A stretch of DNA of 59,922 bases. Origin: Burkholderiaceae bacterium. GTDB taxonomy: Bacteria; Pseudomonadota; Gammaproteobacteria; Burkholderiales; Burkholderiaceae_C. Position numbers and translations under genes: made by a program. The notes beneath the pieces were generated by a model. That model searched no databases, was not told where the DNA came from, and saw only the letters and a program-made list of their open reading frames with translations. The stretch spans positions 1-59,922 of the forward strand of contig SCQQ01000027.1 of the NCBI GenBank assembly GCA_004299095.1. Reading direction: 5' to 3'. Shown here one piece after another: positions 1 to 59,922 of the stretch (positions are counted from its first letter, which is position 1; each line of letters starts with the position of its first letter).

Positions 1-217
1 GGTCGTCCAGCCCCTGTTCCAGGTATTCAGGTTGCCTGGTGCGCAGCAAGTGGCGCAGTGGCTCTCCGGTGGCTGCCGCAATGCGCTTGAGCTCGGCGCG
101 CGAGGGCGGCGTTTTCAGATATTCGATGACGGCGGGTTCGAGCCCGCGTTCGCGCAGCAAGTCGAGCGCTTTGCGCGACGTGCTGCAGCGCGGGTTGTGA
201 TAGAGCGTGATGGTCAT
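1..217 (-). CDS. arsC: Arsenate reductase-like protein ArsC (glutaredoxin-dependent type), cut by the window edge
   Basis: The first 72 residues of an ArsC/Spx-fold protein read on the minus strand from an ATG at 217; the C-terminal part lies outside the window. The N-terminus MTITLYHNPRCSTSR carries the ArsC signature with the catalytic cysteine at position 11, followed by the family pattern IEYLKTPPSRAEL. In the family this cysteine forms the arsenate adduct that glutaredoxin and glutathione resolve, giving arsenite in the cytoplasm. No arsR, arsB or acr3 gene is visible beside it, so this may be a housekeeping ArsC homologue rather than part of an arsenic operon. It follows the NamZ-like gene on the same strand after about 78 bases and may be co-transcribed with it. 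Confidence 0.85.
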   Translation of the reverse strand, partial: MTITLYHNPRCSTSRKALDLLRERGLEPAVIEYLKTPPSRAELKRIAAATGEPLRHLLRTRQPEYLEQGLDD

Positions 218-295
218 GGCGGCGGCTGCCCTGGGTTGTGTTCGATGGCGCACAGCGTAGCGGAGCAGGCCATGCTGCGCTTTCGGCCATGTCTT

Positions 296-1498
296 TCAGT
301 AGAGCAGGAAAGGCTCCCGCTCGGCACGCCAGGCCGCTTCGTCGGCGGCGGCGCGGGCATCGAGCGCTTCGGCGGGCACATCGGGATCGTCCACCCATTC
401 ACGCAATGCGGGTCCGCCGTTGATCAGGTCGATGGCCAGGCGGTCGTGCTCGTATTCGTAGTCGAATTTCCGCCACAGGGGGTAGTGGGGTAATTGCCGG
501 CGCAACGCCTTGAATGCCAAGGCCTGCAGGCGCCACGGGCGAAACGCCTGATGGGCATAGAAAGTCAGGTCTTCGGTATGGATCTGCAGTCCCGCGCACA
601 GTGCCCCGGCGTGCTTGTGAAACGTGGGTTCGAACCAGCATGGCCGCAGTTGGCATCCCTGCAGCCATGCGGGGGCCAACGTGCGCATGTCGTCAATTAA
701 CCGCGGCACGTCCAGATCCGGCGCGCCGAAAAGCTCCAGCGGGCGCGTGGTGCCGCGGCCTTCCGAGAGCGTGGTGCCTTCCAGCATCACCGTGCCCGGA
801 TAGGCTCGCGCCATCCACAGGTTGGGCGCGTTCGGACTCGGGTTGACCCAAGTGCGATCGGCGGGCCAGCCGAATCCCGGTGCCGCCTGCGGTTCCCAGC
901 CGTCTACGGTGATCACGCGGTAGTCGAGTTGCAGGCCCAGCGTATGGATGAACCACTGCCCGAGTTCGCCCAACGTCATGCCATGGCGCATGGGCATGGG
1001 ACCGGCGCCCACGAAGCTTTCCCAGCCGGGTTGCAGCGTGAGCCCTTCGACTGGCCGCCCGATCGGGTTGGGGCGATCCAGCACCCACACTGCCTTGCCG
1101 TGGGCGGCCGCGGCTTCCAGCACGTAGCGCAGGGTGGTGACGAAGGTGTATATGCGGCAGCCCAAGTCCTGCAAATCGATCAACAAGACGTCGAACGTGT
1201 CGAGCATCGCCGGCGTCGGTCGGCGCACCCGGCCGTACAGGCTGAACACCGGGAGCCCCGAGCGCGGGTCGGTCCAGTCGTCCGATTCGACCATGTTGTC
1301 CTGCTTGTCGCCGCGCAGGCCGTGTTGCGGTCCGAAGGCGGCCGTGAGGTGCACGTCCGGCAGCGTACTGAGCGCATCAATCGCGTGGGTGAGGTTGCGC
1401 GTGACGGATGCCGGGTGCGCCAGCAAGGCCACGCGCCGCCCGTGCAGCGGCGCGCGCAGCGCGGGCTCGTCCAGCAGGCGCTCCAGTCCGGTCTTCAT
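296..1498 (-). CDS. DUF1343 / NamZ-type exo-beta-N-acetylmuramidase (YbbC family)
   Basis: A 400-residue member of the DUF1343 family, whose Bacillus member NamZ removes terminal MurNAc from peptidoglycan fragments (glycoside hydrolase family 171). Family signatures include FGPQHGLRG near residues 55-63, DLQDLGCRIYTF at 108-119, LDRPNPIGR at 140-148 and MRHGMT at 170-175. The N-terminus MKTGLERLLDEP has no signal peptide, unlike exported members, so a cytoplasmic role in wall recycling is possible; this is inference. Its ATG overlaps the stop of the upstream DOMON-like gene as ATGA, so the two are translationally coupled. arsC follows on the same strand. Confidence 0.85.
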   Translation of the reverse strand: MKTGLERLLDEPALRAPLHGRRVALLAHPASVTRNLTHAIDALSTLPDVHLTAAFGPQHGLRGDKQDNMVESDDWTDPRSGLPVFSLYGRVRRPTPAMLDTFDVLLIDLQDLGCRIYTFVTTLRYVLEAAAAHGKAVWVLDRPNPIGRPVEGLTLQPGWESFVGAGPMPMRHGMTLGELGQWFIHTLGLQLDYRVITVDGWEPQAAPGFGWPADRTWVNPSPNAPNLWMARAYPGTVMLEGTTLSEGRGTTRPLELFGAPDLDVPRLIDDMRTLAPAWLQGCQLRPCWFEPTFHKHAGALCAGLQIHTEDLTFYAHQAFRPWRLQALAFKALRRQLPHYPLWRKFDYEYEHDRLAIDLINGGPALREWVDDPDVPAEALDARAAADEAAWRAEREPFLLY

Positions 1499-2052
1499 TC
1501 GGGGTCATCCTTGGCAACGGCACGTGCAATCCAGCCACCGCGATCGTGGAAATCGGGCTTGGCTCCGGGGTGGCGCAGTGCCCAATACGTCAAATGCCCG
1601 TCGCGTGCTTCCAATACCGCCGCGAGGCCGAGCGGCGCGCCATCGGTCATGGGCCACGGCAGCGACCCGATGCGGAGTCGCACTTCGAGCGTCAACGTGT
1701 GGTTGTTGTGCTTGCAGATGGGGCCGTGCGTCATGGCCGCCGGACCGGGCGTTGCGCGCGTGCGGAGTCGCGAGAACGCGTAGCCCGCCCAGCAGCCCGA
1801 TGGGCTGAAATTGAACTCCACGTAACGCGGGCCGGCGGGGTCGCCGAGGAAGGCCTCGAAACACGTGTGCCGCCACAAATCGTCTTGCGGCTTGGGCTGC
1901 GCGGCGCGTTCGGGCAGGCGCAATGCATCCAGATCACCCGTGAGTTCATAGTGCAGGAAAAGAGAGCCCGACTCTGGCTTGATCTGGACGGTGATCGCGC
2001 AGCCCTGCGGGAGCATCGGATCGGGCCAGGGGACGAGGAGATGGGAAACCAT
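1495..2052 (-). CDS. DOMON-like domain protein
   Basis: A 185-residue soluble protein. The start chosen is the ATG at 2052 (MVSHLLVPWPDPML), because the 25 residues upstream in the longer frame are low-complexity and not protein-like. The body (GSLFLHYELTGDLDALRLPE, then DDLWRHTCFEAFLG and YVEFNFSPSGCWAGYAF) is typical of bacterial DOMON-like proteins related to carbohydrate- or heme-binding beta sandwiches. No signal peptide, catalytic residue or metal motif is obvious. The stop overlaps the start of the NamZ-like gene by four bases, so a shared role in sugar or wall-fragment metabolism is a reasonable but unproven inference. Confidence 0.75.
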   Translation of the reverse strand: MVSHLLVPWPDPMLPQGCAITVQIKPESGSLFLHYELTGDLDALRLPERAAQPKPQDDLWRHTCFEAFLGDPAGPRYVEFNFSPSGCWAGYAFSRLRTRATPGPAAMTHGPICKHNNHTLTLEVRLRIGSLPWPMTDGAPLGLAAVLEARDGHLTYWALRHPGAKPDFHDRGGWIARAVAKDDPE

Positions 2053-2290
2053 AGCGTGCGACGGTGTGCGCTGGCGCAGGGAGCGTGGCCAGCGTACAGC
2101 GCCGATTCTCGCAGCCTGGAGGCGCACCGGTGCCCGGCGGACGCCTTTCGGCTGGGCCGGCCACGACCATCCGAGAGCGCCGGTTCAGCCGGTTTGGCGT
2201 GCGCCGCGCCGCTTCTACAATGGACCCGATCCGATCGTTTTTCGGGCAAGCCCCGGATTGAAACCCGCATGGACGTGGAGGTAGTGGAAC
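2053..2290. promoter_or_regulatory. Divergent intergenic region with a candidate promoter for the CHRD lipoprotein gene
   Basis: This gap separates the minus-strand DOMON-NamZ-ArsC group from the plus-strand CHRD lipoprotein. A TACAAT hexamer at 2216-2221 is preceded by a weak TTTGGC at 2193-2198 with 17-base spacing, a possible sigma-70 promoter for the plus-strand gene. A GGAGG ribosome-binding site lies near 2276, about 10 bases before the ATG at 2291. No promoter for the minus-strand group could be picked with confidence. Confidence 0.3.
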
Positions 2291-2938
2291 ATGGTGATGC
2301 CAATCTCAACTCGATTTCGCGGCTGGTGCGTCGGGCTCGCCGCGGCTGCAATGCTTGGCGGCTGCGCCAGCGTGTCCTTGGGCCCCAACTACAACCCGCC
2401 GCCGATCCAGATGCCGGGGGCGTCGAGTGCCGCCACTGCGACCCCGCAGCCCGAGAACAATCCCGGCGTTCAAGTGATGCCGGTCACCGAGCCCGCGCTG
2501 CCGCAGCCGGTGGGGCCGCAGGGACAGGGGCCAGTGGTGCCCCCGGACCAGTCAGCCAACCAGAGTGCCAGTGCGAACCTGATCACGCTGTCGGCGCGGA
2601 TGGATGGGCGCAGCGTGATTCCTCCCGTGGCCACGGGCGCCTCGGGCGGCGTGGATGCCGTTTTCGATAAAGACACCATGACGTTGCGCTGGAAGGCGTC
2701 TTGGGATGGCCTGTCCAGCCCGGTCGTCGGCGTGCAGTTCAGCGGCCCTGCCAACGCCAACCAGAACGCGCCGGCGGTCATGATTTGGCCGGGACCTTTT
2801 GGTGTGCGCTATGAAGGGCACGCCACGCTGAATTCGCAGCAGCGCGATGATTTGCTGGCTGGACGTTGGTACGTGACCGTGATGACCGCGAACTTTCCGC
2901 AAGGCGAACTGCGCGGGCAGGTGCGCGTGGTTTATTGA
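2291..2938 (+). CDS. CHRD-domain lipoprotein
   Basis: A 215-residue predicted outer- or inner-membrane lipoprotein. A basic N-terminus and hydrophobic stretch end in a lipobox (LGGC, Cys25), followed by a Pro/Gln/Ala-rich spacer to about residue 95. The C-terminal half is a CHRD domain, recognised from the pattern of an acyl-like beta sheet ending in WYVTVMTANFPQGELRGQ. CHRD domains occur in bacterial surface and periplasmic proteins as well as animal chordin; their biochemical role in bacteria is unknown. The ATG at 2291 has a GGAGG site upstream. It is followed after 23 bases by a DUF924 gene on the same strand. Confidence 0.75.
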   Translation: MVMPISTRFRGWCVGLAAAAMLGGCASVSLGPNYNPPPIQMPGASSAATATPQPENNPGVQVMPVTEPALPQPVGPQGQGPVVPPDQSANQSASANLITLSARMDGRSVIPPVATGASGGVDAVFDKDTMTLRWKASWDGLSSPVVGVQFSGPANANQNAPAVMIWPGPFGVRYEGHATLNSQQRDDLLAGRWYVTVMTANFPQGELRGQVRVVY

Positions 2939-2961
2939 AAACTCGTCGACGACGTGCTGCG

Positions 2962-3585
2962 ATGGCGGGCTGCTGCGGTGCCGTGGCCAAGCCAGCCGAT
3001 GTGCTGGCTTTCTGGTTTGGCGCGTATCCATTGGAAACCCCGGTGCCTGCCGAGGTGCGCCGGCAATGGTTCCAGAAAGACGAGGCGTTCGACCGCCGCC
3101 TGCGCGCACGCTTCGGCGTGACGCTTCTGGAGGCGTTTGCGGGCCGACTCACTGACTGGACCGCGTCGGCCGAGGGGTGGCTGGCCCTCATCGTGCTGCT
3201 CGATCAGTTCCCACGCAACGCGTTTCGCGGCCACCCGGCCAGTTTTGCCGGAGACGCGCAAGCGCTTGACTTGGCGCTCGGCGGGTTGGCACGAAAGCGG
3301 GATCAGGAACTGCCGCCGGTGGCGCGCCTGTTTTGCTATCTGCCACTGGAACACGCCGAACAATTGGCGTTGCAGGATCGCGCCGTCGAACTGATCGAAG
3401 CGCTGGCCGAGTTGCCTGTGGACGCGGATTCCAACGCGTTCTTCCGGGGCAACGCCGATTACGCGCGGCGGCACCGCGACGTCATTCGGCAGTACGGGCG
3501 GTTTCCGCACCGGAATGCGATTCTCGGACGTACCAGCACGCCCGAAGAGTCGGCTTATCTCGCCCGACCCGGCGCCGGTTTTTGA
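2962..3585 (+). CDS. DUF924 family protein
   Basis: A 207-residue soluble, helix-rich protein of the DUF924 family (TPR-like fold), common in proteobacteria and without established function. Diagnostic segments are DVLAFWFG at the N-terminus, RRQWFQKDEAFD, LIVLLDQFPRN in the middle, LPLEHAE, and HRDVIRQYGRFPHRNAILGR near the C-terminus. The ATG at 2962 was chosen because the longer frame begins inside the upstream CHRD gene. It probably forms a short transcription unit with that lipoprotein gene. Confidence 0.85.
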   Translation: MAGCCGAVAKPADVLAFWFGAYPLETPVPAEVRRQWFQKDEAFDRRLRARFGVTLLEAFAGRLTDWTASAEGWLALIVLLDQFPRNAFRGHPASFAGDAQALDLALGGLARKRDQELPPVARLFCYLPLEHAEQLALQDRAVELIEALAELPVDADSNAFFRGNADYARRHRDVIRQYGRFPHRNAILGRTSTPEESAYLARPGAGF

Positions 3586-3676
3586 CCGACCCGGCGTGCG
3601 AGCGCCTGCGGCATGCCGCGCCCCGGCCTGATCCGCGGGCTGACGGGGCGCTTGCGGCCGGCCGTTGACCGGGGCG

Positions 3677-4498
3677 CTACAACGCTGCGTTTTTCGGCCG
3701 GATCTCCCGCAGGATGATGGTGGCGATTTCCTCGATCGAGCGGGTGGTGGTCGACATCCAGCGGATGCCGGAGCGCCGCATCATGGCTTCGGCCTCGGCA
3801 ATTTCCATGCGGCAGTTGGCCAGTTCGGCGTAGTGCGAGCCGGGTCGTCGCTCGGAACGAATTTCGGACAGGCGCTCGGGGGTGATCGTCAAGCCGTAAA
3901 TCTTGTCGCGATGCGGCACGATGGCGGGCGGCAGTTGCTGGCGCTCGAAATCTTCGGGGATCAACGGGTAATTGGCCACTTTCAGGCCAAACTGCATCGC
4001 CAGATACAGGCTGGTCGGCGTTTTCCCGCTGCGGCTCACGCCCACCAGGATTACTTCGGCCTCGTCCAGACCGCGGTTGCTCTGGCCGTCGTCGTGCGTC
4101 AGGCTGAAGTTGATGGCCTCGATACGGTCGTGGTAGGCCTGGTTGCCGCTGATGTCCGCGAACCGGCCGACGCTGTGCGAACTCTTGATTCCCAGCTCGT
4201 GCTCCAGGCGCTGGACGAAGGTGCCGAACATGTCGAGCACCTTGCCCTTGCAGGTTTCGCGCAGCACCGCCAGCACGCCGGCGTTCACCAACGTGCTGAA
4301 AACGATGGGGCGCTGCCCCTCGGCTTCGAACGTGCGGTTGATTTCCTGCGCCAGCGCACGCGCCTTGTCGGGCGTGTCGATGAATGGGCAGCGCACCTGG
4401 CGCGAGGTGATCTTGAACTGCGCGAGGATCGCGTTGCCAAAGGTTTCCGCTGTGATGCCAGTGCCGTCGGAGACGAAAAAAACCGTGCGTTGATTCAT
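3677..4498 (-). CDS. ppsR: Phosphoenolpyruvate synthase regulatory protein (PPDK-type kinase/pyrophosphorylase)
   Basis: A 273-residue DUF299 protein. PpsR inactivates PEP synthase by ADP-dependent phosphorylation of a threonine beside the catalytic histidine, and reactivates it by phosphate-dependent pyrophosphorolysis. The N-terminal SDGTG motif (residues 10-14) and the P-loop GVSRSGKT (153-160) are intact, as is the C-terminal RSIEEIATIIL segment. The start is the ATG at 4498 (MNQRTVFFVSDGTG); a longer frame adds 50 atypical residues. It is divergent from its target ppsA, the usual arrangement in betaproteobacteria. Confidence 0.95.
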   Translation of the reverse strand: MNQRTVFFVSDGTGITAETFGNAILAQFKITSRQVRCPFIDTPDKARALAQEINRTFEAEGQRPIVFSTLVNAGVLAVLRETCKGKVLDMFGTFVQRLEHELGIKSSHSVGRFADISGNQAYHDRIEAINFSLTHDDGQSNRGLDEAEVILVGVSRSGKTPTSLYLAMQFGLKVANYPLIPEDFERQQLPPAIVPHRDKIYGLTITPERLSEIRSERRPGSHYAELANCRMEIAEAEAMMRRSGIRWMSTTTRSIEEIATIILREIRPKNAAL

Positions 4499-4686
4499 GG
4501 CGAGCGGGGTGTCCGATGTGAACAGCGGGTGGCGCTTGCCACCTACAATGGCGCCCATTATGCGAACCTGGAACGTGCGCAGTGGCACCCGTCGTGTGCG
4601 TGCCCGAAACTGCCCTCCTGCCGTCCGCATGTTGAACGTCTGCGACACGTTTCAACCCGCGAATTTCACACTCCGGAGTTTTCATC
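4499..4686. promoter_or_regulatory. ppsR/ppsA divergent control region with two inverted repeats
   Basis: The 188-base gap must hold promoters for both genes. A TACAAT hexamer at 4544-4549 has no convincing -35 partner. It overlaps an inverted repeat AATGG-CGC-CCATT at 4547-4559. A second, imperfect dyad (TTGAACGT and ACGTTTCAA around a seven-base centre) lies near 4632-4653. Either could be an operator, but no regulator can be named from sequence. A GGAG ribosome-binding site near 4674 precedes the ppsA ATG. Confidence 0.35.
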
Positions 4687-7077
<2,391 letters not shown>

Positions 7078-7359
7078 ACCCACCGGCCGCGTGTTTGCGC
7101 GGTCGTGTCAACGAGAAAGCGTCTTGGCGTTGGACGTCGGATGAAATGACTGCCTCCGCTGCGCTGCGGCAATGACCTCGCTCTGTGCTTGGATGACGGC
7201 CGCCAGCGGCGACCATGACTCGTCGTGGCGCCAACGCCGCCGTTATGGCGTCGCAGAGCGGCAAGGTCACCCTTCATTGCGTCGATTTTCATCGCGTCGA
7301 TCGAGCAGTCGATGGCGTACCTTCGGCCGCACCGGTCCCGCCGCGCGGCGTTGCGCGGT
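7078..7359. other. Intergenic region without a gene, holding a dispersed repeat
   Basis: This 282-base gap lies between the convergent genes ppsA and mpg. A short GC hairpin just after ppsA (GGCCGCG and CGCGGTC around TGTTT, near 7086-7106) has no T-tract and is only a weak terminator candidate. A repeat copy lies at 7146-7182 and is listed separately. The remainder contains short direct repeats of GCGTCGAT but no open frame with protein-like composition. Confidence 0.5.
7146..7182 (-). repeat. REP-like dispersed intergenic repeat, copy 1
   Basis: Read on the minus strand this stretch contains GCGAGGTCATTGC followed by a CGCAGCGCAGCGG segment. The 13-base block GCGAGGTCATTGC (7169-7181) recurs exactly at 40690-40702 before rbfA. 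It resembles the family of TCATTGCGAGCG-type repeats that are widespread between bacterial genes. The sequence identity is observed; the interpretation as a repeat family rests on two loci only. Confidence 0.5.
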
Positions 7360-7950
7360 TCAGAACTTGCGGCTCAGATAGCGCGATCCGGCCAGGCCAA
7401 AGCGCCAGGGCAGGTCAGCGGCTTTCTTGAGCCCGATGCGCGGCCCCGTGATCACCTCGATCTCCGTTGGATTGGCCGGCGCGTACACGGAAAACGGCGA
7501 CTGGTAGAGCGCCAGGCCGTAGTGATCCATGGTGATCCCGAGCGCCTGTCCCACACGCCCCGGGCCGGCGCACAGCAGTCGGTCGTTGTCCATGCCGCGG
7601 CGTTCGCGGATGCGCTTCAGGTTGTGCGTGGGCTCCAGCGCGCGGATCAGCACGCCGCAGCCGTGTCCCTTCTTGCCGCAAACGAAATTCAGGCAGAAGT
7701 GGATGCCGTAATTGATGTACACGTAGGCGTGCCCCGGCGGGCCGAACATCGCCAGGTTGCGCGGCGTCGGGCCGGGGTAGCAGTGGGAGCCCGGCTCGCT
7801 CTGGTCATAGGCTTCGACCTCGACGATGCGGCCGCCCACGCCGTCGACCAGCAACGTGGCGCCGATGAGTTGGCGCGCGATCTCGACTGGATCGCCGCTG
7901 AAATCGTGCCGTCCCAACCGGCGTCCGTGCGGAAATTGGCGCTTGGTCAT
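7360..7950 (-). CDS. mpg: DNA-3-methyladenine glycosylase, AAG/MPG family
   Basis: A 196-residue base-excision repair enzyme that removes 3-methyladenine, hypoxanthine and ethenoadenine from DNA. The family signature RIVEVEAY (residues 41-48) contains the glutamate (Glu46) equivalent to the general base Glu125 of human AAG. PTPRNLAMFGPPGHAYVYINYG and LLCAGPGRVGQALGI are further hallmarks. Length is normal for bacterial members. It is divergent from acuI with only 42 bases between starts, so the two promoters must overlap or lie inside coding sequence. Confidence 0.93.
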   Translation of the reverse strand: MTKRQFPHGRRLGRHDFSGDPVEIARQLIGATLLVDGVGGRIVEVEAYDQSEPGSHCYPGPTPRNLAMFGPPGHAYVYINYGIHFCLNFVCGKKGHGCGVLIRALEPTHNLKRIRERRGMDNDRLLCAGPGRVGQALGITMDHYGLALYQSPFSVYAPANPTEIEVITGPRIGLKKAADLPWRFGLAGSRYLSRKF

Positions 7951-7992
7951 ATCGCCTAAGATTGTCCATCAACCCACTGTGGAGACACGCGA

Positions 7993-8979
7993 ATGTTCAA
8001 GGCCCTGTTACTCACCAAAACCGATCAGCCCGCGCCGCATTGCGCGATCACCGAGCTGGACGAAGCGAAGCTTCCCGAAGGTGATGTTCTGGTGCAGGTG
8101 GCGTATTCGACCTTGAACTACAAGGACTCGCTCGCCATCACCGGCAAGTCGCCGGTGGTCCGCACTTGGCCGATGGTGCCGGGCATTGATTTCGCAGGCA
8201 CTGTGCTGGAAAGCAGCGATGGCCGCTATAAAAAAGGCGATGCCGTGCTGCTGAACGGCTGGGGCGTGGGCGAACGCCATTGGGGCGGGTTTGCGCAGAA
8301 AGCGCGTGTCAAGGCCGATTGGCTGGTGCCGTTGCCGGCAGGCCTGTCGGCCGAGCAAACCATGGCGATCGGCACCGCCGGTTACACCGCCATGCTGTGC
8401 GTCATGCGGCTCCAGGACCAGGGCGTCACGCCAGATGGGGGGCCGGTGCTGGTGACCGGCGCCAATGGCGGCGTGGGTTCCATCGCGATTGCACTCTTGT
8501 CGCGCCTCGGGTTCACCGTGCACGCGTCCACCGGTCGCATGAACGAAGCGGCGCATCTGAAAGCGCTGGGCGCAAGCGAACTGATCGATCGTGCCGAATT
8601 GAACGCGGCCGGCCGGCCGTTGCAGAAGGAGCGCTGGGCCGCGGCGGTGGACAGCGTCGGCAGCCATACCCTGGCCAACGTCTGCGCCAGCGTTCGTTAC
8701 GGTGGCGTCGTGGCGGCGTGCGGCCTGGCGCAGGGCATGGATTTCCCGGCCACGGTAGCGCCCTTCATCTTGCGCGGCGTAACCCTGGCGGGTGTGGACA
8801 GCGTGATGGCGCCCTACGAGCGCCGCATGCAGGCCTGGAAGCGTTTGGCGCAGGAGTTGCCAGCCGACGTGTTGGCAGGCAACACCGCCAAGATCGGCTT
8901 GTCAGGCGTGGCTGACATGGCGGCGCGTCAGCTCTCCGGACACGTCCGCGGCCGCGTTGTGATTGACGTGAATGCGTGA
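7993..8979 (+). CDS. acuI: Acrylyl-CoA reductase (NADPH), AcuI/YhdH family MDR oxidoreductase
   Basis: A 328-residue medium-chain dehydrogenase/reductase of the YhdH/AcuI subgroup, which reduces acryloyl-CoA to propionyl-CoA with NADPH. It has the N-terminal LNYKDSLAITG and PMVPGIDFAGTV segments and a Rossmann nucleotide-binding stretch TGANGGVGSIAI near residues 154-165, with no zinc-binding cysteines, as expected. GGAG at 7981-7984 sits eight bases before the ATG. Proximity of a propionyl-CoA synthetase gene downstream on the same strand fits a role in acrylate or 3-hydroxypropionate use or detoxification; that link is inference. A general quinone-reductase-like role cannot be excluded. Confidence 0.88.
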   Translation: MFKALLLTKTDQPAPHCAITELDEAKLPEGDVLVQVAYSTLNYKDSLAITGKSPVVRTWPMVPGIDFAGTVLESSDGRYKKGDAVLLNGWGVGERHWGGFAQKARVKADWLVPLPAGLSAEQTMAIGTAGYTAMLCVMRLQDQGVTPDGGPVLVTGANGGVGSIAIALLSRLGFTVHASTGRMNEAAHLKALGASELIDRAELNAAGRPLQKERWAAAVDSVGSHTLANVCASVRYGGVVAACGLAQGMDFPATVAPFILRGVTLAGVDSVMAPYERRMQAWKRLAQELPADVLAGNTAKIGLSGVADMAARQLSGHVRGRVVIDVNA

Positions 8980-9024
8980 ATGGCTCTCAAGAAAACGAAT
9001 CAACAACCTCTCGGAGCGAACGCG

Positions 9025-9381
9025 ATGGATCTCTTCGCTTTCCTGGTTCAAATTGCCATCGGTGCCGTTGTCAGCGCAGCGGCGATCGTCAGTCTGAATA
9101 GCCGGCTATCGGCCGTTTTGACCGAGATTTGTGGCACACGAGAACGCGCCAATTTCTGGGCCCGCTATACCAACGTCATGTTGTTTTTGAGTCCGCTGCT
9201 GGGTGTCGTTTTGTTCACGAATTCGATGTATTCCCAGCAGATTGACTTCCTCCTTTTCAAAAGTGCGTTCAAGAGTGCGTTGTTTGGCTTGTTCGTTGCA
9301 CTCGTGGTGATCGGCTTCCAGTTCGTCCGGTTCACGCGCAATGCGATGGATCGCTCGAACGAGAGCGAACGCGGCGCGTAG
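9025..9381 (+). CDS. Orphan small membrane protein, low GC
   Basis: I do not recognise this 118-residue protein. It has three hydrophobic segments, about residues 4-24, 48-65 and 84-102, with a charged loop between the first two (RERANFWARYTN) and a polar C-terminus. The ATG at 9025 is preferred over an upstream in-frame ATG at 8980 because CGGAG at 9010-9014 is well placed before it. Base composition is about 45 % GC over 9181-9300, far below the neighbours, which suggests recent acquisition or relaxed selection. It sits between acuI and prpE on the same strand. Confidence 0.65.
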   Translation: MDLFAFLVQIAIGAVVSAAAIVSLNSRLSAVLTEICGTRERANFWARYTNVMLFLSPLLGVVLFTNSMYSQQIDFLLFKSAFKSALFGLFVALVVIGFQFVRFTRNAMDRSNESERGA

Positions 9382-9592
9382 CCGGATCGGGTTCCGGTCT
9401 TCCGGTAGAGCCAAAGTCCAGGCGGTGAGCGACCTCCCACAGCGCCCATGTGGGCGACGGCACCGAGCCAGCTTCCGAGCGAAAGCCGGCGTTCCGGTCC
9501 GCTGGCAGTCGTACACTTTTCAAGGTATCGGCAGCGTGCTGCGATATTGATCGCGCGGAGCTGCCTGAAATCAATCAACCAGGAGACAAACA
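9382..9592. promoter_or_regulatory. Leader region of prpE
   Basis: A 211-base gap before prpE. It holds an inverted repeat CCCACA with TGTGGG near 9437-9455 and ends in an AGGAG ribosome-binding site near 9581-9585. I could not assign a convincing -35/-10 pair. The gap suggests that prpE has its own promoter rather than relying on acuI transcription. Confidence 0.25.
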
Positions 9593-11509
9593 ATGATCAA
9601 GAACGTCAGCGGCAATTACGCCCGGACCTACGCAGCCGCGCAAGCTGATCCGGCCAAATTCTGGGGCGACATCGCCAAGGGGATCGACTGGATCAAGCCG
9701 TGGGAGCGCGTGATCGACGATTCGCGCAAGCCGTTCTACCGCTGGTTCGCGGGTGGCGTGCTGAACACGTGCTACAACTGCGTCGATCGCCATGTGAAGA
9801 ACGGCCGCGCCGATCAACTGGCGATCGTGTACGACAGCCCGCTTGCACAAACCGTGCGCAAGATCACCTATCGCGAGCTGCAGGAGTTGACGGCCCAATA
9901 CGGCGGCGCGCTGCGCGATCTGGGCGTGAAGAAGGGCGATACCGTCATCATTTACATGCCGATGGTGCCCGAGGCGATCGTCGCCATGCTGGCGTGCGCG
10001 CGCATTGGCGCGGTGCACTCGGTGGTGTTCGGCGGTTTTGCCGCGCCCGAACTGGCCAAACGCGTGGTCGATGCGAAACCAAAGGCCGTGCTGTCGGCTT
10101 CCTGCGGGTTGCTGCCCGGGCGCGCGGTGCCTTACAAGGCGCTTTTGGATGAGGCGCTACGGATCGCCGGCGCTGAAAAAACGCCCTGCATGATCCTGCA
10201 GCGCAAGCAACTGAAAGCCGAGTTGATTGCCGGCCGCGACGTCGATTGGGACGAGGCCGTGGCCAAGGCCAAGCCGGTCGACTGCGTGCCCGTCGCCGCC
10301 ACCGATCCGCTCTACATCATCTACACCTCCGGCACCACCGGCAAGCCCAAGGGCGTGGTGCGCGACAACGGCGGTCATGCGGTGGCGCTGCGCTGGTCGA
10401 TGGAGGCGGTGTATGACACCCATCCGGGCGACGTGTACTGGGCCGCGTCGGACATTGGCTGGGTGGTGGGGCATTCCTACATCGTCTACGGTCCGCTGCT
10501 GCAGGGCTGCACCACCATCGTCTATGAAGGCAAACCGGTGGGCACGCCCGATGCGGGTGCGTTCTGGCGTGTGTGCCAGGCGCACGGCGTGAATGCCCTG
10601 TTCACCGCACCTACCGCGTTCCGCGCCATCAAGAAAGAGGACCCGAACGGCGAGCTGGTGAGGAAGTACGACATGTCGAAGTTCCGCTGCCTGTACCTGG
10701 CCGGCGAGCGCAGCGTGCCGGACGACATCACCTACGCCAAAAAAATTCTCGGCGTGCCGGTGGTGGACAACTGGTGGCAGACCGAATTGGGCTGGCCCGC
10801 GCTCAGCAACTGCATGGGAATCGAGCCGCTGCCAGTCAAGCCGGGCTCGGCCACCAAGCCGGTGCCGGGCTTCACCATCGAGATGTTCGATGAAGACGGG
10901 CAGCCGAAAGCCGCAGGCGAAGTCGGCAACCTGGTGATCAAGCTGCCGATGCCGCCCGGCACGCTCTACACCTTGTGGCACAACGAGAAGGGCTACGAAG
11001 AAACCTATCTGTCGCGCTATCCGGGCTACTACCTGTCGGGCGATGCCGGGTATTTCGACCAAGACGGCTACGGCTCGGTGATGACGCGCATCGACGACAT
11101 CATCAACGTCGCCGGCCACCGCCTGTCCACTGGGCAGATGGAGCAGATTCTGGCGGCGCATCCCGCCGTGGCTGAAGGCGCCGTGGTGGGCGCGGCGGAC
11201 CCGCTCAAGGGGCAGGTGCCGATCGGGCTGGTGGTGCTGAAATCGGGCGTGAAGAAGTCGGAGGCGGAAATCTGCCAGGAGCTGGTCGCCAGCGTGCGTG
11301 CGCAAATCGGCGCGGTCGCCGCGTTCAAGGACGTGAAGGTGGTCAAGCGCCTGCCCAAGACGCGCTCCGGGAAAGTGCTGCGCGTGACGATTCGGACCAT
11401 GGCCGACGGCACGCAAATCAAGGTGCCCGCCACCATCGAAGATGACACCGTGCTGCCGGAAATCACCGCCGCACTGAAGGCGTTGGGCTATCCGCGCGTG
11501 GGCGGATGA
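9593..11509 (+). CDS. prpE: Propionyl-CoA synthetase
   Basis: A 638-residue AMP-forming acyl-CoA synthetase of the PrpE/Acs family, which activates propionate (and often acetate, acrylate or 3-hydroxypropionate) to the CoA thioester. The P-loop-like motif YTSGTTGKPKGVV begins near residue 243. WQTELGWP replaces the WWQTETG of acetyl-CoA synthetases, as in PrpE. The catalytic, acetylation-regulated lysine is Lys594 in TRSGKVLR. The N-terminal ACAS domain (FWGDIAKGIDWIKPWERVID) is present. No prpBCD methylcitrate genes are in the window. Together with acuI it suggests a propionyl-CoA-forming module. Confidence 0.92.
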   Translation: MIKNVSGNYARTYAAAQADPAKFWGDIAKGIDWIKPWERVIDDSRKPFYRWFAGGVLNTCYNCVDRHVKNGRADQLAIVYDSPLAQTVRKITYRELQELTAQYGGALRDLGVKKGDTVIIYMPMVPEAIVAMLACARIGAVHSVVFGGFAAPELAKRVVDAKPKAVLSASCGLLPGRAVPYKALLDEALRIAGAEKTPCMILQRKQLKAELIAGRDVDWDEAVAKAKPVDCVPVAATDPLYIIYTSGTTGKPKGVVRDNGGHAVALRWSMEAVYDTHPGDVYWAASDIGWVVGHSYIVYGPLLQGCTTIVYEGKPVGTPDAGAFWRVCQAHGVNALFTAPTAFRAIKKEDPNGELVRKYDMSKFRCLYLAGERSVPDDITYAKKILGVPVVDNWWQTELGWPALSNCMGIEPLPVKPGSATKPVPGFTIEMFDEDGQPKAAGEVGNLVIKLPMPPGTLYTLWHNEKGYEETYLSRYPGYYLSGDAGYFDQDGYGSVMTRIDDIINVAGHRLSTGQMEQILAAHPAVAEGAVVGAADPLKGQVPIGLVVLKSGVKKSEAEICQELVASVRAQIGAVAAFKDVKVVKRLPKTRSGKVLRVTIRTMADGTQIKVPATIEDDTVLPEITAALKALGYPRVGG

Positions 11510-11680
11510 GTGGTGGCGATTCAGCCGCCGGATTGGCGGCGTGCGATCAAAAGTACGACAATACGCACTCAATGCCTTTGGCCGCCTGCGGCCAGTCGCG
11601 TCCGCGAACCGGTTCAGCCGTGACGCGGGGGTTTTTGAACCAACTTCAGTGCCTTCAAGGGGCATGAGAGGTGTGCATAT

Positions 11681-14554
11681 ATGAGTGAAACAAAGTCGGT
11701 CTACGAGACCTACAAGGGCAACACGTACCTCTTCGGCGGCAACTCGCCGTATCTCGAGGAGATGTACGAAGACTATCTGGCCAATCCCGGTAGCGTCTCC
11801 GACTCCTGGCGCGAATATTTCGACGCGCTGCAGCATTTGCCCGCGGTCGACGGCAGCGATGCGCGTGACGTGCCGCATTTGCCGGTGATCAACGCTTTCG
11901 CGGAGCGCGCCAAGCAAGGCGGCACGCGCGTGGTGGTGGCCGGCGGCAGTGATCCGGAACTGGCGCGCAAAAGTACGGCGGCGCAGCAATTGATCGCCGC
12001 TTACCGCAACGTCGGTGCCCGCTGGGCCGATCTGGACCCGCTGAAACGCGCCGAGCGGCCGCAAATCCCTGAGCTGGAACCATCGTTCTACGGCTTCAGC
12101 GATGCCGACATGGAAACGGTGTTCGATACCAGCAACACGTTCTTCGGCAAAAAAAGCATGCCGCTGCGCGAGCTGCTCAACGCCTTGCGCGAAACGTATT
12201 GCGGCACCATCGGTGCCGAATTCATGTATGCGTCCGATCAGTCACGCAAGCGCTGGTGGCAGGAGAAGCTGGAGGGCATTCGCTCCAAGGCGCAACTCGA
12301 CGCGGCGCAGAAAAAACGCGTGATGGAGCGCCTCACGGCCGCCCAGGGGCTTGAGCATTTCCTGAACACCAAGTACGTCGGCCAGAAGCGCTTTTCCCTG
12401 GAGGGCGGCGAGAGCTTCATCGTGGCCATGGACGAATTGATCCGGCAGGGCCGTGCCAGTGGCATCGAGGAAATCGTGATCGGCATGGCGCACCGCGGGC
12501 GCTTGAACGTGCTGGTCAACACACTCGGCAAGATGCCGTCGATGCTGTTTGCCGAGTTCGAGCACACCGCGCCGGAGGATCTGCCTTCCGGCGACGTCAA
12601 GTACCACCAGGGTTTCAGTTCGGACGTGAGCACCGCGGCAGGCCCGGTGCACTTGGCGCTGGCGTTCAATCCGTCGCACCTCGAGGCCGTGAATCCCGTG
12701 GTCGAAGGCAGCGTGCGCGCGCGCCTCGATCGGCGCGGCGACCACAGCGGCGCGACCGTTCTTCCGGTGCTGGTGCATGGCGACGCATCGTTTGCCGGCC
12801 AGGGCGTGGTCATGGAAACGTTGGCGCTGTCGCAGACGCGCGGCTACACCACGGCCGGGACCGTCCACGTGGTGATCAACAACCAGATCGGTTTCACCAC
12901 CAGCGATCCGCGCGACACGCGTTCTTCGCTCTACTGCACCGACATCGCCAAGATGATCGAAGCGCCGGTGCTGCACGTCAACGGCGACGATCCGGAAGCG
13001 GTCGTCCTGTGCACCCATTTAGCGCTCGACTACCGGCGGCAGTTCCGCGAAGACGTGGTGGTCGATATCGTCTGCTTCCGCGAGCTCGGGCACAACGAGC
13101 AGGACACGCCGATGATCACGCAGCCGCTCATGTACAGCAAGATCAAGGTGCATCCCGGCGTGCGCAAGCTGTACGCCGACAAGCTCGTGAGCCAGGGCGT
13201 TCTGCCCGCAGATGGCCCTGACGGGCTGGTCAAGGCGTATCGCGCGACCATGACGGATGGCCACCGGACCGTGGACCCCGTGCTCACCGACTTCAAGCGC
13301 AAGTACGCGGTCGACTGGGGTCCGTACTTGACGGCGAAGTGGACCGATAGCGGCGACACGGCGATTCCGCTGGCGGAATGGAGGCGTCTCGCGGAGCGGA
13401 TCACGACAATTCCCGAGCATTTCAATTTGCATCGGCTGGTGCGCAAGGTGATCGACGATCGCGCCGCGATGGGGCGTGGTGAAGTCGAAGTGGACTGGGG
13501 CATGGGCGAACACATGGCGTTCGCGTCGCTGGTCGCTTCGGGTTATCCGGTGCGCCTGTCGGGCGAGGACAGCGGCCGCGGCGCGTTCAGCCATCGGCAA
13601 GCCGTGCTGCACGACCAGAAGCGCGAGAAATGGGACGAGGGCGACTACGTACCGCTGCAGCACGTGGCCGAAAACCAGGCGCCGTTCACGGTGATCGATT
13701 CCATCCTGTCGGAAGAGGCGGTGCTCGGGTTCGAGTACGGCTACTCGACCAACGACCCGAACACGCTGGTGATCTGGGAAGCGCAATTCGGCGACTTTGC
13801 CAACGGCGCACAAGTGCTGTTCGACCAGTTCATCACGTCGGGCGAAGTGAAATGGGGACGCCTGAGCGGCCTGACCGTCATGCTCCCGCACGGCTACGAA
13901 GGCCAGGGGCCGGAGCACTCGTCGGGGCGGATCGAACGCTTCATGCAGCTTGCGGCCGACACCAATATCCAGATCGTGCAGCCGACCACCGCGAGCCAGA
14001 TCTTCCACGTGCTGCGGCGCCAGATGATCCGGCCGTTGCGCAAGCCGTTGATCATCATGACGCCCAAGAGCCTGCTGCGCAACAAGAGCGCGGCCTCGCC
14101 GGTGAGCGAGTTCGTCAAGGGCGGCTTCCGCACCGTGATCCCCGATCAGGGCGATCTGAAAGCGGCCCAGGTGGAACGCGTGATTGCCTGCTCCGGCAAG
14201 GTCTATTACGACTTGGTGAAGCATCGTGAGGAGAAGGGCATCGACAACGTGGCGATCCTGCGGGTCGAGCAGCTCTATCCGTTCCCGCACAAGGCGTTTG
14301 GGGCCGAAATCAAGAAATACAAAAACGTGACTGAGCTCATGTGGTGCCAGGACGAGCCGCAAAACCAGGGCGCATGGTTCTTCGTGCAGCACTACATCCA
14401 CGAGAACATGCAGCCGGGGCAGAAGCTCGGTTACGCCGGGCGCGCCGCATCGGCGTCACCGGCCGTCGGTTACGCGCATTTGCACCAGCGGCAGCAGGAT
14501 GCGCTGGTCGAGGCGGCCTTTGGGCGCATCAAGGGCTTCGTCCTCACCAAGTAA
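11681..14554 (+). CDS. sucA: 2-oxoglutarate dehydrogenase, E1 component
   Basis: The thiamine-diphosphate-dependent decarboxylase of the TCA-cycle 2-oxoglutarate dehydrogenase complex. The 957-residue protein begins with the E1o-specific YLFGGNSPYLEEMYEDY region, which docks to E2. GMAHRGRLNVLVN lies near residues 268-280, GDASFAGQGVV near 367-377 and the ThDP/Mg site VINNQIGFTTSD follows. The C-terminal transketolase-like half includes MLPHGYEGQGPEHSS and LIIMTPKSLLR. Length is close to E. coli SucA (933). An AGAGG site precedes the ATG. It is the first gene of a sucA-odhB-lpdA operon. Confidence 0.97.
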   Translation: MSETKSVYETYKGNTYLFGGNSPYLEEMYEDYLANPGSVSDSWREYFDALQHLPAVDGSDARDVPHLPVINAFAERAKQGGTRVVVAGGSDPELARKSTAAQQLIAAYRNVGARWADLDPLKRAERPQIPELEPSFYGFSDADMETVFDTSNTFFGKKSMPLRELLNALRETYCGTIGAEFMYASDQSRKRWWQEKLEGIRSKAQLDAAQKKRVMERLTAAQGLEHFLNTKYVGQKRFSLEGGESFIVAMDELIRQGRASGIEEIVIGMAHRGRLNVLVNTLGKMPSMLFAEFEHTAPEDLPSGDVKYHQGFSSDVSTAAGPVHLALAFNPSHLEAVNPVVEGSVRARLDRRGDHSGATVLPVLVHGDASFAGQGVVMETLALSQTRGYTTAGTVHVVINNQIGFTTSDPRDTRSSLYCTDIAKMIEAPVLHVNGDDPEAVVLCTHLALDYRRQFREDVVVDIVCFRELGHNEQDTPMITQPLMYSKIKVHPGVRKLYADKLVSQGVLPADGPDGLVKAYRATMTDGHRTVDPVLTDFKRKYAVDWGPYLTAKWTDSGDTAIPLAEWRRLAERITTIPEHFNLHRLVRKVIDDRAAMGRGEVEVDWGMGEHMAFASLVASGYPVRLSGEDSGRGAFSHRQAVLHDQKREKWDEGDYVPLQHVAENQAPFTVIDSILSEEAVLGFEYGYSTNDPNTLVIWEAQFGDFANGAQVLFDQFITSGEVKWGRLSGLTVMLPHGYEGQGPEHSSGRIERFMQLAADTNIQIVQPTTASQIFHVLRRQMIRPLRKPLIIMTPKSLLRNKSAASPVSEFVKGGFRTVIPDQGDLKAAQVERVIACSGKVYYDLVKHREEKGIDNVAILRVEQLYPFPHKAFGAEIKKYKNVTELMWCQDEPQNQGAWFFVQHYIHENMQPGQKLGYAGRAASASPAVGYAHLHQRQQDALVEAAFGRIKGFVLTK

Positions 14555-14557
14555 CCT

Positions 14558-14587
14558 TTTTCGGGGCGGCAGGTGCCGCCCCGAAAA
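14558..14587 (+). terminator. Perfect 13-bp hairpin between sucA and odhB (attenuator or RNA-processing element)
   Basis: TTTTCGGGGCGGC (14558-14570) and GCCGCCCCGAAAA (14575-14587) are perfect reverse complements around an AGGT loop, starting four bases after the sucA stop. On the plus strand the hairpin is followed by A-rich, not T-rich, sequence, so it is not a canonical terminator in the operon direction. A partial transcription stop or 3'-end stabilisation of sucA mRNA is plausible. Confidence 0.6.
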
Positions 14588-14616
14588 CTGACAGTCAGAA
14601 CCAGGAAATACAAAAA

Positions 14617-15879
14617 ATGGCCATTGTTGAAGTCAAAGTTCCAGAACTTTCGGAGTCCGTTGCCGACGCGACGCTGCTGGAATGGAAAAAGAAGGCCGGT
14701 GAGGCGGTCTCCGCGGACGACGTGCTGATCGAAATCGAGACCGACAAGGTGGTGCTCGAAGTCCCGGCGCCTGTGTCGGGCGTGTTGACCGAAATCGTCG
14801 AACCCACGGGCGCGACGGTCCTGGCCAACCAGGTGTTGGCGCGCATCGATACCGAGGCCACGGCGGGTGTGGCCGCACCCGCCCCTGCGGCCGCACCGGT
14901 TGCGACGGCGCCTGTGCCGGCGAAGACAGTGGCTCCCGCTGCAGCGAGCGCCGCTGCGGCCCCGATCGCAATGCCGGCCGCGGCCAAATTGATGGCGGAC
15001 AACAACCTGGCGGCCGGAAGCGTTGCCGGCACTGGCAAGGGCGGACGCGTCATGAAAGGTGACGTTCTGGGAGCGCTGCAAGGGAAAGCACCCGCGGCGG
15101 TACCTGCCACGGTGCCGACCGGCGTGCCCACGCACGCCTTGCCGCAAGTGGTCAACCTGGCGCGCCCCGACTTGGGCGACCGGCCGGAGCAGCGTGTCCA
15201 GATGACGCGCCTGCGCGCACGCATTGCCGAACGGCTGCTGCAATCGCAATCGACCGCGGCGATTCTCACCACCTTCAACGAAGCCAACATGAAGCCCGTG
15301 ATGGACTTGCGCAAGCGCTTCAAGGACCAGTTCCAGGAAGAGCACGGCGTCAAGCTCGGCTTCATGAGTTTCTTCGTCAAGGCTGCGGTGCACGCGCTGA
15401 AGAAATTTCCGATGATCAACGCCAGCATCGACGGCAACGACATCGTCTATCACGGCTACTTCGACATCGGCATTGCGGTCGGCAGCCCGCGCGGCCTGGT
15501 GGTGCCCATCATCCGCAACGCCGATCAGATGAGCTTCGCCGACATTGAGAAAAAGATTGCCGAATTCGGCACCAAGGCGCGCGACGGCAAGTTGACCCTC
15601 GATGACCTGACCGGCGGCACCTTCTCCATCAGCAACGGCGGTGTGTACGGTTCGATGATGTCGACCCCCATCATCAACCCGCCGCAGGCCGCCATTCTTG
15701 GCGTGCATGCCACCAAGGACCGGGCCATGGTGGTCGACGGCGAAATCGTAGTGCTGCCCATGAACTTCCTGGCGCTCAGCTACGACCACCGCCTGATCGA
15801 CGGCCGTGAAGCGGTGCTGGGCCTGGTGGCCATGAAAGAGGCGCTGGAAGATCCGACGCGCCTGCTGTTTGATTTGTAG
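14617..15879 (+). CDS. odhB: Dihydrolipoyllysine-residue succinyltransferase, E2 of the OGDH complex
   Basis: The 420-residue core of the 2-oxoglutarate dehydrogenase complex. It has one N-terminal lipoyl domain with the lipoylated lysine at 44 (IEIETDKVVLEV), an Ala/Pro-rich flexible linker (about 85-125), a peripheral subunit-binding domain (about 127-165, ending GGRVMKGDVLGAL) and the catalytic domain whose SYDHRLIDGREAV holds His391 and Asp395. The ATG at 14617 has AGGAAA upstream; longer in-frame starts lie inside sucA and are rejected. It is flanked on both sides by strong intergenic hairpins. Confidence 0.97.
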   Translation: MAIVEVKVPELSESVADATLLEWKKKAGEAVSADDVLIEIETDKVVLEVPAPVSGVLTEIVEPTGATVLANQVLARIDTEATAGVAAPAPAAAPVATAPVPAKTVAPAAASAAAAPIAMPAAAKLMADNNLAAGSVAGTGKGGRVMKGDVLGALQGKAPAAVPATVPTGVPTHALPQVVNLARPDLGDRPEQRVQMTRLRARIAERLLQSQSTAAILTTFNEANMKPVMDLRKRFKDQFQEEHGVKLGFMSFFVKAAVHALKKFPMINASIDGNDIVYHGYFDIGIAVGSPRGLVVPIIRNADQMSFADIEKKIAEFGTKARDGKLTLDDLTGGTFSISNGGVYGSMMSTPIINPPQAAILGVHATKDRAMVVDGEIVVLPMNFLALSYDHRLIDGREAVLGLVAMKEALEDPTRLLFDL

Positions 15880-15897
15880 GCGCGGAATTGTTCTGTT

Positions 15898-15922
15898 GAA
15901 ACCCACCGCTCCGGTGGGTTTC
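15898..15922 (+). terminator. Hairpin between odhB and lpdA
   Basis: GAAACCCACC (15898-15907) and GGTGGGTTTC (15913-15922) form a perfect 10-bp stem with a GCTCC loop, 18 bases after the odhB stop. The descending arm ends in TTTC followed by GTTCG, a weak T-tract, so partial termination is likely and would lower lpdA output relative to sucA and odhB. Confidence 0.55.
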
Positions 15923-15950
15923 GTTCGATTGGAATTTGAGGACTTGCGAA

Positions 15951-17378
15951 ATGGCTGATTCGTTTGACGTGATCGTTTTGGGCGGCGGCCCCGGTGGCTA
16001 TACCGCCGCCATCCGGGCCGCCCAATTGGGCATGAACGTGGCGTGCATCGACGACTGGAAAAACGCCAAGGGCGGCGCGGCGCCGGGCGGCACGTGCACC
16101 AACGTGGGTTGCATTCCGTCCAAGGCGCTGCTGCAAAGCTCTGAGCACTTCGAGCAGGCCGAGCACGCGTTTGCTGCCCACGGCATCAGCGTGCAGGGCC
16201 TGAAGATAGATGCGGCCCAGATGGTGGCGCGCAAGGACAGCGTGGTCAAACAGAACAACGACGGCATCCTGTACCTGTTCAAGAAGAACAAGATCCGCTT
16301 CTTCCACGGCCATGGATCTTTCGTGAAAGCGGCCGACGGGGGCTATGAAATCGCCGTGACCGGCGCCGACAAAGCGACGCTCGTGGGCAGGCAGGTCATC
16401 GTGGCCACCGGCTCCAGCGCGCGCGCATTGCCGGGCGCGCCGTTCGATGAGAAGCTGATTCTGAGCAACGACGGCGCCCTGGCCATCACCAAGGTGCCGA
16501 AGAAGCTTGGCATCATCGGCGCCGGCGTGATCGGACTTGAACTCGGCAGCGTGTGGCGCCGTCTGGGCGCTGACGTCACCATTCTGGAAGGGCTGCCCAC
16601 GTTTCTCGGCAACGTCGATGACCAGATTGCCAAGGAAGCCCGCAAGGTGTTCACCAAGCAGGGCCTGAAAATCGAACTCGGCGTGAAAGTGACCGGCGTC
16701 AAGACGTCGAAGAAGGGCGTGGCGGTGAGCTACACCAGCGCTGAAGGCAAGGACGGCACGCTGGCGGCGGACCAGCTCATCGTTTCGATCGGTCGCGTTC
16801 CCAACACCGAAGGCCTGGACGCCGACAAGGTGGGCCTGAAGCTGGGCGAGCGCGGTGACATCACGGTGGACGACGCTTGCCGCACCAACCTGCCCGGCGT
16901 CTGGGCGGTGGGTGACGTCGTGCGCGGCCCGATGCTGGCGCACAAGGCCGATGAGGAGGGCGTGGCGGTGGCGGAACGCATGGCGGGCCAGCATGGGCAC
17001 GTCGATTTCAACTTGGTGCCGGCCGTGATCTACACCTCGCCCGAAATTGCTTGGGTGGGAAAAAGTGAGCAGCAGCTCAAGAAAGAGGGCGTGGCCTACC
17101 GCGCCGGAACGTTCCCGTTCATGGCCAACGGCCGCGCGCGCGCGCTCGGCGATACCACGGGCATGGTGAAAATCCTGGCGGATGCGAGCACCGACGAAGT
17201 CCTCGGCGTGCACGTGATCGGGCCGCTGGCGAGCGAACTGATTGCCGAAGCCTGCGTCGCCATGGCGTTTCGTGCATCCAGCGAAGACATTGCGCGCGTC
17301 TGCCACGCGCACCCGACGCTTGCCGAAGCCACGAAGGAAGCGGCGCTGGCGGTAGACAAGCGCACGATCAATTTCTGA
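15951..17378 (+). CDS. lpdA: Dihydrolipoyl dehydrogenase (E3)
   Basis: The FAD-dependent flavoprotein that reoxidises dihydrolipoamide of OGDH with NAD. The 475-residue protein has the N-terminal FAD fold VIVLGGGPGGYTAA, the redox disulfide GGTCTNVGCIPSK (Cys49 and Cys54), the NAD-binding GAGVIGLELGSVWRRLGADVT region, VWAVGDVVRG, and the C-terminal catalytic HAHPTLAE with His454 and Glu459. It has no N-terminal lipoyl domain, unlike some betaproteobacterial E3 subunits of pyruvate dehydrogenase, which supports assignment to OGDH. TTGAGGAC precedes the ATG at 15951. Confidence 0.96.
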   Translation: MADSFDVIVLGGGPGGYTAAIRAAQLGMNVACIDDWKNAKGGAAPGGTCTNVGCIPSKALLQSSEHFEQAEHAFAAHGISVQGLKIDAAQMVARKDSVVKQNNDGILYLFKKNKIRFFHGHGSFVKAADGGYEIAVTGADKATLVGRQVIVATGSSARALPGAPFDEKLILSNDGALAITKVPKKLGIIGAGVIGLELGSVWRRLGADVTILEGLPTFLGNVDDQIAKEARKVFTKQGLKIELGVKVTGVKTSKKGVAVSYTSAEGKDGTLAADQLIVSIGRVPNTEGLDADKVGLKLGERGDITVDDACRTNLPGVWAVGDVVRGPMLAHKADEEGVAVAERMAGQHGHVDFNLVPAVIYTSPEIAWVGKSEQQLKKEGVAYRAGTFPFMANGRARALGDTTGMVKILADASTDEVLGVHVIGPLASELIAEACVAMAFRASSEDIARVCHAHPTLAEATKEAALAVDKRTINF

Positions 17379-17437
17379 TCGATGCGGCGGGGTTGTGCGC
17401 GGTCCGGGTGACTTTGTGAATCGACCGGTGGGCGTCC

Positions 17438-18541
17438 GTGTCTGACAGCGTCCGTCAGGTTTACCGGGCCGAGTTGGCGGCACGCGGCTATCACAGCGAC
17501 CCCGCACAGTTGCGCGCGCTGGACGTGTTGCAGCGCTGCGCCGATGACTGGGCCGGTTACAAGCAGGAGCGCTCGAATCGCTTCAAGAAGCTGATCCATC
17601 ATCCTGAAATCCCGCGCGGCGTGTACCTGTACGGCGACGTCGGGCGCGGCAAGAGCTTCCTGATGGATTGCTTCTATCAGGCGGTGCCGATCCGACGCAA
17701 GACGCGCCTGCATTTCCACGAATTCATGCGCGAAGTGCAGCGTCAACTGGTTGATCTGCAAGGCACGGTCAATCCATTGGACGAACTGGGGCGGCGCATG
17801 GCGCGGCGCTTCAAGCTCTTGTGTTTCGACGAATTCCACGTGGCCGACATCACCGACGCGATGATCCTGTACCGGCTGCTGGTGGCGCTGTTTGACAACG
17901 GCGTGGGCTTCGTCACCACCAGCAATTTCAGGCCGGATGACTTGTATCCTGACGGTTTGCAACGTGATCGCTTCCTGCCGGCCATCGCCCTGATCAACGA
18001 GCGCATGGACGTGATTGACGTCGACAACGGCATCGACTATCGCCGCCAGACGCTGGAGCACTTGGACTTCTATCACACGCCGTGGGGCCCCAAGGCCGAC
18101 GCTGCCATGGCAGCCGCGTTCGACCAACTCGTGAGCAGCGCGGACGAAGACCCGGTGCTGCACATCGAGGCGCGTGAAATCCGGGCGCGCCGGCGCGCGG
18201 GCGGGGTGGTGTGGTTTGATTTCAAGGTGCTGTGCGGCGGCCCGCGCTCGCAAAACGACTATCTGGAAATCGCCAGCCAATTCCATACCGTGCTGTTGTC
18301 GGACGTGCCGCGCATGCCTGTGCGCATGGCCTCGGAAGCGCGGCGCTTCACCTGGCTGATCGACGTGCTGTACGACCGGCGCGTGAAGCTCATCCTGTCG
18401 GCCGAAGTGGAGGCCGAACAGCTCTATACCGAAGGCCCGCTGGTGTACGAATTCCCCCGTACCGTCTCGCGCCTGGCCGAAATGCGCACCGCCGAATACT
18501 TGGCACTGGGCCATCGGGCGGTGGATACTGCGCTGACATGA
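17438..18541 (+). CDS. zapE: Cell division protein ZapE (AFG1-like ATPase)
   Basis: A 367-residue AFG1/ZapE ATPase, which in E. coli associates with the Z ring and is needed under low oxygen or heat. Walker A is YGDVGRGKS (residues 65-73), followed by RLHFHEFM and Walker B LLCFDEFHVADITDA. TTSNFRPDDLYPDGLQRDRFLPAI is a family signature. The start is GTG at 17438, 59 bases after lpdA; no strong ribosome-binding site is visible. ZapE after the OGDH operon is a common Burkholderiales arrangement. Its stop overlaps the next start (ATGA). Confidence 0.93.
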   Translation: MSDSVRQVYRAELAARGYHSDPAQLRALDVLQRCADDWAGYKQERSNRFKKLIHHPEIPRGVYLYGDVGRGKSFLMDCFYQAVPIRRKTRLHFHEFMREVQRQLVDLQGTVNPLDELGRRMARRFKLLCFDEFHVADITDAMILYRLLVALFDNGVGFVTTSNFRPDDLYPDGLQRDRFLPAIALINERMDVIDVDNGIDYRRQTLEHLDFYHTPWGPKADAAMAAAFDQLVSSADEDPVLHIEAREIRARRRAGGVVWFDFKVLCGGPRSQNDYLEIASQFHTVLLSDVPRMPVRMASEARRFTWLIDVLYDRRVKLILSAEVEAEQLYTEGPLVYEFPRTVSRLAEMRTAEYLALGHRAVDTALT

Positions 18542-18915
18542 AACGCTTTCTGGTCCTTGCACTTTTCGTCGGCGCCAATCTTGGCGCTGCACTGGCTGCC
18601 TCGGCCCCGGCAAGCAAACCGGCCACCGTGCCCGATTCGGTCCAAGCGCTGCCCGAGGCACAGTTCAACGCGTGGGTCCAGGGCGAGCGCGATCAGATTG
18701 CCAAAGAGAAAGCGGCGATCGCTAAGCGCTATCACGCCGCCGGGTTTACCTGCTGGCATCGTTTTGCCGTCAATGATTGCCTCAGGGACGCGCGCCGCCA
18801 GCGTCGGGCGAAACTGGCGCCCGTGACGAAAACCGAACTGGCCGTAAACGCAGCGCAGCGCGACTACGAGACGCGCCAGCGCTTGCAAGAGATCGCGCAG
18901 AAGCAGAAAAAGTGA
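18538..18915 (+). CDS. Small exported protein with two conserved-looking cysteines
   Basis: A 125-residue protein of unknown function, translationally coupled to zapE through an ATGA overlap. A signal peptide covers residues 1 to about 20 (hydrophobic core LVLALFVGANLG, cleavage near ALA-AS). The mature part is a charged helix-rich domain with a two-cysteine core (FTCWHRFAVNDCLRDARRQRR; Cys72 and Cys81), a spacing consistent with a periplasmic disulfide, and a Gln/Lys-rich C-terminus. Similar short proteins follow other genes in Burkholderiales from memory, but no function is known to me. Confidence 0.8.
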   Translation: MKRFLVLALFVGANLGAALAASAPASKPATVPDSVQALPEAQFNAWVQGERDQIAKEKAAIAKRYHAAGFTCWHRFAVNDCLRDARRQRRAKLAPVTKTELAVNAAQRDYETRQRLQEIAQKQKK

Positions 18916-18941
18916 GCCGCGGGGCGCCCTCGATTCCCGGT

Positions 18942-19763
18942 TTATGCCGCCAATCCGCCGTAAATCGTTTTCTGCGGCGTGGTTCTGGTTTCACGCTTGC
19001 GCGGCGCGGCCTGCGGACCCAGGTTGACCAGGATCACCGACACGTTGTCGCCGCGGCCATGGCTGCGCCGGCAGGCGATTTCGATCAACAGCCGGCACGC
19101 TTCGTTGGGCGGCAACGATTGGGCGATTGAACACAGCTCGTCGTCGCGCAAGTAATGCCAGAGCCCGTCGGAACAGACGAGCAGAGAGTCGCCCACGGCC
19201 AGCTTGTCGATCGTCTGCTCTTCCAGCATGGGGTCGATCTCGGTGCCGAGGCAAGACGTCAGGACATTTGATTCCGGGTGCGTGGCGACTTCTTCGCGGT
19301 TCAACTCGCCGCGTGCGACCATGGCCTGCACCCGTGAATGGTCGGCGGTCTTGAGCGCGATCCGCCCGCCGCGAAATTGATAGATTCGCGAGTCCCCGGC
19401 GTGAATCCAGTGGCAGCTTGCCTGCGGCGTCATCAGGAATGCGGCAATGGTGCTGTGCGGCTTCAACTCGCTGGTGAGCGCAACGAGCCGGATAATCCGG
19501 TGCGCCTCCATGGCAATCTGACGGAGGAAGCCGGCCGCGTCGTCCAGGTGCGGCGCGAACCGCTCGAACAATTGGTTCGCCGTGAAAATGACCTGGTCCG
19601 ATGCGTTGCGGCCGCCGGTCGTGCCGCCCATGCCGTCGGCGACGATGCCGAGCACGCAGCCCTGATAGCGTGGATGCTCGATCAGCAATACCCGATCTTC
19701 TTGTGCCAGGCGCCCGCCCTGGTTGGTGCCGCTGGCGCCGTTGATGTGGAAGCCGAGATCCAT
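18942..19763 (-). CDS. PP2C-family serine/threonine protein phosphatase
   Basis: A 273-residue PPM phosphatase. The metal-binding and catalytic motifs are all present: NQGGRLAQED near residues 14-23, VADGMGG at 41-47 (Asp43), HAGDSRIYQFRGG at 121-133, CSDGLWHYL at 197-205 (Asp199) and GRGDNVSVILV at 236-246 (Asp239). It has no transmembrane or sensor domain. The start is the ATG at 19763, with GGAGAAGG upstream; the longer frame adds about 100 non-protein-like residues. No partner kinase or FHA protein is adjacent, so its substrate cannot be inferred. It converges with the small exported protein gene. Confidence 0.92.
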   Translation of the reverse strand: MDLGFHINGASGTNQGGRLAQEDRVLLIEHPRYQGCVLGIVADGMGGTTGGRNASDQVIFTANQLFERFAPHLDDAAGFLRQIAMEAHRIIRLVALTSELKPHSTIAAFLMTPQASCHWIHAGDSRIYQFRGGRIALKTADHSRVQAMVARGELNREEVATHPESNVLTSCLGTEIDPMLEEQTIDKLAVGDSLLVCSDGLWHYLRDDELCSIAQSLPPNEACRLLIEIACRRSHGRGDNVSVILVNLGPQAAPRKRETRTTPQKTIYGGLAA

Positions 19764-19965
19764 TTTCAGTTGCCTTCTCCGCCCTGGTGTCCGAGGTAAT
19801 TTTTCCGCGATCGTACGCGAGTGCGCGGTGTCGAACGACAATCCCTCACGTGGACGCGGTCGGTGCGTGCGTGTCGGGATCGCATTGTGCCAAGCGCGAA
19901 TGCCTTTGTTCACGAGTGGCATCGATTGAGGCAGAACGTGGAACTGGACGTGATGGAAATCGGGT
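19764..19965. other. Divergent gap between the PP2C gene and yoaA
   Basis: A 202-base gap with a GACAAT hexamer at 19837-19842 that lacks a recognisable -35. No gene, RNA or strong dyad is seen. Confidence 0.3.
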
Positions 19966-22020
19966 ATGGGTGACGATTGCGAGCGGGCTGCTGTAGCCGA
20001 TGACGCCGGTGCACTGGAATCCGCGGTGCGTGCCGTACTGGGCGAAGGGGGAGCACTCACCGATGCCGTCGATGACTATCGGCCGCGTGCCGAGCAGGTC
20101 CGGATGGCGCAGGCGGTGGCGCGCAGTATCGAGCGCGGCGGCGCTTTGGTGGTCGAAGCGCCCACCGGCGTGGGCAAGACCTTTGCCTACCTGGTGCCCG
20201 CGCTCCTGTCCGGCGAACGCGTGATTCTGTCGACCGCAACCAAGGCGCTGCAAGATCAGCTCTATGCCCGTGACCTGCCGCGCCTGGCGCGCGCGCTCAA
20301 GCTGCCAGTGCGCAAAGCCCTGCTGAAAGGGCGCTCCAGTTATCTCTGCCTGCACCGGCTGGAACAGGCGGTCCACGGCGAACCGCCAGCGATGGCGGAC
20401 GCGCGCGCGCAACTGGCGGAGATCGAGCGCTGGTCGAAAACCACGCGCACCGGCGATTTGGCCGAATTGCCTTGGCTGGACGAGCGCTCGCCACTGATTC
20501 CGCAAGTCACCAGCACGCACGAGAATTGCCTGGGCGCGGATTGCCCGCAATTCCAATCCTGCCACGTGAACTTGGCGCGCCGCCAGGCGGTGGCGGCGGA
20601 TGTCGTGGTCATCAACCACCATTTGTTTTTTGCCGACCTGGCGATTCGCGAGTCCGGCATGGCCGAACTGCTGCCGACCGTGCGCTGTGTGATCTTCGAT
20701 GAAGCGCATCGCTTCAACGAGACCGGCATTCAGTTTCTGGGAGAGCAATTGAGCAGCGCGCAGCTACTCAACCTGGGACGTGACGTGCTTGCGGCCGGGC
20801 TGAAACTGGCGCGCGGGCAATTCGATTGGCGCACCCTGTCAGCGGATCTGGAAGAGGCAGCGCGCGACCTGCGGTTGGCAGTCGGCACGCGCTTGCGTTC
20901 GGGGCGGCTGCGCTGGCGCGAGCAGGTGCCTGAAGGCGTGGATGAAGCACCTTGGGCGCACGCCCTGGAACGCTGCGATGACGCGTTGACAGCGGTGGAG
21001 AAAGCGCTGCAAACCGCGGGTGACTTCGGCCCCGATTTCATGCGCTTGCGCGCGCGCGCCGATCGCCTTTTGCAGCAGGTTCACCGATTTGCCGGGCCAC
21101 TCGATCCGGCGCGCGTACGCTGGGTCGACGTGGGGTCGGCGGTGCGGCTCGTGGAATCGCCGCTGGACGTGGCGGAAACCGTGCGTACGCGCCTGCTCGA
21201 CGTACCCGTCGAGAGCGACGGGCCTGATCGGCAGCGCGCTTGGATCTTTGTCTCGGCCACGCTGGGCGATGAGGATCATCTCGCATGGTTCACGCAACCT
21301 TGTGGATTGCAGGATGCGGAGGTGTTGCGCCTGCAAAGCCCGTTTTGCTACCCCGAGCAAGCCGGCCTCTATGTGCCGCCCGGTCTGGTGGCGCCGAGCG
21401 ATCCGGCGCACAGCACGCAGGTTGCGCGACTGGTAGCGGAGGCCGCGGGTGCGTTGGGAGGCCGCACTCTGGTGCTCACGACCACATTGCGCGCCTTGCA
21501 GCACATTGGCGCAGCGCTGCAGGAGCTGCTGCTGGCTCACCCCGAGCTGGAAGTGCTGCAGCAGGGCCGTGCGCCCAAGCGGGTGTTGATGGAGCGCTTC
21601 CGCCACGGCGGCCAGCGCGGCACGGGCTGCGTGCTGGTCGCTTCAGCGTCGTTCTGGGAAGGCTTCGACGTGCCCGGCGACGCGCTGCAGTTGGTGGTGA
21701 TCGACAAACTGCCGTTCCCACCGCCCGATGATCCGCTGGTCGATGCCCGCTGCCGTCGTATCGAAACCGAAGGCGGGCGGGCGTTCCAGCGCTATCTGTT
21801 GCCGGCCACCGCGGTGGCGCTGAAGCAGGGCGCGGGGCGCTTGATTCGCAACGAGAGCGATCGCGGCATCCTGGTGATTTGCGACGTGCGCCTTCGGACC
21901 AAGAGTTATGGCAAGCGCTTGCTGGCCGCCTTGCCGCCTATGCGCGCCTTGCCGGCGCGCGCGGAATTCGAGACCGCGCTGCACGACTTGAGCGCCGTGA
22001 ATGCGGGTGTTGGGGCTTGA
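19966..22020 (+). CDS. yoaA: ATP-dependent DNA helicase, YoaA/DinG (XPD-like) family
   Basis: A 684-residue 5'-3' superfamily 2 helicase with an iron-sulfur cluster. Walker A is EAPTGVGKT (64-72) and the DEAH box is at 245-248 (VIFDEAH). The four cluster cysteines are visible as Cys128 (SSYLCLHR) and Cys188, Cys193 and Cys199 (NCLGADCPQFQSC). C-terminal motifs include ASASFWEGFDVPGD and KQGAGRLIRNESDRG. Family members act on R-loops and in replication-stress repair, YoaA together with the clamp-loader subunit HolC. Length lies between YoaA (636) and DinG (716); I prefer YoaA but cannot exclude DinG. Confidence 0.9.
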   Translation: MGDDCERAAVADDAGALESAVRAVLGEGGALTDAVDDYRPRAEQVRMAQAVARSIERGGALVVEAPTGVGKTFAYLVPALLSGERVILSTATKALQDQLYARDLPRLARALKLPVRKALLKGRSSYLCLHRLEQAVHGEPPAMADARAQLAEIERWSKTTRTGDLAELPWLDERSPLIPQVTSTHENCLGADCPQFQSCHVNLARRQAVAADVVVINHHLFFADLAIRESGMAELLPTVRCVIFDEAHRFNETGIQFLGEQLSSAQLLNLGRDVLAAGLKLARGQFDWRTLSADLEEAARDLRLAVGTRLRSGRLRWREQVPEGVDEAPWAHALERCDDALTAVEKALQTAGDFGPDFMRLRARADRLLQQVHRFAGPLDPARVRWVDVGSAVRLVESPLDVAETVRTRLLDVPVESDGPDRQRAWIFVSATLGDEDHLAWFTQPCGLQDAEVLRLQSPFCYPEQAGLYVPPGLVAPSDPAHSTQVARLVAEAAGALGGRTLVLTTTLRALQHIGAALQELLLAHPELEVLQQGRAPKRVLMERFRHGGQRGTGCVLVASASFWEGFDVPGDALQLVVIDKLPFPPPDDPLVDARCRRIETEGGRAFQRYLLPATAVALKQGAGRLIRNESDRGILVICDVRLRTKSYGKRLLAALPPMRALPARAEFETALHDLSAVNAGVGA

Positions 22021-22059
22021 GTTCGGGCCGGCGCCGAGGCCGTCAGCGCACCGAGTCGC

Positions 22060-22866
22060 CTACCAAAGCCGCCACCACGGTTTGTCCGTCGTCGTCGTGA
22101 ACCCCTTGGCGAGGTATGCGCTGTTCGGATAGTTCTGGTCCAGCACGCGCTTGGCGTCGTCGCGCAGTTGTGTCATGCCCAGCTTGTCGTACGACTCGAC
22201 CAGGATATAGAGCGCTTCCTGCAGCGCCGGCGCGTCGCGGTAGTCCTTGATGGCTTCCTGCGCGCGGTCGATGGCGGCCACGTAGGCGCCGCGGCTGTAA
22301 TAGAAGCGCGCCACGTGCACGTCGTACCGCGCCAGCGAATTGACGATGTAGCGCATGCGCGCGCGCGCATCCGGCGTGTAGCGCGAATCGGGGAAGCGCT
22401 TCACCAGCTCGTCGAACGATTGAAATGCTTCCTTGGCGGCCTTCTGGTCGCGCTCGGACAAGTCCTGGCGCGTGAGGAACGAGAACATTCCCAGGTTGCC
22501 GTTGAAATTGACCACGCCCTTGAGGTAGAGCGCGTAATCCATCGCCGGGCTGGTGGGATGCAGGCGCATGAAGCGGTCGAGCGTGGCCACGGCTTCGGGT
22601 TTTTGATCGTCCTTGTATTGGGCGTAGGCCTTGTCGAGCTGCGCCTGCTGCGCCAATGGCGTCCCGGCGGCGCGGCCTTCGAGCGTTTCATACAGCGGGA
22701 TGGCCTTGTCGTACGAGTTCGACGTCATCTCGTCGTTGGCTTCCGCGTAAATGCGGTTGGGGCTCCAGCCGGCGGTTCGGTCCTCGGACTGGGACGCGCA
22801 GCCGGCCAGGAGAGTGGCGGCAATCAACGCGCCAGCGGCGGCCGCTGATAATGGGGCACCTTGCAT
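22060..22866 (-). CDS. bamD: Outer membrane protein assembly factor BamD
   Basis: A 268-residue TPR lipoprotein of the BAM complex, essential for inserting beta-barrel proteins in the outer membrane. A signal peptide ends in the lipobox LAGC with Cys23. The mature part has the BamD helices, for example YDKAIPLYETLEGR, QLDKAYAQYKDDQKPEA, the LHPTSPAMDYALYLKG segment and ARFYYSRGAYVAAIDRAQ. The start is the ATG at 22866 (MQGAPLSAA); the longer frame adds an Arg-rich, non-signal sequence. It is divergent from rluD, as in most betaproteobacteria. Confidence 0.94.
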   Translation of the reverse strand: MQGAPLSAAAAGALIAATLLAGCASQSEDRTAGWSPNRIYAEANDEMTSNSYDKAIPLYETLEGRAAGTPLAQQAQLDKAYAQYKDDQKPEAVATLDRFMRLHPTSPAMDYALYLKGVVNFNGNLGMFSFLTRQDLSERDQKAAKEAFQSFDELVKRFPDSRYTPDARARMRYIVNSLARYDVHVARFYYSRGAYVAAIDRAQEAIKDYRDAPALQEALYILVESYDKLGMTQLRDDAKRVLDQNYPNSAYLAKGFTTTTDKPWWRLW

Positions 22867-22925
22867 CAGTGGCGATCCTTTTGAATCAAGCTCGGACGAT
22901 TGTATCGGGGTCGCCCACGGAAGAC

Positions 22926-23924
22926 GTGGCCGTGGCCGACGCCGACGCCGACGACGCGTCGGACGCCGCTGACACGGCACCCGAGCTGCGCCAGCTCACC
23001 GTGCCAGCGAGTCTGCACAATACGCGCCTGGACAAGGCGCTGGCGGAGCTGGTTCCGGAGTTTTCCCGCAACTACTTGCGCCAGTTGATCGAGCAGGACG
23101 CGGCGCGCCTCAACGGCCGCGTGGTGCTCAAGCCGGCGCAGAAAGTGCGCGCGGGGGATGTTGTCGACATCGAGTTGCGGCCCACGCCCATGAGCCAGGC
23201 GTTCATCCCGCAGCCCATGGATCTCGTGGTGGTGTACGAGGATGAGCACATCGCCGTGATCGACAAGCCTGCGGGCCTGGTGGTGCACCCCGCGCCTGGC
23301 CACTGGAGCGGAACCTTGCTGAACGGCTTGCTGGCACGCGACGCGCACGCGGCCCTGCTGCCGCGCGCCGGCATCGTGCATCGCCTCGACAAGGGCACCA
23401 GCGGCCTGATGGTGGTGGCGCGCTCGCGCGTCGCGATGGACGTGCTGGTCGAGCGCATCGCCCGGCACGAAGTGCGGCGTGAATATCTGGCGCTGGCCGG
23501 GCGTCCGTGGACCGGACCGCAGACCTGCGACGTCGACTTGCCGATCGGCCGAGACGTGCGCAATCGGCTGCGCATGGCGGTCGTCGACTTGGCCCGGCAG
23601 GCCGGCAAACCCGCGCAGACGCGCTTTGAGTTGCTGCAAAACGCGGAGCACGGTTGCCTGCTGCGCTGCCTGCTGCGCACCGGGCGGACGCATCAAATCC
23701 GCGTGCACGCAGCGCATCTGGGGCACCCGCTGGTGAGCGATACGCTGTACGGCGGCACCTTCGCCGCCGGCATGACGCGGCAGGCGCTGCATGCGCGCCG
23801 GCTGGCTCTGCTGCATCCGGTCACCGGCGTCCAATTGAACTTCAAGGCCCCGCTGCCAGCCGATTTGGCTGCGGCACTGCAATCATGGGGACTTACAATT
23901 TCCGCGACCAGACGGGTCGCTTGA
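22926..23924 (+). CDS. rluD: 23S rRNA pseudouridine(1911/1915/1917) synthase
   Basis: Converts three uridines in helix 69 of 23S rRNA to pseudouridine. An N-terminal S4 domain (TRLDKALAELVPEFSRNYLRQLIEQ) is followed by the RluA-type catalytic motif IVHRLDKGTSGLMVVA with the nucleophilic aspartate. LRTGRTHQIRVHAAHLGHPLVSDTLYGG completes the fold. The start is uncertain: an ATG at 22851 overlaps the divergent bamD start by 16 bases, whereas GTG at 22926 or 22932 leaves room for promoters. The residues before the S4 domain are acidic and low complexity in every version. Confidence 0.93.
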   Translation: MAVADADADDASDAADTAPELRQLTVPASLHNTRLDKALAELVPEFSRNYLRQLIEQDAARLNGRVVLKPAQKVRAGDVVDIELRPTPMSQAFIPQPMDLVVVYEDEHIAVIDKPAGLVVHPAPGHWSGTLLNGLLARDAHAALLPRAGIVHRLDKGTSGLMVVARSRVAMDVLVERIARHEVRREYLALAGRPWTGPQTCDVDLPIGRDVRNRLRMAVVDLARQAGKPAQTRFELLQNAEHGCLLRCLLRTGRTHQIRVHAAHLGHPLVSDTLYGGTFAAGMTRQALHARRLALLHPVTGVQLNFKAPLPADLAAALQSWGLTISATRRVA

Positions 23925-24012
23925 GCGGTCTCTGTGGGGCGTTGTGGCGACGACCCGGCCATGGGGCTGCAGGCGTCGTTTCTTGCGAGTTTTTTCCTTG
24001 GAGATTGAGCTG

Positions 24013-24654
24013 TTGGACCGCGTGGACATCAAACGGGTCATCGAGACTGCGCTGATCTGCCATCAGCAACCCTTGGCCGTGAGCGAGTTGCGCGTGCTGT
24101 TCGCGGGCGAAGTCGACGCACAGGCGATTCAGGGCGCATTGCGCGAGTTGCAGGATGACTGGATCGGGCGCGGTGCCGAATTGGTCCAGGTGGCAACCGG
24201 CTGGCGCGTGCAGAGCCGTGCTGAAATGCACGTCTATCTTGAGCGGTTGCGACCGGAGAAGGCCTTGAAATACAGCCGTGCCGTCCTGGAAACGCTGGCG
24301 ATCGTGGCGTATCGACAGCCGGTCACGCGCGGGGATATCGAGGAAATCCGCGGGGTCACGATCAATTCGTCGCTCATCAAGCAGCTCGAAGAGCGCGGCT
24401 GGATCGAAACCGTGGGTTATCGCGAAACCGTTGGGCGGCCGGCGTTGTTGGCAACCACCCGGCAATTTTTGGATGACCTGGGCGTCCGCTCGTTGGAGGA
24501 ATTACCCGCGCTCGAAGGGTACGTCCAGCCCGTTGCGGCGGAAACTCGGGCGGCAAGCGATCCAAAGCTGATCTCGAGGCCCTGCGTCGCTCCGGTGCAG
24601 GGTGCCGACATGGCGGCTGATGCCGGGCCGTTCGCCGTGGCCGAATCGACATGA
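24013..24654 (+). CDS. scpB: Segregation and condensation protein B
   Basis: ScpB is the winged-helix kleisin partner of the SMC-ScpA chromosome condensation complex. The 213-residue product has both winged-helix repeats, seen as [25 protein letters not shown] and [31 protein letters not shown], then [21 protein letters not shown]. The start is taken as TTG at 24013, nine bases after GGAG; upstream ATG at 23944 would add residues with no family match. scpA is not in the window. It overlaps rluB by ATGA. Confidence 0.9.
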
Positions 24655-25988
24655 AATCCAGAGCCGATAAACCAAAGCGCTCGCGACGTCCCGACTCAGA
24701 AGGCGACGCGGATGCACGCGGCAGCAAGCGGCTGCCAACGCCGCGCCAACGTCGCGAACCCGGCGCTGACAGACCCGTGCGCGATGAGCGGGGCGACCAA
24801 GGTCCGGCACGCAAACGCGCGCGCCCGACTGCGGCACGGCGCGCGTCGGAACGCGGCACCGCTCGATCCTCGAGGGATCGCGCGACGGCGCGCGAACGGC
24901 TGGCGGGAACAGCGGATGGGCGTGCCGATGGGGTATTCCAATCCGAGGGCAGCGAGAACGAGCGCCCGTACCGCGCCGATCGCGTGTTGGCCGCGGAACC
25001 CGATCAACCGAAATTGCACAAGGTCCTGGCGCAGGCCGGGCTGGGATCGCGCCTTGAAATGGAGGCGCTGATTGCCGACCAGCGCGTGCGCGTCAACGGC
25101 CACCCGGCGCACGTCGGCCAGCGCGTGCAACCGGGCGACGAGGTGCGGGTCGACGGGCGCTTGATCACCGTGCATGCCGAGCCGGTACGGGTGCTGCTCT
25201 ATCACAAGCCGGTGGGCGAGGTGGTGACCCACAGCGATCCCGAACAACGGCCCACGGTGTTTGCGCGCTTGCCGCGTTTGCAACGCGGCAAATGGCAATC
25301 GGTGGGCCGCCTTGACCTGAACACCGAAGGCCTGCTGCTGCTCACCAATTCCGGCGATCTGGCCAACCGCATGATGCACCCGCGCTACGGGCTGGAGCGC
25401 GAGTACGCGGTGCGTGTGCTCGGGGCGCTCGGGTTGGAGGAGAAGCAGCGCCTCTTGGACGGCGTGATGCTCGCCGATGGGCGCGCGCATTTCCTCAAGT
25501 TGACCGAGGAGGAAGCCGGTGAGGGCGCGAACCGCTGGTATCGGGTGACGATTGCCGAGGGGCGCAACCGCGAAGTGCGGCGCCTGTTCGAGGCGCTGGG
25601 TCACGCTGTCAGCCGGCTGATTCGCGTGCGTTATGGACCGGTGGTCTTGCCGCGCGGCCTGCGCCGCGGCTTCTGGCAGGAATTGGCTGGCGCGGAGGCT
25701 GAAGAAGTGCTCGGCTTGCCGTTGGCCGCTGGCGGGGCGCGTGAGGGTCCCCGCCGGACGGTGCGATCGGATGCACCGCGGCGGCGCGATGCTGCGAACT
25801 CACGCCCGCGTGGTCGCGGCGAGCGCTCGCCCGGCTTTCCGATCGCGGCAGCGTCACGTGACCGCAAGGCAGCAGCGCGCGGCGCGGGCGCTGGCGCGCG
25901 GGCGCGACCGGCCAAAGGCGGTGCCGATGCCGATGCACGCCGGACGATGAAGCCTGCGCGCCCTGCCAGGGACGCGCGCAAAAGCTAA
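24651..25988 (+). CDS. rluB: 23S rRNA pseudouridine(2605) synthase with long basic extensions
   Basis: A 445-residue RsuA-family synthase, much longer than E. coli RluB (291). The core runs from an S4 domain ([20 protein letters not shown], from about residue 122) to the catalytic GRLDLNTEG with Asp222, then [15 protein letters not shown] and [15 protein letters not shown]. Both ends are low-complexity and arginine-rich: about 115 residues before the S4 domain and about 85 after the core. Such disordered basic tails are common in Burkholderiales RluB and probably bind RNA. It is translationally coupled to scpB. Confidence 0.93.
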
Positions 25989-25991
25989 AAT
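25986..25991 (+). promoter_or_regulatory. Possible -10 element for ndk
   Basis: TAAAAT overlaps the rluB stop codon, 55 bases before the ndk ATG. No convincing -35 hexamer is visible in the GC-rich upstream coding sequence, so this is a weak call. Confidence 0.25.
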
Positions 25992-26045
25992 TACGCGCTT
26001 TGCCGCGCGCCTGAAGCGCAGTTTCAAACTCGAAAGCATTTTTTC

Positions 26046-26471
26046 ATGGCCATTGAGCGCACTCTTTCCATCATCAAACCCGACGCGGTTGCCAAGAACG
26101 TCATTGGGCAGATTTACGCCCGATTCGAAGCCGCGGGGCTGAAGATCGTCGCCGCCCGCATGGTGCATCTGTCGCGCCGCGAGGCCGAGCAGTTCTATGC
26201 TGTGCACAGGGAGCGGCCGTTCTTCGCCGACCTGGTGAAATTCATGATTTCCGGCCCGGTGATGGTGCAGGTGCTTGAAGGGTCTGGCGCGATCGCCAAG
26301 AACCGTGAATTGATGGGCGCCACCGATCCGAAGAAAGCCGACCAAGGCACGATTCGCGCCGATTTCGCCGACTCCATCGACGCCAACGCGGTGCACGGTT
26401 CCGACGCGCCTGAAACGGCCGCGGTCGAAATCGCGTTCTTCTTTCCGAGCTTGGCGATCCACAGCCGCTGA
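26046..26471 (+). CDS. ndk: Nucleoside diphosphate kinase
   Basis: Transfers the terminal phosphate between nucleoside triphosphates and diphosphates through a phosphohistidine. The 141-residue protein starts [15 protein letters not shown] and has the active site [10 protein letters not shown] with His117; the family's usual length is 140-150. No clear ribosome-binding site precedes the ATG. It leads the cluster ndk-rlmN-pilW-rodZ-ispG-hisS-yfgM-bamB-der, which is strongly conserved in betaproteobacteria. Confidence 0.97.
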
Positions 26472-26498
26472 GTGGCATTCTTCTGGGGTGATTAGTCC

Positions 26499-27665
26499 AT
26501 GAGCATCGTTCCGGTCAATTTGCTGGGGCTTGAGCTCGACGCACTGGTGGCGCTGTGCGAGGAACTGGGTGAAAAGCGCTTCCGGGCGGTGCAACTGTTC
26601 CGCTGGGTTCACCAGCGCGGCGTGTCCGATTTTGGCCAGATGACGGATCTGGCGAAGTCGTTCCGCGCGAAACTGGCCGAGCGCGCTTACGTGGCGACGG
26701 CCGCGATCACGCATCAGCACGAATCGAGGGACGGCACCATCAAGTGGCTGTTCGACGTGGGCGGGGGCGATGCGATTGAAGCGGTTTTCATCCCGGAAGA
26801 AGGGCGCAACACCTTGTGCGTGTCGTCGCAAGCCGGCTGCGCGGTCGGCTGCCGCTTCTGCTTCACTGGCCACCAGGGTTTTTCGCGCAATCTGAGCAGC
26901 GCTGAAATCGTCGGGCAGCTCTGGTACGCCGAGCATTTCCTGCGCAAGCGCTTGGGGGGTGCCGAGCGCGTGATCTCCAACGTGGTTTTCATGGGCATGG
27001 GCGAGCCGCTGCAGAACTACCGCAATCTGGTACCCGCGCTGCGCATCCTGCTGGACGACCATGGCTATGGCCTGTCGCGGCGCCGCGTGACGGTCTCGAC
27101 TTCGGGCGTGGTGCCGATGATCGATCGGCTGGCGCAGGATTGCCCGGTGGCGCTTGCAGTGTCACTGCACGCGCCGGACGACACGCTGCGCGACTACTTG
27201 GTGCCGCTCAACCGCAAGCACCCGATCGATGAGCTGTTGCGCAGTTGCATCCAGTACCTGCAGTACGCGCCGCGCGATTTCCTGACATTTGAGTACTGCA
27301 TGCTGGACGGCGTGAATGATTTGCCGCAGCAGGCACGGGCGTTGGTCGAACTGGTTCGTGCGTATGGGATGCAGGGGCTGCGCTGCAAATTCAACCTGAT
27401 TCCCTTCAATCCGTTCCCGGGGTCGGGCCTGATCCGCTCCACCGACGAGAACATTCGCGCATTCGCGCAGATCCTGGCCGATGCCGGCATCGTCACCACG
27501 GTGCGCAAGACCCGTGGCGACGACATCGAGGCGGCATGTGGCCAATTGGCCGGCAGCGTGCAGGACCACACGCACGTGGCCGAACGGGTGAAGCAGCAAC
27601 GCGCCATGGCGCCCGAACGATCGGCACGTGCCCTCCCCACGATCGAACACGAGGCGTTGACATGA
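26499..27665 (+). CDS. rlmN: Dual-specificity 23S rRNA/tRNA adenine-C2 methyltransferase
   Basis: A radical-SAM enzyme that methylates A2503 of 23S rRNA and A37 of some tRNAs. The 388-residue protein has the cluster motif CAVGCRFC with Cys114, Cys118 and Cys121, the [15 protein letters not shown]-binding segment and SLHAPDD. The catalytic cysteine near the C-terminus lies in [11 protein letters not shown], preceded by TTVRKTRG. Its stop overlaps the pilW start by ATGA. Confidence 0.96.
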
Positions 27666-28501
27666 ATCGTCGCTCCCGCACATGGCCTGCCGGCCTGGCA
27701 GCAGCCTGCGCGGCGTTGACGCTGCTGTTGGCGGGCTGCGCGACGCCGCCGGGGGGCGTAAGTGGCAGCACCACGCCCCGGCTGGGCGGTCCAGCGTCTG
27801 ATTGGCAATCCAATGCTGCCGATCCGGCCGTGCGCCAGCGCGCTGAAACGCACCTGGCGCTCGCCACCGGTTATTTGCAGCGGGGCGAAAGCCGGGTTGC
27901 GCTGAGCGAGGCCAAAGAAGCGCAGGATGCCGATCCGCGATTTGCCGCGGCCTTCAACGTGGCCGGGATGGCTTACGCCGCGCTCGGTGATCGCGATCAG
28001 GCCGAGGCCGAATACCAGCACGCCATCACGCTGAATCCGCGGGACGGCAACATCTATCACAACCTCGGCTGGTTGCAGTGCCAGCGCGCCGACTATGCCG
28101 ACGCCGAGACCCAGTTCCAGCACGCGCTGCAGTTCCCGAATGCCGATCGTGCGCGCACCCTGATGGCGCAAGGGGTTTGCCAGGCGCGCGCCGGCAAGAA
28201 AGCTGAGGCCGAAGCCACGCTCATGCAGGCTTACGATCTCGATGCGGCCAACCCCATCGTGGCGTACAACTTGGCGCTGCTGCTTTATCAGCGTGGCGAT
28301 TACGAGCGGGCGCGCTTTTACATCCGGCGGTTGAACAACAGCGAATTGGCCAACGCGCAGTCATTGTGGCTGGGAATTCGGGTGGAGCATCGCATGGACG
28401 ATCAGCGTGCCATGGATCAATTGGCGAACCAGTTGCGCCGCCGTTTTGCCGGCTCGAAAGAGCTGACCGCTTACGACAAAGGCGATTTCGATGACCAATG
28501 A
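27662..28501 (+). CDS. pilW: Type IV pilus biogenesis/stability lipoprotein PilW (PilF), TPR
   Basis: A 279-residue TPR lipoprotein, the pilotin that helps the PilQ secretin assemble in the outer membrane. The signal peptide ends in the lipobox LAGC (Cys26). TPR units follow from about residue 60: [43 protein letters not shown] and [20 protein letters not shown], the last typical of PilW. The ATG lies inside the rlmN stop. The 3' end overlaps the rodZ-like gene by 11 bases. Confidence 0.9.
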
Positions 28502-29585
28502 GGCGGCCGCGCAGGTGCGGGGAACTGCCACGGTGGCTGCGGAAGCCACGAAGCCGGAGACGGCCGGTGCGCTGTTGCGCCGGATGCGGGAGTCGTCCGG
28601 CGTGCATCTGGCGGTGCTCGCCAGCATGATGAAAGTGGCACCGCAGAAGCTGGATGCGCTGGAATGCGATCGCTTCGATCAACTTCCGGATGTCACGTTT
28701 GCGCGCGGTTTGGCGGCTTCGATCTGCCGCGCGCTGGGCGCCGACCCCAAGCCCGTGCTGGCCCGCATGCCGGGAATCGCAGTGGGCCTGCACGAACCCG
28801 ACGGCGCCGGTGCCGGGGCAACGTTTCGGCGTCCCGGGGACACGCCGGCACCGCTGCTGTCGAGCGCAGTGTCGCGCATGGTGCTGGGCGTCGTGGTGCT
28901 GCTGCTGCTTGGCGCGGGTCTGGTCTGGGTCTGGCCCACGTTGCCGGTCAATTTGAACGCACAGACGCCGGCGGCGGCATCTTCGAATGTCGTGGAAGGG
29001 AAGGCGTTCCCGGACGAAACCCAATCGCCGTCGAACGCGCCGGTGGCTGGTCGAGCCGACTCTTCCGATGCGTCATCCGACAGCAAGCCGGATGGAAGCG
29101 GTGGCCCGGCGTCCCAGGCCGCCGCGGATTCGAGTTCAGTGACTCAGGCCAAGACCGTCACCGAGCCGGTGCCGGCACTGCAATCGAGCAGCGCAACGCC
29201 GGCGCCGCAGTCCGGTGGCGCGGCGTCTGCGTTGCCGTCCAGCCCCTCGTCGTCCAGCACGACGGCATCAGCACCCCAGGGGGCGTTGCCTGCTGGTGAA
29301 GCTGCTACCACGAACGCTGCCGCCGCGGCACAACCGACAGTCGCGCCGGCCGATGACCTGGCGTTGGCGGCCAGCGGCGACAGTTGGGTCGAGGTGCGCG
29401 ACGCTTCCGGCAAGACCCTTCTGAACCGCACCCTGAAAGCCGGCGACAAAGTGCAACTGAACGGCGACTTGCCGTTTGCAGTCACGATCGGCCGCAAGGA
29501 AGCCATGACCGTGCAGGTGCATGGCGCGCCGTTCGATCTGGCTGGGCAGGGGCGCGGCAGCGTGGCGCGCTTCCAGGTGAAGTGA
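28491..29585 (+). CDS. rodZ: RodZ-like helix-turn-helix membrane protein (DUF4115)
   Basis: A 364-residue bitopic inner-membrane protein resembling RodZ, which links MreB to the elongasome. It has a cytoplasmic HTH_25 domain ([20 protein letters not shown] to about residue 95), one membrane helix at about 127-150 ([17 protein letters not shown]), a periplasmic Ser/Ala/Pro-rich linker (about 160-285) and a C-terminal DUF4115 domain ([14 protein letters not shown] to [18 protein letters not shown]). It overlaps pilW by 11 bases and ispG by one base. In betaproteobacteria this gene sits before ispG without other mre genes. Confidence 0.88.
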
Positions 29586-30868
29586 TGGATCTGCCGGTTC
29601 AAGCCGCGCCGCCCATTGCGCCGGCCGTGCCGCAGCGCCACAAGACACGCCAGGCGCGCATCGTCTGGGGCGAAAACGTGGTCACGGTCGGTGGCGACGC
29701 CCCGGTGCGCATCCAGTCGATGACCAACACCGACACCCAGGATACCGAGGCGACGGCCCGGCAGGTCGAAGAATTGGCCAGCGCCGGCAGCGAACTGGTG
29801 CGCATCACGGTGAATACGCCCGAGGCTGCGGCGCAGGTGGCGTCCATTCGCGAGCGCTTGGACAGAGCCGGCTGCAGCGTGCCGCTGATTGGCGACTTCC
29901 ACTACAACGGTCACAAGCTGCTCACGCAATACCCGGCCTGCGCCGAAGCGCTGTCCAAATACCGCATTAATCCCGGCAACGTCGGCCGCGGCGCCAAACA
30001 TGACACCCAGTTCGGCCTGATGATCGAAGCCGCGCTCAAGTGGGGCAAGCCGGTGCGCATCGGCGTCAACTGGGGCAGCCTGGATCAGGATTTGCTCACT
30101 GGCCTGATGAACGAGAACGCCACGCGCACGGCGCCTTGGTCGTCGCGCCAGGTGATGTACGAGGCGCTGGTTCAATCCGCCACAGGTTCGGCCGAACAGG
30201 CGGTGCGGTGGGGCATGGATCCGGCGCAAGTTCTCCTGAGCTGCAAGGTGAGCGGCGTGCGCGACTTGATTGCGGTCTATCGCGAACTGGCGCGGCGCTC
30301 GGACTATCCGCTGCACCTGGGCCTGACCGAAGCCGGCATGGGCACCAAGGGCACCGTGGCTTCGACTGCGGCGCTCGCCATCCTGCTGCAGGAAGGCATC
30401 GGCGACACCATCCGCGTGAGCCTGACGCCGCAGCCGGGTGAGGCGCGCACGCAGGAAGTGGTGGTGGCCGCCGAAATCTTGCAGGCGCTGGGTTTGCGGC
30501 TGTTCGCGCCGAGTGTCACGGCATGCCCCGGCTGCGGGCGCACCACCAGCACGGTGTTCCAGGCGCTCGCCAAGGCGATCGACGACCACTTGCGCGCCAG
30601 GATGCCCGCCTGGCGTGCCCGGTACCCGGGGGTTGAAGCCTTGCGGGTGGCGGTCATGGGCTGCGTGGTGAATGGCCCCGGCGAAAGCAAGCACGCCGAC
30701 GTCGGCATCAGCCTGCCCGGTACCGGTGAGGCGCCGGCCGCGCCGGTTTACGTGGATGGCCAGCACACCGTCACTTTGCGCGGCGACCATATCGCCGACG
30801 AGTTTCATGCCATCGTCGAGCGCTATATCGAGCAGCGCTTTGGCAGCAAGGTCAAAACCGAGGCCTGA
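29585..30868 (+). CDS. ispG: 4-hydroxy-3-methylbut-2-en-1-yl diphosphate synthase (flavodoxin)
   Basis: The penultimate enzyme of the MEP isoprenoid pathway, an iron-sulfur protein (GcpE). The 427-residue product has the TIM-barrel start [28 protein letters not shown], and the cluster ligands Cys314 and Cys317 (ACPGCGRT) and Cys360 ([11 protein letters not shown], with Glu367 as the fourth ligand). It includes the extra central insert that distinguishes longer beta/gammaproteobacterial forms from the 372-residue E. coli protein. The ATG at 29585 shares its A with the upstream stop. Confidence 0.96.
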
Positions 30869-30937
30869 ACGGGCTTGGTGCTGCCTTCTCTTCAACCTCT
30901 CTCTGCGGTCCCTGTGGGCTGCGCTCAACCCGTCGCG

Positions 30938-32257
30938 ATGTCCAAAGTCAATCCGATCACTGCCGTCAAGGGCACCAACGACTTGCTGCCGCCGCAATCC
31001 GGGCACTGGCAGTGGTTCGAGGCGGTGGTGCGCACCGCAATGGCCGCTTACGGTTATCGCAACGCCCGCACGCCGATCCTGGAGCAGACGCAGTTGTTCG
31101 TGCGCGGCCTGGGCGAAGTCACTGATGTGGTCGAGAAAGAGATGTACACCTTCGAAGACCGCAGCGACAAGCACGGCGATGCCGCGTCGCTCAGCCTGCG
31201 GCCGGAGAACACGGCCGGCATGGTGCGCGCGGTGGTCGAGCACAACGTGCTGTACGACGGCGGCAAGCGCCTCTATTACATGGGCCCGATGTTCCGGCGC
31301 GAGCGACCGCAGCGCGGCCGTTACCGCCAGTTTCACCAGATCGGCGCCGAAGCGCTGGGTTTCAGCGGACCGGAAGTTGACGCCGAACTGATTTTGCTGG
31401 CGGCGCATCTCTGGCGCGAACTCGGCATTCGCGATTGGCGCCTCGAACTGAATTGCCTCGGCGAGCCCGACGAGCGGCGCGAGCACCGCGCGGCGCTGGT
31501 GGCCTATTTCGAGCAGCATGCCAGCGAGCTCGACGCCGACGCCACGCGCCGCCTGCACACCAATCCGCTGCGCATCCTGGACAGCAAGAATCCCGAAATG
31601 CAACGCCTGGTGGATGGCGCGCCGATCTTGCTGGACTTTTTGGGCGAAACCTCGAAACGTCACTTCGACGTGGTGCAGGCCATCCTGCGCGCCAACGACG
31701 TCGCGTTCACGATCAATCCGCGGCTGGTGCGCGGGTTGGATTACTACAACCTGACAGTGTTCGAATTCGTCACCGAGCGGTTGGGATCGCAAGGCACCAT
31801 CTGCGGCGGCGGTCGGTACGACTACCTGATCGAGGAAATCGGCGGCAAGCCCGCGCCCGCGGTCGGCTGGGCCCTGGGCGTCGAGCGCGTGATGGCGTTG
31901 CTGCAGGAAGAGGGCGCGGTCCCGCCCGAGAGCGTGCCCGATGCATTCGCCGTGGTGCCCGAGGGCGCGGATCTGGCCGTCGTCATGCGCTGTTTGCAGC
32001 AGTTGCGCGCGGCTGGCGTAACGATTCAGATGTACGCGGCCGAAGGGGCGCGCCCGGCCAACTTCAAGCGCCAGTTCAAAAAAGCCGACGCGTCGGGGGC
32101 GCGCTACGCCTTGGTATTCGGCAGTGACGAATTGGCCGCCGGCGAAGTCACTTTGAAGGCGCTGCGCGATGGCGGCGGCGCGCAAGAGCGCTTGCCGCTG
32201 GCGCAATCGGGAAAATGGGCGGTGCGCCTAAAATCCGGCGCTTCAACCGGGGGCTAA
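30938..32257 (+). CDS. hisS: Histidyl-tRNA synthetase
   Basis: A 439-residue class II aminoacyl-tRNA synthetase. Visible signatures are [10 protein letters not shown] at the N-terminus, motif 2 [23 protein letters not shown], histidine-specific loops [14 protein letters not shown] and CGGGRYDYL, and motif 3 [18 protein letters not shown]-terminal anticodon-binding domain follows from about residue 335. The ATG at 30938 is used; the longer frame adds 21 residues in the gap after ispG. Confidence 0.97.
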
Positions 32258-32264
32258 AGGCGGC

Positions 32265-32936
32265 ATGGCGACATTCGATCTGGAACAGCAGGAGCAACTC
32301 GACGCGATCAAGAGCGTCTGGGAGCGCTGGGGCAACCTGGTGACGTGGCTCCTGATCATCGTGCTGGGCGCTTACGCGGCCTGGAATGGCTGGAACTACT
32401 GGCAGCGCCGCCAGGGCACGCTGGCCTCCACGCTCTACGGTGAACTGGAACGCAGCGCCGACGCGGGTGACGTGGCGCATACCGAGCGCATTTTCTCGGA
32501 CATGAAGGACCATTACGGCCGCACCACCTATGCGACCTATGCTGCCTTGCTCGCGGCCAAAACGCTGTACGACAAGAGCAAGGCTGCCGAAGCCGAAGCC
32601 GCGCTGACTTGGGCGGCAGACAAGGGCGCCGATCCCGGGTTGCGTGCCATCGCTCGGCTGCGGCTGGCGTCGCTCGACATCGGCCAGAAGGCCTACGACA
32701 AGGCGCTGAAGACGCTCTCGGCGGATTTCCCGCCGCAGTTTCGGGCGCTGGCGGCCGACCGGCGCGGCGACGTGCTGCTGCTGCAAGGCAAGCGCAAGGA
32801 GGCCGCGGCCGAATACAGCCGTGCCTACCAAACCATGGATCCGGCCGCGGGCGAGTACCGGCGCCTGATCGGCATCAAGCTGAACGCGCTCGGCATCAAT
32901 CCCGATGCGGGTGCCAAGGTGGGAGGCGCTGCCTGA
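32265..32936 (+). CDS. YfgM-like inner-membrane TPR protein (ancillary SecYEG translocon subunit)
   Basis: A 223-residue protein with an acidic N-terminus (MATFDLEQQEQLDAIKSVWERWG), one membrane helix at about residues 24-43 (LVTWLLIIVLGAYAAW), and a periplasmic TPR_21 domain. E. coli YfgM binds the SecYEG translocon with PpiD and helps hand clients to periplasmic chaperones. The hisS-yfgM-bamB order matches E. coli. Its stop overlaps the bamB start (TGATG). Confidence 0.87.
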   Translation: MATFDLEQQEQLDAIKSVWERWGNLVTWLLIIVLGAYAAWNGWNYWQRRQGTLASTLYGELERSADAGDVAHTERIFSDMKDHYGRTTYATYAALLAAKTLYDKSKAAEAEAALTWAADKGADPGLRAIARLRLASLDIGQKAYDKALKTLSADFPPQFRALAADRRGDVLLLQGKRKEAAAEYSRAYQTMDPAAGEYRRLIGIKLNALGINPDAGAKVGGAA

Positions 32937-34075
32937 TGCTGAATCCTGTCGTGACCCGTTTGGCGCGCTGGACGTTGCCCCTGTGCTGTGCGATGCTGTT
33001 GGCCGCGTGCGCGGTGGGCGAAAAGCGGCCCAATCCGCAACCCTTGCCGCCCAACGTCGATTTGATCGGCGTGCGGCCGGCGTGGAACACACGGCTGTCG
33101 GCCATCGGTTTTCCGCTGCAGGTGCAGGTGGTGAACAACCGCGTCGTCGTGGCGACCAATGACGGCACCGTGGTCACGCTGGATGCCGCGAGCGGGCGCG
33201 AGGTGGCGCGCGCGAGCGCCGGGGCGCCGCTGGCGGCCGGGGTCGGCAGCGACGGCCTGGTGGCCGCCGTGGTCACGCAGAAGAATCAACTCGTCGTGCT
33301 GGAAGGCGGGCAGGTGCTCTGGAAGCACACGCTGCCGACCGAAAGCTACACCGCGCCCTTGGTCGCGGGTGCCCGCGTGTTCGTGCTGGGCGCCGATCGC
33401 TCGCTCTCGGCGTTCGACGAGCGTACGGGGGCCCCGTTGTGGCACACCGCAGCCAAGACGGGCGACATGCTGGTCTTGCAGGAAAGCGGCGTGCTCATTC
33501 CGGTCGGCAACGTACTGGTGGCCGGCATGTCGGGGCGAATGATCGGTGTCAATCCCAACACTGGCAGCGTCCTGTGGGAAGCGCCGGTTGGCACCCCGCG
33601 GGGTGCGAATGATGTGGAACGGCTGGCCGAACTGGTGGCCGGCGTGGCCCGTCAGGGGCAGACGGTGTGCGCGCGTTCGTTCCAGACCGCGGTCGGTTGC
33701 GTCGACACCGCCACGGGCCGGGTGCTCTGGACGCACAAGGCCAACGGCACCACCGGCGTGGCCGGCGATGGCCAACACGTGTTCGGCGGCGAGTGGGACG
33801 ACCGCGTGCTGGCCTGGAACGCGACGACCGGTGAAGAGGTGTGGTCCAGCGATTTGCTCAAGTGGCGCAATCTGACGGGACCGCTGGTGCTCGGACGCTC
33901 CGTGGTTTTCGGCGACAGCGGCGGCTTGGTGCACCTGCTCTCGCGCGCAGATGGGCGGCCGCTGGACCGGCTGACGACCGATGGCTCGGGCATTGCCGCC
34001 ACGCCGGTGCTGGCCGGCAACACGCTGGTGGTGGTGACGCGCGCGGGCGGCGTTTACGGCTTCGTGCCGGGCTGA
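32936..34075 (+). CDS. bamB: Outer membrane protein assembly factor BamB
   Basis: A 379-residue beta-propeller lipoprotein of the BAM complex. The signal peptide ends in LLAAC (lipidated Cys25). PQQ-like blades are seen as [65 protein letters not shown] and [19 protein letters not shown]. The ATG at 32936 is inside the yfgM stop region. It is followed after 20 bases by der. Confidence 0.95.
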
Positions 34076-34095
34076 ACGGCTGTTGCCGGCTGCGC

Positions 34096-35436
34096 GTGAA
34101 ACCTGTCCTGGCCCTGGTGGGGCGCCCCAATGTCGGCAAGTCGACGCTGTTCAACCGGCTGACTAGAAGCCGCAATGCGATCGTCGCTGACTTTGCCGGC
34201 CTGACGCGTGACCGGCACTACGGCCAAGGTCGCTTCGAGCAGCACGAATACATCGTTATCGACACCGGCGGTTTCGAGCTGGACGCCGAGAACGCCATGG
34301 CGCGCGCGATGGCCGAGCAAACCCGGCAGGCCGTTGCCGAAGCCGACGTGGCGCTCTTCATCGTCGATGCGCGCGCCGGCCTGTCGGCGCAAGACCACCT
34401 GATCGCGACCTACCTGCGCCGCCTGGGGAAGCGCTGCGTGCTCGTTGCCAACAAGGCCGAAGGCATGGGCGACAAGGGTCAGTGGACCGAATTTTACGAA
34501 TTGGGGCTGGGCGAGGTCATCCCGATTTCCGCCACGCACGGACAGGGGGTGGACGCCGCGCTTGAGCTGGCGTTTGCCGACCTCGGCGGTTTCGACCCCA
34601 GCCCCGACGAGGAATCGAACGGCGAGCACGTGATCCGCCTGGCGGTGGCCGGCCGGCCGAACGTCGGCAAGTCCACGCTTATCAACACCTGGCTGGGCGA
34701 GGATCGCCTGGTGGCGCTCGATCAGCCGGGGACCACGCGCGATGCCATCAGCGTGGCGTTTCAACGTGGCGGCCAGAAGTTTGCGCTGATCGACACCGCC
34801 GGTCTGCGCCGCAAGGGGAAAGTGTTCGAGACCGTGGAGAAATTTTCCGTGGTCAAGACCCTGCAGGCGATCGAATCGGCTCACGTGGTGCTGATCCTGC
34901 TTGATGGCACCCAGGGCGTGACCGATCAGGACGCCCACGTCATCGGTTTTGCGCTCGATGCGGGCCGAGCCATGGTGCTGGCTATCAACAAATGGGACGC
35001 GCTAGACGCGTACCAGCGCGAGCTGGTCAAGCGTTCGGTGGCCACGCGTCTGGCCTTCATTCCGTTCGTCGAGACGCACACCATTTCGGCCCAGAAGCGC
35101 CAGGGACTCGGGCCGGTGTGGGCGTCGATCATCACCGCCTACCAATCGGCGCTGTGCAAGATGCCCACGCCCAAGCTCACGCGCTTGCTGCACGAGGCGG
35201 TGCAATTCCAGGCGCCGAAACGGGCCGGCATGTTCCAGCCCAAGCTGCGCTACGCCCACCAAGGGGGCAGCAACCCGCCGGTGATCGTGATCCACGGCAA
35301 TTCGCTCGAAGGCGTGTCCGCTGCGTACAAGCGCTTCCTGGAAGGGCGCTTCCGCCAGGCGTTTGGCCTGAAAGGCACGCCATTGCGCATCGAGATGAAG
35401 ACAGCGCGCAATCCCTACGCCAGGAAAAAGCCCTGA
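34096..35436 (+). CDS. der: Ribosome-associated GTPase Der (EngA)
   Basis: An essential GTPase for 50S subunit maturation with two tandem G domains. The 446-residue protein begins at a GTG (34096), giving the typical [19 protein letters not shown]; longer frames lie inside bamB. The first P-loop is residues 9-16 and the second about 187-194 ([10 protein letters not shown]). Both NKxD motifs (NKAEG, an atypical variant in G1 as in other Der proteins, and NKWDALD in G2) and the KH-like C-terminal domain ([23 protein letters not shown]) are seen. Downstream hfq and hflX, usual neighbours, are absent. Confidence 0.96.
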
Positions 35437-35474
35437 CTTTGGGTTGGCGCGCCGGGCCGGAATCAGGCCAGATT

Positions 35475-35503
35475 TTGGCCGACGCGAAAAAATCCGCTAA
35501 AAT
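35475..35503 (+). promoter_or_regulatory. rimP: Candidate sigma-70 promoter of the rimP-nusA-infB operon
   Basis: TTGGCC at 35475-35480 and TAAAAT at 35498-35503 are separated by 17 bases. They lie 40-70 bases after der, in a locally AT-richer stretch, and about 25 bases before a terminator-like hairpin. The predicted start of transcription is near 35510. Confidence 0.5.
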
Positions 35504-35526
35504 CCAAAAGCTAACCACCAATTGAC

Positions 35527-35555
35527 GGGCGGGTATCTACCGGCCCTTTTTTTTT
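35527..35555 (+). terminator. Intrinsic terminator or attenuator upstream of rimP
   Basis: GGGCGGGTA (35527-35535) pairs with TACCGGCCC (35538-35546) with one mismatch and a two-base apex, followed by nine T residues (35547-35555). This is a good rho-independent terminator in the plus direction. Because a candidate promoter ends only about 25 bases upstream, it may act as an attenuator in the rimP-nusA leader rather than simply ending der transcription. Confidence 0.7.
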
Positions 35556-35605
35556 GCTTGCGCGGCGCTCGGGTGCTGTGCAAAACCTTGTTTTTATTGA
35601 GTAAC

Positions 35606-36172
35606 GTGGCTTTCGATCGGGTCGTGGAAGACAGCGTGCGCGGATTGGGTTTCGAGCTGGTCGAGCTCGAACGCCTGGCAGGCGGCTTGCTGCGCGTGAC
35701 GATCGACGTGCCGTGGCAGGAAGGCAGCGCGGCGGAGCGCGCCGTGGACGTGGACGATTGCGAGCGCGTGAGCCGCCAGTTGCAGTCGGTGTTCGAGGTG
35801 GAAGGCGTGGATTACAGGCGCCTGGAGGTGTCGTCGCCGGGGCTGGATCGGCCGCTGCGCCGGGAAGCGGATTTCGAGCGCTTCCGGGGCGAGCGGATCG
35901 AAGTCAGGTTCAAGGTGCCGCGCGACCTGGACGCCACGGGCGGCCGCAAGACGTTTTGCGGCGTCCTGGGGCAGAGCGCGGAGGGCCGCTGGGAGATCGT
36001 TTGGCGCGCAGCGGAGGCACCACGCAAGGCGGCGCGGCGCAATGCGCCCAAGGTGGCGTCGGCGCCCGAGCAGGCGGTGGTTTTTGAATTGGATGAGCTG
36101 GAGTCGGCGCGGCTGGCGCCGGTGCTTGATTTCAAGGGGCGCCATGTCCTGGCGTCAGGGGTCGCTGATTGA
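35606..36172 (+). CDS. rimP: Ribosome maturation factor RimP
   Basis: A 188-residue 30S assembly factor. Family signatures are GLGFELVELERLAGGLLRVTIDVPW near the N-terminus, VDDCERVSRQLQSVFEVEGVDYRRLEVSSPGLDRPLRREADFERF in two adjoining segments, and a C-terminal SH3-like barrel. It is longer than usual because of a basic insert around residues 135-155 (APRKAARRNAPKVAS). The start is taken as GTG at 35606 (MAFDRVVEDSV) because it aligns with RimP N-termini; the longer frame begins inside the leader terminator. Confidence 0.92.
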   Translation: MAFDRVVEDSVRGLGFELVELERLAGGLLRVTIDVPWQEGSAAERAVDVDDCERVSRQLQSVFEVEGVDYRRLEVSSPGLDRPLRREADFERFRGERIEVRFKVPRDLDATGGRKTFCGVLGQSAEGRWEIVWRAAEAPRKAARRNAPKVASAPEQAVVFELDELESARLAPVLDFKGRHVLASGVAD

Positions 36173-36220
36173 GCGTCGGTTGCTGTTATTTCGGATTGAA
36201 GCAATAGGTCTGGTCAAAGT

Positions 36221-37702
36221 ATGAATCGCGAACTGTTGATGTTGGTCGAAGCCATCTCGCGCGAGAAGAACGTCGAACGCGACGTGGTGTTCGACGCGGT
36301 TGAATCGGCGCTGGCGCAAGCCGGCAAGCGGCGCTACGAAGGCGACGCGGATCTGCGCGTGGCGGTCGATCGCGAAACCGGCGACTACGAGACCTTCCGG
36401 CGCTGGCACGTGGTGCCGGACGAAGCCGGTTTGCAACTGCCGGACCAGGAAATCCTGCTGTTCGAGGCCCAGGAGAAAGTTCCCGGCATCAAGGTCGATG
36501 AATACATCGAGGAGCCGGTGGAGTCGGTCACGATGGGCCGCATTGGCGCCATGGCCGCGAAGCAGGTGATCCTGCAGAAGATCCGTGATGCCGAGCGCGA
36601 AATGCTGCTGAACGACTTCATGAGCCGCGGCGACAAGATCTTTACCGGCACGGTCAAGCGCGCCGACAAAGGCGACGTGATCGTCGAATCCGGTCGCGTC
36701 GAGGGCCGCCTGCGGCGCAGCGAAATGATTCCGAAGGAAAACCTGCGTCGGGGCGATCGCGTGCGCGCCATGATCATGGAAGTCGATCCGACGCTGCGCG
36801 GCGCGGCGATCCTGCTGTCGCGCTCGGCGCCGGAATTCATGATCGAGCTGTTTCGCAACGAAGTACCCGAAATCGAACAGGGCCTGCTCGAAATCAAGAG
36901 TTGCGCGCGTGATCCCGGCAGCCGCGCCAAGATCGCCGTCACCAGCCACGACAAGCGGGTCGATCCGATCGGCACCTGCGTCGGCGTGCGCGGCACGCGC
37001 GTCAACGCCGTCACCAACGAACTGGCGGGCGAGCGCGTCGACATCGTGCTGTGGAGCGAGGACCCGGCCCAATTCGTGATCGGCGCGCTGGCGCCGGCCA
37101 ACGTGTCGTCCATCCTGGTGGACGAGGAAAAGCATGCCATGGACGTGGTGGTCGACGAGGAAAACCTCGCCATCGCCATCGGCCGGGGCGGCCAGAACGT
37201 GCGCTTGGCGTCCGAGCTGACCGGCTGGAAGATCAACATCATGGATGCCTCCGAGTCGGAGCAGAAGCAGGCCGACGAGCAGGGCACGCTGCGGCACCTG
37301 TTCATGGAAAAGCTCGACGTCGACGAGGAAGTGGCCAACATTCTGATTGCGGAAGGCTTCACCAATCTGGAAGAAGTCGCCTACGTGCCGCTGCAGGAAA
37401 TGCTCGACATCGAAAGTTTCGACGAGGAAACCGTCGAGGAGCTGCGCGCGCGCGCCAAGGACGCCCTGCTCACGATCGAGCTGGCGCGTGAAGAGAAAGT
37501 GAGCACCGTGGCGCAGGATCTGATGGATTTGCAGCTGTCGGCCGAAGTGGTCGCCAAGCTGGTGGACGCGGGCGTCAAGACGCGCGATGAACTGGCCGAT
37601 TTGGCTACGGATGAATTGATTGCCATCACGGGGCAATCCGAGACGGATGCGCAGGCTGTGATCATGAAGGCGCGCGAACATTGGTTCGCGGGGCAAAGCT
37701 GA
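36221..37702 (+). CDS. nusA: Transcription termination/antitermination protein NusA
   Basis: A 493-residue transcription factor that modulates pausing, termination and antitermination. It has the N-terminal RNA-polymerase-binding domain ([28 protein letters not shown]), the S1 domain ([30 protein letters not shown]), KH domains ([16 protein letters not shown] and [22 protein letters not shown]) and two C-terminal acidic helical repeats. It lies between rimP and infB as in most bacteria. NusA autoregulates its own operon in E. coli, relevant to the leader hairpin upstream. Confidence 0.97.
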
Positions 37703-37728
37703 AGCATCCGGGAGAGGCCCAACACGAT

Positions 37729-40584
37729 ATGACGACGATGACCGTTGCTGAATTTGCCAAAGAATTGAAGCGCTCCGCAACCGCGGTGCTGGAACAGTTG
37801 CGTTCTGCGGGCGTGGATAAAACCAAGGCGACCGACGAACTCACCGACGACGACAAGCAACGGTTGTTGCAGTTCTTGCAATCCCACCACGGGACCGGCG
37901 CGGCGCGCAAGAAAATCACGCTGATCAAGAAGTCCACCAGCGAAATCCGGCAGTCGGATGCCACCGGCAAGGCGCGCACTATCCAGGTCGAGGTGCGCAA
38001 GCGGCGCACCTTCGTGCGGCGTGACGCGGAAGCGGGCGCGACGGCCGAGGCGGTGACGCCTGCGCCGAGCACGACTGCGGCACAGCCCGCGGCGCTGGTC
38101 ATCGACGCGGCCGAGCAAGAGCGTCGCGACGCCGAAGCGCGGCGGCAGTCGGAATTGCTGCGCCTGCAGGCCGAGCAGCAGGAACAGAAGCGGCGCGAGC
38201 AGGAGGAACGTGCGGCGCGCAAGCCGGCACGCGAGGCGGCGGAGTCGACCGATGCCGCCGTGGCGACGCCTGCAGTGGCTGGACAAGCGGCTGCCGAAGC
38301 GCCTCGCTCCGTGGTTCCGGAAAAACCCGAGGAAACGGCCGCTGCGAGCCCGTCCGGTCAAGGCGAGGCGGCGACGCAGCCCGCTGGGGCCGAGGCGCCC
38401 AAAGCGCGCAAGTCGACGCGCACCACGGCGCACGCTGCCGCGCCGACCAAAACATCCGGGAGCGTCGCTCAGGATGCTGCGGCGCATGCGCGCGAGCAAG
38501 ACGAAAAGCGCCGCAAGGCGGCCGCGGAGGCGCAAGCTATCCGTGCCATGCTGAACGCGCCGCGCAAAGTCCTGGTGGCGAAGAAACCCGAGGACATGAA
38601 AGCGGCCAAGCCGGGTGACCGCAAGGCCGCGGGCGGCGCCAACAAGGAAATCAAATCGGCCAAGCTGTCGTCCAGTTGGGCCGGTGATGCGGCGCACAAG
38701 AAGCGCTTGCCCACGCGTGACGGCAGTGGCGGCGCTCGCAACGGCTGGCGCAGCGCCGGCCGAGGGCGGCGCGATGGGCGCAAGGGCGACCACCACGCGC
38801 CGACGCAGGCCGCGCTGGCTGAACAGCGCGTGATCGAGGTGCACGTCCCCGAAACGATTACCGTGGGCGAGTTGGCGCACAAGATGTCGGTCAAGGCGTC
38901 GGAAGTCATCAAGGTGTTGATGAATCTGGGGCAGATGGTCACTATCAACCAGTCGCTCGACCAGGACACGGCCATGATCGTGGTCGAAGAAATGGGCAAC
39001 AAGGCCATCGTTGCCGCACTCGACGATCCGGAAGCGTTCACCGACGAGGAGGTGCAGGCGCAAGCCGCCGAAGCGCTGCCTCGGCCTCCGGTGGTCACCG
39101 TCATGGGCCACGTCGACCACGGCAAGACATCGCTGCTGGATTACATCCGCCGCACCAAGGTGGCCACCGGCGAAGCCGGCGGCATCACGCAGCACATCGG
39201 CGCCTATCACGTGAAAACCTCGCGCGGCGTCATCGCGTTTCTGGATACCCCCGGGCACGAAGCCTTTACCGCGATGCGCGCCCGTGGCGCCAAGGCGACC
39301 GATATCGTCATCCTGGTGGTGGCGGCCGACGATGGCGTCATGCCGCAGACCAAAGAAGCGATCAAGCACGCCAAGGCGGCCGGCGTGCCGATCGTGGTGG
39401 CCATCAACAAGATCGACAAGCCGGAAGCCAATTCAGAGCGCGTGAAGAACGAACTCGTGGCCGAGCAGGTGGTGCCCGAGGAATACGGCGGCAATTCGCC
39501 TTTTGTCGAGGTTTCTGCCAAGACCGGGCAGGGCGTGGAAGCGCTGCTGGAACAGGTGTCGCTGCAGGCCGAGGTGCTGGAACTCAAGGCGCCCGTCGAT
39601 GCGGCAGCACGCGGCCTGGTCATCGAGGCCAGTCTGGACAAGGGCCGCGGTCCCGTGGCCACGGTGCTGGTTCAGTCAGGCACGTTGAAGGTTGGCGACG
39701 TGGTGCTGGCGGGACAGACCTATGGCCACGTGCGCGCCATGCGCGACGAGGACGGGGCGCCGAGCGAGTCGGCCGGGCCGTCGATTCCGGTCGAAATCCA
39801 GGGCCTGAGCGACGTGCCGCAGGCGGGCGACGAATTCATGGTGCTGGCCGACGAGCGCCGCGCGCGTGAAATCGCCACTTACCGTGCCGGTAAGTTCCGC
39901 AACACCAAGCTGGCCAAGCAGCAAGCGGCCAAGCTGTCGAGCATGTTCTCCGAAATGGGCTCAGGTGAGGTCAAGGCGCTGCCCATCGTGCTCAAGGCGG
40001 ACGTGCAGGGCTCGCAGGAAGCGCTGTCGGCTTCGCTGCTCAAGCTGTCCACCGACGAGATCAAGGTGCAGATGGTGTACAGCGGCGTGGGCGGCATCAG
40101 CGAAAGCGACATCAACCTGGCAATTGCCTCGCACGCCGTGGTCATCGGCTTCAACACGCGCGCCAACGCCAGCGCCCGCAAGCTGGCCGAATCCAACGAT
40201 ATCGATATTCGCTACTACGACGTCATTTACGACGCGGTCGAAGAGCTGAAAGCGGCCATGTCGGGCATGCTCTCGCCGGAGAAGAAGGAAGAGGTGATGG
40301 GCCGCGCCGAGATCCGCACGGTGTTCAACGCCTCGCGCATCGGCATCGTCGCCGGTTGCATGGTGATCGAAGGCCTGGTGCGGCGCGACGCGCACTTCCG
40401 CCTGCTGCGCGACAGCGTGGTGATCTACACCGGCGAGCTCGATTCGCTCAAGCGCCTGAAAGAGGACGTACACGAAGTCAAGGAAGGCTTCGAATGCGGC
40501 ATCAAGTTGAAGAACTACCAGGACATCAAGGAAGGCGATGAACTGGAATTCTTCGACGTGAAGGAAATTGCCCGCACGCTGTAG
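37729..40584 (+). CDS. infB: Translation initiation factor IF-2
   Basis: A 951-residue GTPase that places fMet-tRNA on the 30S subunit. An N-terminal IF2N domain ([21 protein letters not shown]) is followed by a long Ala/Glu/Lys-rich linker to about residue 365 and a second IF2N domain ([25 protein letters not shown]). The G domain starts with GHVDHGKTS at residue 460, then DTPGHEAF and [10 protein letters not shown]-terminal domains end in [15 protein letters not shown]. The ATG at 37729 follows GGGAGAGG. Confidence 0.97.
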
Positions 40585-40602
40585 CTCCTGCATGACCGCG
40601 CT

Positions 40603-40720
40603 GCGCGCATGACCTCGGCTGGTACCGCCGATACGCCGCTTCGCGGCATGACGAGGTCACGTCATTTCGTCATTGATGCCGCGTGAGCGGCGAGGTCATT
40701 GCGAGCGCCAGCGAGCACCA
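40603..40720. repeat. REP/BIME-like cluster between infB and rbfA, repeat copy 2
   Basis: This 144-base gap holds three occurrences of the block CGAGGTCA, at 40610-40617 (inverted), 40652-40659 and 40691-40698. It also holds two small hairpins, GCCGC-TTC-GCGGC (40635-40647) and GCCGC-GTGA-GCGGC (40678-40691). GCGAGGTCATTGC at 40690-40702 matches exactly the minus-strand copy at 7169-7181. The arrangement looks like a bacterial interspersed mosaic element; it interrupts an operon whose genes are otherwise closely spaced. Confidence 0.55.
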
Positions 40721-40728
40721 TTACTTCC

Positions 40729-41106
40729 ATGTCCCGCAAGTCCACCATCCCTAATCGCGGTTTCCGCGTCGCCGACCAGATCCAGCGCGATCTGGCCGAG
40801 TTGATCGCGCGCGACCTGAAGGATCCGCGCATCGGCATGGTGACTTTGAACAGCGTCGAAGTCACGCCCGACTACGCGTTTGCCAAGGTGTTTTTCAGCG
40901 TGCTGGGCGCTGATCCGGTGGTGACCGAACGCGCGCTAAACCACGCCGCGGGCCATTTGCGCAGCGGTCTCTTCAAGCGCTTGCGCATTCATACCGTGCC
41001 GACCCTGCGCTTCGTGTTCGACAGCACCACCGAACATGCCGTGGCGATGGATACGCTAATCCGCAAGGCAGTGGCGTCGCACGTTCCGGACGAAGGTGAC
41101 TCGTAG
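40729..41106 (+). CDS. rbfA: Ribosome-binding factor A
   Basis: A 125-residue KH-fold protein needed for late 30S maturation and cold adaptation. Signatures are [28 protein letters not shown], the [12 protein letters not shown] strand and [21 protein letters not shown]. The ATG at 40729 follows the repeat cluster without a clear ribosome-binding site. Its stop TAG shares a base with the truB GTG. Confidence 0.94.
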
Positions 41107-42077
41107 TGGCTGCCGCTCGTATTCGCGTGCAGCGGCGTCCGGTGCACGGTGTCCTGCTGTTGGACAAACCCCGCGGCCTCTCCAGCAACCAGGCGTTGCA
41201 GCGCGCGCGCGCATTGCTGCGCGCTGAAAAAGGCGGGCACACCGGCACGCTTGATCCGTTGGCGACTGGCGTGCTGCCGCTGGCGTTTGGTGCGGCCACC
41301 AAGTTCAGCGCGTTTCAACTGGATGCCGACAAAACCTACCTCGCGACCCTGCAACTGGGGGTGCGCACCACGACCGGCGATGCTGAAGGCGACGTGGTCG
41401 AGGAGCGGCCGCTGCCCGCCATGGATGCCGCCGCATTCGACCACGTACGGCAGCGGTTCGTTGGCCCGATCGTGCAAATTCCGCCGATGCACAGCGCCTT
41501 GAAAAAGGACGGCAAGGCGCTGTACGAATACGCGCGCGCCGGTATCGAGGTCGAACGCAGGCCGCGCGGCGTCGAGATCTTCGAGCTGGAATTCACGCCG
41601 CATGAGGTGCGGGGCCGCTGCGCCACACTCGATCTGCGCGTGCGTTGCAGCAAGGGCACGTACATCCGCACGCTGGCCGAAGACATCGGCGCGGCGCTGG
41701 GTTGCGGCGCGCACCTGACCTTCTTGCGACGCACCGCCACGGCGCACTTCCGCATCGACCAGTGCATCACCCTTCCGGCGCTGGAAGCGCTGTCCGAGCC
41801 GCAGCGCGATGCGCGGCTGCAGCCGCCCACAGCCCTGTTGGGCGCGATCGGCGCCATCACGCTGGAGAGCGAAGATGCCGGCCGCTTCCTGTCCGGCCAG
41901 CGCCGGCACGGCGCATGGCCAGACGCCGAACAAATGGCCGTTTACGGCCGCGAGCCTGAGGCCTTTCTGGGCACCGCCCGCGTGGTTGCCGGTGAATTGA
42001 TTCCGCTGCGGCTGCTCTCACCCATCGAGATTTCCCAAATGCTGGTGGCACGCGCTGTTGCCGGCGCACCGGCCTGA
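41106..42077 (+). CDS. truB: tRNA pseudouridine(55) synthase
   Basis: Makes pseudouridine 55 in the T loop of tRNAs. The 323-residue protein begins with GTG at 41106. GVLLLDKPRGLSSNQAL and GGHTGTLDPLATGVLP, containing the catalytic Asp50, are diagnostic; the RIGHT motif of the family is seen in the variant CSKGTYIRTLAEDIG. A C-terminal PUA-like domain follows. It is translationally coupled to rbfA. Confidence 0.96.
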   Translation: MAAARIRVQRRPVHGVLLLDKPRGLSSNQALQRARALLRAEKGGHTGTLDPLATGVLPLAFGAATKFSAFQLDADKTYLATLQLGVRTTTGDAEGDVVEERPLPAMDAAAFDHVRQRFVGPIVQIPPMHSALKKDGKALYEYARAGIEVERRPRGVEIFELEFTPHEVRGRCATLDLRVRCSKGTYIRTLAEDIGAALGCGAHLTFLRRTATAHFRIDQCITLPALEALSEPQRDARLQPPTALLGAIGAITLESEDAGRFLSGQRRHGAWPDAEQMAVYGREPEAFLGTARVVAGELIPLRLLSPIEISQMLVARAVAGAPA

Positions 42078-42104
42078 CGCCGGCTCTTCCTTTCAGTAAA
42101 TCAC

Positions 42105-43940
42105 ATGACTGCAAACAAGCAAATCCGCAACGTCGCCATCATTGCCCACGTCGACCACGGCAAAACGACGATGGTCGATCAACTGCTGCGCCAATCGGGC
42201 ACCTTCGCGGCGCACGAAAAAGTCGTCGATACCGTGATGGACAACAACGCCATCGAGCGCGAGCGCGGCATCACCATCCTGGCCAAGAACTGCGCGGTGA
42301 GCTGGCACGGCACGCACATCAACATCGTCGACACTCCCGGACACGCGGACTTCGGCGGGGAGGTGGAGCGCGCGCTCTCGATGGTGGACGGCGTGCTGCT
42401 GCTGATCGACGCCCAGGAAGGCCCGATGCCGCAAACGCGCTTCGTCACGAAGAAAGCACTGGCCTTGGGGCTCAGGCCCATCCTCGTGGTGAACAAGGTC
42501 GACAAGGCCGGCGCCGATCCGGACAAGGTGATCAACGCTGCTTTCGATTTATTCGACAAGCTCGGCGCCACCGACGAGCAACTCGACTTCCCCGTGGTCT
42601 ATGCATCGGGCCTGAACGGTTGGAGCTCGCTGGAAGAAGGTGAGCCGGGCGAGCAATGGGGTCCCGACATGTCGGCGTTGTTCGAGACCATCCTGGAACA
42701 CGTTCCGCCGCACGAGGGCGACCCGGAAGCGCCGCTGCAAATGCAGATCTCAGCGCTCGATTTTTCGACCTTCGTCGGCCGCATCGGCGTGGGGCGCATC
42801 AATACCGGCACGATCAAGCCGGGGCAGGAGGTGCTGGTCATGGCCGGCCCCGAAGGCGAGCACTACCGCGCTCGCGTGGGTGAAGTGCTCACGTTCGAGG
42901 GGCTGAACCGCGTCAAGGTCAAGCAGGCCGGGCCGGGCGACATCGTGCTGATCAACGGCGTTCCAGAAGTCGGCATTGGCGAAACCGTGACCGACCCGGA
43001 GAGCCCGCGGCCGCTGCCGATGCTGAAAATCGACGCGCCCACGCTGCGCATGAATTTCTGCGTCAACACGTCGCCGTTTGCCGGGCGCGAGGGCAAATAT
43101 GTGACCAGCCGCCAGCTCTGGGACCGCCTGCAGCGCGAGCTGCAATCCAACGTGGCGCTGAAAGTGGGCGAGACCGGCGAAGACGGCGTGTTCGCCGTCT
43201 CCGGCCGGGGTGAGCTGCATCTGACCATCCTGCTGGAAGAAATGCGCCGTGAAGGCTACGAACTCGCGGTCTCCAAGCCGCACGTGGTGTTCCGCGAAAT
43301 CGACGGCCAGCGCTGCGAGCCGATCGAGCTGCTGACCGTGGACGTCGAAGAAGGGCACCAGGGCGCGGTGATGCAGGCGCTGGGCGAACGCAAGGGCGAA
43401 CTCACCAACATGGACCCCGATGGGCGCGGTCGCGTGCGCCTCGAATATCGCATTCCGGCGCGCGGGTTGATCGGCTTTTCCACCGAATTCCTGAACCTGA
43501 CGCGCGGCACCGGCCTGATGAGCAACATCTTCGATTCGTACGAACCGTACAAGGGCGAAGTGGTGGCGCGCAAGAACGGCGTGCTGATTTCCATGGATCA
43601 GGGCGACGTGTTCGCGTACGCGCTGGACAAGCTGGATGACCGCGGCCGCATGTTCGTCAAACCCGGCGATGCGGTGTACGAGGGCATGATCGTGGGCATC
43701 CACAATCACGACAACGACATCGTCGTGAATGCCACGCGCGCCAAGCACCTGACCAATTTCCGCGCATCCGGCAAGGAAGACGCGCCGAAGATCACGCCGC
43801 CGATCGATCTCACGCTCGAATACGCCGTGGAATTTATCGAAGACGACGAACTGGCTGAAATCACGCCCAAGACCATTCGGCTGCGCAAGCGCTACCTCGA
43901 TCCGCACGAACGCAAGCGCGCGTCGCGGGTGGCGGATTAG
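42105..43940 (+). CDS. typA: Ribosome-binding GTPase TypA/BipA
   Basis: A 611-residue elongation-factor-like GTPase involved in 50S assembly at low temperature and in stress responses. The G1 motif is AHVDHGKTT (14-22), switch I has RERGITILAKN, G3 is DTPGHADFGGE and G4 NKVDKAGA. Domains III and V and the BipA-specific C-terminal domain (VNATRAKHLTNFRASGKED) are intact. It follows truB by 27 bases, closing the translation operon. Confidence 0.97.
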   Translation: MTANKQIRNVAIIAHVDHGKTTMVDQLLRQSGTFAAHEKVVDTVMDNNAIERERGITILAKNCAVSWHGTHINIVDTPGHADFGGEVERALSMVDGVLLLIDAQEGPMPQTRFVTKKALALGLRPILVVNKVDKAGADPDKVINAAFDLFDKLGATDEQLDFPVVYASGLNGWSSLEEGEPGEQWGPDMSALFETILEHVPPHEGDPEAPLQMQISALDFSTFVGRIGVGRINTGTIKPGQEVLVMAGPEGEHYRARVGEVLTFEGLNRVKVKQAGPGDIVLINGVPEVGIGETVTDPESPRPLPMLKIDAPTLRMNFCVNTSPFAGREGKYVTSRQLWDRLQRELQSNVALKVGETGEDGVFAVSGRGELHLTILLEEMRREGYELAVSKPHVVFREIDGQRCEPIELLTVDVEEGHQGAVMQALGERKGELTNMDPDGRGRVRLEYRIPARGLIGFSTEFLNLTRGTGLMSNIFDSYEPYKGEVVARKNGVLISMDQGDVFAYALDKLDDRGRMFVKPGDAVYEGMIVGIHNHDNDIVVNATRAKHLTNFRASGKEDAPKITPPIDLTLEYAVEFIEDDELAEITPKTIRLRKRYLDPHERKRASRVAD

Positions 43941-43995
43941 CCGTGCGGGCAGCACGCGCGCCTGATTCACTGCCGCGTGCGATCGGACATCGCTG

Positions 43996-45186
43996 ATGCC
44001 GGCCGATCCCGCCCGAACCGCAGCACCGCCGGTCTACGCGGAGCCCAGCCTGTTGCTGGTGCTCACGCTCATGCTGGTGGGCGCGTTCGCGTTTGTGCAG
44101 GTGTATTCGGTGCAGTCCATCCTGCCGCAGCTGCAGCAGGACCTGAACGCATCGGTGGTGGCGATCGGTAATGCGGTCGGCGCCACGGTGCTCGCCGTAG
44201 CGCTGGTGTCGCCCGCGATGGGCATGATTTCCGATGCCCTCGGGCGGCGCTGGATGGTGGTGCTGTCGGTTTTCCTGCTGGCCGTGCCGACCGCGCTCAT
44301 GACGCAGGTCGAAACCATCCACAGCCTGCTGGTGCTGCGCTTTCTGCAGGGGCTGGCGGTGCCCGGCGTCACCGTGGTCACACTGGCCTACATCGGCGAG
44401 GAGTTCCGCGGCCCGGCCATGGTGCGCGTGATGTCGGTGTACATCACCGGCAACGTGCTGGGCGGGTTCCTGGGGCGCTTCCTGATGGGACATCTCACCG
44501 ATGTCATGAGCTGGCACGCCGCGTTTGGCGTCATGGCTGCGCTCAATCTCGCCGGCGCGATCCTCATTTGGCGCGTGCTGCCGCCATCGCGCCATTTCGT
44601 CCCCAATGCGCGCTTCAGCGAGGAACTCAAGGCCCTCAAATCGTTGCTGCGCAATCCCGCCGTGCAAGCGCCGTGCGCGCTCGGCTTTACCGTGCTGTTC
44701 GCGCTGGTGGGAGTGTTCACCTTTGTCAACCTGCACCTGGCCGCGGCGCCGTATCACTTCAGCTCGGCCCAACTGGCGAATGTCTTTGCGGTGTATTTGC
44801 TGGGCGTGGTGATCACGCCGCTCACCGGGCGTTTCATGCCGCGCCTGGGCATGCGGCGGACCGTGCTGATGTCGGTGCCGCTGTCGGCGGTCGGCGTGGC
44901 GCTCACGCTGCTGCCTTCGGCCTGGGGCATCGTCGGCGCGCTGGCGATTGCGTCCAGCGGCGTGTTCATCACGCAATCGGCCACCGTGAGTTTCATTGCG
45001 CAGCGCGTGACGCACGGGCGCTCGCTCGCGAGCGGCCTGTACTACCTGGCGTATTACACCGGTGGTTTCGCGGGCGCCTGGCTGGGCGGCGTGGCCTATT
45101 CGATCGCGGGTTGGCCGGGCACCGTCGGGACGCTCGTGGTCGTGCAGGCGGTCGGCTGGGTCATCGCCTGGCGCTTTTTGCGCTGA
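43996..45186 (+). CDS. MFS transporter (YnfM-like subgroup)
   Basis: A 396-residue inner-membrane carrier with about 12 predicted membrane helices. The major-facilitator signature between helices 2 and 3 reads GMISDALGRRWMVVLS, and PSLLLVLTLMLVGAFAFVQVYSVQSILPQL starts helix 1. The pattern resembles YnfM-type drug or sugar-ester efflux proteins, but the substrate cannot be deduced. It lies 55 bases after typA with no clear own promoter, and converges with smpB. Confidence 0.85.
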   Translation: MPADPARTAAPPVYAEPSLLLVLTLMLVGAFAFVQVYSVQSILPQLQQDLNASVVAIGNAVGATVLAVALVSPAMGMISDALGRRWMVVLSVFLLAVPTALMTQVETIHSLLVLRFLQGLAVPGVTVVTLAYIGEEFRGPAMVRVMSVYITGNVLGGFLGRFLMGHLTDVMSWHAAFGVMAALNLAGAILIWRVLPPSRHFVPNARFSEELKALKSLLRNPAVQAPCALGFTVLFALVGVFTFVNLHLAAAPYHFSSAQLANVFAVYLLGVVITPLTGRFMPRLGMRRTVLMSVPLSAVGVALTLLPSAWGIVGALAIASSGVFITQSATVSFIAQRVTHGRSLASGLYYLAYYTGGFAGAWLGGVAYSIAGWPGTVGTLVVVQAVGWVIAWRFLR

Positions 45187-45210
45187 CCACGGGTCCGCAC
45201 GGCGCCGTGT

Positions 45211-45690
45211 TCAGCGGACGTGCTGTTTGAGCGCGCGCTCCACTTCGCGCTTGCCTTCGCGTTCCTTGATGGTGGCGCGCTTGTCCCACGTGGCCTTGCC
45301 CTTGGCCAGCGCCACTTCGCACTTGATTCGGCCGGCTTTCCAGTGGAAGTTGATGGCAATCAGGGTGTAGCCTTTTTGCTCCACCTTGCCGATCAGGCGC
45401 TCGATTTCCTCGCGGTGCATGAGCAGCTTGCGCGTGCGTATTGCATCAGGCTGCACGTGGCTGCTGGCGGTGCCGAGCGGCGTGATCTGGCTGCCCATCA
45501 AGTAGAGCTCGCCATCGCGGATGATGACGTAGCCGTCCGTGAGCTGCCCCTTGCCGGCGCGCAGCGCCTTCACTTCCCAGCCTTCCAGCACCACGCCGGC
45601 CTCGTAGCGTTCCTCGAAGCTGTAGTTGAATCCGGCTTTCTTGTTTTGCGCGATGACCGGGTTCGGGGCGTGTTCTTTCTTGTTGGGCAT
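45211..45690 (-). CDS. smpB: SsrA (tmRNA)-binding protein
   Basis: The 159-residue partner of tmRNA in trans-translation. The core [32 protein letters not shown] and [21 protein letters not shown] are typical, and the C-terminal tail [26 protein letters not shown] enters the ribosomal A site. The start is the ATG at 45690 (MPNKKEHAP). The tmRNA gene ssrA itself was not found in the window. It is divergent from ratA. Confidence 0.97.
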
Positions 45691-45789
45691 GGGTTGTGAT
45701 GTGGTGGTGCCCGGGACAGGTCTCAAGCCCGTTGCTGAAACGCCTCATAGAATCGACCGGTAGCGGCCGTGCGGCGGCTTCTCCATTCT

Positions 45790-46242
45790 ATGAAATCGGT
45801 TCACAAATCCGTCCTCATCTGGCACAGCGCGCAGGAAATGTACGACCTGGTGACGGGCGTCGACCGGTATCCCGAATTCCTGCCGTGGTGCGATCGCTCC
45901 AGGGTGCTGGCGCAGACCGAGACCGAAATGACCGCCGAAGTGGGTATTTCCATCGCCGGCGTGAAGCAGAGTTTCGTCACGCGCAACGAGCAGCAGCCGG
46001 GCCGGCAAGTGCGCCTGAATCTGGTCAAGGGACCGTTTTCGTCGCTGCACGGGCTGTGGCAGTTCACGCCTATCGGCGCGCCCGAGCAAAACGCCTGCCG
46101 GGTGGATTTGACGCTGGACTACGATTTTTCCAACCGCCTGCTGGCGGCGGTGGTGGGGCCGGTGTTCGATCGCATCGCCAACAACCTGGTCGATGCGTTT
46201 GTGAAACGTGCCGACGACGTGCACGGCGCGGGATCGGCGTGA
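45790..46242 (+). CDS. ratA: Ribosome association toxin RatA / START-like coenzyme-Q-binding protein
   Basis: A 150-residue START-like (SRPBCC) protein related to E. coli RatA and eukaryotic Coq10. MKSVHKSVLIWHSAQEMYDLVTGVDRYPEFLPWC and ANNLVDAFVKRADDVHG frame the lipid-binding fold. RatA inhibits 70S association when overproduced; a role in ubiquinone function is proposed from Coq10 homology. It overlaps ratB by GTGA and is divergent from smpB, the same arrangement as in E. coli. Confidence 0.93.
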   Translation: MKSVHKSVLIWHSAQEMYDLVTGVDRYPEFLPWCDRSRVLAQTETEMTAEVGISIAGVKQSFVTRNEQQPGRQVRLNLVKGPFSSLHGLWQFTPIGAPEQNACRVDLTLDYDFSNRLLAAVVGPVFDRIANNLVDAFVKRADDVHGAGSA

Positions 46243-46580
46243 CAGACGTCGATCGCGGTGACCCTGGCCTGACGATCACGCTGGTCTGGTCGCCGGCCGA
46301 GCGCGTGGTTGAGTCGACCGTGCTGCGGCTGCCGTCCGGCAGCACCGTGCAGGCCGCTCTGACCGCTAGCGGCCGGGACTGGGGCGCGAGCCCGAAGCTG
46401 GGTGTGTGGGGCCGCAAGGTTGCGCTCGACGATGTGCTGCGCGACGGCGACCGGCTCGAAATCTATCGGCCTTTGACCGTGGATCCCAAGCGCGCCCGGC
46501 GCGAGCGCTTCAGCCGCCAGGGCGCGCGCACCGCCGGGTTGTTCGCCCGGCGCAGACCGGGATCGACGCCCAGACGTTGA
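46239..46580 (+). CDS. ratB: RnfH-family protein RatB
   Basis: A 113-residue ubiquitin-like (UPF0125/RnfH) protein. It starts at GTG 46239 inside the ratA stop (MTDVDRGDPGLTITLVWSPAERVV). LPSGSTVQAAL, LGVWGRKVALDDVLRDGDRLEIYRPL and a basic KRARRERF tail after the beta-grasp fold are diagnostic. RatB is usually paired with RatA; its biochemical role is unknown. Confidence 0.9.
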   Translation: MTDVDRGDPGLTITLVWSPAERVVESTVLRLPSGSTVQAALTASGRDWGASPKLGVWGRKVALDDVLRDGDRLEIYRPLTVDPKRARRERFSRQGARTAGLFARRRPGSTPRR

Positions 46581-46610
46581 CCTGGTGGGCGCGGGCCGGG
46601 CCCACTCCGG

Positions 46611-47120
46611 CTATTTGCAGTCGGATGCGATGATGGCGTCGGTGCGCTTCAATTCGGCGGCCCGCTGGCTGTCGTCCAGGATGATGCGCTCGCCCTTGTC
46701 GTTCAGGCGCGCCATGCGCATGCCGGAGTTCAGCGTCGCCTTGGCGTTCTGCGCGCGTTTGCAGTTGTCGGCGCGCGCCGCGGCGACCTTGGCTTCTTGC
46801 TGTTTCTTCTTGGCTTCTTCGGCCTGCTTGGCCTGGTCGACGCGCTCCTGCAACGCGGCGTCGGTGCCGGTGGGTGCCTTGACGGGCGCGGCGCCGACCC
46901 GGTTTTGCGGCGTGCTCGGATTGGCGGGCACCGAACTGGCGATGGAGCCGGATTTCTGCACGCCGGGCCCCGAGATGATGCTTTTCTCGGGGATGCTGGC
47001 GGGTGGCGCCTGGTCGCTGAACACCGGATGCCCCTCGTTGTCGATCCAGTGGTATTGCGCAAGGACGACGGTGCTGGCGCAGAGCGCAGCGGCGGCAAGA
47101 ATCAGGCGGCTCGATTTCAT
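46611..47120 (-). CDS. DUF4124-domain exported protein
   Basis: A 169-residue periplasmic protein of unknown function. A signal peptide (MKSSRLILAAAALCASTVVLA) is followed directly by the DUF4124 motif YHWIDNEGHPVFSDQAPP, then a low-complexity linker, a Gln/Lys/Ala-rich coiled-coil segment (about 100-125), and a C-terminal domain with two cysteines (DNCKRAQNAKATL and the terminal SDCK). The gene is convergent with ratB and divergent from guaB, a common Burkholderiales arrangement. Confidence 0.85.
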   Translation of the reverse strand: MKSSRLILAAAALCASTVVLAQYHWIDNEGHPVFSDQAPPASIPEKSIISGPGVQKSGSIASSVPANPSTPQNRVGAAPVKAPTGTDAALQERVDQAKQAEEAKKKQQEAKVAAARADNCKRAQNAKATLNSGMRMARLNDKGERIILDDSQRAAELKRTDAIIASDCK

Positions 47121-47122
47121 AA

Positions 47123-48670
<1,548 letters not shown>

Positions 48671-48772
48671 AGGAGGCCGGCCGGACCCGCCCGAGTGGAT
48701 TCGGCGGGCGAGCCGGTCATGGCACCGCAGGGCACCATGCTGGTCGCGGCGCGCTGTCTGTCAGCCTTCGCT

Positions 48773-50443
48773 TTAAAGTACTTCACTCGCGTAATCGGCC
48801 AGGCGTGAACGCTCGCCGCGCGCCAGCGTCACGTGGCCGCTGTGCTGCCAGTTCTTGAAGCGGCCGACGGCGAACGTGAGGCCCGATGAGCCCTCGGTGA
48901 GGTAGGGCGTGTCGATTTGCCCCAGGTTGCCCATGCACACGATCTTGGTGCCGGGGCCGGCGCGCGTGACCAGCGTTTTCATCTGCTTGGGCGTGAGGTT
49001 TTGCGCCTCGTCGACGATGATCCATTTCTTCAGAAACGTGCGTCCGCGCATGAAGCTCATGCTCTTGATGCGGATGCGGCTGCGCACCAGGTCGGCGCTG
49101 GCCGCGCGTCCCCAGTCGCCGGCATTGCCGCTCTCGCCACGCGAGAGGAATTCGAGGTTGTCGTCCAGCGCGCCCATCCACGGATTCATTTTTTCTTCTT
49201 CGGTGCCGGGCAGAAAACCGATGTCTTCGCCCACGCTCACGGTGGCGCGGGTCATGATGATCTCCGAATAGCGCCGGTCGTCCAGCACCTGCGTCAGGCC
49301 GCAGGCCAGGGCCATCAGCGTTTTGCCGGTGCCTGCCGTGCCGGCCAGCGTGACGAAATCGACTTGCGGGTCCATCAGCAGGTTGAGTGCGAAGTTCTGC
49401 TCGCGATTGCGTGCCACGATGCCCCAGATGGCGTTGCGCTGGTGGCTGTAGTCGCGCAGCGTTTTCAGCACGGCCGTATCGCCCTGGATGCTGGCCACGC
49501 GCGCGTACAGGCTGGAAGCGCCGGCGGCTTCGAAATAAACGAACTCGTTGATGTAGAGGCCGGCGACGATCGCGCCGCTCACTCGGTAGAGCGTGGCCTC
49601 GCCCTCGCGCCAGCTTTCCACGGGTTTTTTCTGCGCGGTCCAGAAATCGGCTGGCAGCGGCAGCACGCCGGAGTAGAGCAGGTCGCCATCGCTCAGCGTC
49701 TTGTCGGTTTCGTAGTCTTCGGCGCGCAACCCCAGGGCGCGCGCCTTGACGCGCATGTTGATGTCCTTGGAAATCAACACGACCTCACGTGGCGCCCTTT
49801 GTTGCGCCAGCGCGGCCACCACGTTCAGGATCTGGTTGTCGGCCTTGCCGTCCGGCAGCGCCGCGAGGACGTTGCCGTTGAGCGGTTGGGTTTGCAGAAA
49901 GAGCTTGCCCGCGGCTTCCTTGTAGCCGGTGGCGTCCAGTCGGATGCCGGCGGCGATTCCGTCCGGTTGAGTACTCACCAGACCGTCGAGAAAGCGGCTG
50001 GTTTGGCGGCCGTTGCGCGCCACTTCTGTCATGCCTTTCTTGTGCGCGTCGAGCTCCTCCAGCACGATCATCGGGATGAACACGTCGTGCTCGTCGAAAT
50101 GGAACAGCGCCATCGGGTCGTGCAGCAGCACGTTGGTGTCCAGCACGAACAGCCGCGTGGCAGCGACAGCGCTGCGCTGCGGCGACAGGGCCGGCTTGGG
50201 CTTGCGTGCCGCGGCCTGCTGGGTGACGGCCACTACTACGGGGGCAGGGAGGGCTTCCGCCTGGATGTCGGCGTCGCTTCGAGTCAGCGCCGGTTGCACC
50301 AGGCGCGCCATGCTCTTGGCGCGGGGAACTCCCGAAGCGCGGGGTTCGGCGAGCGGGTGAGTCGCGCGCGCATTGCGATTCTCTGACGTGATCTTCTGGC
50401 CGAGACGTTGACCGAGTACAGTCGGTGCGGGAGGAAGGGGCAT
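48773..50443 (-). CDS. phoH: PIN-PhoH fusion ATPase (PhoH2 type)
   Basis: A 556-residue protein with a PIN ribonuclease domain (LFVLDTNVLLHDP, acidic Asp102, then MIVLEELDAHKKG) fused to a PhoH-type P-loop ATPase (LAGTAGTGKTLMAL around residues 368-375; DEAQNLTPKQMKTLVTRAGPGTKIVCMGN). PhoH2 proteins from actinobacteria unwind and cleave RNA; the same architecture predicts an RNA helicase/nuclease here. The first 95 residues are low complexity. It converges with guaB and is separated from bcp by a terminator on the same strand. Confidence 0.92.
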   Translation of the reverse strand: MPLPPAPTVLGQRLGQKITSENRNARATHPLAEPRASGVPRAKSMARLVQPALTRSDADIQAEALPAPVVVAVTQQAAARKPKPALSPQRSAVAATRLFVLDTNVLLHDPMALFHFDEHDVFIPMIVLEELDAHKKGMTEVARNGRQTSRFLDGLVSTQPDGIAAGIRLDATGYKEAAGKLFLQTQPLNGNVLAALPDGKADNQILNVVAALAQQRAPREVVLISKDINMRVKARALGLRAEDYETDKTLSDGDLLYSGVLPLPADFWTAQKKPVESWREGEATLYRVSGAIVAGLYINEFVYFEAAGASSLYARVASIQGDTAVLKTLRDYSHQRNAIWGIVARNREQNFALNLLMDPQVDFVTLAGTAGTGKTLMALACGLTQVLDDRRYSEIIMTRATVSVGEDIGFLPGTEEEKMNPWMGALDDNLEFLSRGESGNAGDWGRAASADLVRSRIRIKSMSFMRGRTFLKKWIIVDEAQNLTPKQMKTLVTRAGPGTKIVCMGNLGQIDTPYLTEGSSGLTFAVGRFKNWQHSGHVTLARGERSRLADYASEVL

Positions 50444-50481
50444 GTTTTGTCTCTATTGATTTTCTGCGAGCACTGGACCAT

Positions 50482-50507
50482 AAAAAAACCGCCGGTTCAG
50501 GCGGTTT
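50482..50507 (-). terminator. Rho-independent terminator of bcp
   Basis: On the minus strand GAAACCGCC pairs with GGCGGTTT around a TGAACC loop, followed by a run of T residues (the A-tract 50482-50488 on the plus strand). It lies downstream of bcp and upstream of phoH, so it ends bcp transcription and isolates phoH. Confidence 0.85.
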
Positions 50508-50575
50508 CAAATGGGATTTATTGCGACAGCTCCCGAATCAGTCCGGGATCTGTGTATTGAATGCTGGCGCGATCG

Positions 50576-51052
50576 TCAAGCCGCCTTCTTCAGCAGTTTG
50601 ACCGCCTTGAATACCGCATCCGCGTGACTGGTTGCCTTGATGCCGCGCCATTCCTGCACCAATATGCCATCGGCATTGATCAGGAAGGTGCTGCGCTCAA
50701 TGCCCTTGACCTTCTTGCCATACATGATTTTGTTTTTCACCACGCCGAACATGTGGCACATCTTCTCTTCGGTGTCGGCAATCAATTCAAATGGCAATTG
50801 CAGTTTTTCCTTGAATCGATCATGCGATTGCATATTATCGCGGCTCACGCCGAAAACAACGGCACCAGCGCGAACAAAATCGTTGTATTTATCCCGGAAC
50901 TCAGTGGCTTCCCGGGTGCATCCGGGGGTGTTGTCCTTGGGGTAAAAATAAAGAACCAGAACCTTCCCCAAATGCGAGGTGTTGGTAACCTGCACACCAC
51001 CCGTTGCTTGAGCTTCAAATTCGGGCAGTGGTTTATTGAGAACAATCGCCAT
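50576..51052 (-). CDS. bcp: Thioredoxin-dependent thiol peroxidase, Bcp/PrxQ-type peroxiredoxin
   Basis: A 158-residue peroxiredoxin that reduces hydrogen peroxide and organic peroxides. The peroxidatic cysteine is Cys45 (PKDNTPGCTREATEF). The classical resolving cysteine five residues later is absent; Cys99 (EEKMCHMFGV) is the only other cysteine and is a candidate resolver, otherwise the enzyme is 1-Cys. GC is about 49 % over 50701-51000, against about 65 % around it. The ATG at 51052 (MAIVLNKPLPEF) was chosen over an upstream start. Confidence 0.94.
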   Translation of the reverse strand: MAIVLNKPLPEFEAQATGGVQVTNTSHLGKVLVLYFYPKDNTPGCTREATEFRDKYNDFVRAGAVVFGVSRDNMQSHDRFKEKLQLPFELIADTEEKMCHMFGVVKNKIMYGKKVKGIERSTFLINADGILVQEWRGIKATSHADAVFKAVKLLKKAA

Positions 51053-51148
51053 TTGGTCTGAATCTCCGCGCAATGTGTACACTCGGCGGTCACCGACAGA
51101 AGTACCTCGCCAGATAATCTCGTCGCTGCCCGCCGCTACTCGGGCTCC

Positions 51149-51154
51149 ATTATA
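51149..51154 (-). promoter_or_regulatory. bcp: Candidate -10 element of bcp
   Basis: A perfect TATAAT on the minus strand overlaps the stop of the Mth938-like gene, about 97 bases before the bcp start codon. No -35 consensus is apparent 17 bases upstream, so the call rests on the -10 alone. Confidence 0.4.
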
Positions 51155-51542
51155 GCGCAACTGGCGTTCCGGCCGCCTGCTCGATCAGCAGCGCGGCAAT
51201 CACGCGGCGGCCTTCGCCCGCCACGATGTTGAAGGTGCGGCAGGCGGCCGGGGTATCCATGGTGTCGAAGCCAATGCCGGCTTCGACCAGCGGACGGATC
51301 CACGCTGGCTTGGGAAAACGCAACCGCGAGCCGCTGCCGAACAGCACCAGTTCCGGGGCCGCGTCCACCAGATGGGCGAAATGTTCCGCCGACAAATCCC
51401 CGAACTGCACGCAGGGCCAGTCCAGGCGCTCGCCACTGCTGTGGATCACGACGCTGTGCGCCACGCGCTCGTGGCCGATCATGACCCAGCCGGCACCGTA
51501 CGCCGTGATGGCGGTGCTGAACTGGTCGGGCTGGAGTTTCAT
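51150..51542 (-). CDS. Mth938-like domain protein (DUF498/DUF598)
   Basis: A 130-residue protein of the Mth938/NDUFAF3-like family. MKLQPDQFSTAITAYGAGWVMIGHERVAHSVVI opens the fold, ELVLFGSGSRLRFPKPAWIRPLVEAGIGFDTMDTPAACRTFNIVAGEGR in three adjoining segments carries the family signature. The mitochondrial relative NDUFAF3 assists complex I assembly; the bacterial role is unknown. It is divergent from alaA by 80 bases, a conserved Burkholderiales pairing. Confidence 0.9.
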   Translation of the reverse strand: MKLQPDQFSTAITAYGAGWVMIGHERVAHSVVIHSSGERLDWPCVQFGDLSAEHFAHLVDAAPELVLFGSGSRLRFPKPAWIRPLVEAGIGFDTMDTPAACRTFNIVAGEGRRVIAALLIEQAAGTPVAL

Positions 51543-51622
51543 GGCGCGATTTGAAAGTGTGCGGAAATGTGTTCCAATTTTACGTTTTGAGTGCAGCGCG
51601 CGCTGCCAGCGGAAATCCAGCC

Positions 51623-52897
51623 ATGAAAGTGCTAAAGAAGTCGATCAAACTCGATCACGTGCTCTACGACGTGCGCGGTCCCATCGTGGACGCCGCGCGG
51701 CGCATGGAGGAAGAGGGTCAGAAGATCATCAAGCTGAACATCGGCAACATGGCGCCGTTCGGCTTTGATCCGCCCGAAGAAGTGGTGCAGGACATGATCC
51801 GCAATTTGCCCACGTCGGCCGGCTATTCCGACAGCAAGGGCTTGTTCGCCGCGCGCAAGGCGGTGATGCACTACACCCAGCAGCAGGGCATCGCGGGTGT
51901 GACGCTGGAGGACATTTACCTCGGCAACGGCGCAAGCGAATTGATCGTGATGGCGCTCAACGCCCTCCTGAACGACGGCGACGAGCTGCTGCTGCCGTCG
52001 CCCGACTACCCGCTCTGGACTGCGGCCGCGAGCCTCGCGGGCGGCGTGCCGGTGCACTACGCCTGCGACGAGGCCGGTGGCTGGATGCCCAACCTGGCCG
52101 ACATGCGCGCCAGGATCACGCCGCGCACCCGCGGCATCGTGGTGATCAATCCGAACAACCCCACCGGCGCGCTCTACAGCGACGAGTTGCTGCGCGGCAT
52201 CGTGCAGTTGGCGCGTGAAAACGATCTGGTCTTGCTCACGGATGAGGTCTACGACAAGGTGCTGTACGACGGTGTCAAACACACGGCGCTGGCATCGCTT
52301 TCCACCGACGTGCTCACGCTCACGTTCAATTCGCTGTCGAAGGCGTACCGCGCCTGCGGCTTTCGCGCGGGCTGGATGGTGGTGTCGGGCGACCAGAGCG
52401 GGGCGGGCGACTACATCGAAGGCCTGAACATGCTGGCCAACCTGAAACTCGGCTCCAACGTACCGGGGCAGTGGGCGATTCAAACCGCGCTCGGCGGCTA
52501 CCAGAGCATCAACGATCTGGTGTGCGAAGGCGGCCGGCTGCGCTCCCAGCGCGACCTGGCGTACGAGTTGGTGACTGCGATCCCCGGCGTGACCTGCGTC
52601 AAGCCGCGGGCCGCGCTCTACATGTTTCCGCGCCTTGACCCTGAGGTCTATCCGATTGCCGACGATCGCCAGTTCTTCATGGAAGTGCTGCGCGCCACGC
52701 GCGTCATGATGGTGCAGGGCTCGGGCTTCAACTACCCCGACAACCAGCATTTCCGCCTGGTTTTCCTGCCGTACGAGGACGACTTGAAAGAGGCGTTGCA
52801 CCGGCTCGCCGATTTCCTCGAACAGTACCGGGCGCGCCATGCCAGGCGTGGCGTGGTGGTGGGCCTCAAGCCGGCCCGGAAAACGGTCGGCGTCTGA
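51623..52897 (+). CDS. alaA: Alanine-synthesising aminotransferase AlaA-like
   Basis: A 424-residue fold-type I PLP aminotransferase. It resembles E. coli AlaA (glutamate-pyruvate transaminase) throughout: VLYDVRGPIVDAARRMEEEG, IKLNIGNMAPFGFDPPEEV, LPTSAGYSDSKGLFAARKAVM. The PLP lysine is Lys240 in NSLSKAYRACGFRAGW. VINPNNPTGALYS and the C-terminal arginine segment HFRLVFLP are intact. It is followed by hom and thrC on the same strand, 43 bases and 34 bases apart, a conserved amino acid operon in betaproteobacteria. Confidence 0.92.
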   Translation: MKVLKKSIKLDHVLYDVRGPIVDAARRMEEEGQKIIKLNIGNMAPFGFDPPEEVVQDMIRNLPTSAGYSDSKGLFAARKAVMHYTQQQGIAGVTLEDIYLGNGASELIVMALNALLNDGDELLLPSPDYPLWTAAASLAGGVPVHYACDEAGGWMPNLADMRARITPRTRGIVVINPNNPTGALYSDELLRGIVQLARENDLVLLTDEVYDKVLYDGVKHTALASLSTDVLTLTFNSLSKAYRACGFRAGWMVVSGDQSGAGDYIEGLNMLANLKLGSNVPGQWAIQTALGGYQSINDLVCEGGRLRSQRDLAYELVTAIPGVTCVKPRAALYMFPRLDPEVYPIADDRQFFMEVLRATRVMMVQGSGFNYPDNQHFRLVFLPYEDDLKEALHRLADFLEQYRARHARRGVVVGLKPARKTVGV

Positions 52898-52940
52898 GCT
52901 GTCGCAGCCACTTCATCCAATTCAAACCAGCGGTTTTTCC

Positions 52941-54266
52941 ATGAAAGTTGTTCGAGTCGGGCTGATTGGCCTGGGCACCGTGGGTGCGGGCGTGTTCAGC
53001 GTGCTGCGCCGCAATCAGGAGGAAATCAAGCGCCGCACCGGCTGCCGCATCGAAATCACCACCGTTTCGCGGCGTGATCTGGACAAGGCGCGCTCCATGG
53101 TTGATGGGGCCGTGCGCGTGGTGGCCAACCCGCACGAGTTGATCGACAGCCCCGACGTCGACGTGGTGGTGGAGCTGATCGGCGGCTGCGATGCGGCGCG
53201 TGAATTCGTGCTGCGCGCCATTGCCGCCGGCAAGCACGTGGTCACGGCCAACAAGGCGTTGTTGGCGACTCACGGCACCGAGATTTTTGCCGCAGCCGAA
53301 GCCCGCGGCGTGATGGTGGCGTTCGAGGCGGCCGTGGCGGGCGGCATCCCCATCGTCAAGGCGCTGCGCGAGGGCCTCACCGCCAACCGCATCCAGTGGA
53401 TCGCCGGCATCATCAACGGCACCACCAACTACATCCTGTCGGAAATGCGCAACCGCGGCGTGAGCTTCGACGCCGCGCTGCGCCAGGCGCAGGCGCTGGG
53501 CTATGCCGAAACCGATCCGACGTTCGACGTCAACGGCACCGATGCCGCGCACAAGGCCACGCTGATGAGCGCGATTGCGTTCGGCATTCCGGTGCAGTTC
53601 GACCGGGCTTACGTCGAAGGCATCAGCGGGCTGGCGAACCTCGACTTGCGCTACGCCGAGCAGTTGGGCTATCGCATCAAGCTGCTCGGCATCGTGCGCC
53701 GGCGCGAAGGCGAGGGGGTCGAACTGCGCGTGCACCCCACGCTGCTGCCGGCCAGGCAGTTGATCGCCAACGTCGAAGGCGCGATGAACGCCATCGTGGT
53801 CAACGGCGATGCGGTCGGCAATACGCTGTATTACGGCAAGGGCGCGGGCAGCGAGGCCACGGCCAGCGCCGTGATCGCCGACTTGGTGGACGTGGCGCGC
53901 CTGTCGACCAGCAACCCGGAGCACCGCGTGCCGTATCTGGCGTTCCAGCCCGGCGCGGTGCGCGACGTCCAGGTGCTGCCGATTGCCGAAGCCATCACCA
54001 GCTACTACCTGCGCCTGCGCGTGGCCGATGAAACCGGCGTGCTGGCGCGCGTGACGGCGATCCTGGCGCAGTCCGGTATTGGCGTGGGCGCGCTGTTGCA
54101 GCTAGAAGCCAAGGACGTGGGCGGCGACGAATCGGCGCAAACCGATCTGGTGATCCTCACGCACCAGGCACGCGAGCGCGCCATGAACGTGGCGCTCACG
54201 CAATTGCAGGCGCTGCCGGTGGTGCTGGCGCCGATCGTGCGCATTCGCAAGGAAGAGCTCGATTGA
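52941..54266 (+). CDS. hom: Homoserine dehydrogenase
   Basis: Reduces aspartate semialdehyde to homoserine, the branch point to threonine and methionine. The 441-residue protein has an N-terminal NAD(P) fold (VGLIGLGTVGAGV), KHVVTANKALLATHG with the catalytic lysine, GGIPIVKALREGLTANRI and GTTNYILSEM. ETDPTFDVNGTDAAHK precedes a C-terminal ACT domain (about 360-436, DETGVLARVTAILAQSGIGV) that mediates threonine feedback in relatives. The ATG at 52941 is used; longer frames overlap alaA. Confidence 0.96.
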   Translation: MKVVRVGLIGLGTVGAGVFSVLRRNQEEIKRRTGCRIEITTVSRRDLDKARSMVDGAVRVVANPHELIDSPDVDVVVELIGGCDAAREFVLRAIAAGKHVVTANKALLATHGTEIFAAAEARGVMVAFEAAVAGGIPIVKALREGLTANRIQWIAGIINGTTNYILSEMRNRGVSFDAALRQAQALGYAETDPTFDVNGTDAAHKATLMSAIAFGIPVQFDRAYVEGISGLANLDLRYAEQLGYRIKLLGIVRRREGEGVELRVHPTLLPARQLIANVEGAMNAIVVNGDAVGNTLYYGKGAGSEATASAVIADLVDVARLSTSNPEHRVPYLAFQPGAVRDVQVLPIAEAITSYYLRLRVADETGVLARVTAILAQSGIGVGALLQLEAKDVGGDESAQTDLVILTHQARERAMNVALTQLQALPVVLAPIVRIRKEELD

Positions 54267-54300
54267 TGCGCCAGGCCGGCGCGCGATGGAGGATGGACTG

Positions 54301-55740
54301 ATGCGCTACGTTTCTACGCGCGGCCAGGCACCGGCGCGCAGCTTCTCGGACATCCTGCTGGAGGGTCTGGCCCCGGATGGCGGCCTGTATTTGCCCGAGC
54401 GCTATCCGCAGGTCGATCGTGCGTTGCTGGCGCGTTGGCGCGAAACGCTCGCGCAACGGGGTTATGCCGCGCTGGCGTTCGAAATCCTGCGCCTGTACGT
54501 GGACGACATTCCCGAGCGCGATCTCCGGGAAATTTGCGCGCGCACCTACATGGCCGACGTGTTCGGCTCGGCTGCGATCACGCCGCTGAAAAAACTGGAC
54601 GACGGCTGTTACCTGCAAGGCCTGTCGAATGGCCCGACGCTGGCCTTCAAGGACTTGGCGATGCAGCTTCTGGGCCATCTGTTCGAGTACGAACTGGCGC
54701 GCCGCGGAACGCATCTGAATGTCCTCGGCGCCACCAGCGGCGACACCGGCAGCGCGGCCGAATATGCCATGCGTGGCAAACGGGGCATCCGGGTTTTCAT
54801 GCTGAGTCCGCACGGCCGCATGAGTGCCTTCCAGCAGGCGCAAATGTATTCGCTGCAGGACCCGAACATCGTCAACATTGCCATCGATGGCGTGTTCGAC
54901 GATTGCCAGGACATCGTCAAGGCGGTAAGCGCCGATCTGGAATTCAAGCGGCGCTATGCGATCGGCACGGTCAATTCGATCAACTGGGCGCGGCTGCTGG
55001 CGCAGGTGGTGTATTACTTCGCCGGTTATTTCCTTGCCACGGAGTCCAACGAAGAGCGCGTGAGCTTTGCCGTGCCCAGCGGCAATTTCGGCAACGTCTG
55101 CGCCGGCCACATCGCACGCCAGATGGGTTTGCCGATCGCCCAGCTGGTGGTGGCCACCAACGAGAACGACGTGCTGGACGAATTTTTCCGCACCGGCATC
55201 TATCGCGTGCGTGGCAGCGCCGAAACCCGTGAGACATCCAGTCCCAGCATGGACATCAGCAAGGCGAGCAATTTCGAGCGCTTCGTTTTCGATTGGCTGG
55301 GACGTGACGGTGCGCGCGTGGCCGAACTGTTCGGCAGCACCCTGGCAGGTTCGCGGCAATTCGATTTGAGCGGCGATCCGGCCTGGCCCGAGGTCGCGCA
55401 GCGCTATGGCTTCGTGAGCGGCAAGAGTACGGACGCGGAGCGCATCGCCACCATCCGGGCGGTTTATCGGCAATCGGGCCTGATCATCGATCCGCACACC
55501 GCCAATGGCGTGCGCACCGGGTGCGCGCACGCTCGCCCGGGCGTGGCTATGGTCGTGCTGGAGACCGCGCTGGCGGCCAAATTTGCGGCCACGATTGGAG
55601 GCGCCATCGGCCGGCTGCCGGAACGGCCGGCGCGTTTCGACGGCCTGGAAGAGCGGCCGCAGCGCGTGCGCGTGATGCCCGCTGACGTTGATCAGGTCAA
55701 GAACCTGATTGCGCATGCGGGCGACCTTGCATCGGTATGA
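54301..55740 (+). CDS. thrC: Threonine synthase
   Basis: Converts O-phosphohomoserine to threonine with PLP. The 479-residue protein is of the longer fungal/proteobacterial type: MRYVSTRGQAP at the N-terminus, the PLP lysine Lys117 in PTLAFKDLAMQ, GATSGDTGSAAEYAM and VPSGNFGNVCAGH. GGAGG just upstream of ATG 54301 decides against the in-frame ATG at 54286. It completes the alaA-hom-thrC unit and is followed by the P450 gene. Confidence 0.96.
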   Translation: MRYVSTRGQAPARSFSDILLEGLAPDGGLYLPERYPQVDRALLARWRETLAQRGYAALAFEILRLYVDDIPERDLREICARTYMADVFGSAAITPLKKLDDGCYLQGLSNGPTLAFKDLAMQLLGHLFEYELARRGTHLNVLGATSGDTGSAAEYAMRGKRGIRVFMLSPHGRMSAFQQAQMYSLQDPNIVNIAIDGVFDDCQDIVKAVSADLEFKRRYAIGTVNSINWARLLAQVVYYFAGYFLATESNEERVSFAVPSGNFGNVCAGHIARQMGLPIAQLVVATNENDVLDEFFRTGIYRVRGSAETRETSSPSMDISKASNFERFVFDWLGRDGARVAELFGSTLAGSRQFDLSGDPAWPEVAQRYGFVSGKSTDAERIATIRAVYRQSGLIIDPHTANGVRTGCAHARPGVAMVVLETALAAKFAATIGGAIGRLPERPARFDGLEERPQRVRVMPADVDQVKNLIAHAGDLASV

Positions 55741-55777
55741 CCGCGCCCCGGCCGCGCGGCGCCGCCGGGATCGCAGC

Positions 55778-55792
55778 GGTGCGCATCGCACC
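55778..55792. repeat. Perfect inverted repeat between thrC and the P450 gene
   Basis: GGTGCG-CAT-CGCACC forms a six-base-arm perfect dyad 38 bases after thrC and 77 bases before the P450 ATG. It could be an operator for an unlinked regulator or part of a weak terminator. A GACAAT hexamer at 55816-55821 downstream is a possible -10, with no good -35. AGGAG immediately before 55869 is a strong ribosome-binding site. Confidence 0.35.
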
Positions 55793-55868
55793 CGATGACG
55801 CGGCGCCGGCCGGGCGACAATCGGGCGGCCAGCCGCCGAATTGAGTTGCCATTGGGAGGACAGGAGAC

Positions 55869-58800
55869 ATGACCGCCACCATCGCCATTCCCCGCCCCAA
55901 GGGTGACCCGTTCATCGGCAACCTGCGCTCGATCGAAGGCGACACGCCGGTCCAAGGCTTCATGCGCCAGGCGCGCATCATGGGGCCAATTTACCAGCTC
56001 GAACTGTTCGGCAAGATGCTCACGCTGATCAGTTCGCAGGCGCTGGTAAACGAGCTGAGCGACGAGAAACGCTTCGACAAGCGCGTGCACGCCACGCTCA
56101 AGAACATTCGCGACTTTGCCGGCGACGGCCTGTTCACCGCCAAGACCGACGAGCCCAACTGGGCCACGGCGCATCGCATCCTGATGCCGGCGTTCGGTCC
56201 GCTGGGCATGCGCGGCATGGCGGGTGAGATGCTCGACATCGCCGACCAGATGCTGCTGCGCTGGGAGCGCTTCGGACCCGACCACGTGATCGAAGTCACC
56301 GAGGACATGACACGCCTCACGCTGGACACCATCGCGCTGTGTGCTTTCGACTACCGCTTCAACAGCTTCTACCAAGAGGGGATGCACCCCTTCGTCGGCG
56401 CCATGGTCGACGCGCTGGCGGAAGCCGGCGCGCGCGAACGCCGCCTGCCGATCGCCAACAAGCTGATGCTGAGCCAGCGCCGGCGCTACGAGGACGACTT
56501 GCTCCTGATGCGCGAGGTGGCCGAAAACCTGATCGCCGAGCGCCGCCGCGATCCGGACGCCGCCAGTAAGAAAGACCTGCTGAACCTGATGCTGCAAGGG
56601 CGCGATCCGGCCACGGGCGCGGGCCTGTCGGACGAGAACATCCGCTACCAGATGGTCACCTTCCTGATTGCCGGGCACGAAACCACCAGCGGCCTGCTCT
56701 CGTTCGTGATGTATTTCCTGTGCCAGAACCCGCGTGTGCTGGCCAAGGCGCGCGCGTTGGTGGACGAGGTGCTGGGCGACGACCTGCCGCAGGTCGAGCA
56801 GCTCGGCCGGCTGCGCTACATCGAGCAGATCCTGATGGAGTCGCTGCGCATCTGGCCGACGGCGCCGGCCTATGCCCTGAAGCCGCTGGAAGACACCGTG
56901 ATCGGCGGCCAATACGCCGTCACCCCGCGCGATACGCTGATGGTGCTCACGCCCATGCTGCACCGCGACACGGCGGTCTGGGGCGACGACGTGGAAGCGT
57001 TCCGCCCCGAGCGCTTCGACCAGGCGCTGATGGAAAAGCTGCCGCCCAATGCCTGGAAGCCGTTTGGCAATGGCCAGCGCGCCTGCATCGGTCGACCCTT
57101 CGCCATGCAGGAGGCGATGCTGGTGGTCTCGATGATCCTGCAGCGCTTCGACCTGATCCCGGACGACCCGGCGTACCAGCTCAAGGTCAAGGAAACGCTG
57201 ACGTTGAAACCGCTGGGCTTTCACATGCGCGTGAAGCGGCGCGACGGCGGCGCCTTCCGGCCGCGCAGCGCCGTGCCGCGCGAAGCCGCCAAGCCCGCGC
57301 CGGTCGCGCCGGTGGTGGGGTTGGGCCCGGGCGAGGTGGCCACGCCGCTTCTGGTGCTCTACGGCTCCAATACCGGATCGTCCGAAGCCTTTGCCCAACG
57401 CATCGCCAGCGAGGCGCAAGCCCAGGGCTACGCGGCGCAAGCCGCGCCGCTGGACGAGCACACGGGCGCCTTGCCGACCGAGGGTGCGGTCGTCGTCGTC
57501 ACCGCCTCCTACGAAGGACAGCCGCCGGACAACGCCAAGCAGTTCACCGCCTGGGTGGAAGCGCTGGCGCCGGGCGCCCTGAAGGGCGTGCACTACGCCG
57601 TGTTCGGCTGCGGCAACCGCCAGTGGGCGCGCACCTGGCAAGCCATTCCCAAGCGGCTCGATGCCGCGCTGCACGCCGCCGGTGCCACGCGCGCCAGTGA
57701 GCGCGGCGAGACCGATTCGGGCGGCGACTTCTTCGGCGCGTTCGACGAGTGGTATGCAGGGCTCTGGTCGGCGCTGGGGAAGGCGCTGGACAAGCCGGTG
57801 CAGGCCGCGCCCGTCGGCGCGCAACTGCACGTCGAGCGCGTGCAGGACGGCCGCACCAGCATCCTGCGCCTGGGCGATCTCGCCTACGGCGAAGTGGTGG
57901 AAAACCGCGAGCTGGTCAACATGCAGGCGCCCGGCGCACGCTCCAAGCGCCACATCGACATCCGCCTGCCCGCGGGCATGAGCTACCGCGCCGGCGACTA
58001 CCTGAGCGTGCTCGCGCACAACCCGGTCGGCGTGGTGATGCGCGCGCTCAAGCGCTTCAATCTTGCGGCCGACAACCAGATCGTCATCCGCAAAGCGGCG
58101 GGCAGCGTCACGTCGCTGCCGCTCGATTACCCGGTCACCGCGAGCGAAGTGCTGTTCCATTACGTCGAACTGGGTCAGCCCGCCACGCGCGCGCAGGTGG
58201 GGCAACTGGCCGCCGCTACGCGCTGCCCGCCCGAGCAGACCGAGCTTAAGGCGCTGGCCGAAGACGCGGCGTATCAACGCGACGTGCTGGCCAAGCGCCT
58301 GTCGGTGCTCGATTTGCTGGAGCGCTACCCTGCGTGCGAGCTGGACCTGGCCGCTTTTCTGGAAATGCTGCCGCCGGCGCGGGCGCGCCAATACTCGATT
58401 TCGTCCTCGCCGCTGTGGAACGCCGATCGCTGCACGCTCACCGTGGCCGTGGTCGATGCGCCGGCGCTCTCGGGCCAGGGCCGCTACCAGGGCATGGCGT
58501 CGAGCTATCTGGCCGCGTGCCAGTCCGGCACGCGTGTGGCCGTGGCGGTGCGCGCGTCCAACGACCATTTCCATCCGCCCCAGTCCCTCGACAAACCCAT
58601 CATCATGGTCTGCGCGGGCACCGGCCTGGCGCCGTTCCACGGCTTTTTGCAGGAGCGCGCCATCCAGGCGCAGAACGGCCGCAGCGTCGGCCCGGCACTG
58701 CTGTTCTTCGGCTGCGATCACCCGGATGTGGATTACCTGTACCGCGACGAACTGGCCGCGTGGGAGCGGGCCGGCGTGGTCAGCGTGCGGCCGGCGTTCT

Positions 58801-59054
58801 TCAAGGCGCCGCAGGGCGGCGTCGCGTTCGTGCAGCACCGCGTGTGGCAGGACCGCCCCGACGTGGCCGGGTTGTTCCGCAAAGGCGCGACGGTTTACGT
58901 CTGCGGCGACGGCCAACACATGGCGCCTGCGGTACGCGACACGTTCCTGCGCATCTACCAGGAAGCTGTCGGGTGCACGCGCGAGCAGGCCGAAGTCTGG
59001 GCCGACGAGATGGAGCACGAGACGGGCCGCTACGTCTCCGACGTGTTCGCGTGA
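55869..59054 (+). CDS. Self-sufficient cytochrome P450-reductase fusion, CYP102/P450-BM3 type
   Basis: A 1061-residue bifunctional NADPH-cytochrome P450, the architecture of Bacillus megaterium P450-BM3 (1049), which hydroxylates fatty acids. Heme domain, about 1-460: DFAGDGLFT with Phe89 (BM3 Phe87), DEPNW with Trp98, the oxygen-activation helix AGHETTS (268-274), ESLRIWPTAP and the heme ligand Cys406 in FGNGQRACIG. A Pro/Ala linker leads to the FMN domain from about 492 (VLYGSNTGSSEAFA, TASYEGQPPDNA, FGCGNRQWARTW). The FAD/NADPH domain follows (RQYSISSSP, CAGTGLAPFHGF from 915, YVCGDGQHMAPAVR). It is soluble, with no membrane anchor. Differences from BM3 are Lys49/Leu53 for Arg47/Tyr51, and a terminal Phe1060 in place of Trp1046. 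No TetR repressor is adjacent. Confidence 0.95.
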   Translation: MTATIAIPRPKGDPFIGNLRSIEGDTPVQGFMRQARIMGPIYQLELFGKMLTLISSQALVNELSDEKRFDKRVHATLKNIRDFAGDGLFTAKTDEPNWATAHRILMPAFGPLGMRGMAGEMLDIADQMLLRWERFGPDHVIEVTEDMTRLTLDTIALCAFDYRFNSFYQEGMHPFVGAMVDALAEAGARERRLPIANKLMLSQRRRYEDDLLLMREVAENLIAERRRDPDAASKKDLLNLMLQGRDPATGAGLSDENIRYQMVTFLIAGHETTSGLLSFVMYFLCQNPRVLAKARALVDEVLGDDLPQVEQLGRLRYIEQILMESLRIWPTAPAYALKPLEDTVIGGQYAVTPRDTLMVLTPMLHRDTAVWGDDVEAFRPERFDQALMEKLPPNAWKPFGNGQRACIGRPFAMQEAMLVVSMILQRFDLIPDDPAYQLKVKETLTLKPLGFHMRVKRRDGGAFRPRSAVPREAAKPAPVAPVVGLGPGEVATPLLVLYGSNTGSSEAFAQRIASEAQAQGYAAQAAPLDEHTGALPTEGAVVVVTASYEGQPPDNAKQFTAWVEALAPGALKGVHYAVFGCGNRQWARTWQAIPKRLDAALHAAGATRASERGETDSGGDFFGAFDEWYAGLWSALGKALDKPVQAAPVGAQLHVERVQDGRTSILRLGDLAYGEVVENRELVNMQAPGARSKRHIDIRLPAGMSYRAGDYLSVLAHNPVGVVMRALKRFNLAADNQIVIRKAAGSVTSLPLDYPVTASEVLFHYVELGQPATRAQVGQLAAATRCPPEQTELKALAEDAAYQRDVLAKRLSVLDLLERYPACELDLAAFLEMLPPARARQYSISSSPLWNADRCTLTVAVVDAPALSGQGRYQGMASSYLAACQSGTRVAVAVRASNDHFHPPQSLDKPIIMVCAGTGLAPFHGFLQERAIQAQNGRSVGPALLFFGCDHPDVDYLYRDELAAWERAGVVSVRPAFFKAPQGGVAFVQHRVWQDRPDVAGLFRKGATVYVCGDGQHMAPAVRDTFLRIYQEAVGCTREQAEVWADEMEHETGRYVSDVFA

Positions 59055-59139
59055 CGGCGTGGCGGCGTGATTGTGCTGGCGCGCCGAATGCCCGGGTGCT
59101 GATGGGTCCGCGGGCGGGCAACGAGGCGAGAGGGTTCAC

Positions 59140-59664
59140 ATGAAGGTCGTGTGTTTCGCAGGCTACTCGGGTTCGGGCAAGACCACGTTGATCGAGCGCG
59201 TGATTCCCGAGTTCAGGCAGCGGGGCCTGCGCGTTTCCACCGTCAAGCACGCCCATCACCGCTTCGACATCGATTACCCCGGCAAGGACTCGTACCGCCA
59301 CCGCGCCGCGGGTGCCTTCGAAGTGGTCGTGGCATCGGATCGGCGCCTGGCGTTGATCCGCGAATTCGAGCAGGAAACGCGTCTCTCGGTGCATGCGCTG
59401 ATCGCCAGGCTCGACCCCTGCGTCGACTGGGTGCTGGCCGAAGGCTTCAAGGAAAGCGATTTGCCCAAGATCGAAGTCTGGCGCGCGGCCACCGGCGAGT
59501 CGGCGCGCTTTCCGCTGGACCCCACCGTTCTTGCCGTGGCGACCGATGCGCCCGCGTCGCTGCCGCGGCCGGTGCGGATTCCCGTCTTGAGCCTGAACGA
59601 TCCTGCGGGTGTCGCGCGGTGGCTGTTACGGGGCAGCGAGCGCTTCGACTACCGCGCATCGTGA
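59140..59664 (+). CDS. mobB: Molybdopterin-guanine dinucleotide biosynthesis adaptor protein MobB
   Basis: A 174-residue P-loop GTPase that helps MobA attach GMP to molybdopterin. Walker A is GYSGSGKTTL (8-17); VKHAHHRFDIDYPGKDSYRHRAAGA in two adjoining segments and DWVLAEGFKESDLPKIEVWR are family hallmarks. GAGAGGG precedes the ATG at 59140; longer frames add atypical residues. In Burkholderiales mobB and moeA often follow thrC, so the P450 gene appears inserted into that block; moeA itself would lie beyond the window. Confidence 0.93.
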   Translation: MKVVCFAGYSGSGKTTLIERVIPEFRQRGLRVSTVKHAHHRFDIDYPGKDSYRHRAAGAFEVVVASDRRLALIREFEQETRLSVHALIARLDPCVDWVLAEGFKESDLPKIEVWRAATGESARFPLDPTVLAVATDAPASLPRPVRIPVLSLNDPAGVARWLLRGSERFDYRAS

Positions 59665-59922
59665 TCAATTGAATTCACCGGTCGGCTGATTCGCCGCCCT
59701 CGGCTCCAGGTGCCGAACTGGGACGTGTTGCGTCGAGCGAGGAATACCGTTCGCGGCGCTCAACCAGCCGTTGCCGTTCCGGAACCGGAAGACTCGCGGA
59801 ACGCTCGCCTAATTGTTGCGAATACTGCAATGGTGGTATTCAGAACGAGTGGTACTGAGTTGTCACGCGGTGGTAGTGGGGTTCATCTATCGGAGTGAAG
59901 GTCATCACCGAAGGCCTTCAAG
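59665..59922. other. Right-end region with no supported gene
   Basis: The last 258 bases contain only short frames without protein-like composition or ribosome-binding sites, and their base composition is lower in GC than the preceding genes. It may be the upstream region of a gene beyond the window. Confidence 0.4.

Follow-up and report, generated by a model that had tools for sequence, protein, structure and literature searches.

The window, which is the whole stretch of DNA analysed here and amounts to 59,922 nucleotides, encodes a complete CYP102-type self-sufficient P450 with an altered NADPH pocket, and this pocket is the point worth following, giving as it does a simple prediction of NADH or dual cofactor use. 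We consider it fairly probable, from comparison with relatives, that the gene product is a functional, soluble, single-chain CYP102 fatty-acid or acyl hydroxylase that lies outside subfamily A, uses NADH about as well as NADPH, and was probably acquired horizontally. Electrons would pass from NAD(P)H through FAD and FMN to the heme, and O2 would be activated at the Cys-ligated heme, such that the acyl chain is hydroxylated near its end; the pocket changes would allow NADH to be accepted about as well as NADPH, and the gene would have been acquired beside mobB. The features on which this reading draws are as follows.

54286..55740, + strand: thrC, upstream neighbour (Pfam Thr_synth_N, PALP)
55854..55859, + strand: putative ribosome-binding site GGGAGG, 9 nt 5' of the P450 start (inferred from sequence)
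55869..59054, + strand: CYP102-family self-sufficient P450 (heme, FMN and FAD/nicotinamide domains), 1061 aa (ORF, Pfam, phmmer)
55893..57215, + strand: P450 heme domain (Pfam p450)
56670..56687, + strand: I-helix AGHETT, the BM3 A264-T268 region (alignment to BM3 columns)
57063..57092, + strand: heme-ligand loop FGNGQRACIG, its Cys corresponding to BM3 C400 (alignment to BM3 columns)
57354..57752, + strand: FMN (flavodoxin) domain, residues 496-628 (Pfam Flavodoxin_1)
57894..58508, + strand: FAD-binding domain, residues 676-880 (Pfam FAD_binding_1)
58605..58937, + strand: nicotinamide-binding domain, residues 913-1023 (Pfam NAD_binding_1)
58794..58838, + strand: altered 2'-phosphate subsite AFFKAPQGGVAFVQH, where BM3 has AFSRMPNQPKTYVQH (ungapped alignment to BM3)
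59034..59051, + strand: C-terminal VSDVFA, with F at the place of BM3 W1046 (alignment to BM3)
59140..59664, + strand: mobB, downstream neighbour (Pfam MobB)

As the initial annotation had claimed, the P450 gene is a single uninterrupted frame, running for 1061 codons from ATG to TGA on the forward strand with no internal stop. Its four Pfam domains stand in the order found in P450 BM3 (CYP102A1 of Priestia megaterium) and all score above their cut-offs (p450, 237.5 bits; FAD_binding_1, 96.9; Flavodoxin_1, 90.0; NAD_binding_1, 45.5); a fifth match, to Flavodoxin_5, falls short of its cut-off. Among solved proteins, 9wuc_A ('SoP450'; phmmer 1.3e-294) gives the best match over the whole length; it is a full-length bifunctional P450 reductase that ends DVWA like BM3, with W at the 1046 place, whereas the window protein has F. 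We found AGHETT, ExxR, FGNGQRACIG, YGSNTGSSE, ARQYS, GTGLAPF and CGDG in the window protein, which we take to be the heme, FMN and FAD signatures, and the protein shares these with BM3 along with F87, A264, T268 and C400. Indeed, the columns of A264, T268, C400, Y536 and W574 are invariant across the 88 rows compared (the window, BM3 and 86 relatives; L042 and L101 were dropped as broken or incomplete, and L021 is a copy of L020), and F87 is kept in 87 of them, the remaining row being gapped there. The further claim that all cofactor motifs are intact holds for the heme, FMN and FAD signatures but fails at the residues that set NADPH specificity, to which we return below.

A CYP family unites proteins with more than about 40% identity to its members, and a subfamily those with more than about 55%. 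The window protein is 50.4% identical to BM3 over 450 heme-domain columns and 42.0% identical over 566 reductase columns, on the family side of the first limit; it also joins P450, FMN and FAD/nicotinamide domains in one chain (Pfam) and has the Cys heme ligand, the I-helix A-G-x-x-T and ExxR. Subfamily CYP102A was rejected, given 50% heme identity to CYP102A1 and a place in a 40-row clade separate from the Bacillota members, as were a CYP116B identity, the window protein having no Fer2 or 2Fe-2S match (Pfam), and a pseudogene or frameshift, the frame being open with a dN/dS of ~0.15 to the nearest relative. The gene is that of an intact and probably working CYP102-family enzyme outside subfamily A. 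The only other P450 that the P450 model found in the window's genome is an 822-aa frame (G000:C53; L088:2010-4478) with P450, NAD-binding and 2Fe-2S domains, a fusion that we take to be CYP116B-like; like the window P450 it would be self-sufficient, but it has no diflavin reductase. Both P450s found in this genome look self-sufficient, and they look to be of different classes.

The flanking genes had been named as thrC and mobB, which is borne out by Pfam, and the description of the P450 as an accessory gene agrees with its occurrence in the genus: a full-length copy is present in just one of 28 other genomes, several of which are incomplete. That copy, 88% identical, is in the congener G018 (locus record L018). 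Of the other genomes of the genus, 26 yielded thrC, and in 19 of these mobB begins no more than 200 bases after thrC with no P450 between them, a moeA match following mobB in 17 of the 19; in six others, no mobB was found within reach or it is 1.2 kb from thrC. In G018, mobB comes 87 bases after thrC and is itself followed by the P450 and then moeA, whereas in the window the P450 stands on the opposite side of mobB, in the gap after thrC. The window and G018 P450s share 87.9% amino acid identity (dN 0.069, dS 0.447, dN/dS ~0.15), as against 65-82% identity and dS of 0.54-1.42 for hom, thrC, mobB, phoH, bcp and alaA; both dN and dS of the P450 are the lowest among these seven shared genes. The empty thrC-mobB site in 19 congeners and the copy on the other side in G018 are consistent with recent acquisition, and we read the site positions together with the low P450 dS as separate or rearranged acquisition near mobB, a reading that is moderately supported. 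The window P450 was probably imported horizontally.

It is also possible, if in our view somewhat doubtful, that the gene was inherited vertically, lost in most congeners and kept under strong constraint, rather than acquired recently. Two independent insertions would rarely place the P450 next to mobB in both carriers, and the high GC3 of the gene in the window and G018 (0.89 and 0.92) may lower its dS somewhat; on the other hand, vertical inheritance fits poorly with the position of the P450 on opposite sides of mobB, with its presence in a single other congener, and with a dS below that of all the other shared genes. Searches of the interval 55741-59139 against a phage collection and of the contig end (59640-59922) against plasmids gave no match. 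Separately, G018 has a GDSL-lipase-like gene and, by eye, a small antitoxin-like gene between hom and thrC (L018:6395-7367), and insertions may have occurred here repeatedly. We also note that mobB is kept in the window's genome (99.5% complete) where no MoeA_N match was found, the same search having matched in 11 of 14 control genomes; 258 bases of the contig follow mobB.

The NADPH pocket of the window protein differs from that of BM3 at five positions. According to an excerpt of PMC11900375, the selectivity of BM3 for NADPH is aided by contacts of Ser966, Arg967 and Tyr975 with the 2'-phosphate, which show high conservation across FNR and diflavin reductases; our numbering gives these residues as S965, R966 and Y974. 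The site as treated here also takes in K972 and W1046, which appear among the BM3 changes tabulated for engineering from NADP to NAD (R966N/K972H/Y974F/W1046D; W1046A; R966D/W1046S) in an excerpt of PMC5817062. S965, R966, K972, Y974 and W1046 of BM3 are F, K, V, F and F in the window protein, and since the subsite aligns to BM3 with no gap, F965, K966, V972 and F974 can be read directly. At S965, R966, K972 and Y974 the window protein (F, K, V, F) lacks the set expected of an NADPH-specific diflavin reductase, although K966 keeps the charge and the site may still function. These changes make it most likely that NADH is accepted about as well as NADPH, and we predict relaxed or NADH-leaning cofactor use. 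CYP102G4 of Streptomyces cattleya, from an actinomycete subfamily, reportedly uses NADH and NADPH without bias and has Ala, Val and Tyr at the 966, 972 and 1046 places; the window protein resembles it in V at 972 and a non-W aromatic residue at 1046, and differs in K at 966 and F at 1046.

The altered pocket is widespread among the relatives. Thirty-one of the 88 rows have S, R, K, Y and W at the five positions, two have S, R, R, Y and W, and 55 have another set. Of these 55 rows, 43 have S at 965, 10 have K or R at 966, 39 have V and two have R at 972, and 43 have F and 11 have Y at 974, while at 1046 there are 51 rows with F, three with Y and one with W; with S965 kept in 43 rows and Y974 in 11, the branch-wide signal comes mainly from 966, 972 and 1046. 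A ranking of 565 reductase columns (L021, L148 and L149 left out) placed 972 fourth, 1046 fifth, 966 fifteenth, 974 eighty-eighth and 965 three hundred and ninety-sixth, and is used as description only, because the two groups ranked were set by these same five residues. The BM3 set also occurs outside Bacillota, in a Bradyrhizobium (L092) and in further Proteobacteria, including L100, from the same family as the window organism, and the actinomycete rows compared have an altered pocket, as in the window's clade. CYP102 proteins of Variovorax, Xenophilus, Rhizobacter, Reyranella and Methylobacterium (among L018-L086) are 62-88% identical to the window protein, the congener L018 included, and like it none of the full-length ones aligned has the BM3 set.

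A heme-domain phylogeny, which the initial annotation had put forward as a check, was made from 69 of the 88 rows (near-copies and L148 left out); it compares the window with these rows rather than with named CYP102 subfamilies, and the pocket site is outside its alignment. The altered state needs two changes on this tree, which is unrooted, such that gain and loss of the pocket look alike on it. The window falls within the 40-row clade mentioned above, all of whose members are of the altered kind (SH-aLRT 99, by a quick method); L149, which has a BM3-type pocket, sits on a very long branch. In the window's subclade of seven rows, 966 is K or R in six (L022 has E) and 965 is F or Y in all but L022; among the rows compared, F or Y at 965 is otherwise found only in L094.

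NADPH preference may nonetheless persist in the window enzyme, as K966 could still bind the 2'-phosphate and F1046 is a conservative aromatic change. Taken further, the enzyme would be an ordinary NADPH-dependent counterpart of BM3, in which K966 stands in for R966 and the other changes are neutral; the retention of K or R at 966 in six of the seven subclade rows would fit this, as would the aromatic character of position 1046 in every one of the 88 rows. We think it unlikely all the same, given that S965, K972 and Y974 are altered too, and that only two changes on the tree point to an old and stable altered state rather than drift.

With regard to substrate, the window enzyme likely hydroxylates fatty acids or acyl derivatives. 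F87, A82 and the I-helix residues are the same as in BM3. By contrast, R47 and Y51, the anchors of BM3 in an excerpt of PMC11900375, hold the substrate carboxylate and are K and L in the window protein, so carboxylate anchoring may be weaker. The initial annotation had called the substrate unpredictable from context, and no lipid gene indeed adjoins the window P450 between thrC and mobB; its class is nevertheless partly predictable from the neighbourhoods of relatives, some of which are adjoined by acyl-CoA synthetases or wax-ester synthases. We surveyed loci outside the S, R, K, Y, W class, the window not included, by calling genes with a script and scanning the immediate neighbours; leaving out the copy L021, 45 of 46 downstream and 47 of 48 upstream neighbours were counted, and five loci of the downstream set and nine of the upstream set have broken or partial P450 genes for which no motif was read. 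Thirteen of the 45 downstream neighbours match an AMP-binding enzyme, 10 of them also matching ACAS_N (Pfam), and since these 10 all belong to a single Reyranella-type lineage they are not independent and the association is suggestive only. NCBIfam scoring covered two of the 13: the neighbour at L045 passed a long-chain-fatty-acid-CoA ligase subfamily model (878.6 against a cut-off of 869), and that at L050 passed an acetate-CoA ligase model (674.5 against 657), with a propionate-CoA ligase score that was higher yet below its cut-off. The 47 upstream neighbours include WS/DGAT in three, TetR in eight and LysR in three. In L019, 77% identical and from the window's subclade, the P450, an alpha/beta hydrolase, a phasin and a WS/DGAT gene lie in a row. 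The neighbours of other relatives are unrelated. A search of the window's genome gave no WS/DGAT match, but none of 14 control genomes matched either, so the gene may still be present.

The natural substrate might instead be aromatic or xenobiotic. The K and L at the carboxylate anchors and the amidohydrolase genes upstream of the P450 in L020 and L090 are in keeping with this, and CYP102D1 takes indole and anthracene besides fatty acids, as stated in an excerpt of PMC9728198. We judge such a substrate improbable, since the window protein matches BM3 at F87, A82 and the I-helix and lipid genes adjoin some of its relatives. Lastly, it is extremely improbable that the gene is decayed or an artefact of assembly or binning: the window makes up a complete contig, one of 122 in its assembly, and stops shortly after mobB, but hom and thrC agree with the genus in gene order and divergence, and the P450 frame is open and constrained.

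As originally noted, no regulator gene adjoins the window P450, unlike BM3 with its adjacent TetR gene, BM3R1. The absence is not distinctive, given that a TetR_N gene lies upstream in the eight of 47 loci outside the BM3 class counted above and in 10 of 16 Bacillota loci. An adjacent operator was considered and rejected: the GC-rich stretch of 201 bases that holds a 12-nt near-palindrome (55818-55843) has eight inverted repeats in all, and comparing short words with the regions upstream of six relatives turned up matches of only 7 to 21 bases, so we place no weight on the palindrome. A scan for sigma-70 promoters between 55600 and 59300 found none.

CYP102 enzymes had been described as best known from Bacillus and some actinomycetes. 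CYP102 is common to alpha-, beta-, gamma- and deltaproteobacteria according to an excerpt of PMC9148083, so that the family is already in print for Betaproteobacteria and the window gene adds a member to it. Consistent with this, the 69 loci among the matches listed comprise 45 from Pseudomonadota, 16 from Bacillota, four from Actinomycetota, two from Chloroflexota and one each from Bacteroidota and Myxococcota, in a scan of named genomes with peptide patterns of the window protein that is no census. The gene is uncommon all the same: six of 399 genomes sampled from the order reach E 1e-100 and 18 of 398 from the phylum reach E 1e-150, the window's own included in each, and the order matches besides its own are one full-length, three to the heme region and one to the reductase only.

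Several loci depart from the usual arrangement. L102 and L103, from the window's order, have open frames of 475-499 aa for the heme part only (47-48% identity) and are probably stand-alone CYP102-like proteins. On plasmid pDND3A of Rhodococcus gordoniae (L095:4037-7131), a CYP102-like heme protein is encoded beside a separate flavodoxin-domain gene, with TetR upstream, apparently an unfused version of a CYP102 enzyme; unfused CYP102B1 and 102H1 have been described, as an excerpt of PMC9728198 states. Altered-type CYP102 genes on Deinococcus, Sphingomonas and Shinella plasmids (L089, L090 and L091) have a TetR/AcrR gene annotated next to the P450 or one gene away. Variovorax sp. JS1663 has two CYP102 copies (L020 and L021) in opposite orientation on one 166-kb contig, with the same called flanks; either a large segment was duplicated in inverted orientation or the assembly produced the second copy.

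A bolder reading, which we hold to be less likely than not, is that CYP102 comprises two functional branches. One would be NADPH-specific and include Bacillota, a Bradyrhizobium and several Proteobacteria; the other, larger and mostly unstudied, would run on NADH or on either cofactor, its NADPH pocket either lost or never present, and would span Proteobacteria, Actinomycetota, Deinococcota, Myxococcota and Bacteroidota. With S965 replaced by an aromatic residue, the window enzyme would then be a natural NADH-using analogue of BM3. Literature listings and abstract openings, mostly open-access, contained no report of cofactor preference across proteobacterial CYP102, and an excerpt of PMC5817062 describes engineering of BM3 toward NADH at the same positions that vary naturally here. 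The occupied and empty sites within one genus offer a comparison for how accessory P450 genes spread. Should the branch to which the window enzyme belongs prove relaxed by nature, it would supply many NADH-capable enzymes ready for use, and dependence on NADPH would characterise one part of CYP102, not the family as a whole.
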